DNA of 37,961 nt from Anaerolineae bacterium. GTDB taxonomy: Bacteria; Chloroflexota; Anaerolineae; JAADDB01. Below the pieces are notes generated by a model, which was given only the letters and a program-made list of their open reading frames with translations, searched no databases and was not told where the DNA came from. Every line of letters starts with the position of its first letter. The stretch's first letter is position 1. Below, one piece after another: positions 1-37,961 of the stretch. The stretch is taken from the NCBI GenBank assembly GCA_015490995.1, contig WFWT01000068.1, forward strand, positions 1 through 37,961, in the 5' to 3' direction. Position numbers and translations under genes: made by a program.

Positions 1-22
1 GTCAGATGTGTATAAGAGACAG
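1..22. other. Sequencing adaptor remnant (Nextera/Tn5 mosaic end)
   Basis: Bases 4-22 are the 19-bp Tn5 mosaic end AGATGTGTATAAGAGACAG, and the preceding GTC matches the Read 1 Nextera adaptor. This is library sequence, not genome. The last codons of the open frame leaving the left edge (TVSYTHL) are adaptor-derived. Confidence 0.97.
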
Positions 23-2672
23 TCGATGTAGGAGTGGGGGTTGCCGTAGGTGTGGGGGTGGGTGTGGGAGTAGGTGTAGGCGTGTAACACGCGACGCTGG
101 TGCACTGCAGCCAGATGCGTCGGTCCACCGTGTATGTGTATCCGGTCTGATCCAGAACTTCCAGTCGAATCGTGTACGGCCCCTCACGCAGCGCCCGCGT
201 ATCCCAGCGGGCAAGCGGAGCCATCACCACCGGTGCGGTGGTGAAATCCTGAATGACGCCAAACCCCAGGGGGGAGTGGGTCTCACCGTATAACACCCGA
301 TAACCGCTCATGTACGGCACCCTTGCCGAACCCACGATAACCAAGTCCCCCCACAGGCGTTCCCCCTCGCGAGGCAAGGCGATAGTCACCTCAGGGGCAA
401 AGCACGTTTCCGAGCGTTCCGTGGGTGGTTGCGGGATGCCTTTCTCCTCGGCCCAACGGCGATAAGGCTCCGGATACACTAAGTACTCTTTCTCCTCCAC
501 CAGGTGCTCAGGGCAAGCCTCCGGTGCAAGGAGACCTGTCATCCGGTCCAGCCGCACGCGGCGATGCAGGTCAAATTCCGGGCCAAAGGGTTGTTGGGGT
601 GGGACAAACACTTCCCGATAGCGTTCCGGACACACTTCTGAGGGCAGGGTACCCGTGTCCCGACAGACTTCAATGAAGACCACCCCTTGGGGGACGGGGA
701 AGGCTTTGGGTGGTACATCCTGCAAAGCATATTGCATAATACCACGCCAGATGGGTGCGGCACCCAGAGATCCGGGCACTTCCAGCATGGGGGAATAATC
801 CGCGTTGCCCACCCAAACCCCCACAGCCAGATCCGGCGTATAACCAACGGTCCACGCATCGCGATAGTCGTTCGTGGTGCCGGTCTTCACCGCCGCGGGA
901 CGGTCCAATTCCAGCGCGTTGTTGGGACCGAACGCGGGCAACCGTGCCTCGTTATCGCTGAGAATGCTGGTGATCTGGTAAACATATCGGGGATCCACCA
1001 CCGGTTGGGGTTTGGGCACGGCGTCGACCCGTCCGGCCCAGCCCACCGCAGGCGGCAAGGCTTCGGCCTGACAGGCCGGCACGTCTGCCGTGTCCACGAA
1101 CACTTGGAGCAATTCCCCCTTCAGGTTACGCACACACACAATGGCCGCAGGAGGCACGTATTGCCCCTGGTTGGCCAGAGTCGCGTACGCGTTGGTGAGC
1201 TCTAGGAGCGTAACTTCTCCTCCGCCTAGGGTGAGGGAAAAACCATAATCCGGCCGTGTGAGCGTGGTGATACCCAGACGACGGGCCATGTCCAGCAAGC
1301 GTTCGATGCCGATATGCTGCAAGGTGTACACGGCAGGGATGTTGTACGAGTTCGCCAGGGCGATACGGGCCGTCACCAAACCGTGTTCACGGCGATCGTA
1401 ATTTTCCGGCACGTAGGGGCCGTTGGGGTCGGGAAATTCCGTTTTGATGTCCGGGATCAACGTTGCGGGATTCCAGCCCCCGGGTGGAAGAACCGGGTCG
1501 GGCAGCCGACGCATCTCGTCGGGGGAAAGGGGGGGCATTTCAAAGGCGGCCAAATACGTCAACGGTTTGATGGCCGAACCTGGCTGGCGGGGGACCAGGG
1601 CCATGTTGATCTGACCGTCAATGTCCGCGTCGTTGTAATCCAGGCTCCCCATCATGGCCAGGATCTCCCCTGTACCGGGACGGATGACCACCACTGCTGC
1701 GTTGTTGACGTTGCGCTCACGCAACCGCGCCACGTGCTCTCGGGCTATCCGTTCCACCGCGCGTTGAAGGTCCAGGTCAAGGGTGGTATACACTTGCAAC
1801 CCACCGCCGTACACCAGCTCCGGCCCGTAAAGGCGCTCCAATTCCTGGCGCACGTAGAGCACAAAGTGTGGTGCGTCGAAGGCCACCCGCGGCTGGACGA
1901 GGTTCCACGGCTCCTGTAAGGCGGCCTCGGCTTGCTCGCGGGTGATATATCCCTGTTTGACCATTAGGTTCAACACGATGCGTTGACGTTCCCGGGCGGC
2001 CTGGGGGTTGGTGTAGGGGTCATAATAACTGGGCGCCTGAATCAGGCCAGCCAGCAAGGCCGCCTGGGCCAGGGTGAGCTCGGCGGCCGACTTGCCGAAG
2101 AAGGTTTGGGCCGCGGCCTCCGCGCCATAGGCCGAACGGCCGAAATACACGCGGTTCAGGTACATCTCCAGGATAGTATCCTTGTCATAACGCCGATTTA
2201 CCTCTGCGGCCAGGATGATCTCCTTCACCTTGCGGGCGAAGGTGCGCTCCGGTGAGAGAAGGGTAATTTTCACCAGCTGCTGAACGATGGTACTGCCACC
2301 GCTGACGAATTCCCGCTCCCGCCAGGCCAGGTAAATTGCCCGTGCAATGCCCACCGGGTCCACCCCGGGATGCTTGTAGAAATTAGCGTCCTCCGTCGCG
2401 ATGACGGCTGCGATGAGAAAGGGCGAGATCTCCTCTAACCGGACCAAGGTATGCCGTCCTTGCTCGGGGTCAAAGACCTCGTTCAGCAGGCGTCCTTGTC
2501 GGTCATAGATGCGTGTTGTGACCTCTCCGGTAGCCGCGCGCGGCAACGCACTGACGGGCGGCAGGGTCGAAGCGACCCGCGCGTAAACCACCACCGCCGC
2601 GCCCAAACTCAGAATCATCAGCGAAATGCCAAGAATGAGCCCTGTAATGTATGCCGTGATAAACGTCCGCAT
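23..2672 (-). CDS. Class A penicillin-binding protein (transglycosylase/transpeptidase), 3' end truncated by the contig edge
   Basis: Bifunctional peptidoglycan synthase: GT51 polymerises lipid II glycan and the transpeptidase cross-links stem peptides outside the membrane. The ATG at 2672 follows GGAAGGA, and 883 codons are open to the edge without a stop. A membrane anchor lies at about residues 7-31. GT51 motifs are EDANFYKHPG (catalytic E94) and GGSTIVQQLVK. The transpeptidase has SAIK (S366 nucleophile), SYN (442-444) and KTGT (596-599). A beta-rich domain follows, then a Pro-Thr repeat tail reaching the edge. It is a tandem paralogue of the PBP upstream, 152 bp away on the same strand, so the two are probably co-transcribed. 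The true C-terminus is unknown; the repetitive tail probably broke the assembly. Confidence 0.93.
28..87 (-). repeat. Pro-Thr codon repeat in the PBP tail
   Basis: On the minus strand about ten copies of CC(C/T)AC(C/A)-type codon pairs encode alternating Pro-Thr with one Ala interruption. Such linkers are common in cell-wall-facing Chloroflexota proteins. The low complexity sits right at the contig end. Confidence 0.8.
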
Positions 2673-2824
2673 AGTGTCCTTCCCCACCGTCCGACCCAGC
2701 TTGCGGATGGCAAGGGTCCTGTGGGTGGCAGCCCTTCACTAGGACGGGCTACACGACCCGGGAGTTCCCCGCCGGTCGTCCCTGCCTGCACCAACGTCGC
2801 GGCAGGTCCGACGGAGAAGATAGC

Positions 2825-5800
2825 TCAGGAGGGATGGCCGCGAGGAAACGCGATGGGCAAACGCACGCGAGGAACGGGAAGGACAGGACGGTATGACCGA
2901 ACACGCGAGGACACCACGCCAACGAGCGGCACCTCACGTCGCACCCAGCGTTCATGGCCGTTATTGGAAGCCGTTTCCTCCTCCTTGTGCACCACGTAAA
3001 TGCGCACGGGGGGACTTTCCGCCTCGTTGCCCGCTTTGTCAAACACCTTGACCGTGATCACGTGGCTCTCGGTGTATCCTTGGGTGTCCGATATGACCAT
3101 CATACCGTTGTCCCACATCTGAATCAGGCGCAGACTGCCATCGGGCAACGTCTCGGTGATGACCTGGGTCACGGTGTACACCTCTTCCACCACCGTGCCA
3201 TCCGGCAAAGTAAGGGGGCGTGTGGCGGTGATGGGTGCCATGTCGGCCAAGGGGATCGTGTCCGACATGGTAATGGTCCACTTTTGGTTAAAGGGAGGCA
3301 CCGTGCTCTCGGCGAACTTTACCCCGTCCAGGAAAAACTCCACCCGATCCACGGCCCATTCTTCCTCAATTTCAGGCTGAACGGTCACCCATTCATCGTC
3401 CTCCATCACGTACACATCCCCTTCCATGGGCTTACTCAAACGAACACGGGGGGGAGTGTTATCCACCGTTACCTGTGTCTCCGCGGTACGTACGCTGCCA
3501 TCATTGCCGAACACGCTCAACCGTAGCGTGTAAAGGCCCTCAGGGAGCCCACGGGTATCCCAGAACTCCAGGATGTTTCGCTCAACTTGGTTATAATGTT
3601 CCGGTCCGATAGGCGTCCACCGGGTAGGGCTAAGGCCGGCTCCAAACTCCACCCGATAACGGCTGAAATTCGGGCCCCGGGCGTTCCCCTGAATCTCCAC
3701 AATGTCCCGCACGTAGCTGAAGGGGCGCGGGGTGATAATGGCCACCTCCTCGTTAAACACCGTTGGGCCGTACTCATCGTCGTACACCCGTGGAGGCTGG
3801 GGCACGTTCTGCTCCCGCAGCCAGTCGGCTGCTTCTGGGGGCAGAATCATGTAAACTCGGCGCTCTCGCAGTTCGGGGGGCGTATAGGGGGTGGCCAGTT
3901 TGCCGTTGTTACGGTTGATCTCGAACGCGCGCCAGACGTTGTCATACTCGGTAGGGACCGCGTCCTCAAAAAAGATGTCGGTACGCACCTGACCGGCTTC
4001 TCGGCACTCTGGGGTGGGAAGAAGGCCACTGGGCCAGCACACGTCCACTTCTACAATCCCGGGAGGACGGTAGAAGGGTGTGGGGGGCAGGTCGCGCGTG
4101 GCGGCCTGCATGATGCGGTGGAAGATAGGCGCGGCGCCCACCGCGCCCGACACCCGTTTCATGGGGGTGTTGTCCGCGTTCCCGACCCACACGCCTACCA
4201 CTACCTGCGGGGTATACCCGATGGTCCACGCATCGCGAAAGTCGTTGCTGGTACCCGTCTTTGCGGCTACAGGACGATCTTCCAGCACCAAGTACTGCGC
4301 GTACCGGCCAAACTCGGGTGGACGGGGAGTGGGGTCGGAAAGCACATGATTCATCATGTAGGCCAGCTGCGGGGAGATAATGCGTTCGCTTTGCGGCTCG
4401 TCGTATTGGTACAAGATGTTTCCGACACTGTCCCGCACCTGAAGAATGGCCACGGGGTTAAGGGTGCGGTATCCTGGGCGCTGTTCCGCGGGTGGGACAG
4501 GCTCGCCCACCATCACACCGTTGTTGGCAAACACGCTGAACGCGTACGTCATGTCCAGTAACGTGACCTCACCCCCGCCGAGGGTCAGGGACAGGCCATA
4601 ATAATCCTTGTTAAGGGTGGTGATGCCCATCCGGTGGGCGAAATCCACCACGTTCTTCACCCCCACCTGGGCCAGGGTCCACACCGCAGGGATGTTGTGA
4701 GAGCGTTGCAGGGCTTCCCGCATGGTCTCCGGCCCGTGGTAACGGCGGTCAAAGTTCTCCGGCACGTAAATGCCCGTCTCCGGGTCGGGAAAGACCTGTC
4801 GCACGTCCAAGACCATTTTCGCGGGGTAGAATTCCTTCGTGCTGAAGGCATACGCGTACGTAAAGGGTTTAAAACTGGAGCCGGGTTGGCGCGGGGAAAT
4901 GGCCATGTTCACCTCACCATCGATCTCCTCGTTGTAAAAGTCCACACTCCCCACCATGGCCAAGATTTCGCCTGTGTTAGCCCGCAAGACCACCGCGGCC
5001 GCGTTGCGCGCCTCCCGGCCCTCCTCCTGGAGACGCTGAACCTGCTCCCGGACGATGCGCTCGGCCTCCTTTTGTAATTCGTAATCCAGCGTGGTGTACA
5101 CTACCAAACCCTTGCGCCAAATGAAGAAAGGATCTTCTGGCGTGTTGAACTTCTTCTCCAGCTGCTCCAACACATAGAGGGCGAAATGAGGGGCCGCCGA
5201 GATGTTATAACGCTCCGCCACCGAATCTCGCAGGTCCAATTCCTGGGCATACGCGGCTTCAGCTTCCTCAGGGGTGATGTATCCGGCCGCGACCATCGCC
5301 TGCAGAACACGCCATTGCCGCCGCTTGGCAATTTCCGGGTTCTGGAAGGGGTTGAGGGCCGGAAACTGCGGCAGGTGGGCCAGCATCGCCGCTTCGGCCA
5401 GGTTCAGGTCCTTAGCCGACTTGTTGAAATACACCTGAGCAGCCGCTTCAATGCCGTACGCGTTGTTGCCGTAGAAGTTGTAGTTCAAATACCACTCCAG
5501 GATCTTGTCCTTGGGATAGCGACGGGTAATCTCTAAAGCAAGGATCACCTCTTTAATTTTGCGGGTGTATGAACGTTGAATCCGCTCCTCGTAATCGAAA
5601 ACCACATTCTTGATGAGCTGCTGGGTGATGGACGACCCCCCTTGAATGGGCCCACCCCGCAGGTTGGCAAAAAACGCCCGTATAATACCCCGCACGTTCA
5701 CCCCGGGATTGTCGTAGAAGCTCCGGTCTTCCAACGCGATGGTGGCTTTGATAACCCATGGGGAGATCTCGCTCAAAGGCACATACGTGCGGTCCCCACG

Positions 5801-6100
5801 GAAGGGGCGAGGATCAATGGCCTCATACAGCAAATACCGACCGGTCCGGTCGTAGATCTTAACCGTCTGGAACTCTTCCTGCGCTGCCTCAATCACGCTG
5901 GGGTCAGGCAACTGACGGGCGAAGTACATGTAAACGCCGACGGTAGCCCCGGCCGCCATGGCCACCACAGTGGTCACGCTGAGGAGTACCAGCACCAACA
6001 ACACCGCCACACCACGCGCCATCCACACGGCAGGTGACGTCGGTCGACGAGCTAAGCGACGTCGGCGTCGTCGACGCACAATGTGATACGTTGCTTTCAT
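2825..6100 (-). CDS. Class A penicillin-binding protein with two C-terminal Ig-like domains
   Basis: Bifunctional murein polymerase/cross-linker of 1091 aa, longer than typical PBP1A (about 700-850). I chose the ATG at 6100 (MKATYH, then an Arg-rich cytoplasmic stretch) over in-frame upstream starts because GGGGAAGGGA precedes it and the upstream residues are not protein-like. The membrane helix is at about 29-58. GT51: EDRSFYDNPG (E124 catalytic; Asn131 where His is usual), GGSSITQQLIK and RKIKE. Transpeptidase: SSFK (S408 nucleophile), SHN (467-469), KTGT (614-617). After about residue 770 two beta-sandwich/Ig-like segments follow, one containing VDNTPPRVRLSKP, which may bind wall polymers or partners. 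It precedes the truncated paralogue at 23-2672. A promoter candidate lies at 6201-6230. Confidence 0.94.
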   Translation of the reverse strand: MKATYHIVRRRRRRRLARRPTSPAVWMARGVAVLLVLVLLSVTTVVAMAAGATVGVYMYFARQLPDPSVIEAAQEEFQTVKIYDRTGRYLLYEAIDPRPFRGDRTYVPLSEISPWVIKATIALEDRSFYDNPGVNVRGIIRAFFANLRGGPIQGGSSITQQLIKNVVFDYEERIQRSYTRKIKEVILALEITRRYPKDKILEWYLNYNFYGNNAYGIEAAAQVYFNKSAKDLNLAEAAMLAHLPQFPALNPFQNPEIAKRRQWRVLQAMVAAGYITPEEAEAAYAQELDLRDSVAERYNISAAPHFALYVLEQLEKKFNTPEDPFFIWRKGLVVYTTLDYELQKEAERIVREQVQRLQEEGREARNAAAVVLRANTGEILAMVGSVDFYNEEIDGEVNMAISPRQPGSSFKPFTYAYAFSTKEFYPAKMVLDVRQVFPDPETGIYVPENFDRRYHGPETMREALQRSHNIPAVWTLAQVGVKNVVDFAHRMGITTLNKDYYGLSLTLGGGEVTLLDMTYAFSVFANNGVMVGEPVPPAEQRPGYRTLNPVAILQVRDSVGNILYQYDEPQSERIISPQLAYMMNHVLSDPTPRPPEFGRYAQYLVLEDRPVAAKTGTSNDFRDAWTIGYTPQVVVGVWVGNADNTPMKRVSGAVGAAPIFHRIMQAATRDLPPTPFYRPPGIVEVDVCWPSGLLPTPECREAGQVRTDIFFEDAVPTEYDNVWRAFEINRNNGKLATPYTPPELRERRVYMILPPEAADWLREQNVPQPPRVYDDEYGPTVFNEEVAIITPRPFSYVRDIVEIQGNARGPNFSRYRVEFGAGLSPTRWTPIGPEHYNQVERNILEFWDTRGLPEGLYTLRLSVFGNDGSVRTAETQVTVDNTPPRVRLSKPMEGDVYVMEDDEWVTVQPEIEEEWAVDRVEFFLDGVKFAESTVPPFNQKWTITMSDTIPLADMAPITATRPLTLPDGTVVEEVYTVTQVITETLPDGSLRLIQMWDNGMMVISDTQGYTESHVITVKVFDKAGNEAESPPVRIYVVHKEEETASNNGHERWVRREVPLVGVVSSRVRSYRPVLPVPRVRLPIAFPRGHPS

Positions 6101-6200
6101 GGCCCCGTTATCCCTTCCCCCTTCCGGGTGCCGATCCGTATTCTTTTCTAACGCCGACAAGGAGTGACCCTTACCGGCGCCAGGCGCACGACCATCGCCC

Positions 6201-6230
6201 ATCATACATACGGTCCAACCCCGCAGGCAA
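6201..6230 (-). promoter_or_regulatory. Candidate promoter for the tandem PBP genes
   Basis: The minus strand reads TTGCCT (6230-6225), an 18-bp spacer and TATGAT (6206-6201). The predicted start near 6194 leaves a leader of about 94 nt before the ATG at 6100. Confidence 0.45.
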
Positions 6231-6386
6231 GTTCCCTCTCCCCCGGAGCACACGTCCGACCATCCCGTTTCCAGGGCTCCCACAAATCCGGCAGGGACAT
6301 ACTCGGGCGAACGGCCATTTTCCCAAGTTTAGCCAAGCGGCTATCCATTAACCCAAACGAGATCTCCTGAAGACACGGTCTCCCCC

Positions 6387-6415
6387 TTGAATGTATAGAA
6401 CATATGTGCTATACT
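6387..6415 (+). promoter_or_regulatory. Sigma-70-type promoter of the FtsK-like gene, with palindromic operator
   Basis: TTGAAT (6387-6392), a 17-bp spacer and TATACT (6410-6415) preceded by TGC (extended -10). A 20-bp imperfect palindrome, TATAG-AA-CATATG-TG-CTATA, covers 6394-6413, the spacer and part of the -10. A repressor bound there would block RNA polymerase. A related 20-mer lies at 11142-11161. Confidence 0.65.
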
Positions 6416-6536
6416 AAGAGACACCAAAGGGCATCCCCGGTCGGGACAACAGCGACGAAAAGTCGTGCGGGCACGATGGACCGATGCCGGGGGTGCCCGG
6501 TTGCTCATTCCGACACGGGAGGGAGCAGGAACAACC

Positions 6537-7607
6537 ATGCGACGTACGCTGGACATCCAGGCGGACCGCATAGAGATGGTGTTGGCCAGTCACCGCATTC
6601 AGGCTCGCGTGCGGGGAGGGCGTATCACCCCCCAGGCCATCACGTTTGAGCTCATGACCCCGCTGGGCACGCGAGTGCGTCGGGTCTCGGCCCTGGCGGA
6701 GGAGTTGGCCTTGGCCTTGGGGGTGCCCCAGGTCCAAGTGCGTCGCGGCAAGGGATACATCGAAATCGAAATCCCCCGTCAGAGATGCAAGCCGGTGCCG
6801 GTAGAACGCCTCCTCTCCCGAATAACACGCATCCCGCGTGTCACCGCGCTGTTAGGTGTGGATGGCGAAGGCATTCCGCTCCTGCTACGGGTGGACAGCC
6901 CGGACGTGGCACATGTGCTGGTGGCCGGCACGACAGGTTCGGGAAAGACGATTTTGTTGCGTTTAATAGGGATTACCCTCGCCCATTGGAACCGACAGGC
7001 GCACGTGCAGTTGGTGTTGGTGGATCCTAAACGGCGGGGGCTGGCGCCGCTGGCCCGGTTGCCCCACGTGTGGGGGGAAGGGGTCTATGCCCGGCCGGAG
7101 GCCGTTGTGGCCGTGCTGGAACGTCTGGTAGCCCTGATGGAGCATCGAGATCGGGTAGGACAGAGCTGGCCACGGGTCATTGTGCTGGTCGATGAGCTGG
7201 CGGAGGTCCTTCACTTGGGAGGTCGGGCAGCCCACCAGGCCCTTGTACGGTTGGTCCAACGCGGGCGGGAGGCCGGCATTCACGTGGTGGCCGCCACCCA
7301 AAAGCCGGCCGCCAGCATTTTAGGCAGCGTTCTCAAGGGAAACTTCCCCGTCCGTCTGGTAGGGCGGGTGGCCAGTGCCGACGACGCGCGTGTGGCCGCA
7401 GGCATTGCGGGAACAGGAGCGGAGAAGTTACGTGGTCGTGGGGCATTTCTCTTGGTGAGCGGAGGGGATGTCATTCCCTTTCAGACCGCCTACGTGGACG
7501 GTGAGGCGATACAACGATTGGTCGCGCAGATACGTGCCCGGGGACGGCCTACCGTGACCGAGATTGGCCGGCGAGCCCGACGGCTCCTGGCCATCAGCAA
7601 AGGATAA
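6537..7607 (+). CDS. Short soluble FtsK/SpoIIIE-family DNA-translocase ATPase
   Basis: 356 aa; the ATG at 6537 follows AGGA with 7-8 nt spacing, whereas the upstream in-frame ATG at 6465 has no good site. The P-loop is GTTGSGKT (131-138), Walker B is VIVLVDE (214-220), and LVDPKR and AATQKPA match FtsK alpha/beta motor motifs. It lacks FtsK's four N-terminal membrane helices and the C-terminal winged-helix gamma domain that reads KOPS/SRS sites; residues 1-125 resemble the alpha-domain side of the motor. It may be a DNA or conjugation-type translocase, or may recruit a separate membrane partner such as the two-helix protein directly downstream. The specific role is unknown. Confidence 0.88.
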   Translation: MRRTLDIQADRIEMVLASHRIQARVRGGRITPQAITFELMTPLGTRVRRVSALAEELALALGVPQVQVRRGKGYIEIEIPRQRCKPVPVERLLSRITRIPRVTALLGVDGEGIPLLLRVDSPDVAHVLVAGTTGSGKTILLRLIGITLAHWNRQAHVQLVLVDPKRRGLAPLARLPHVWGEGVYARPEAVVAVLERLVALMEHRDRVGQSWPRVIVLVDELAEVLHLGGRAAHQALVRLVQRGREAGIHVVAATQKPAASILGSVLKGNFPVRLVGRVASADDARVAAGIAGTGAEKLRGRGAFLLVSGGDVIPFQTAYVDGEAIQRLVAQIRARGRPTVTEIGRRARRLLAISKG

Positions 7608-7691
7608 TGTGTCCCGCTCCGGCAGGTGTATTAAGGGGAATAGCATTGTCCACATGGGCACATCTCTCAGGGCGAAGCAGGAGGAGGCCTC

Positions 7692-8048
7692 ATGCGCAAC
7701 CTAGGACCATGGGCCGTGCTGATCTTCGTGGCCACCCTGGCATATGTCATCGGTGTGCGGCTTAACGAGACCGCGATGGCCGTGGTTATCGGCGTCATCT
7801 TCGGGGTGCTGGCCAGCGTGCCCGCGAGTTTGTTTCTACTCTTTGCCATGCGCCGAGCACAGGACCGGCGTACACACCCGGAGGGAGGACGTCGCGAGCA
7901 ACCGACCATCATCATTACCCCGCCGGTAGCCGGCCCTCCACCCGGGGCTGGATGGCCCTATGGCCCTACATATCTGCCGCCGCTGGACGACGAAGAGCCC
8001 TTGGAACGGCCGTCGGGGCGCCGGTTTCGGGTGGTAGGTGAGGACTAA
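7692..8048 (+). CDS. Small two-helix membrane protein of unknown function
   Basis: 118 aa with an excellent AGGAGG site before the ATG at 7692. Two hydrophobic segments (about 6-22 and 27-52) are followed by a basic stretch and a Pro/Gly-rich, acidic cytoplasmic-type tail. I recognise no family. It lies 84 bp after the FtsK-like gene on the same strand with no terminator between, so co-transcription is likely. It could anchor the soluble ATPase, but that rests on position alone. Confidence 0.75.
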   Translation: MRNLGPWAVLIFVATLAYVIGVRLNETAMAVVIGVIFGVLASVPASLFLLFAMRRAQDRRTHPEGGRREQPTIIITPPVAGPPPGAGWPYGPTYLPPLDDEEPLERPSGRRFRVVGED

Positions 8049-8054
8049 CAAGCC

Positions 8055-8094
8055 CGGGCGGAGTAGGGCCTCCGGCCACGTTGCTCCGCCCGGC
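8055..8094. terminator. Convergent hairpin between the membrane-protein gene and gyrB
   Basis: A perfect 10-bp stem, CCGGGCGGAG (8055-8064) with CTCCGCCCGG (8085-8094), encloses a 20-nt loop. There is no U-run, so it may act as a bidirectional or Rho-assisted terminator. gyrB ends at 8096. Confidence 0.6.
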
Positions 8095-8095
8095 G

Positions 8096-10030
8096 TTACA
8101 CGTCCAGGTTCTGCACGGCCTTCGCGTGGGTCTGGATGAAACGCCGCCGGGGTGCCACCTCATCCCCCATAAGCATGTCGAACATGCGGTCCGCCTCCGC
8201 CGCGTCGTTGACGGTCACCTGCAACAGTACCCGCTTTTCGGGGTTCATGGTGGTTTCCCATAGCTGTTCGGGGTTCATTTCCCCCAGACCCTTATACCGC
8301 TGGACGGTGACTTTCTGATTGCCCAGCCGCTTGAGGATCCGGTCTCGCTCCTCATCGCTGTAGGCGTAATATCGATCTTTGCCCGTCTGAATCAGGTATA
8401 AGGGCGGCTGCGCAATGTAAAGGTGTCCCTCTTCAATGAGCTGGGGCATGTAACGGAAGAAGAACGTCAGGAGCAGGGTGCGGATGTGCGCGCCGTCCAC
8501 GTCCGCATCGCACATGAGGATGACCCGATCGTATCGGAGCTTACTGATGTCAAAATCGTCCCCAATGCCGGTACCCAGCGCGGTGATGATGGCCTGAATC
8601 TCCTTATTGCTGAGGGCTTTATCCAGGCGGGCCTTCTCCACGTTGATGATTTTCCCCCGCAAGGGAAGGATGGCCTGGAATCGACGGTCTCTTCCCTGTT
8701 TGGCCGAACCTCCCGCGCTCTCGCCCTCTACGATGAAAAGCTCGCTCTTGCTCGGGTCCCGTTCGGAGCAGTCGGCCAGTTTACCAGGCAGGGTGGTGGA
8801 TTCCAGCACGCTCTTACGAATCACCAGATCCCGCGCCTGACGGGCAGCCAGTCGGGCGCGATAGGACGTCTTACATTTCTCGATAATGCGCTTGGCCTCT
8901 CGTGGGTGGGACTCCAACCAGCTGCCAAACGCATCACCTACTACTGATTCGACGATGTTCCGCACTTCCGCGTTCAGGAGCTTGACCTTGGTCTGGGATT
9001 CGAACTGGGGTTCGGGCAGTTTCACGCTGATAATGGCTGTGAGCCCTTCTCGGGTGTCCTCACCGGTGAAATTGGGTTCATCATCCTTCAGCAGCCCTTG
9101 TTTGCGGGCATAATCGTTCAAGGTGCGGGTAATCGCGGACCGCAACCCGGTGAGGTGGGTACCCCCATCCGGCGTGTTGATGGTGTTGGCAAAGGAGTAC
9201 ACCGACTCCACGTATTCCTCGGTGTACTGGATGGCCGCTTCCACAAGAATGGCATCCACCTGCTTTTCCACGTACACGGGGTCGTGCAGGGGTTTGCGAT
9301 TGCGGTTCAGGTAACGCACGAAGGTGGCAATGCCCCCTTCAAAGTAGAAGTTCATCTCGCGAGGTGGGGATTCCCGCTCATCCACAAAGCGGATGTGCAC
9401 CCCCCGGGTAAGGAAGGCAATCTCTCGGAACCGTTGGGCCAGGATGTCGGCCCGGTACTCCAGGACCTCAAAGATCTCCGGGTCGCGTAGGAACGTGACC
9501 CGGGTGCCGGTGCTTTCCCCCTTCTTCATCTTGCCGATGACCTCAACATCGGTCACCGGTCGACCGCGCTCGTATCGCTGTCGCCAGATCTTGCCATCCC
9601 GTTTGACCTCTACTTCCAGCCACTGGGACAAGGCATTCACCGCGGAGACACCCACTCCGTGGAGGCCGCCGGAGACCTTGTAGCCCCCACCACCGAACTT
9701 ACCGCCTGCGTGGAGGCGAGTCATGACCACTTCCAGAGCGGGTCGTTTTACTTGGGGGTGAATGTCCACCGGAATGCCTCGACCGTTGTCCGCGACGGTG
9801 ACCGAGTTGTCCGGATGGATGATGATTTCGATGTAGTTACAGTAGCCGGCCAGGGCCTCGTCCACCGCGTTGTCCACCACTTCGTACACCATGTGGTGCA
9901 ACGCGCGGAGATCGGTACCTCCCACATACATGCCTGGCCGTCGTCGGACAGCTTCCAACCCCTCCAGGACCTGAATATCTTTCGCCGTGTAGTGGAGTGT
10001 GTCCTGCGTGGCAGATTTTTTCTGAGTCAC
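8096..10030 (-). CDS. gyrB: DNA gyrase subunit B
   Basis: ATPase subunit of the type II topoisomerase that introduces negative supercoils. 644 aa, the normal length for gyrB without the proteobacterial insert. GHKL ATPase: [13 protein letters not shown] (51-63), DNGRG (81-85), GGLHGVG (121-127). [18 protein letters not shown] (E435) and DADVDG (508-513), the Mg-binding acidic residues, with [13 protein letters not shown] between. The C-terminal [19 protein letters not shown] signature is intact. The start is GTG at 10030 after AGGAGG and overlaps the stop of the upstream membrane-protein gene (GTGA), implying translational coupling. gyrA is not in the window, though a GyrA-CTD-like protein lies at 26036-27136. 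Confidence 0.97.
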
Positions 10031-11046
10031 GGTTGTTCCTCCTGCTCTCTGTGCGATGCCGGCTTCGATGGGACGGATGCCTGGGCCAAACGTGGCCAGC
10101 GGTCGTGATAGAAGATGAACGCGGCCAGGGTCAGGCCCGATGTAAGATACGCATTCCCCAACAAGCTGAGCAGCACGCCGGGCCAGGCGAAGAAGAAGCG
10201 GCGCCAGACGAGGGCAAACCCCTCTGCAATAAGCAAGGACAGCAAGATCAAGCCCAGACTGCTGCCCAGGTTACGGGTGACCAGCTTCGCGCTGCGGACC
10301 AGCGCTTCCCACGCGTTTTGACGGTCTAGGGCGATGCTCACGGGCGTGAAATAGAAGAGCACCCACGCGCTGAGAAGCAGCCAGGTCAGTACCAGCGTAC
10401 CCATGCCCACGATCACCGCGCCGAGGGCCGGGTTCAATAACAAGCCCACCACCATCCCCAAGCTCAGACCAACAACGGCCGCGCCGGCCACCACCACCAG
10501 CACCACCATCAACAGCACCAGCTGTCCGGTGGTCCACCCCCATCGGGACAGGAAAGGCATCTCATTTGCGGATGTGTGCGCCGCCACCGCGCGCGCCGCC
10601 AGGCTCAAGTACAGTGCTGCCACCGGCGCCCCCAAGACCAGCAAGAGCAGCATCAGCCCCACCAATCCCCAGGCAGATGCCAGGGACACCACCGGCCGGT
10701 CCCACATGTCCGGTGCCGGCAAAAACCCGAAGGCCGACGCCAAGGTGCTGGGAGCCCCAGGCCCCAGGCTCAAAAGGGTCAACAGGTTAGGCCCAGGGGG
10801 AGGCTGCGACCAGTCGATGGCCTCTAAACCCATGTTGTTGGCCATCAAACGACGCATCTCCGGGTCCAACTGTTCATAGAGACGGCGTAACGCTTCCCAC
10901 GGGGTGAGCTGTGGGCCTAGCCAGAAGAGCACATCCAGGCCAAAGGGGATCACCCACACGGCCCAGGCCCTGTTTAACATCCGGTATCCCGCCGAAAGGG
11001 CTTCGATCACACCGATAGGTTTGGTGTCTACCTTGCTCTCGATCAT
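10027..11046 (-). CDS. Polytopic membrane protein of unknown function, coupled to gyrB
   Basis: 339 aa with about six hydrophobic helices and a periplasmic-type loop (about 50-110) rich in Leu, Pro and Gly. The ATG at 11046 follows GAAGGA. No catalytic motif is recognisable. The layout resembles DUF-type membrane proteins with a YciC/DUF4013-like fold, but I cannot assign one. Its TGA overlaps the GTG of gyrB by 4 nt, so gyrB translation probably depends on ribosomes finishing here. An extended -10 promoter lies about 95 bp upstream. Confidence 0.85.
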
Positions 11047-11139
11047 CGGCTATCCTTCGTATCTTCACCAACGTGGTGGACGTCGGTGTAGGCTTTCCAA
11101 CCCTGCCGAAGCTTTGTGTACAGTCGGCAGACATTCCAA

Positions 11140-11161
11140 ATTATAGCACAAAAGAGCTATA
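11140..11161 (-). promoter_or_regulatory. Extended -10 promoter with 20-bp palindrome upstream of the membrane protein-gyrB pair
   Basis: The minus strand reads TGC-TATAAT (-10 at 11145-11140); the -35 is weak. The palindrome TATAGC-N8-GCTATA at 11142-11161 matches the one at 6394-6413 at 16 of 20 positions. The predicted start near 11133 gives a leader of about 87 nt. Confidence 0.5.
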
Positions 11162-11191
11162 CTCCCGAAGTGCCCTCGCTCATCCGACGGT

Positions 11192-12601
11192 TTACACCGG
11201 GAGGCGGCGCCAAGGAAGGTGCCGGATATGTTCCCTCGGACAACACCAGAGACGATGTACGTCGCGAGCAGCTCGCTCGCCTGAGAGGAGCCCGGCTTCC
11301 ACCGTGCCGTAATTCTCTTGGTCCGTGGCTTCCCCGGCCAAAAAGAGGCGGTTCCCCACCGGCCGTTGAAGGACCTGCCAGTCCACAGGGCGCGTACCCA
11401 CGTGCTCATAAGCGAAACTACCACGGGTCCACGGGTCGGACAACCAGCGGGTGACAAAGAAATCCACCGGATCGGGCACCCCTCCCGGAAAGCTGGCACG
11501 CAGCACGCGCAACCCGGCCTCCACCACATCCTCGTCCGCGCCTTCTCGATCCCACTGGGCAGCACGGTACCCACTGAGGAACGTTTCCAACACAGGCGCG
11601 CCGGTAACGTGTTGTTTGTCAATCCAGGTCACAAAACATCCGGAACAGAGGTGTTGATCGGGCAGCGCGACGATGCGCTGACAGTCTTCCGGCCAGAAAC
11701 GGGCAGGAAAACGTAACCAGATCTTGTTCAACACCGCATCACCACCGTATCCAATGCGACGCATGGCGTGATGATAACTTGAGGGCAGGGGAGGATCGAA
11801 CGTGATCACGCCGCTCCGCAGCACGCCCAGCGGCACGGTCACGATTACCACATCGGCCGTGAGGGTGCCCTCGCGAGTGTGAACGGTGACGCCCTGTGAG
11901 TCGATAGCGACGGCCTCCACGGGCGTGTTCAGGCGAATGTCCACGCCCTCTGCCATAGCCTCTACAATCTGGGCGTACCCCCCCAAGGGCAATGCGTTGT
12001 GTCCTCGCAGCTCTCGGGGGTCTAGGGAGCGAATCGTGATTTGATCGGCCGGCGCGCCGAAGATGGATTCCACCATGCCCAGCCCCCAGGTGAGGAGAGC
12101 CCGGTCCAGAGGGGGCAAATGGCCGTTGCGGAGGAGGGGAGTCACTGCGGCGGCTACGGAAATGTCGTACGGCCTACCGAGGCGCCAGCCTAACACAGCC
12201 CGCATGTAGTGCCACGCCAGGGCCAAACCGGCCCGCGCAACCCCTCGCCGGGCCTGCCACACCAGATCGCTCAAAGGCACCCGATGGCCGTTCACCCACG
12301 CGTAGGTTCCTCGCTCCGCCGGAAGCAACAGGGAAATCCCCAAGTGACGACACAGCGACGTCAGAGGGTTGAACTCAGCCCGGTGGATCCAGGACGCGCC
12401 CAGTTCACACTGCACGCCAAGGCGCTGGGTCGTCCAGATGCGTCCACCGATGCGCGCCCGAGCTTCCAGAACCGTAACCTGAAAACCGGTATCGTGGAGG
12501 AGGCGAGCAGCCGTGAGCCCGGCGATCCCGGCGCCGACAACGATCACCTTCGGCAATGAGCCCGCGCTTGCTTCAGGGTGCAAGGACCAGCGTTCTGCCA
12601 T
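11192..12601 (-). CDS. Flavin-containing amine oxidase
   Basis: FAD-dependent oxidase of the MAO/polyamine-oxidase fold, 469 aa. The Rossmann FAD-binding motif VVGAGIAGLTAARLL is near residues 21-35, followed by EARARIGGRIWT (the GG doublet of the family). The C-terminal FAD signature FLAGEATDQENYGTVEGA-like stretch (FLAGEATD, then GTVEAGLLSGERAA) is intact. The ATG at 12601 has GGAG 8 nt upstream; an in-frame start at 12691 would run into the glycosyltransferase gene. It lies 47 bp after that gene on the same strand. The substrate cannot be read from sequence. Carotenoid or phytoene desaturases share the fold, but the overall pattern favours amine oxidases. Confidence 0.88.
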   Translation of the reverse strand: MAERWSLHPEASAGSLPKVIVVGAGIAGLTAARLLHDTGFQVTVLEARARIGGRIWTTQRLGVQCELGASWIHRAEFNPLTSLCRHLGISLLLPAERGTYAWVNGHRVPLSDLVWQARRGVARAGLALAWHYMRAVLGWRLGRPYDISVAAAVTPLLRNGHLPPLDRALLTWGLGMVESIFGAPADQITIRSLDPRELRGHNALPLGGYAQIVEAMAEGVDIRLNTPVEAVAIDSQGVTVHTREGTLTADVVIVTVPLGVLRSGVITFDPPLPSSYHHAMRRIGYGGDAVLNKIWLRFPARFWPEDCQRIVALPDQHLCSGCFVTWIDKQHVTGAPVLETFLSGYRAAQWDREGADEDVVEAGLRVLRASFPGGVPDPVDFFVTRWLSDPWTRGSFAYEHVGTRPVDWQVLQRPVGNRLFLAGEATDQENYGTVEAGLLSGERAARDVHRLWCCPREHIRHLPWRRLPV

Positions 12602-12648
12602 GGCATGTTCTCCAAGGGGAAGACGGAATTGCTCGAGTGCGCACGGGG

Positions 12649-13455
12649 TCAGGTGGGGGCGGGTGGGCGCCGGTCGTATAGGCCCTTCCACGCGTTATAA
12701 CGAATGCGAAGCACTTCAAGGAACATGGTGATCGCGTCGCGGATGGGATGAATGCGGCTGTTTTCCTTGTAATACCAGTGAATGGGCACTTCCACCAGGC
12801 GGTAACCCCGGCTGCGCGCGATGTACAGGATCTCCACGTCGAAACTCCATCCGGTCATGGTTTGATAAGGGAAAATGTCCAGGGCAACCTCCCGGCGGAA
12901 GCATTTGAAACCACACTGGGTATCTTGTATGCCGGGCACCGCCAGCAACCGCACAATCCAATTGAAAACCCGGCCTTCCAGGTGGCGATAAAAGGGTTCG
13001 TAGTACCGCCGCGCTCCGGGCACCTCCCGCGAAGCGATGGCCACGTCAAACCCGTCTAGCACCGGGGGAAGGAACTTCTCCACCTCCTCAATAGGCATAG
13101 AGAGGTCCGCATCGCAGATGAACATGTACTGGCCACGCGCGTTCAGCATGCCGGTTTTCACCGCTGCGCCTTTACCCTTAGGGCTATGCAACACCCGCAC
13201 ATAAGGGTGTTCGGCCGCGAAAGCCTCCGCGATCTCGGTGGTGCGGTCGGTGCTGCCGTTTTCCACCACAAGGACTTCGTACGTGTAAGGCTGCTGGCGG
13301 AGGAACACGTCGATGTGGCGCAAAGTAGTGGGCAACCGTTTCTCCTCATTATAAGCTGGGATAATGATGGACAAGAAAACCTCGGCCGCCGCGGCCACCG
13401 CGGCGGGCTCCGCGGCCTGCGCGTCAACGGTCTCCATTCCCCATCGCCTGGTCAT
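12649..13455 (-). CDS. Family 2 glycosyltransferase (dolichyl-phosphate glucosyl/mannosyltransferase-like)
   Basis: 268 aa inverting GT-A transferase, probably loading a sugar on a polyprenyl phosphate at the cytoplasmic membrane face. Motifs are SIIIPAYNEEKRLP (29-42), VENGSTDRT (64-72), the metal-binding DAD (115-117) in CDADLSMP, and the ALG5/DPM1-like QCGFKCFRR. No C-terminal membrane helices are present, unlike ArnC/GtrB. The ATG at 13455 follows AGGTGA; starts further upstream lack a site. It is followed after 47 bp by the amine oxidase gene. Confidence 0.9.
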   Translation of the reverse strand: MTRRWGMETVDAQAAEPAAVAAAAEVFLSIIIPAYNEEKRLPTTLRHIDVFLRQQPYTYEVLVVENGSTDRTTEIAEAFAAEHPYVRVLHSPKGKGAAVKTGMLNARGQYMFICDADLSMPIEEVEKFLPPVLDGFDVAIASREVPGARRYYEPFYRHLEGRVFNWIVRLLAVPGIQDTQCGFKCFRREVALDIFPYQTMTGWSFDVEILYIARSRGYRLVEVPIHWYYKENSRIHPIRDAITMFLEVLRIRYNAWKGLYDRRPPAPT

Positions 13456-13586
13456 ACAATCACCTGAGATGTCCGTTGATGAAGGTATCACCTGCCCCAC
13501 CCCCTTCCCCGTCTGCCATCGGGGGAGTGGCCTTTAACAGGCGCACATTCGCTGGTTGGATGTGGCGCAATACCGGACCGAACACG

Positions 13587-14462
13587 TTACTTCCCCAGTA
13601 CGGCCATCTGCAACAGCACGGCTATTATACTGCCGCTCAAGGTGCCTAGAAAATTTACCACATCGTTCGAAACCCAGCGCACGCCCCGGAGAGGACGGGT
13701 AAGCGTGCCACAGTGGTGACGGGTTCGCTCGGTTTCCACCCCACAGGTCGGGCACATATACACCCGTTGCAGAGTAGCACCCAGCAAACTATCCATCAGG
13801 CTCCCCCCGACTCCCCCGACACCCACGCTCAGGAGTATCTGTCTTACCGGAACATGACGCAACCCCATCCATCCGGGTTCCAAGGGCAACGCATAAAGGC
13901 CAACTACAAATAGCCCTGCCAGCCATATACTTCCACCCAGGGCTGCAAGCGTTCCCCAGGAAGACACGGCTCCCGAGGTGCCCGGGGGCACCGGGCGTCC
14001 CGTCAGGATGTGGCGAGGACGGGGGTGGGCGCTGCCCACCTCCGTAGCCCAGGTGTCTGCTGTCGCAGCAGCCAGTGCGGCGGCAAAGGCGAGGCCGGCT
14101 CCCTGGGCGAAGGCTACCTCCGAAGCACATAGCCAAACCAAGAGCGCGGCGAGGGTGGCCACGCTACCGTTGGCCAACACCTGCGCACCATCCCGCCGCG
14201 CACTTTTGGCATACTCGCGTGCCGCCCTCACTTTACGGCGGCTACCCCACCGGGAGAGCACACTGGAGGAGGTGAAAAATGCCAGCACCGTCAGCGCGGC
14301 CAGCCATGTTCCGCTCCCAAAGGTAAGCCACCCGACTCCCCAGGCTGCCACTGCGCCTGAGAAGGTCAACGTGCGGGCGCGGTAGGCCACACCCGCGACG
14401 AGGGCGCTGAACCCGGCCCCCAGAAACCAGGGCGCTGCTAACTGAGGAGATATCCCGTCCAC
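13587..14462 (-). CDS. DUF92 family membrane protein
   Basis: About 291 aa with many Gly/Ala-rich transmembrane helices. DUF92 (TIGR00297) includes the plant/cyanobacterial VTE6 phytyl-phosphate kinase; bacterial members are mostly uncharacterised, so a polyprenyl-phosphate kinase role is only inferred. Family motifs include ATADTWATEVG and the region near SGAVSSWGTLAALGG. A C-x2-C-x10-H-H-C cluster (CPTCGVETERTRHHCG) near the C-terminus could bind a metal. The start is uncertain: the GTG at 14462 lies inside the preceding gene (25-nt overlap) and has no strong Shine-Dalgarno sequence, but the family's first helix begins just after it. Confidence 0.82.
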   Translation of the reverse strand: MDGISPQLAAPWFLGAGFSALVAGVAYRARTLTFSGAVAAWGVGWLTFGSGTWLAALTVLAFFTSSSVLSRWGSRRKVRAAREYAKSARRDGAQVLANGSVATLAALLVWLCASEVAFAQGAGLAFAAALAAATADTWATEVGSAHPRPRHILTGRPVPPGTSGAVSSWGTLAALGGSIWLAGLFVVGLYALPLEPGWMGLRHVPVRQILLSVGVGGVGGSLMDSLLGATLQRVYMCPTCGVETERTRHHCGTLTRPLRGVRWVSNDVVNFLGTLSGSIIAVLLQMAVLGK

Positions 14463-15262
14463 AGTCCGATGAGCAATACCAGCAAGATGCCCACACCGCC
14501 CCACCACAGGGCCAGGGCGGCTGGCCGTTCCCGTGCATATACCAACAGACCTAACAGCGTGTTGGCCATTAAGAGCAAGGAGGCCAGCTGCACCAGGCCC
14601 AGCAACCGGGAGTTCTCCACCCGCCAAGCAGCCTCACCCCACAGGAGAAGGACGAGCATGCCGGCGGTGATGAGCGCCAGCAACGCCGGTGCGTCCCTCC
14701 ACAGGGCCCAACGCGCCCAACGCGGGCGTTCCCAACCCAGAGAAAGCACCCGGTTGGGACCCAGGCGGCGCCGCGCGTTCAACGCGTTGAGAAATCCCTC
14801 TCGGTCCTGAGGCGACATGACCAGGAGAACGCGCGGCCCACCTAAGATAAGGGCCCGATCCCAGGGGATGGTGCTGAACCCGTAAACACGGCGTCCTTCC
14901 TCGCGCGTTGTCCCCACGTATAACGCCGGCCCGCGCCACCAGAAGGTGGTGCGGGCAACCCCAGCGGCGGACGCCACTTGCGTCACCTCCTGCATAGGCA
15001 CAAAGAACCTGTTCCACCCCCAGCAGATGCCGATACCATCCCGGGTAACGATGTACTGAAGCCGCAACACAGCCCACCCGTGGTATGTAAGGTAGGCCAA
15101 TCCCAGACCAACGCCACCCCATGCCACCCATCCCAGATAAGTGAGAAATCCAAACGGTTGGGTGGTCAGGTACCTTCCCCCTACCAGCCAACCTATCCAT
15201 CCCCCCAGGAGGAGGAATGCCCACCATTGCCATCGAGCAGGACGTACAGCCGGAAAGCTCAT
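14438..15262 (-). CDS. Membrane protein with bacterial PH-like segment
   Basis: 274 aa. Two N-terminal helices (about 12-32 and 38-60) are followed by a beta-rich stretch with YIVTRDGI and WNRFFVPMQEVTQV, typical of bacterial PH (bPH/PF10882-like) membrane proteins. Two or three C-terminal helices follow. The function is unknown. The ATG at 15262 overlaps the surE stop (ATGA), and its end overlaps the DUF92 start, so surE, this gene and DUF92 form one transcript. Confidence 0.75.
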   Translation of the reverse strand: MSFPAVRPARWQWWAFLLLGGWIGWLVGGRYLTTQPFGFLTYLGWVAWGGVGLGLAYLTYHGWAVLRLQYIVTRDGIGICWGWNRFFVPMQEVTQVASAAGVARTTFWWRGPALYVGTTREEGRRVYGFSTIPWDRALILGGPRVLLVMSPQDREGFLNALNARRRLGPNRVLSLGWERPRWARWALWRDAPALLALITAGMLVLLLWGEAAWRVENSRLLGLVQLASLLLMANTLLGLLVYARERPAALALWWGGVGILLVLLIGLWTGYLLS

Positions 15263-16050
15263 GCGTTATCCTCAACCATGAGGTGTTCCGTCCAAGGCCA
15301 GGTGCGTAAGTCGGCAAGGAAACGGTAATGGGTCATGTCCATCGTAATGGGTGTAATGGAAACCTGTCCTCGGGCCACAGCGCCCACGTCGGTGCCCGGC
15401 TCAGGAATGCCGGTGGGCGGGTCACCACCGATCCAGTAATACGGACGACCGCGCGGGTCTACCCGTCGCACCAGGGCATCCCGGTACACCCGGCGTCCCA
15501 GGCGGGTAACCACAATTTCGGGAGGGACACGGGCAGGACGGGCCGGACAGTTCACGTTCAAGAAGGTATCGGGGGGCAGGCCCCGCGCTAAGACCAACGC
15601 GGCTACCTCTCGCGCCACGGCCGCGGCCACCTTGAAGTCTACCGGTTCATCCCGCACAAACTCCTGGGACACGGCAATGGCCGGAATCCCGTTGACCACC
15701 GCCTCCATCGCGCCGGCCACTGTCCCGGAGTAAGTAATGTCATACCCCAGGTTCGCACCGTAATTGATGCCCGAAATAACCAGGTCAATCGGCCCTTCCA
15801 CCAGGCCTAACACCGCGAGGGCAACGCAATCCGAAGGGGCGCCGTTACTGGTCAAAGCTCGACTACCATCGGCCAGGGTCACTTCCTCTACCCGCAAGGG
15901 TTTGTGCATCGTTTTGGTATGTCCTGCCGCGGACCAATTATGGTCCGGCGCGAAAACGATCACTTCTCCCAGGACAGCGACGGCCTGTTTGAGCGCCAGC
16001 AAGCCCGGCGCGTCCACCCCATCATCGTTGGTCAACAAGATGCGCGGCAT
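15259..16050 (-). CDS. surE: 5'/3'-nucleotidase SurE
   Basis: Metal-dependent nucleoside monophosphate phosphatase and exopolyphosphatase linked to stationary-phase survival. 263 aa, full length. The metal site D9-D10 (LLTNDDGVDAPG), S40 (HNWSAAGH) and N96 (SGINYGAN) are all present. The ATG at 16050 follows a G-rich stretch (GGGGGGAACACG). Its TGA overlaps the next gene by 4 nt. Only 45 bp separate its start from the terminator after tRNA-Lys, so it either has a promoter overlapping that hairpin or is transcribed by read-through from the tRNA promoter. Confidence 0.96.
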   Translation of the reverse strand: MPRILLTNDDGVDAPGLLALKQAVAVLGEVIVFAPDHNWSAAGHTKTMHKPLRVEEVTLADGSRALTSNGAPSDCVALAVLGLVEGPIDLVISGINYGANLGYDITYSGTVAGAMEAVVNGIPAIAVSQEFVRDEPVDFKVAAAVAREVAALVLARGLPPDTFLNVNCPARPARVPPEIVVTRLGRRVYRDALVRRVDPRGRPYYWIGGDPPTGIPEPGTDVGAVARGQVSITPITMDMTHYRFLADLRTWPWTEHLMVEDNA

Positions 16051-16095
16051 ATGACGTGTTCCCCCCGATGGATTGTGATCAGGCGTGGATGGGAC

Positions 16096-16124
16096 AAAAA
16101 AGGCGGGCAGCGTACGCCCGCCTT
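16096..16124 (-). terminator. Intrinsic terminator after tRNA-Lys
   Basis: On the minus strand the stem GGCGGGC/GCCCGCC (16122-16116 with 16108-16102) is followed by TTTTTT (16101-16096). Confidence 0.88.
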
Positions 16125-16129
16125 CCAGG

Positions 16130-16202
16130 TGGGCCGCGCAGGACTCGAACCTGCAACCTCGGGATTAAAAGTCCCTTGCTCTACCAATTGAGCTAGCGGC
16201 CC
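16130..16202 (-). tRNA. tRNA-Lys (anticodon UUU)
   Basis: 73 nt. The acceptor stem pairs GGGCCGC with GCGGCCC, and the discriminator is A. The D arm is AGCTCAATTGGTAGAGCA, the anticodon loop CTTTTAA (anticodon TTT) and the T arm GCAGGTTCGAGTCCTGC. CCA is not encoded. One A-G mismatch closes the anticodon stem. Confidence 0.97.
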
Positions 16203-16219
16203 ACATACCCCACTAGGGT

Positions 16220-16249
16220 AGTTTACTGCCGGGCTGTTAACCCCGTCAA
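16220..16249 (-). promoter_or_regulatory. Promoter of tRNA-Lys
   Basis: TTGACG (16249-16244), an 18-bp spacer and TAAACT (16225-16220) on the minus strand. Transcription would start about 11 nt before the mature tRNA 5' end. Confidence 0.6.
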
Positions 16250-16293
16250 ATCAGGATCACGCCTGGACCGTGGTGTCCCATCGTGGGGGGCTG

Positions 16294-16325
16294 TTGACCA
16301 GAACCCGCCCAAAGTGTGCTATCAT
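16294..16325 (+). promoter_or_regulatory. Candidate promoter of the RACo-like gene
   Basis: TGC-TATCAT (extended -10 at 16320-16325) with TTGACC (16294-16299) upstream. The 20-bp spacer is longer than ideal. Confidence 0.4.
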
Positions 16326-16421
16326 CCCCCAAAAGGGTACGAACGTGCTCACCGGAAGGCTTTCCCCGCGTGCCTCGCTGCTGGTATCCGTCACCTTCGA
16401 CATTGGACGAAAGGGACGATC

Positions 16422-18527
16422 ATGGGCGGTGAATCTGGAAAAATGTACCGGGTTGTGTTTCAGCCGGATGGTCGCCAGGGCATGGCCCGAGAAGGCCAAA
16501 CGGTGCTGGAAGTCGCCCGGGAACTGGGCGTGTACATCGAGTCCATTTGTGGCGGCCGCCAAACGTGTGGCAAATGCCGCATCCGGGTGGCCAACGGCCG
16601 CTTCGACACGTACGGTCTCCTTTCCACAACGGAGCACCTCTCTCCACCCGACGCGGGGGAACAAGCGTGCGCGGAGCGATGTGGCCTGGCCCCCGATGAG
16701 CGCCTGGGGTGCTCGGCACGCATCCTGGGCGACGTCGTCATCGAGATACCCGAGGTCAGCCGGGAAAAACGCCAGGTCATTCGCAAAGATGTGGGTTCCC
16801 GTACGCTGCGGGTGAATCCGGCCGTTCGACTGTACTACGTGGAGGTTCCTGAACCTGCACTGGAAGAAAGCCGTGGGGAATGGGAACGGGTGCAGGAGGA
16901 ACTAGCGACCCATTTTGGCCTGGAAGGGGTACAACCGGACGTGACCGTGTTGCAAGAAGTGCAACGGAGCCTGCGCGAGGGAAAGCGCGGTATCACCCTG
17001 AGCGTCCGACAAGGGCGGGAGGCAATCCGGGTACAGCCGGGGTACCACGAAGACATTTACGGTATGGCCATCGACGTGGGCACGACTACCATGGCCGGTC
17101 ACCTGGCTCACCTGCGCACGGGCGACGTACTGGCCACCGTGTCCATGATGAACCCACAAGTCACGTACGGTGAGGACATCATGTCCCGGATTGCCTATGC
17201 CATGCGCCACCCAGAGGGCCGAGAACGGCTACACCAAGCTATCCTGAACGGGCTCAACGACCTGATCCGACAGGCCACAAGCGACGCGGGCATCACCCCC
17301 CAGGACATCGTGGAAGTCGTGCTAGTGGGCAACACGGTGATGCACCACCTCTTTTTGGGACTAGATCCCACCACCCTGGGCACCGCGCCCTTCACCCTTG
17401 CCATTCAGGACGCCGTCGATATCAAGGCGCGCGATTTCGGGCTGGACATTGCCCCCGGTGGTAACGTGCACGTCCTGCCCTGCGAGGCCGGTCACGTGGG
17501 CGCGGACAACGTGGCCGTCCTTCTTGCCGAAGCACCCCACCGGGTGGAAGGGGAAATACACCTGGTGATCGACGTGGGCACAAATGGTGAAATCTTGCTC
17601 GGCAACCGGGAGAGCATGTGGGTCGCCTCTAGCCCGACGGGACCCGCCTTTGAGGGTGCCCAGATCCGACACGGAATGCGGGCTGCAGCGGGCGCTATCG
17701 AGCGGGTACGCCTGGATCCAGAGACACTGGAAGTGCGCTTTAAGGTCATCGGCGAGGCGCGATGGAACACCGAGTGGCCTGACAACGCGCTCGACGCGTT
17801 CGACATAACCGCGCGTCGCGCAGGGCAGAAGCAGCGACCGACGGTAGTGAAGGCTCGCGGTATTTGTGGGTCAGGTATCATAGAAGCAGTGGCCGAACTA
17901 TGGCGAGTGGGCGCGCTGGACGACAGTGGTCGCTTCGTGCCGGGCCTCGCGGACGAAACGCCGCGCTTTGTGCCGGAAGGGGAGAAAGGAGCCTTTATCC
18001 TCGCCTGGCCTCATGAAACGGCCACCGGACAATCTATCGTCGTGCACTCGGACGACATCCGGGCAGTGCAACTGGCCAAGGCCGCCCTCTACACCGGGAC
18101 CAAACTGCTCATGAAACGCGCCGGCATCGAACACGTGGACCGCATCAAGTTAGCCGGGGGGTTCGGCAGTTACATCAGCCCGGCCCACGCCCTGATGCTG
18201 GGCATGATCCCGGACGCGGCCCTCGACCGGGTGGTGGCGGTCGGAAACGCGGCAGGAGACGGCGCGCTTATGGCCCTCTTGGACCAAGATGCACGAGAAG
18301 AAGCCCGGCAACTCGCCCGCTGGGTGACCTATGTGGGCACTGCGCTGGAGGCGGACTTCCAAGAGGAATTCGTCGCCGCGCTGCACATCCCCCACCGCCA
18401 TGATCCTTTTCCCCACCTCGCATCCCTGCTGGCCGACGCGGAACCCTGGCGTTCACAACGGCGCGCCCGCGTGCAACGTGCTTCTGCGCGACGTTCTCGC
18501 CGCCGTCGGCGACGTGGCCATACCTGA
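16422..18527 (+). CDS. RACo-like corrinoid activation protein (2Fe-2S ferredoxin plus DUF4445 ASKHA domain)
   Basis: 701 aa. The N-terminal 2Fe-2S domain has C43-x5-C49-x2-C52 and C97. The C-terminal ASKHA ATPase-like domain (DUF4445) shows YGMAIDVGTTTMAGH (213-227), VLVGNTVMHHLFLG and VIDVGTNGEILLG. Characterised RACo proteins use ATP to drive low-potential reduction of Co(II) to Co(I) in corrinoid proteins, in the Wood-Ljungdahl pathway or methyltransferase systems. The ATG at 16422 has AAAGGGA upstream; ATG 16443 is an alternative. The C-terminus ends in an Arg-rich tail (about 20 residues, over half Arg) not expected for the family. No corrinoid protein or methyltransferase gene is adjacent, so the partner is unknown. 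Confidence 0.9.
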   Translation: MGGESGKMYRVVFQPDGRQGMAREGQTVLEVARELGVYIESICGGRQTCGKCRIRVANGRFDTYGLLSTTEHLSPPDAGEQACAERCGLAPDERLGCSARILGDVVIEIPEVSREKRQVIRKDVGSRTLRVNPAVRLYYVEVPEPALEESRGEWERVQEELATHFGLEGVQPDVTVLQEVQRSLREGKRGITLSVRQGREAIRVQPGYHEDIYGMAIDVGTTTMAGHLAHLRTGDVLATVSMMNPQVTYGEDIMSRIAYAMRHPEGRERLHQAILNGLNDLIRQATSDAGITPQDIVEVVLVGNTVMHHLFLGLDPTTLGTAPFTLAIQDAVDIKARDFGLDIAPGGNVHVLPCEAGHVGADNVAVLLAEAPHRVEGEIHLVIDVGTNGEILLGNRESMWVASSPTGPAFEGAQIRHGMRAAAGAIERVRLDPETLEVRFKVIGEARWNTEWPDNALDAFDITARRAGQKQRPTVVKARGICGSGIIEAVAELWRVGALDDSGRFVPGLADETPRFVPEGEKGAFILAWPHETATGQSIVVHSDDIRAVQLAKAALYTGTKLLMKRAGIEHVDRIKLAGGFGSYISPAHALMLGMIPDAALDRVVAVGNAAGDGALMALLDQDAREEARQLARWVTYVGTALEADFQEEFVAALHIPHRHDPFPHLASLLADAEPWRSQRRARVQRASARRSRRRRRRGHT

Positions 18528-18579
18528 ACGCTTTGAGCCCCCTACCCAACAGTCTAGGGTGTGCATTTGGCTTTGCCGC

Positions 18580-20991
18580 TTACTCGCCCACAAAGGTCAC
18601 CACCGTCACCCCATCCCCGCCTTCCTCTGCCGCACCTGGTCGATATGCGTTCACAAGGGGGTGCTGACGCAACATTTCCCGCACCGCCCGCCGCAACGTG
18701 CCCGTTCCTTTGCCGTGAATCACGCGCACCCACGGCAATCCCGCCAAATAAGCGTCATCCAGGTACTTGTCCAGGGCCCGCAAGGCCTCGTCGACGGTCA
18801 TGCCGCGCACGTCTATCTCCGGTCGAACGGTATCCTTTACCGGCCGGTTCGCGAGCGCGGGTCCCGGGCGCGCCTGTTCGCGTCCCCGATATTCCACCCG
18901 CTCACGTGGCAAGCGCAGGCGAAACGTGCCCACCTGCACCTCCACCTCACCGTTGTGAACGGCCACCACCTCGCCCTCCGCTTGCAGGTTAGGCACGTAG
19001 ACCTTATCGCCCGGCTGTAGGATGGCCGTTTCCGCTTCCTGCAGGGGTTCAGGCGTTTGCGTCCATGTCTCGGCCTGGGCTTCGAGCACAGCCTCTGCCT
19101 CACGCAACACATCCTCAGCTTCCGGCGGTCGGGATGTGGGATAGGCCCGCCGGAGACGACTGCGGACCCGCCGGATCTCACGGCGCAACGCCTCCAGTTC
19201 GGCTTCTGCGCTGGCGCGTGCCTCCTCCAGAATGCGACGGCGCTCCTGCTCCAGTTGCGTCAGCCGTTCACGCAATTCGGCGTCACGGCGGGTGACCTCT
19301 TCCAGGCGGGCCGTCAATTCCTGTTCTAGCCGCCGTGCCCGCTCCCGCGCTTCTCGGATCTCGGCTAACAACGCGTCCGCCTCCAGGCTTTCAGGCCGCA
19401 CCATGCGCGCTGCCCGTTCCAGAATCTCTTCCTCCAACCCCAAACGACGAGCGATGGCCAGCGCGTTGGAACGTCCCGGCAATCCAATTGTCAGCTCATA
19501 CGTAGGACGCAACGTTTCCGGGTCAAATTCCACGCTGGCGTTCATCACACCGGGTGTGTTGTGGGCGAACACCTTCAACTCTGAGTAGTGGGAAGTCGCC
19601 AGCGTCGTGATAGAACGCTCAAGCAAGGTCATCAGGATCGCGCGAGCCAACGCGGCTCCCTCTTCCGGGTCGGTCCCGGCACCCAACTCGTCCAACAGAA
19701 CAAGGGAATGACGGGTTGCCCGCCGCAGAATGTCGATAATGTTGGTCATGTGTGAGGAAAACGTGGAGAGAGACTGTTCTATCGACTGCTCATCGCCTAT
19801 ATCCGCGTAAATGCCGTCAAACACGGTAAATCGGGACCCTTCCGCGGCCGGAATCGCCAACCCCGCCTGGGCCATGCTGACCAGCAGCCCTACAGTTTTC
19901 AAGGTAACCGTTTTGCCCCCTGTATTAGGCCCGGTGATCAGGAGAATGAACCAGTCATCATCAATGTACACATCCACCGGCACCACCTGATCGGGCGGGA
20001 TCAGGGGATGCCGGGCCCGGCGCAGGTCCAGCACCGACCCTGGATGCATGGGAAGACGGCGCGGGTCCTCATTGCCCAACCGGGGCGACACCCGATGCGG
20101 GGGCTGAAAGGGCAGAACCTCCGGAATTACCGCGTCGAGCGCGTTCGCGTAATGGGCTTTGGCAAAGGCCAGGTCCAGGTAAGCCAGCACCTCAACGGTA
20201 CGGTGAATGTAAGGGGCCTCCTCAGCCACCAGGGTACTCAGTTCCATCAGCACACGACGTACTTCTCGTTCCTCTTCCAGCTCTAACTCCCGAACTAGGT
20301 TGCCCAACTCCACCACACTGAGAGGTTCAATGAAGAACGTCGCGCCACTCGCCGACTGGTCGTGGATTAACCCCGGCACCTTGTTCTTAAACTCGGCCTT
20401 CACCGGGATGACGTACCGCCCCCCCCGCTGGGTAATCAAGGGCTCCTGAAGATAGGGGGCAATGTCCGGATCCCGCAGGAGGCGTTCTAAAGTGTGGGTG
20501 AGGCGTTCTCGTTGGGCTCGCAGCTGGGCCCGAATGCGGGCCAGCTGCGGACTGGCGTCATCCTGCACGTTTCCCTGGTCGTCCAAACACCGCCCTATCT
20601 CATCCGCCACATGGGGACACGGCTCCATTTGGGCCGCCCAATCGGCCAAGTTGGGAAACTGATTGGCAGCCCGCAAGATGGTCTGGCGCAGGAGTCTAGC
20701 ACGCTGCAAGGTGCTGCGCACGGCCAGCAGTTCCTGGGGCAGCAGCACCCGACCACGCTCTGCCTGATCCACAACCGGACGCACGTCGTGCACCCCGCCC
20801 AGGTGGACGTTGTGGGTATCCAGCAAAAGCCGCGCTTCTCGAGTCTCTTCCAGCAGCCGTCGCACCGTCTGCAGGTCCGTGGCCGGTTCCAGGCGCAACG
20901 CAAGGGTCTTTCCTGCGGAAAACGACGTATGCCTGGCCAGCGCTTGCCGGATAGCATCCCATTCCAGTCCTTTTGCCGTGCGCTCGTGCAT
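18580..20991 (-). CDS. mutS2: Endonuclease/ATPase MutS2
   Basis: 803 aa, the normal length. MutS2 does not do mismatch repair; it binds branched DNA to limit recombination and in some bacteria splits collided ribosomes. MutS core and clamp occupy roughly 1-340. Walker A is GPNTGGKT (354-361), then STFSSHMTNI and LLDELGAGTDPEEGAAL. A long charged coiled coil follows and a C-terminal Smr nuclease domain (DVRGMTVDEAL, then VRVIHGKGTGTLRRAV). The ATG at 20991 has GGAGGG about 11 nt upstream; in-frame codons further upstream run through the promoter. It converges with the RACo-like gene, leaving 52 bp. Confidence 0.96.
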   Translation of the reverse strand: MHERTAKGLEWDAIRQALARHTSFSAGKTLALRLEPATDLQTVRRLLEETREARLLLDTHNVHLGGVHDVRPVVDQAERGRVLLPQELLAVRSTLQRARLLRQTILRAANQFPNLADWAAQMEPCPHVADEIGRCLDDQGNVQDDASPQLARIRAQLRAQRERLTHTLERLLRDPDIAPYLQEPLITQRGGRYVIPVKAEFKNKVPGLIHDQSASGATFFIEPLSVVELGNLVRELELEEEREVRRVLMELSTLVAEEAPYIHRTVEVLAYLDLAFAKAHYANALDAVIPEVLPFQPPHRVSPRLGNEDPRRLPMHPGSVLDLRRARHPLIPPDQVVPVDVYIDDDWFILLITGPNTGGKTVTLKTVGLLVSMAQAGLAIPAAEGSRFTVFDGIYADIGDEQSIEQSLSTFSSHMTNIIDILRRATRHSLVLLDELGAGTDPEEGAALARAILMTLLERSITTLATSHYSELKVFAHNTPGVMNASVEFDPETLRPTYELTIGLPGRSNALAIARRLGLEEEILERAARMVRPESLEADALLAEIREARERARRLEQELTARLEEVTRRDAELRERLTQLEQERRRILEEARASAEAELEALRREIRRVRSRLRRAYPTSRPPEAEDVLREAEAVLEAQAETWTQTPEPLQEAETAILQPGDKVYVPNLQAEGEVVAVHNGEVEVQVGTFRLRLPRERVEYRGREQARPGPALANRPVKDTVRPEIDVRGMTVDEALRALDKYLDDAYLAGLPWVRVIHGKGTGTLRRAVREMLRQHPLVNAYRPGAAEEGGDGVTVVTFVGE

Positions 20992-21105
20992 CAAACGCGC
21001 CCTCCCGTTTCCATCTCCTCGGTGAACTTTCTCACCCGCCAATCGGTATTCTGCCCTGTGACGGGGCGGTTCGGCGTCCTTTATCGTACGTAAGCTACCC
21101 GAGGG

Positions 21106-21111
21106 ATTATA
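21106..21111 (-). promoter_or_regulatory. -10 element for mutS2
   Basis: TATAAT on the minus strand. The best -35 candidate, TTGTCT, is 20 bp upstream (21137-21132), so the promoter is only partly matched. The mutS2 leader would be about 110 nt. Confidence 0.4.
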
Positions 21112-21153
21112 CCCCAACGTGAGGCCAGGGCAGACAACACGCTCATCGCACAG

Positions 21154-21205
21154 TTGAGGCACAATATGTACGTCGGCCTATCATGACGAGGTTATCATGA
21201 CGGGG
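21154..21205 (+). promoter_or_regulatory. Candidate promoter and tandem direct repeat before the UGA-containing DCC gene
   Basis: TTGAGG (21154-21159), a 19-bp spacer and TATCAT (21179-21184). The 13-mer TATCATGACG(A/G)GG occurs twice in tandem at 21179-21191 and 21193-21205, one base apart. This could be a repeated operator or duplicated -10 region. Confidence 0.4.
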
Positions 21206-21233
21206 TAAGGAAAAGGCAAAAGTGAGGGCGCCT

Positions 21234-21656
21234 ATGTTTTGGCCGTGGTCCGACGCCCGGGCTGTGTTGATTTTTGACGGTTGGTGAGGGTTTTGTACGG
21301 CCAGCGCGCGCCTCCTGCAAGCGCTGGACCGTTACGGCCGCGTGGCGGTCATTCCCTGCCAAAACGTCGCGGTAGTGCGTCGCCTCAGAGTCTCACCGGA
21401 AGCATGCCGGCAAGCTGCCTGGTGTGTCACTTATACCGGGGAAGCCTACTCCGGAGCCGGGGCGGTATATGCGGTGCTCGCCCACGCGCTGGACTGGCCG
21501 TGGCTGTTACGGTGGTATCGGGTTCCATGGGTACACACAGTGTCGGAAACGGTATATCGGTGGGTAGCCCGTCACCGCCACTATCTTCCGGGCATACGAC
21601 CGTTTTGTGTCCAACATCCGGAACAATGCCAGGAAGGAGGGAGTTCGCTCACGTAG
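21234..21656 (+). CDS. DCC-family (DUF393) thiol-disulfide oxidoreductase with in-frame UGA: candidate selenoprotein
   Basis: 140 codons from ATG 21234 (GAGGG about 8 nt upstream) to TAG 21654-21656, interrupted only by TGA at 21285-21287 (codon 18). The translation is VLIFDGW-U-GFCTASARLLQALD and then RVAVIPCQN. DCC proteins have DGxCxxC followed by a helix ending near Asp and an Rhy...P-Q element, so UGA sits at the first Cys of the redox motif, giving U-x-x-C. The rest of the frame stays open and family-like. A stem-loop at 21295-21335 fits a bacterial SECIS. DCC proteins are small predicted thiol-redox enzymes of unknown substrate. The alternative is a Cys-to-stop nonsense mutation (one base from TGT or TGC) or a base-call error, leaving a pseudogene. 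Confidence 0.72.
21288..21335 (+). promoter_or_regulatory. Candidate bacterial SECIS element
   Basis: Beginning 7 nt after the UGA, GTACGGCCAGCGC (21295-21307) pairs with GCGCTGG-A-CCG-T-TAC (21321-21335) through a single-base A bulge and a single-base T bulge. The loop is 13 nt (21308-21320) and starts with G. The apical loop lies 20 nt past the UGA, inside the range reported for bacterial SECIS elements, which need a G in the first loop positions. Confidence 0.6.
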
Positions 21657-21664
21657 GCGCGCAC

Positions 21665-21689
21665 AAAAAAGGGCCGCCTCGGGCGGCCC
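21665..21689 (-). terminator. Intrinsic terminator of the S1-DksA operon
   Basis: An 8-bp stem GGGCCGCC/GGCGGCCC with a 3-nt loop is followed on the minus strand by TTTTTT (21670-21665). The hairpin also lies just past the DCC gene and may stop that transcript. Confidence 0.88.
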
Positions 21690-21705
21690 TGAAGGGGGAG
21701 GTGGT

Positions 21706-22068
21706 TCAACGACGGCGTTTGCTCTGAGCACGAGCACACGCCGCGCACAACGTGGTTTCGGGAAACAACTCCAATCGTTCGGGCTCTATGGGATTTCCGC
21801 AGGACTCACAAATGCCATACTGTCCCTGTTCCAGGCGGGCGATGGCCTCCTTCAACAGCGCGATCCGCTCACGGAGTTGATCTCGCCGAGCCAAGTTCAT
21901 CTCCCATTCCACCAACCGGGGGCTACCCACGCCCAGCCCGAATTCCGGTTTATCCTCCAGTTCCTGAAGCACTTCGGCCAGCTCTGCTTCTGCTTCCGCG
22001 AGTTCGCGACGGAGTCGCTCGAGCTCCTTCTCACGCTCCTGCGCGTTGGTTAAGGGCGCGTTGCTCAT
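21706..22068 (-). CDS. DksA/TraR-family C4 zinc-finger protein
   Basis: 120 aa. An N-terminal charged coiled coil (about 8-80) is followed by a C4 zinc finger, C87-x2-C90-x17-C108-x2-C111 (CESCGNPIEPERL, then LCAAC), and a basic tail. DksA/TraR proteins insert the coiled coil into the RNA polymerase secondary channel. Whether this one carries the acidic DxxDxA tip is unclear (ELEDKPEF is the closest stretch), so a general stress/TraR-like role is safer than DksA itself. The ATG at 22068 overlaps the S1 stop (ATGA) and lies next to GGAGGGAG, so it is translationally coupled to S1. Confidence 0.9.
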   Translation of the reverse strand: MSNAPLTNAQEREKELERLRRELAEAEAELAEVLQELEDKPEFGLGVGSPRLVEWEMNLARRDQLRERIALLKEAIARLEQGQYGICESCGNPIEPERLELFPETTLCAACARAQSKRRR

Positions 22069-23402
22069 TGCTCCCTCCTCTCACCCTGCTTGGGTTTCAC
22101 GGGTAGCACGTCGGCCTGTGATGGCTCCGCATCGAGCGGTGCGGACGACAGCGTCTCTTCGGAGGCGCCGTCCTTCCCTTCCCGGGCTTCCACAGACGGG
22201 GAGTCGCCAGAGCCGGGGGAAGCCGCGGGTTCCGGGGCAGATGGGGCACTCTCCTCCTCCGGTGCAGAGGCCTCCGGAAGCGCCTGTCGTAAACTGAGCG
22301 AGATCCGATGACGTTCCTTATCAATATCCAGGATCTTAACGTAGACCTCATCGCCTGGGTGCAACACCTCGGTGGCCTTCTGCCCTGGCCGTAAACCGAT
22401 CTCAGAAGCGTGAATTAACCCTTCCACCCCCTCCTCCAACCGGGCGAAGGCGCCAAAGTCCACCACATTGGTAATGTGTGCTTTAACCACCTGGCCGACC
22501 TCATAACGGGCCACCTTTTCCAGCCAGGGGTTGGGTTGCAAGCGCTTTAGGCTCAGGCCAATCTTGCGCTCCTCCTTGTCTACCTTGATAACCATCGCCT
22601 CGATTTCCTGGCCATGTTGCAACAGGGAACGGGGGTCTTCCACGTGTTCCCACGCCAGCTCCGACTTGTGGATCAAACCGTCTACGCCTCCCAGATCTAC
22701 AAAGACCCCGAAATCGGCGAAACTGCGCACGCGCCCCCGCACTACCTGCCCTTCCTGGAGGGTGGCCAACAGCTCGTCCTTGCGGCGTTCCCGCCACGTC
22801 TTCTGCGCCTCACGCTGGGAGAAGATCAGGCGCCGTTGGGGACGGTTCACCTCGATGATCTGAAGCAATAAGCGCTCACCCACCAAGCGCTCCATATAAT
22901 GGGCTCGCTCCTCGGGTGAGATGTTCCGCGGCACATCGGTCATGTGGGAGAGGGGCACAAATCCCCGTAGCTGGCCAAAACGCACAATCAACCCTCCCCG
23001 GTTGTACGCGATCACCTCACATTCGACCAACTCACCCCGTTGCATGAGCTCCCGGGCCCGCAGCCAATCCTGTTCCTGCAATGCCAAGGAAATGCTCAAC
23101 TCAATTTCGTTAAGCTCCTCAAACACGAACGTCACCACCACCGGGACCTTCTGGCCCACGTGGAGTTGTTCCCGGACGTCAGGGGGCAGCCGTTCTACGT
23201 CGGAGATAGGGACGATCCCATCGTACTTAGCACCGATGTCCACGACCACCTCGCGCGGTGTGATCTCCACGATCGTGCCCTCCAGCAGGTCTCCCCGTTC
23301 AGGACGCACGACCGCGATGTGTTCCTGCTGCAACCACTTCTCAAACAGGTCCAGATCGTCGGCCAATTCTTCCGACCAATGGTTACGCTCCCCGTTCTGC
23401 AC
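22065..23402 (-). CDS. S1 domain RNA-binding protein (ribosomal protein S1-like)
   Basis: 445 aa with four S1/OB domains at about 38-107, 123-197, 217-287 and 302-373. The last two have the strong FADFGVFVDL...GLIHKSEL and VVDFGAFARLEEGVEGLIHASEI signatures. This matches the shorter four-domain S1 proteins of many non-proteobacteria, which deliver mRNA to the 30S subunit. The C-terminal 70 residues are a disordered Ser/Glu/Pro/Ala-rich tail. The start is GTG 23402; an in-frame stop lies eight or so codons upstream, and the ribosome-binding site is poor (GGGGTGG). It heads the pair with the zinc-finger protein. The leader region upstream may carry an attenuating RNA. Confidence 0.92.
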   Translation of the reverse strand: MQNGERNHWSEELADDLDLFEKWLQQEHIAVVRPERGDLLEGTIVEITPREVVVDIGAKYDGIVPISDVERLPPDVREQLHVGQKVPVVVTFVFEELNEIELSISLALQEQDWLRARELMQRGELVECEVIAYNRGGLIVRFGQLRGFVPLSHMTDVPRNISPEERAHYMERLVGERLLLQIIEVNRPQRRLIFSQREAQKTWRERRKDELLATLQEGQVVRGRVRSFADFGVFVDLGGVDGLIHKSELAWEHVEDPRSLLQHGQEIEAMVIKVDKEERKIGLSLKRLQPNPWLEKVARYEVGQVVKAHITNVVDFGAFARLEEGVEGLIHASEIGLRPGQKATEVLHPGDEVYVKILDIDKERHRISLSLRQALPEASAPEEESAPSAPEPAASPGSGDSPSVEAREGKDGASEETLSSAPLDAEPSQADVLPVKPKQGERREQ

Positions 23403-23783
23403 GATGCCACCCCGTTGGTAAAAAGTTTTCGCCCCTATTTACCCGTGGACGCCCCTCCTCCACCGAACTGTTCGCCCTCCCACCGGGAAGGTCACCTGGT
23501 CCCACGTGTCCGTCCGTCCTGCCGACCGGGACCCCTGCCATGCCGCGACACGCCCCGTCTGCGTCGCCGGGCCGCCCTATATCTGGAGAACGTTCGGAAA
23601 TCCGGGAGCCTCACCCCCTTTCCGTCCCCCTCTTCTCTTCCAAAATTCGGGAGAGAGGGAGGGGTAATAGGCTACTTGCCTCGTTCTATCTGTCCGCAAG
23701 GGATGGGGGTAAGGGCCAAAAGGCCAACATGGTAAGTTTCCGAACGCTCTCTACCTGTTGTTAACCATCACCGAGCGTATAAT
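23403..23783. other. Leader/intergenic region upstream of the S1 gene, no gene seen
   Basis: About 380 bp separate the S1 start from the terminator of the structured RNA. The minus strand is purine-rich with G runs. I found no convincing -35/-10 pair for S1 here, which leaves read-through from the promoter at 23965-23993 as a possible source of S1 mRNA. No protein-like open frame with a ribosome-binding site was seen. Confidence 0.5.
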
Positions 23784-23817
23784 AAAAAACTCGGATGTCC
23801 CAGGGAGACATCCGAGT
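23784..23817 (-). terminator. Intrinsic terminator of the structured RNA
   Basis: A perfect 11-bp stem, ACTCGGATGTC with GACATCCGAGT (23817-23807 and 23799-23789), and a 7-nt loop are followed by a T-run at 23789-23784 on the minus strand. Confidence 0.92.
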
Positions 23818-23958
23818 CAGGTGTGTACACATACACCTCCCTCACACCTGTGCGCTCAGGGCGGTGGGAGGTCTCCCTGGGGAAAATAGCTTCGCCACCG
23901 GGCTGACACCACAGGTCGTGTCAACGGGCGCAACGTTCCCTCCTTCATGCTTTAGGGC
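23784..23958 (-). ncRNA. Structured RNA or leader attenuator of unknown class
   Basis: About 175 nt from the strong promoter's predicted start to a U-run. Visible helices, in + coordinates, are TGACAC/GTGTCA (23904-23909 with 23918-23923), GGGAGGT/ACCTCCC (23866-23872 with 23835-23841), CAGGTGTG/CACACCTG (23818-23825 with 23843-23850) and the terminator. Segment 23871-23881 is exactly complementary over 11 nt to 23799-23809, which spans the terminator loop and upper stem. This allows an anti-terminator or loop-kissing state. I could not match it to cobalamin, TPP, SAM, ZTP, T-box, 6S or SRP RNA signatures. Confidence 0.6.
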
Positions 23959-23964
23959 ACTCAT

Positions 23965-23993
23965 AGTATATCACCACCCTAAGGGGGTGTCAA
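23965..23993 (-). promoter_or_regulatory. Consensus sigma-70 promoter of the structured RNA
   Basis: TTGACA (23993-23988), a 17-bp spacer and TATACT (23970-23965). It is the closest match to consensus in the window, typical of stable RNA or highly expressed leaders. The spacer contains an inverted CACCC...GGGTG. Confidence 0.85.
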
Positions 23994-24070
23994 GACGATT
24001 TTTCAACGGTCCCCTACCCGGTTCCGGAGCCGTGCCCTTCTTCTGTCCACCGTTTAAGTTTCTTTGCCAG

Positions 24071-24088
24071 GTTCATGTTATAATGAAC
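24071..24088 (+). promoter_or_regulatory. -10 region of fhs within an inverted repeat
   Basis: TATAAT at 24079-24084 preceded by TGT (extended -10), with no clear -35. The perfect inverted repeat GTTCAT-GTTATA-ATGAAC spans 24071-24088 over the -10 and could be an operator. Confidence 0.5.
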
Positions 24089-24146
24089 GGTGCTGGCGCG
24101 GCGCGGGCCCGGCCCAAATGAACTCCCTCGCAAAGGAGCGAGTACC

Positions 24147-25841
24147 ATGCCCACCGATCTGGAAATTGCCCAAGCCGCAGAGTTACGCCCCATTGAAGAA
24201 ATTGCCGACCAGATGGGCCTCTGTGCCGAAGACCTGGACCTCTACGGCCGGTACATCGCCAAGATCCACCTGGACGTCCTGGAGAAGCTGGCAAAGCACC
24301 CCCAAGGGAAGTACATCCTCGTCACCGCCATCACCCCGACCCCCCTTGGCGAAGGGAAGACCACTACCACCGTCGGTCTGGGCCAAGCGTTCAAACACCT
24401 GGGCAAGCGGGCCGTTATCGCCATTCGTCAGCCCAGCATGGGACCTACCTTCGGCATCAAGGGTGGAGCAGCTGGCGGCGGATACAGCCAAGTGGTGCCC
24501 ATGGAACCCTTCAACCTGCACCTCACCGGGGACATTCACGCGGTCACCGCCGCGAACAATCTCCTAGCTGCCATGATCGACAACCACTTACACCATGGCA
24601 ACGCCTTGAACGTAGACCCCTTCTCCATCACCTGGCGACGAGTGGTGGACATCAGCGACCGAGCTTTACGCCACATTGTCATCGGGCTGGGGGGCAAATC
24701 TGACGGGATCCCCAGAGAAACAGGCTTTGACATCGCCGTGGCCTCAGAGGTGATGGCGATCTTGGCGTTAACGACCGGCCTGCATGACCTGCGTCAACGC
24801 CTGGGGCGCATTGTATGGGGATACACGCGGGATAAAACCCCTCTTACCGCGGAGGACATCAAGGCCGCCGGTGCGATGACCGTGCTGCTCATGGAAGCCA
24901 TTAAACCGAACCTCCTGCAAACACTGGAACACACGCCCGCACTGGTCCATGCCGGCCCCTTCGCCAACATCGCCCACGGCAACTCCTCTATCCTGGCGGA
25001 CCTGATCGGCATTCGCTGTGGAGACTACCTCATCACCGAGGCCGGTTTCGGCGCGGACATTGGCGCGGAGAAGTTCTTCAACATTAAATGCCGTTACAGT
25101 GGGCTGACACCGAATGCCGCCGTCTTGGTGGTGACGGTGCGTGCCCTTAAGGCTCACACGGGCAGGTACCGCATTGTACCGGGCAAACCGTTGCCGCCGG
25201 AATTGCTGGAGAAGAACGTGGCCGATGTGGAGGCAGGCGCACTCAACATGATCAAACAAATCGAGAACGTGCGCAAGCATGGGGTGCCGGTAGTAGTGGC
25301 CATCAACAAGTTCCCCACCGACCACGTGGAGGAGCTTCAGGCCATCCAGCGCATCGCGGTGGAGGCCGGGGCTCACGGGGCTGCCGTGGCAACCCACTGG
25401 GCAGAAGGAGGCCGAGGTGCGGTGGCCCTAGCCGAGATGGTAGCGGACGCGACGGACCAAGCCAGCGAATTTCGCTTTCTTTATCCCTTAGATTGGCCCA
25501 TCAAGAAGAAAATCGAGACCATCGCCCGGGAAATCTACGGCGCGGCCGAAGTGGTGTATGAGCCTCGGGCCGAACGACAGATCCGCCGATATGAAGCGTC
25601 CGGATTCGGCAATTTGCCCATCTGTATTGCCAAAACACACCTTAGCCTGAGCCATGACCCTCAACTAAAGGGCGCGCCCACCGGCTATTCTTTCCCCATC
25701 ACGGACGTACGAGTTGCCGCCGGGGCCGGGTTTGTATATCCTTTGGCCGGTGACATCCGTACTATGCCGGGCTTACCCAAACACCCGGCCGCCGAACGGG
25801 TGGACATCGATGAACAGGGCCGTGTAGTGGGTCTGTTCTAA
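24147..25841 (+). CDS. fhs: Formate-tetrahydrofolate ligase
   Basis: ATP-dependent formation of 10-formyl-THF from formate and THF, cytosolic, feeding purine and C1 metabolism or the methyl branch of the Wood-Ljungdahl pathway. 564 aa, full length. The P-loop TPLGEGKT is at 65-72, GIKGGAAGGGYSQVVPMEP and FANIAHGNSS are the family signatures, and the C-terminus is complete. The ATG at 24147 has AAAGGAG 8 nt upstream. It is transcribed alone from an extended -10 promoter. A RACo-like gene is 6 kb away, but no other acetyl-CoA pathway genes are in the window. Confidence 0.97.
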   Translation: MPTDLEIAQAAELRPIEEIADQMGLCAEDLDLYGRYIAKIHLDVLEKLAKHPQGKYILVTAITPTPLGEGKTTTTVGLGQAFKHLGKRAVIAIRQPSMGPTFGIKGGAAGGGYSQVVPMEPFNLHLTGDIHAVTAANNLLAAMIDNHLHHGNALNVDPFSITWRRVVDISDRALRHIVIGLGGKSDGIPRETGFDIAVASEVMAILALTTGLHDLRQRLGRIVWGYTRDKTPLTAEDIKAAGAMTVLLMEAIKPNLLQTLEHTPALVHAGPFANIAHGNSSILADLIGIRCGDYLITEAGFGADIGAEKFFNIKCRYSGLTPNAAVLVVTVRALKAHTGRYRIVPGKPLPPELLEKNVADVEAGALNMIKQIENVRKHGVPVVVAINKFPTDHVEELQAIQRIAVEAGAHGAAVATHWAEGGRGAVALAEMVADATDQASEFRFLYPLDWPIKKKIETIAREIYGAAEVVYEPRAERQIRRYEASGFGNLPICIAKTHLSLSHDPQLKGAPTGYSFPITDVRVAAGAGFVYPLAGDIRTMPGLPKHPAAERVDIDEQGRVVGLF

Positions 25842-25876
25842 CACTGCGGCCTGGCAAGCCGTCTGACTCGCGCTCG

Positions 25877-25975
25877 GGCCATGGCCCGGTAAGGGGACCG
25901 CGGTCTGTCGGGATCGCCCGGTCTCCCCAACACAGGAATGCACCTCCTCACGGGAGATGCCCAGGACAGACCGCG
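25877..25975. repeat. Palindrome and long inverted repeat between fhs and the GyrA-CTD-like gene
   Basis: GGGCCATGGCCC (25877-25888) is a perfect 12-bp palindrome. CGCGGTCTGTC (25899-25909) pairs with GACAGACCGCG (25965-25975), an 11-bp stem, and GGTCTCCC/GGGAGA-type pairing extends it inward. It may end fhs transcription or form a structured leader for the next gene. No U-run follows. Confidence 0.55.
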
Positions 25976-26035
25976 TGTAAGGTGTGTTGCGAAGGGAACA
26001 CGCGCGAAGCTCACCTGTCCCGCGGAGATGAAACC

Positions 26036-27136
26036 ATGGAGCGTCTAGACATAACACAGCTGCCTGCGCACGTGCGCGAGTACATTGAAGCGCTTATTGC
26101 GGAAAATCAGCGGCTGAAGGAGGAAATTGCGCGTTTACGGGAACAGCTGGCCGAACGCCGCCAAGCACCACCATCGCGCTCTCCCGCCCGTGAACGGCCC
26201 AGCGCGCTGCCCAAACCCAAGTACCCTGAAACGGTGATGGTCATCACCTTGAGCCGTCACGGACGAGGCAAGCGCACTCCCATCAACGCCTATACCCCCC
26301 AGCACCGGGGCGGGGTAGGCGTGTTTGACATCAAACTGCCTGAAGACGATGCACCCGCGCATCTCCTGGTGGCCGACGTGCAAAGCACGTTGCTCTGCTT
26401 GACCGACCAAGGCCGTGCCTTTCGGGTGCCTGTGCGGGTGATCCCCCAAGGGGAGATTCGGGAGAACGGCGCGCTGCTGAAACCTCACCTGACACTGTTG
26501 CCTGACGAACAGGTTACCGCGGTTGCGGTCCTGGACGACGCAACTCCGTGGACGCACCTGTTCATTATTACCGCGCAGGGGTGGGTCAAACGGCTGCGCA
26601 GTAATTACGTAGGCCCACGTCTAAACCCTGGCACCGTGCTGGTCACACCGCAAAGAGAAGGGGGCAGGCCGGTCGTGGCCTTCACCGGTACCGAGACCGG
26701 TGACCTACTGCTGGTCACGCGGCGTGGCATGGGGATTCGCTTTCCCGTCACCAGCGCGCCCGGCCGCGGTGTTCGGGGCATTCTGGTACAGCCGGATGAT
26801 GAGGTGGTAGCCGCAACGCTGGTCCAGGAAGAAAGCACGGTGTTGATTCTATCGGCACAGGGGCAGGCTACTCGCCGACCGATGCGAACTTTTGCGGCCA
26901 ACCGCAGTCCTGGAGGCAAGGGCAAGATCGCTATGCGCTCGGAAGAGGTAGTGGCTGCGGCAGTGGCCGATGACACGGCCGAGGTCTTCTGTATCTCCCG
27001 GTTTGCCAAGATACTCCGGTTTCCGGCCGGCGAAGTATCCGTACATCAGACTCCCTCACGCGGGGTGGATGTCATGAACGTGCGCGGGGACACGATCACG
27101 GCCATGGCAGTAAGTCACCCTCCGCAGCTCGCGTGA
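26036..27136 (+). CDS. Stand-alone GyrA C-terminal beta-pinwheel-like protein with N-terminal coiled coil
   Basis: 366 aa. Residues about 12-46 form a charged heptad-like helix (IEALIAENQRLKEEIARLREQL), followed by a Pro/Arg linker. From about 62 on come repeated GyrA/ParC C-terminal blades (PF03989-like), for example VMVITLSRHGRGKRTPINAY, LFIITAQGWVKRL, LLLVTRRGMGIRFPV and VLILSAQGQATRR. It has no winged-helix/Tyr cleavage domain, so it cannot cut DNA; it may wrap DNA or modulate gyrase as a coiled-coil oligomer. The ATG at 26036 follows GGAG by 8 nt. A protease-like membrane protein gene follows 57 bp downstream. A GyrA-box motif (QRRGGKG-like) is replaced by SPGGKGKIAMR, seen once. Confidence 0.82.
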   Translation: MERLDITQLPAHVREYIEALIAENQRLKEEIARLREQLAERRQAPPSRSPARERPSALPKPKYPETVMVITLSRHGRGKRTPINAYTPQHRGGVGVFDIKLPEDDAPAHLLVADVQSTLLCLTDQGRAFRVPVRVIPQGEIRENGALLKPHLTLLPDEQVTAVAVLDDATPWTHLFIITAQGWVKRLRSNYVGPRLNPGTVLVTPQREGGRPVVAFTGTETGDLLLVTRRGMGIRFPVTSAPGRGVRGILVQPDDEVVAATLVQEESTVLILSAQGQATRRPMRTFAANRSPGGKGKIAMRSEEVVAAAVADDTAEVFCISRFAKILRFPAGEVSVHQTPSRGVDVMNVRGDTITAMAVSHPPQLA

Positions 27137-27193
27137 TAGCTCACCCGCTAACTCGGCCATGTCCCGACATCAATCCAGGGAGAGATACCGACG

Positions 27194-27994
27194 ATGAACC
27201 CGCTGTTCCTTCTGGTTGGGGAATGGATCGTTGTCCTGGTGGCGGTTGGCCTGCTGGCCTGGCAACTTCACAGGCGGTGGGATGCCGGATGGCACCTCTG
27301 GGTGTGGGGCGCGGTCGCCTTTGTCGGGGCTCAATTGGCCCGGTCCCCGCTGCTCTTGGGCATCTCTCTATTGCAACCGCCACCGGAGACCGCAACGCCC
27401 TTATGGGAAGTACTCAACGTGCTGATCTTGGGCCTCAGCGCGGGGCTCTTCGAGGAAACCGCCCGTTACGTGCTATTGCGCTGGGTTGCTCGCGATGCCC
27501 GGCGCTGGGCCGAAGGGCTTATGTTTGGAGCCGGTCATGGCGGGATGGAGGCCATCCTCATCGTTGGGTTGGCCGTGCTAAACGGTGTTCTGTTGCTCTC
27601 CTTTGGCGACGTTTTACTGGCCCGTGCTGCCGGCACATCCCCGGAGGCGGTGACCGCCCTTGAAGAGGCCATCGCCGAACTGCAGCGCCTGGACTGGGGT
27701 GACGTTCTGGTCACTCTGTGGGAACGAGCCATCGCAATTACGGCGCACATCGCCCTCACACTGATGGTCCTGCAAGCCGTTCGAGAAGGCACATGGCGCT
27801 GGTGGGCTGCCGCGGTCCTGGCCCACGCGGCGTTGAACATCGCGGTGATTCTCACTTTTCGGTGGGCGGGCGTCTTACCGGCGGAAGGGGTAGGGACCCT
27901 GTTTGCCCTGGCCGGGCTGGGCTTCATCCGTTATGCCCGGACGCTGGACCGTCCAACCGCTCCAACGGGGCCAGACTCGCCAGCAACCGTTTGA
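27194..27994 (+). CDS. YhfC-family intramembrane metalloprotease
   Basis: 266 aa with about seven hydrophobic helices. Putative catalytic motifs are E87-E88-x-x-R91 (GLFEETARY), H115 and E119 (GAGHGGMEA), H185 (AHIALT) and H211/N215 (AHAALN), the pattern of YhfC (PF10086), related to PrsW/CPBP intramembrane peptidases. The substrate is unknown. The ATG at 27194 has GGGAGAG about 10 nt upstream. The last 71 nt overlap the 3' end of pcrA on the opposite strand. Family peptidase activity is predicted from motifs only. Confidence 0.83.
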   Translation: MNPLFLLVGEWIVVLVAVGLLAWQLHRRWDAGWHLWVWGAVAFVGAQLARSPLLLGISLLQPPPETATPLWEVLNVLILGLSAGLFEETARYVLLRWVARDARRWAEGLMFGAGHGGMEAILIVGLAVLNGVLLLSFGDVLLARAAGTSPEAVTALEEAIAELQRLDWGDVLVTLWERAIAITAHIALTLMVLQAVREGTWRWWAAAVLAHAALNIAVILTFRWAGVLPAEGVGTLFALAGLGFIRYARTLDRPTAPTGPDSPATV

Positions 27995-30119
27995 GCCCCA
28001 CCTCCTCAAAAGCAACGGTCAACTCCTGGTCGTCCCCGGTATTGCGGGCTTCCACTACAATGCCTTCACCGAAACGGGTGTGACGTACCCGTTCCCCCAC
28101 ACGATAGCGCGGTCCCGTCGGCGCGGCCGCAACAGAGGATGTCCACCGCGTGGCGCGCTCCACAGGCCGCTGCTCACTACGGGAAAGGGACGTGGCGATG
28201 AGATGCTCGGGGATGTCCTGCAAGAATCGCGAAGGGGTATTGACATCATCAACGCCGTAGCGTGTACGACGAAACGTGTGCAGGAGATACAGGCGATCTC
28301 TCGCCCGGGTGATGCCCACGTAGAAGAGGCGGCGTTCCTCCTCCACGCCTTCCGGGGTTTCTAAGGAACGCGCGTGGGGTAACAACCCTTCCTCCAGGCC
28401 GGTGATGAACACCACCGAAAATTCCAGTCCCTTGGCCATGTGCAGGGTTAACAGCACCGGCGCGCCGCTCTCCTCAGGCAACTCATCCACATCGGAGATT
28501 AGGGCTACTTCTTCCAGGAACAGGGGCAACCCATCGGCTCCAAGCTCGTCGTACGACTCGGTGACGCCAAGCAATTCCTGGACGTTCTCCACGCGCGATC
28601 GGCCCTCATCTGTGCCGTCGTCGAGGTAAGCGAAGTACTCGACGTCGTCCAGGATGGTGCGAGCTAACGTGCTGAGGGGCATCTGCCGGCGCGCTTCGAG
28701 CCATCCCTCCCACAGGTCCAAAAAGGCAAGCAACGCCCGTTCCCCGACCGGCCCGACACCCGGGATAGCCTCACCTTCGGCCAGACGGTGCAATATGCGG
28801 TACGGACTTTCGCCCTGCCGTGCTGCGTAGTCGAACAGGGCGCTCACTGTTCGCTTGCCAATCCGTCGTGGAGGCACGTTGATAATGCGTTCCAGGGAAA
28901 TGGCATCATCCGGGTTGTGAACAATGCGCAAGTACGCGAGCACGTCCTTGATCTCCCGACGTTCATAGAAGCGGGTAGCGCCCACCAGGCGGTAGGGCAG
29001 GTTGCGAACCACAAACGCTTCCTCCAGCGCGCGCGACTGCGCGTTGGTCCGGTACATGACCGCGATGTCCCCAGGCCGTACTTCGTCCTCGGCCAACAAA
29101 CGAGCAATCTCATCCACCACAAACTGCGCCTCTTCCACCTCGTTGTAAGCTTCAAAGACCACAATCTGCGGCCCGGCAGGACGCCGCGTTCGCAGGACCT
29201 TTGGCGTGCGATGTTGATTCTGGCGGATGACCGCGTTGGCCGCTTCTACGATGGTGGCCGTGGAACGGTAGTTCTCTTCCAGGAGAATCACCTGCGCGTG
29301 AGGAAAATCTTCCTGAAACCGTCGGACGTTTCGGTAATCCGCGCCACGCCATCCATAGATGGACTGATCTTCGTCACCGACTACAAACACGCTCTCCTCC
29401 GGCCCAACAAGAAGACGCATCAACGTGTACTGGGCCATGTTGGTATCTTGAAATTCATCGATCAGGAGGTGAGGCCACCGTCGTTGGTAGGCTGTCCGCA
29501 CGGCCGGCACCTCGCGCAGCAGCTGGACGGTCAACATGAGCAGATCGTCAAAGTCTACTCCTTGGTTGGCCCGTAGAGTCTGCTGATATGCCTCATAAAT
29601 GCGCTGGTAGACCTCATCCCGGTACGACTGCACGGGGAACTGCTCAGGTGATAGCAGCTCGTTCTTGGCCCGCGAGATAGCGGCCTGAGCACTGGCCGGA
29701 GGATACAGCTTGTCGTCCAGGTTGAGCTGCCGGATCACGTTGCGCAAGATGGTGCGCTGATCTGCGCTGTCGTAGATGACAAAGCCCCGCTGTAACCCCA
29801 CATGCTCGCCGTCTTGGCGCAGGATTCGGGCACAGATACTGTGAAAGGTCCCAATGGTCGCGCCCCGCAGGGAGCCTCCCAGGAGCTGCTCAGTGCGCTC
29901 TGCCATTTCACGGGCCGCCTTGTTGGTGAACGTCACGGCCAAGATACGATAAGGTGGAATACCCAGGTTGCGAATCAGGTAAGCGATACGGTGCGTAAGC
30001 ACGCGCGTTTTACCGGAACCTGGCCCGGCTAACACCAGAACCGGCCCGGGCGGAGCCGTCACCGCAGCGCGTTGTTGTTCGTTCAACCCTGCCAACAGGG
30101 GATCCTCCGGTGGTATCAT
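27924..30119 (-). CDS. pcrA: ATP-dependent DNA helicase PcrA/UvrD
   Basis: SF1A 3'-5' helicase for nucleotide excision repair and clearing of recombination or transcription obstacles. 731 aa. Motif I is AGPGSGKT (31-38), motif Ia VTFTNKAAREM, motif II LLIDEFQDTN, motif III VGDEDQSIYGWRGAD, motif IV LEENYRST, motif V VLLTLHMAKGLEF and motif VI VGITRARDRLYL. The C-terminal Tudor-like segment (VRHTRFGEGIVV, then VGLKRLLASLAPLERL) binds RNA polymerase in related proteins. The ATG at 30119 follows GGAGGA at long spacing. A TATAAT lies about 65 bp upstream. The 3' end overlaps the YhfC-like gene. Confidence 0.96.
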   Translation of the reverse strand: MIPPEDPLLAGLNEQQRAAVTAPPGPVLVLAGPGSGKTRVLTHRIAYLIRNLGIPPYRILAVTFTNKAAREMAERTEQLLGGSLRGATIGTFHSICARILRQDGEHVGLQRGFVIYDSADQRTILRNVIRQLNLDDKLYPPASAQAAISRAKNELLSPEQFPVQSYRDEVYQRIYEAYQQTLRANQGVDFDDLLMLTVQLLREVPAVRTAYQRRWPHLLIDEFQDTNMAQYTLMRLLVGPEESVFVVGDEDQSIYGWRGADYRNVRRFQEDFPHAQVILLEENYRSTATIVEAANAVIRQNQHRTPKVLRTRRPAGPQIVVFEAYNEVEEAQFVVDEIARLLAEDEVRPGDIAVMYRTNAQSRALEEAFVVRNLPYRLVGATRFYERREIKDVLAYLRIVHNPDDAISLERIINVPPRRIGKRTVSALFDYAARQGESPYRILHRLAEGEAIPGVGPVGERALLAFLDLWEGWLEARRQMPLSTLARTILDDVEYFAYLDDGTDEGRSRVENVQELLGVTESYDELGADGLPLFLEEVALISDVDELPEESGAPVLLTLHMAKGLEFSVVFITGLEEGLLPHARSLETPEGVEEERRLFYVGITRARDRLYLLHTFRRTRYGVDDVNTPSRFLQDIPEHLIATSLSRSEQRPVERATRWTSSVAAAPTGPRYRVGERVRHTRFGEGIVVEARNTGDDQELTVAFEEVGLKRLLASLAPLERLDGPASGHNG

Positions 30120-30182
30120 CGAACGTACATCCTCCGCAGCGTCCGGTGCACAGATTCGCCTGCAGGACCAGGACCGTTCTCC

Positions 30183-30188
30183 ATTATA
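30183..30188 (-). promoter_or_regulatory. -10 element for pcrA
   Basis: TATAAT on the minus strand; the -35 at 17 bp (TTCGGG) is weak. The leader would be about 57 nt. Confidence 0.45.
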
Positions 30189-30272
30189 CCCGGAGATGGG
30201 TGCGTCCCGAACGCGCCGCCCTCGTTACAGGGGCACCGCGCGTTGCGCCATACCGAGGGGGATACACGCGGC

Positions 30273-30300
30273 GGGGGAGCACCCCCTGAGGTGCTCCCCC
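30273..30300. terminator. Strong hairpin after the alternative complex III operon
   Basis: A perfect 11-bp stem GGGGGAGCACC/GGTGCTCCCCC with a 6-nt loop lies 68 bp past the operon's last stop. There is no U-run. The rest of 30120-30367 holds the pcrA promoter and no gene. Confidence 0.65.
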
Positions 30301-30367
30301 GTCTGTATCTTCCGGTGATTGGACTAACGGCCGGCGCCGTGCCCAGAAGACCTGAGCGACATCCGAA

Positions 30368-31117
30368 TTAAGGTTGTCGGGTGGAATCGTAACCCAGCGT
30401 GCGGATGTACATGATCACTGCCCAGCGCTCATCCTCGCTTAACTGATTGCCCCAGGCGGGCATGGCTCCCCGGCCGTTGGTCACCACCTCAAACTGCTGA
30501 GCCATGGTGGTAGTGGCCAAGTACGCCGGGTCGGTGAAATCGGGCGTGCCCTGAACCACGCCCTTGCCATCCGCGCCGTGACACGCCGCACAGCTCTGGG
30601 CGAAGATCTGCTGGCCGGTAGCCAGAGTCTCCTCGTCCACCGCAAAGTCAAACGCGTAGAAGAGCACGTTCCACCGCTGTTGTTCGTCCAAGGTGCCCTT
30701 CCAGGCCGGCATCGCCCCACGACCGTCGGTGATGACCTGGAAGGACTCGGCCGGCGTGCGTTCTCGCCAGAAGGCAGGATCCGCGAAATTCGGCGTGCCC
30801 TGAACCACGCCCTTGCCATCCGCGCCGTGACACGCCGCACAGTTCTGGGCGAAGATCTGCTGACCCTCGGCAGCGACGGGCCGTGCGGGGGGCACCGGTA
30901 AGGTGGCTTGCTCGCCGCCACCCGGCGCTGTGGCCACCTGCTCTTCACCGGCAGCCGCGGCCAATTCGGGCACTAGAGTGGGCGTTGGCCCCACCTCGCG
31001 GGCGATTGGCGTGGGCGCGGGCAGACGTCTGATGGGGCGTGGATCCCCGCACGCGCTGATAAGCACCATCATCAACAGCAACACCAGCAAGACAACCGCT
31101 CTATACCGCCACGCCAT
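30368..31117 (-). CDS. Diheme cytochrome c lipoprotein, last gene of the ACIII operon
   Basis: 249 aa. The signal peptide ends in a lipobox (LISAC, Cys23), so it is membrane-anchored. A Pro/Ala linker leads to two tandem cytochrome c domains, each with CAACH and a distal GRGAMPAW methionine region. The two domains share GQQIFAQ(N/S)CAACHGADGK and are nearly identical at DNA level over 71 bp. It probably accepts electrons from the complex and passes them to a terminal oxidase. The ATG at 31117 follows GGAGGG. It is separated by 15 bp from the monoheme cytochrome gene. Confidence 0.93.
   Translation of the reverse strand: MAWRYRAVVLLVLLLMMVLISACGDPRPIRRLPAPTPIAREVGPTPTLVPELAAAAGEEQVATAPGGGEQATLPVPPARPVAAEGQQIFAQNCAACHGADGKGVVQGTPNFADPAFWRERTPAESFQVITDGRGAMPAWKGTLDEQQRWNVLFYAFDFAVDEETLATGQQIFAQSCAACHGADGKGVVQGTPDFTDPAYLATTTMAQQFEVVTNGRGAMPAWGNQLSEDERWAVIMYIRTLGYDSTRQP
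30543..30862 (-). repeat. 71-bp direct repeat, two copies, 249 bp apart
   Basis: Copies at 30543-30613 and 30792-30862 differ at one position (30594 c, 30843 t). They encode the heme-binding part of each cytochrome domain. Flanking sequence is much more diverged, suggesting gene conversion. Confidence 0.93.
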
Positions 31118-31132
31118 TGCCGTTGCCCTCCT

Positions 31133-31642
31133 TTACTGCTGCGCCAAGGAGCGCAGGTAGTTGACCACATCCCAGCGTTCGTTTTCCGTCAGATTCTCAA
31201 CCATGCGTGGCATCCGGCCAAATCCCTCCGTCATGCGCAAGAACAGGGTCGCGTCATCCCGCTGCCGCAACAACTCAGTTGTCAGGAGAGGGGGTGGTGG
31301 ATCGAAATACGTGCCCACCGGCCCTACCGTGCTGGCCGCAGCGCCCGGTTCGCCATGACACAACGCGCAATTAATGGCGTAATACTCCTTCCCCCGGGCG
31401 ATAGACGCGGGATCGCCGGGATACGGGTTCTGCGGAGGCCGGCCGCCCGGCACATACGCCACCCCGTCGAAAGGAATGGCCTCCTCCACAAAGGGGATCA
31501 CCGGCCCTTCCTGGTTGCGCACGGAGATCTGGTCTTCCATAAACGAGTTGAACTCTATGTTGATCACCTCGTACGTCAACAACAACACCGACAGCAGGGG
31601 CACAGCTAGAACCACCAGCGTAATAATTATGCGCTTGGTCAT
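31133..31642 (-). CDS. actE: Monoheme cytochrome c subunit of alternative complex III (ActE-like)
   Basis: 169 aa. One N-terminal membrane helix (about 5-26), then a cytochrome c domain with CALCH and a distal FGRMPRM methionine candidate. It transfers electrons outward from the complex. The ATG at 31642 overlaps the preceding stop (ATGA) and has GGAGG just upstream; an in-frame GTG at 31654 is less likely. The subunit name follows position and domain content, so it is approximate. Confidence 0.9.
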   Translation of the reverse strand: MTKRIIITLVVLAVPLLSVLLLTYEVINIEFNSFMEDQISVRNQEGPVIPFVEEAIPFDGVAYVPGGRPPQNPYPGDPASIARGKEYYAINCALCHGEPGAAASTVGPVGTYFDPPPPLLTTELLRQRDDATLFLRMTEGFGRMPRMVENLTENERWDVVNYLRSLAQQ

Positions 31643-32166
31643 AGCGGCCTCCACTCCCCATCCTTAATGTCTGCGCCCCATTGGCGAAGAATGTCCTCCA
31701 CCTGAGCGCGCTGGTCCTCCGAGACGGAGACGACAATGCCGATCCGGCCATCGGAGATGCTGGGATCATACAGCTTTCGCCGGAAGGGCAACAGGCCGGA
31801 CTGCCAGAACGTGCCCGCGAAGAAGGTGCTCAGGATAATCCCGAGCATGGTCAGCTCGTACATGATGATGAGCTTAGGGGGCAGGGTAAAGTAGCCTTGA
31901 CCGCCCACCCGGATACTGTACAAGGCCACCGTGCCAAAGGTAAAAAGGATGGCCGTGATAAACCCGATGATCGCGCCCACCGGGGTGATAATGCTCATCC
32001 GTTCTGGCACCTCAGGACGCCCCAGCACCTCGTGCTCCAAGGGAATCCCCGACATGATCTCGATACGGTCATCGGGGACCCCCGCTTTCCGGAGGGCCTC
32101 TACCGCGCCTGCGGCCTGATCGATCTCGTCCAAAAGGGCAAAGACCGTTGCCTTTCCGGTGGCCAT
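31639..32166 (-). CDS. actD: DUF3341 membrane subunit of alternative complex III (ActD-like)
   Basis: 175 aa with an N-terminal ferredoxin-like alpha/beta fold (TVFALLDEIDQAAGAVEALRKAGV) typical of DUF3341, two membrane helices (about 58-82 and 100-122), and a C-terminal soluble stretch. ActD has no cofactor and helps hold the complex at the cytoplasmic face. The ATG at 32166 follows GAGG. It lies 35 bp after the NrfD-like gene and overlaps the cytochrome gene by 4 nt. Confidence 0.92.
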   Translation of the reverse strand: MATGKATVFALLDEIDQAAGAVEALRKAGVPDDRIEIMSGIPLEHEVLGRPEVPERMSIITPVGAIIGFITAILFTFGTVALYSIRVGGQGYFTLPPKLIIMYELTMLGIILSTFFAGTFWQSGLLPFRRKLYDPSISDGRIGIVVSVSEDQRAQVEDILRQWGADIKDGEWRPL

Positions 32167-32201
32167 AGGATATGCCTCCTCGTTTTCTGCACTTCCCTCG
32201 C

Positions 32202-33653
32202 TTAATCCACGTTCGTCCTGGCCGTCACCACAGCGCGACCAAACCGCACTATGCGATGCGTCAGTTGCCCTTCATGCACCTCCCATACAGGCACGTACGG
32301 GAGAATGCGGGTGAAGAGCATGTATAGGAAGAAGAACATGGCAAAGGAACCCACCACGATGCTCATCTCCACGATGGAGGGGTTGTACTCACCCCAGTCG
32401 AAGGGCATCCGATTCCGCTGGAGGAAACCGGTCACGATGATGACGCGCTCCAAGTACATGCCGATGTTCACACCCAGCGTGATCAGGAACAAAGCTGTGG
32501 GAGAACGCCGGATCCGTTTGTTCCACAGCGTAGCCCACGGCACCAGGATGTTGAAGAAGAGCATCCCATACCACAAGGGAGCAGCAGGCCCACGGGCTTG
32601 TAAGGTGAGGATCTCATGCCCCACACGCTCACCACCGTACCATTCCACCAAGAAATCGTTGAAGAAGAAGTACGTCCACGCGAAGGAGAAGATCAACACC
32701 AGCAATGCCAAGGATTCCAAATGTTCGGTGCGAATGAAATAGTGAAGCTTCAAAGAACGGCGGGCAATGATTAACATGGTGATCACCGCGGACACGCCGG
32801 AGAAGATCGCCCCGACCACAAAGTAAGGTCCGAAGATACTGCTCCGCCACCCGACCTTCATGGTCATGGCGAAGTCCCATGACACAATGGTGTGCACCGA
32901 GAACATGACCGGGATGATGACGAAGGCAAAGATCTTCATAGCGGTCATTAAATGACGCCATTCCTCCTCTGTACCCCGCCAGCCCAAGGCCAACACCCGA
33001 TACAGCTTCTGTCGCCACCCGGTCATGTGGTCACGTCCCATGGCAAAGTCGGGTATCAGGGGCAAGTACAGGTACAGGGTACTGCCGGTCAGGTAGGTGA
33101 AGATGGCCGTCATGTCCCACATGAGCGGCGAGTGGAAGTTCGGCCACAGCTCTCGCTGGTTGGGGATAGGCAGCATCCAGTAGAACCGCCAGGTCCGCCC
33201 CAGATGAATAAGGGGAAAGAGACCGGCCACCATGAGGGAGAAGGTGGTCATCATCTCTGCGCCGCGCGTGATAGGACGGCTATACTCCGCCTTGAACACC
33301 CGCAGGATGGCGGAGACAAAGGTGCCCGAGTGGCTGATACCGATCCAGAAGACGAAGTTCGCGATGTACATTCCCCAGAAGACGGGCCGACGGATGCCGG
33401 CAACCCCCATGCCCCAGCGCATCTGGTATCCCCAAGCGAAGAAAAGGCCTACCAGGGTGATAAGCCCCAGCACCACGAGCAGCGCGATGTACCCCGGGGT
33501 GATGCGCTGCACCGCTTCCAGGACCATGCGATTCATCTCGCTGCGGGGGCGCGGGTCCACAAGGAGCACCTCTTCCCGCAGCTTCTGCTCCTCGTGTGCC
33601 AGCGCCGCCTCCTGACCCTCCTGCCAGTCCCGGCGAGTGCTCTCAGACGCCAT
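32202..33653 (-). CDS. actC: NrfD-like quinol-binding membrane subunit of alternative complex III (ActC-like)
   Basis: 483 aa with about ten transmembrane helices, the NrfD/PsrC fold. It is the probable menaquinol oxidation site. Conserved-looking features are WGMYIANFVFWIGISHSGTF early on, WDMTAIFTYL and a late GMYLERVIIV. The ATG at 33653 overlaps the iron-sulfur gene's end by 11 nt and follows GGAGGGG. Only one NrfD-like gene is present; most described complexes have two (ActC and ActF). Confidence 0.94.
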   Translation of the reverse strand: MASESTRRDWQEGQEAALAHEEQKLREEVLLVDPRPRSEMNRMVLEAVQRITPGYIALLVVLGLITLVGLFFAWGYQMRWGMGVAGIRRPVFWGMYIANFVFWIGISHSGTFVSAILRVFKAEYSRPITRGAEMMTTFSLMVAGLFPLIHLGRTWRFYWMLPIPNQRELWPNFHSPLMWDMTAIFTYLTGSTLYLYLPLIPDFAMGRDHMTGWRQKLYRVLALGWRGTEEEWRHLMTAMKIFAFVIIPVMFSVHTIVSWDFAMTMKVGWRSSIFGPYFVVGAIFSGVSAVITMLIIARRSLKLHYFIRTEHLESLALLVLIFSFAWTYFFFNDFLVEWYGGERVGHEILTLQARGPAAPLWYGMLFFNILVPWATLWNKRIRRSPTALFLITLGVNIGMYLERVIIVTGFLQRNRMPFDWGEYNPSIVEMSIVVGSFAMFFFLYMLFTRILPYVPVWEVHEGQLTHRIVRFGRAVVTARTNVD

Positions 33654-34368
33654 AGATATCCCCTCCCTTGAGGTAGATCACAGCGGGTTCGGTGCCCAGA
33701 TCCTCCAACAGCTTGAAGCCCCGCCGACTGCGCGCCACCTCGGCGACTTTGCTGTTCGGGTCCAGCAGGTCGCCGAAAATAATCGCGTCCGTGGGACACG
33801 CCTGGGCACACGCGGGCTGCACCTCCCCATCCGCGATGGGGCGTTCTTCCATCTTCGCCTTTTCTTCCACCTGACGGATGCGCTGGATGCAGAAGGTGCA
33901 CTTTTCCATAATGCCCCGCGAGCGCACCGTCACGTCTGGGTTCAGCTGTTCGTGAAGCGGCTCGGGAAAGTCAGGCGCAAACCAGTTAAACACGCGCGCG
34001 ATGTAGGGGCAGTTGTTCGCGCAGAAGCGGGTACCAATACACCGGTTGTACACTTGTATGTTCAGGTGTTCGACTTCACTGTGATACGTGGCAAACACCG
34101 GGCACACCGGTTCACATGGGGCTTTCCCACACTGCTGGCACAGAACCGGGATAAACCGAGCGCGCACGTCGGGGTATTCACCCTCCCAATACCGCTCAAT
34201 GCGGATCCAGCCCATGTGCCGGCCCATGCTGACCTCTTCTTCGCCCACCACAGGCACGTTGTTTTCCGCGTAACAGGCCGTCACACAGGCTGCACAGCCG
34301 GTACACTTGTCCAAGTCTATGACCATCGTCCACTGGTGTTGCTCGCCCTCGCCCTTTGGCTTGGTCAT
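33643..34368 (-). CDS. Iron-sulfur subunit of alternative complex III (ActB2-like)
   Basis: 241 aa ferredoxin-like protein with cysteine groups for about four [4Fe-4S]/[3Fe-4S] clusters: CTGCAACVTAC, CQQCGKAPCEPVC, CIGTRFCANNC, CTFCIQR and CAQAC. It matches the C-terminal half of fused ActB and the PsrB/NrfC electron-transfer subunits. I chose the ATG at 34368 (GGAGGT about 9 nt upstream) over an upstream GTG that sits too close to the site. It overlaps the NrfD gene. Confidence 0.92.
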   Translation of the reverse strand: MTKPKGEGEQHQWTMVIDLDKCTGCAACVTACYAENNVPVVGEEEVSMGRHMGWIRIERYWEGEYPDVRARFIPVLCQQCGKAPCEPVCPVFATYHSEVEHLNIQVYNRCIGTRFCANNCPYIARVFNWFAPDFPEPLHEQLNPDVTVRSRGIMEKCTFCIQRIRQVEEKAKMEERPIADGEVQPACAQACPTDAIIFGDLLDPNSKVAEVARSRRGFKLLEDLGTEPAVIYLKGGDIYGV

Positions 34369-34428
34369 CAGCACCTACCTCCTGTCCCTGAGATCACCTT
34401 TCTGCCCGATGGGCAGCCGTTCCCAGAC

Positions 34429-36654
34429 TTACCCCGGGAACCCGATCTCTCGTGCTCGGTCAACGCCCACTGTGCTCTCCAGCCGCGGGAGCTTCTGCTT
34501 CCGGCCGGTGGGCACTATCTTCACCCGCACGCTCAACCATGCCAGATCATCAGCCGTGGGCACGGTTTTGCTCCCCACCAGGCGCAACGGGTTCGCGCCA
34601 CGCTGCGCGGCGTACCGCCCATAATCGGTGTGTCCTTGCCCCAAGGGCATGGCCACCACGTGCGGATGGATCGCCGGATACTCGTACACAATGGCCTCAA
34701 CCTCCCCATAGGGGGAGATCACCTTTACCACCTCGTCGTGTTTAACCCCCAGTTCCTTTGCCGTCTCGGGGTTGATCTCTATCCACGTGCGCCACATGCC
34801 TGTGGTCATCGGGTCGGCCAGCTCCTGTAGCCAGGGTGCATTGGCGCCCCGCCCATCGGTCAGAGCGATGGACTCATAGGGATAGAACAGGAGCGGATAC
34901 TCCGTTCCTCCCTCAAATTCGGCCGTTACGCCCGTGGCCTGCGAGGGCTGCCACACCAGCTGGGGGGCTTCCCACGTGGGCTCTGCCGTCCACCAACCGC
35001 CAAACTGCCGCCATGCCACCCACGCGTCCGCCTCGTTGTCCAGCGGGAAGTTCCCTTCCATGCCCAGTTGTTGCAGCACCGCCACGCGAGACTTCATAAA
35101 CTCTATCATGTTCTGCCACGGGAGCACTTCCCGGGCCGCGTCAATGGCCTGGGCCAGGAAAAGGAAGATATCACCCATGTCTCGGGTGTCAAAGTACGGC
35201 TGCACCACCGGCTGCTGACAGGCGATGGTCAAACGATCGGTGCCGTTATCAACGACTTGATAACCCCACGACTCTAAGGGCGTGTGCACAGGAAGCACAT
35301 AATCGGCCAGCACCGCGGTCTCATCCACAAAGTGACTAAAGGTGATAACCGTGTCCACTTGGGCAAGGGCCTCTGGGAAGCCCAGAGTGGCCGGCAAACT
35401 GTATGCGGGATTGCTCCCGTCAATGAGCAGGAGATCCACCTCCCCGGCCTTCATGCGATCTACGAGGGCCTGAACCTCGCTTAGGGAAGCGGGTTCGGTT
35501 TCGGGCTTTAAGCCACCCACCTGTGGGTTAGGCGCAAGCCAGAGCCCTCCCTCCTGGCCCAAGTTGTCCATCAGCACGTTGAGCAGCTGTACAGCCAGCA
35601 CCGCGTTGAAGCCTCCCGTATGAGCGGCCACCACGCCACCCGGGATGGCCAGAGGGCGCTCTGCCTCCCCGAAGAGCTTGGCCAAGTCGACAAGACGCCC
35701 TACCTCTACCTCGACCAGTTCCGCGATTTCATCCACGTTCACACCCGCGTAGAAGGGGCGCACCGCGGGGTTGCGGGCAAGGCCCATGTCCAGGAGCAGA
35801 CGGCCCAGCGCGAGGGCGATTAACCCCTCGGTGCCGGCCAAAATGGGGATCCACCGATCGGCAGGCGCTCCGGTCTGGGAAAGGCGAGCCTCAAAGTGGA
35901 CCACAACTCCACGCGGTCCCCCGCGGTCCTGACGACCACGCATCCGGCCGAAAGCCCGGTTGTAGTGCACAGGGGATAACTCCGTGCTCAGAAAACCGCC
36001 GCCGAAGGAGAACACGACGTCCGCGTTGGCCAAATCGTAAACCGGCAGACGATCTTTGCCAAAGAGGGTTCGGTTCACCGCGCGCAGGACCCGCCGTCCC
36101 TCCCAGGCGTAATGTGTGCTGTACAGCACGGGGGGTGGTGCACCGATGGCCGCCAGGAATTTCTCCACAATCCACAGGAGGCTATCGGGCATTTCCCCGC
36201 CCAAGAAGGCAATGCGTTGCGGATCGGTGGCGGTGATCTTTTCAAAGAGGGCATTCAACGCTTCGTTCCAGTGGAGGCCCGTGAAGTCGCGGGAGCCCCG
36301 TGCCCTTTGCTTGACCGGCCATCGCAGTCGGTCCGGGTTATACAGCACCTGCAAGCTTGCCTGGCCCCGAGCACACACCTTGCCTTCATTCACCGGGTGC
36401 AAAGGATTGCCCTCAATTTTCTTGGCCCGTCCCTGGTGCACCCGGACCAGCAGGCCACAGGCAGCCGGGCACTGGCGACACGTCGTCGCGTACCAGACAC
36501 TCTCGCCGGGCAAAGCATGCTCCGGTGCCCGCACGTACGGCTCCAGGTATTCTGAGCCCTTCAGGTTGATCGTGCACCCGCTGGCGACAACTGCCGCCCC
36601 CAGCGCGGCGGTTCCCTGGAGGAATTGCCGTCGGGTAATCCCCTTGTTACTCAT
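34429..36654 (-). CDS. Molybdopterin oxidoreductase-like subunit of alternative complex III (ActB1-like)
   Basis: 741 aa. Twin-arginine leader with R8-R9 (TRRQFLQG) followed by ASGC (lipobox Cys27), so it is exported folded and perhaps lipidated. An iron-sulfur motif C59-x2-C62-x3-C66-x27-C94 is complete, with DMSO-reductase-family domains following. In described complexes the equivalent half lacks molybdenum cofactor; the clusters are attributed mainly to the B2 half. The start is ATG 36654 after GGGGAGG, 10 bp from the pentaheme cytochrome stop. The encoded protein is separate from B2, not fused. Confidence 0.9.
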   Translation of the reverse strand: MSNKGITRRQFLQGTAALGAAVVASGCTINLKGSEYLEPYVRAPEHALPGESVWYATTCRQCPAACGLLVRVHQGRAKKIEGNPLHPVNEGKVCARGQASLQVLYNPDRLRWPVKQRARGSRDFTGLHWNEALNALFEKITATDPQRIAFLGGEMPDSLLWIVEKFLAAIGAPPPVLYSTHYAWEGRRVLRAVNRTLFGKDRLPVYDLANADVVFSFGGGFLSTELSPVHYNRAFGRMRGRQDRGGPRGVVVHFEARLSQTGAPADRWIPILAGTEGLIALALGRLLLDMGLARNPAVRPFYAGVNVDEIAELVEVEVGRLVDLAKLFGEAERPLAIPGGVVAAHTGGFNAVLAVQLLNVLMDNLGQEGGLWLAPNPQVGGLKPETEPASLSEVQALVDRMKAGEVDLLLIDGSNPAYSLPATLGFPEALAQVDTVITFSHFVDETAVLADYVLPVHTPLESWGYQVVDNGTDRLTIACQQPVVQPYFDTRDMGDIFLFLAQAIDAAREVLPWQNMIEFMKSRVAVLQQLGMEGNFPLDNEADAWVAWRQFGGWWTAEPTWEAPQLVWQPSQATGVTAEFEGGTEYPLLFYPYESIALTDGRGANAPWLQELADPMTTGMWRTWIEINPETAKELGVKHDEVVKVISPYGEVEAIVYEYPAIHPHVVAMPLGQGHTDYGRYAAQRGANPLRLVGSKTVPTADDLAWLSVRVKIVPTGRKQKLPRLESTVGVDRAREIGFPG

Positions 36655-36664
36655 CACCCCTCCC

Positions 36665-37273
36665 CTACTTGTGGCAGGTTGCGCAATCTACCAGCTTCGC
36701 CACCTTCTCCGGCGCTTGCTGGCGATGACAATCCAGGCAGAACCCCATGGTCATGTTGAAGTTGCGCGGGGGCATGTCCGTACTCCCCACTTGGCCGTGA
36801 CACTCCACACAAGAAACCCCCGCTTTGATGTGGGGTTGGTGACTGAAGTAGACAAAGTCAGGTAGATCTGTTTTCTTCTCCCACTGCAAGGGTACCCCGC
36901 GTTCCCACGCGTCCCGGATTTTGGCAATCTCCGCGCGCGCCTGGGGAGTCTGCCCCTCGATCACCGCGTGACAGGCGATACACTTTTCCACACTGGGAAT
37001 GGAAGCCACCTGCCCGCGAGGGGCGTTGGAATGGCAGTAGAGACAAGCAATGCCCACTTGTTCCACGTGCACCTTGTGGGAAAACCGGACAGGTTGGGCA
37101 GGTGGTTGTGGCGCAATAGGTTCCACCGTCGTCGACTGAGCCGTGGAGGAAGGACTTTCGACAACCAGCAGCACCACCACAGCAGCTACAACGAGGGCTA
37201 CACCGAGGAACGTCGGGATCATCCAGCGTCGCCGTCCGCCCAAAGCCAGCAAGCGCTTCCACGCATGTACCAT
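36665..37273 (-). CDS. actA: Pentaheme cytochrome c subunit of alternative complex III (ActA-like)
   Basis: 202 aa. An N-terminal membrane anchor (WMIPTFLGVALVVAAVVVLLV at about 20-42) is followed by five CxxCH motifs (CLYCH, CIACH, CVECH, CLDCH, CATCH). This is the first gene of the operon. The ATG at 37273 has GGAGG 7 nt upstream; longer upstream frames are not protein-like. Candidate -10 TATAAT lies at 37354-37349. Confidence 0.93.
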   Translation of the reverse strand: MVHAWKRLLALGGRRRWMIPTFLGVALVVAAVVVLLVVESPSSTAQSTTVEPIAPQPPAQPVRFSHKVHVEQVGIACLYCHSNAPRGQVASIPSVEKCIACHAVIEGQTPQARAEIAKIRDAWERGVPLQWEKKTDLPDFVYFSHQPHIKAGVSCVECHGQVGSTDMPPRNFNMTMGFCLDCHRQQAPEKVAKLVDCATCHK

Positions 37274-37666
37274 CGAGGCGCCTCCCTCATCCGGTAGGTT
37301 TGAGCACGCGAAGGAGGCCGTTGCCGGCCCCCCGCCTCGAACGCCCCCATTATATGTGAGGGGAGCGAAGTGGAGCCAAACTCTATGTGATTTTTGGCAC
37401 AACCACATGAAGTCACAACGTGCCGGGTTCGGCAGTAAAACACTTTACCATAAGACCCAACCGTTGTCCTCACCCCTCTGGAGGAACACTATCTCATCAA
37501 GGTGGATGATCTCGTTCCCCTTCTGAAGAAGTATGCTCGTCTTTGGACTCCCCCCATGGCCCTTCCACCGGGCGAGGCGCGGACGGAGGTGGGGCAGGAT
37601 TGCCAGCCGGCACGAATGCGGGTAAGATGAGGGCAGCCACCAAGGACGGGGGTACCGAATCGGCCG
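37274..37666. other. Divergent region between actA and the right-edge membrane protein
   Basis: On the minus strand TATAAT at 37354-37349 (with weak TTGGCT 19 bp upstream) is a promoter candidate for the ACIII operon. TGTGA-N6-GCACA (37386-37401) resembles a Crp/Fnr-type site about 50 bp upstream of the predicted start. On the plus strand the frame from 37454 to TGA 37628-37630 is protein-like (EEHYLIKVDDLVPLLKKY and on), but the only start is GTG 37502 and its GGAGG is 17 nt away. It could be a remnant or a tiny unassigned gene. Confidence 0.4.
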
Positions 37667-37961
37667 ATGGCTGCACTATTTCAGTTCATTGCTACCCACA
37701 GCACGTGGTTCACGTACATTGCCCTGGCAGGTGCCGTGCTCATGGCCCTGGGCGCGGGACACGCGTTTTGGGACTGGCGTCGCAAACGCGGCACCTTGCT
37801 GGAGGATTGGGCCTACGTAACCCTCTGGCGATACATCACCGCGGCGTTGATCTTCCTGGCAGTGGCAGGCCTTACTCAAGTTGTCGTGCGCGCGGCGCCT
37901 GATGGGCGTTTTGTGTGGCGCCGTTTGTGGCAACCGGGCGCCGTCCCGCCGGCCCCTACAC
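37667..37961 (+). CDS. Membrane protein of unknown function, 3' end truncated by the contig edge
   Basis: 98 codons are open to the right edge from ATG 37667; an in-frame stop at 37628 excludes an earlier start. Two hydrophobic segments (about 15-35 and 57-75) are separated by a basic loop (DWRRKRGTLLEDWAY). No family is recognisable from the fragment. The ribosome-binding site is weak (G-run about 15 nt upstream). Confidence 0.6.
   Translation, partial: MAALFQFIATHSTWFTYIALAGAVLMALGAGHAFWDWRRKRGTLLEDWAYVTLWRYITAALIFLAVAGLTQVVVRAAPDGRFVWRRLWQPGAVPPAPT

Follow-up and report, generated by a model that had tools for sequence, protein, structure and literature searches.

The gene at positions 21234-21656 (plus strand) of the 37,961-nucleotide stretch of DNA analysed here, hereafter the window, carries an in-frame UGA at codon 18 that is very likely read as selenocysteine (Sec) in a DCC1-like enzyme; this conclusion is computational, and there is no bench evidence of Sec insertion or function. 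In the existence of a Sec-containing branch of the DCC family, also a computational result, our confidence is higher than for the window gene itself. Computation establishes a UGA at the motif, the machinery for Sec and, in relatives, constraint on both sides of the UGA and a covarying hairpin.

The window gene and its genome

Translation from ATG 21234 to TAG 21654-21656 gives one frame whose sole internal stop is TGA 21285-21287, in the context VLIFDGW-U-GFCTASARLL, where it replaces the first Cys of D-G-x-C-x-x-C and leaves all the other residues of that motif in place. The features of the locus are the following:

21222..21228, plus strand: Shine-Dalgarno-like GTGAGGG, seen in the sequence 5 nt before the ATG
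21234..21656, plus strand: very likely a DCC1-like (PF04134) selenoprotein gene, 140 aa including Sec18, stop TAG (translation, Pfam 62.6 bits, AlphaFold pLDDT 92.7)
21285..21287, plus strand: in-frame UGA, predicted Sec18, residue 1 of the UxxC motif (aligned with an invariant Cys; TGA in the same place in 32 of 46 Sec-type genes)
21294..21296, plus strand: TGT, Cys21, residue 2 of the UxxC motif; CxxU and UxxU relatives have UGA here (translation, alignment)
21297..21332, plus strand: candidate bacterial SECIS hairpin with a G-initial 13-nt loop (RNAfold; weak alone, near the family hairpin position)

With the TGA read as Cys, the 140-aa product matches PF04134 with a score of 62.6 bits (cut-off 27.8, E=1e-16), and the match spans profile positions 1-112 of 113, that is, through the UGA. 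U18 aligns with the first Cys, invariant in 58 other homologues of DUF393/PF04134, and the protein retains all the invariant residues of the family. The 122 codons 3' of the TGA contain no further stop and no indel; their usage is atypical of the genome, although frame 0 still scores highest. Frame and motif together lie far outside chance expectation. An earlier sequence-only reading had proposed this single-TGA frame with DGW-U-GFC, DCC/DUF393-like on both sides of the TGA, and both claims held.

The gene stands alone, since its neighbours are divergent or on the opposite strand: a MutS2-type gene diverges upstream, and a DksA/TraR-type zinc-finger gene and an S1-domain gene lie downstream, both on the opposite strand. 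Between 21671 and 21689 there is a GC-rich inverted repeat followed by a T run on the minus strand, which likely terminates transcription of the zinc-finger gene on that strand (21706-22068). The window also contains alternative complex III-like genes at 30368-37408 (multihaem cytochrome c7, TAT-signal molybdopterin-type subunit, NrfD membrane subunit, cbb3-type cytochrome c), a RACo-type corrinoid activator at 16314-18527 and a formate-tetrahydrofolate ligase at 24090-25841; the last two suggest, as a possibility, one-carbon metabolism near the DCC gene.

No usable model of the protein came from AlphaFold without an alignment, and AlphaFold2 with 59 sequences gave one with a pLDDT of 92.7 and a pTM of 0.87, in which the chain starts with a strand and a helix and residue 18 lies directly before helix 19-31. 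Foldseek against the PDB returned weak matches only (best E 0.05), mostly GST, glutaredoxin, thioredoxin and QSOX, and a profile search of solved structures yielded no solved relative. The model thus predicts a thioredoxin-like fold, and the position of Sec would fit that of the nucleophilic Cys of a thioredoxin-like motif, an inference for which there are no activity data.

The source genome (3.04 Mb, 99% complete) contains selA (588 bits), selB (310.9 bits, on contig 132, where a single 646-aa frame also takes in its C-terminal part), selD (377 bits) and a tRNA-Sec (77.8 bits, anticodon TCA according to ARAGORN), and is therefore equipped to decode UGA as Sec; all four genes that the earlier reading had named as a check are present. 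The selD gene itself has one in-frame TGA (CAG-U-ASK; L174, G000 C43:14417-15349) with a hairpin following it, and is likely to encode a second selenoprotein of this genome. Of 27 genomes of the class that carry a Sec-type DCC gene (phylum genomes outside the class were not included), 24 have selA and 25 have selB, and those missing either one are 55-87% complete. As selA is present in 320 of the 396 genomes of the class, so that Sec decoding is common there, this co-occurrence is consistent with the proposal and only weakly discriminating.

Sec-type DCC genes and their hairpin

Homologues were sought in 199 relatives with the window protein as query, and in 396 class and 400 phylum genomes with an alignment of 17 rows. 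Counting the window gene, 46 distinct DCC genes have TGA at the motif: 24 UxxU, 14 CxxU and 8 UxxC. The UGA thus occurs in other Chloroflexota at the same or the partner cysteine, and the earlier claim of a Sec-containing DCC protein is supported, with the amendment that most relatives are UxxU or CxxU and not UxxC. All 70 motif stops in these genes are TGA (0 TAA, 0 TAG), the residue replaced is always Cys, and no stop of any kind was found off the motif between 5 codons before it and 87 after it; the few extra TGA or TAG codons that the search tallied lie at the C-terminal end and are ordinary stops. The residues preceding the TGA are family-like and conserved. Since the stops are only TGA and lie only at motif cysteines, decay or sequencing error would not give this pattern. 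For the window gene itself, the genus and family relatives examined lack this gene, and its TGA therefore rests on a single assembly.

One group of loci (L157-L161, L203, L206) forms a separate, deep-branching UxxU clade with the motif W-DGxUxxU, distributed over several families of the phylum; no Cys members of this clade were seen.

In every pair of Sec genes tested, dN/dS after the UGA was roughly 0.2-0.5 (dN versus dS, for example, 0.10 vs 0.52, 0.17 vs 0.72 and 0.21 vs 0.97), and dN was mostly below dS before the UGA too, though few codons are available there. These results show that sites downstream of the UGA in the relatives are under purifying and not relaxed selection; the decay in homologues that would have refuted the earlier reading was not observed. 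A maximum-likelihood tree of 91 rows, built on 127 columns with the motif masked, required 13 changes between CxxC and Sec forms, at least 9 of them forced by well-supported branches, and 18 changes among the four motif states. Cys and Sec have therefore swapped repeatedly, although with only 127 columns not all single branches are secure. The branch leading to the window gene is long (0.85).

RNAfold pairs 21297-21332 of the window gene, with a 7-bp core (21301-21307/21321-21327), a 13-nt loop (21308-21320) and an A bulge in the 3' arm. The loop begins with G, 20 nt past the UGA, its centre lies about 26 nt after the motif codon, and it lacks the GU present in most relatives. The stem with a G-initial 13-nt loop described earlier is thus present; as evidence, however, it is weak on its own. 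SECIS-like hairpins of at least this stability turned up at rates of 3.3% among synonymous recodings, 3.6% among coding windows and 3.4% among all TGAs of the window, so that this hairpin, expected about once in 30 by chance, is modest evidence that proves nothing alone, and the case for a SECIS rests on the family.

In the family, post-UGA folding energy did not discriminate from synonymous shuffles (mean z -0.5 for U forms, -0.15 for C forms), and for this reason tests of a hairpin in a fixed register were needed. Counted from the first motif codon, the loop centre lies 27-29 nt downstream in each of the 14 CxxU genes and in most UxxU genes, and counted from the second, 18-20 nt downstream; the best hairpins of CxxC genes are scattered in position. 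GU stands at one fixed loop position in 21 of the 24 xxU genes tested. Pairing in the fixed structure scored 117 in xxU genes against a maximum of 106 over 2000 synonymous recodings, with no such excess in CxxC genes, and each of four structural hairpin groups scored above all of 3000 synonymous recodings. Compensatory changes were seen at pair 13-27 (CG/GC/AT) and at pair 15-25 (TA/GC/CG/AT). The recoding counts are not strict probabilities, because groups and registers were picked from the same sequences; nevertheless, a covarying hairpin of SECIS type is supported at the level of the family. Rfam scans of the window UGA region and of 11 Sec-type loci gave no match to a SECIS family. The possibility that the hairpin moves with the position of the UGA was ruled out, as the UxxC genes of one clade keep it where UxxU genes have it.

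Proposed mechanism and alternative explanations

We propose that the window gene product is a small thiol-disulfide oxidoreductase of the thioredoxin superfamily, DCC1-like, in which UGA18 would be translated as selenocysteine. SelA would make Sec-tRNA(Sec), SelB would carry it, and the hairpin just 3' of the UGA would serve as a bacterial SECIS. Sec would occupy the nucleophilic first position of U-x-x-C, at the start of the first helix, and catalysis would proceed by a selenenylsulfide between Sec and Cys21, and in the UxxU relatives by a diselenide. The window protein would in this way belong to a Chloroflexota-wide Sec-type DCC family with UxxC, CxxU and UxxU forms. Sec insertion, its mechanism as in other bacteria and the redox chemistry are all inferred. 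A bolder reading joins three statements: that the redox pair shifts repeatedly among CxxC, UxxC, CxxU and UxxU, that one SECIS drives the insertion of two Sec residues 9 nt apart, and that the product works as an oxidoreductase by way of a diselenide or selenenylsulfide and is connected with the synthesis or use of menaquinone. Taken jointly, we lean slightly against it.

The rival that deserves most weight accepts selenoproteins in the family and holds that the window copy alone is decaying, or has a sequencing error at the TGA. In its favour are the long branch, the atypical codon usage, a hairpin that chance would give in about 3% of cases and the absence of the gene from close relatives. 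Against it, the codons after the TGA are intact, the Pfam match is full-length, the invariant residues are kept, and the lone stop is a TGA exactly on the motif Cys, as in 45 other genes; we regard this rival as unlikely. Less likely still is that the UGA is a true stop and that the downstream part is re-initiated, yielding a short peptide and a truncated protein. An in-frame GTG at 21342 does open 104 codons, but the truncated product would lack the first strand and the redox motif, the stops of the family are all TGA and all at motif cysteines, and what precedes the TGA is family-like and conserved. A general reassignment of UGA to Trp or Gly in this organism is all but excluded: no evidence supporting it was found, TGA is an ordinary stop that ends 11 of the 20 window genes, large genes are open under table 11, and the residue replaced in the family is always Cys.

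Menaquinone neighbours, novelty and known systems

Menaquinone genes lie within about 3 kb of a Sec-DCC gene in 13 genomes, namely 11 of 11 in family f35, one in f37 and one in f33 (the loci include L169, L173, L167, L145 and L147-L156). The neighbours from the classical pathway are MenA, MenC, MenE, MenH or MenF, with the order MenA-MenC-DCC-MenE in G072; for the futalosine pathway, the order is MqnE-DCC-MqnA-like-MqnC in G166 (L169), and in G165 an MqnP-like prenyltransferase lies beside the Sec-DCC gene. In profile scans MenA, MenH, MqnE and MqnC exceeded curated cut-offs and TIGR00543, the isochorismate synthase model, was passed as well, while MenC, MenE and MqnP were best matches but below the cut-off; MqnA was assigned by eye only, without an NCBIfam match at 1e-30. 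None of 80 named-genome loci, searched up to 6 kb per side, gave a comparable menaquinone match (four were weak, 58-76 bits).

Because two unrelated pathways to one quinone adjoin the DCC gene, we infer that a link to the quinone is likelier than one to a single enzyme. A list of plastoglobule core proteins includes a plant DCC protein (PMC12587418); by analogy this would fit a quinone link and does not prove it. No neighbourhood conserved over the whole Sec-DCC family was found; the menaquinone link is partial and excludes the window copy, which lacks such neighbours and whose role is therefore inferred only from the family. Menaquinone-linked redox is the best functional lead for at least part of the family, inferred from gene neighbourhood, the enzymatic role being unproven.

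The Sec-containing DCC branch is apparently, and in our judgement likely, undescribed; the sequence-only reading knew of no description of one, and all literature and database sources searched agree. PF04134, COG3011 and DCC are absent from the text and table of a 2026 review of prokaryotic selenoproteomes (PMC13188914), DCC is not mentioned in the text of a 2022 review (PMC9312934), of deep-Sep (PMC12013277) or of an ocean survey (PMC2398784), and no NCBIfam model matches Sec-type DCC. The open literature on DUF393, DCC1, COG3011 and PF04134 contained nothing relevant to selenium; most subscription journals and preprints were outside this search, and a description that we have not seen cannot be excluded. 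If the proposal is true, earlier surveys overlooked a selenoprotein family, one which offers a natural series of a single redox motif with Sec at position one, at position two or at both, so that the reason why evolution exchanges sulfur for selenium could be examined in one protein. With the UxxU genes comes the question of whether a single SECIS suffices for two insertions so close together, and the menaquinone neighbourhood would provide a first testable role for the broad DCC family, for which we found no established function.

With the DCC1-like proteins of PF04134/DUF393, such as B. subtilis YuxK, the window protein shares the domain, the length, D-G-x-C-x-x-C and the C-terminal Y and R residues; it differs from them in having UGA at the first motif Cys, and its relatives in having UGA at either or both positions and a hairpin lying within the coding region. 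Sec-containing thioredoxin, glutaredoxin and Prx-like oxidoreductases (UxxC, UxxU) likewise belong to the thioredoxin superfamily and have Sec in a CxxC-type motif, but their Pfam family is different; UxxC and UxxU are given for Prx-like PF00578 in the 2026 review (PMC13188914). SelD has long been recognised as a selenoprotein, and that of the same genome shares with the window gene an in-frame TGA and a hairpin after it, whereas its fold and function are unrelated. The SECIS of E. coli formate dehydrogenase is a short hairpin that follows the UGA directly and carries GU in its apical loop. The xxU relatives are similar, with the loop GU about 18-20 nt downstream of the UGA; the difference is that in UxxU genes one hairpin would have to serve two UGAs 9 nt apart.
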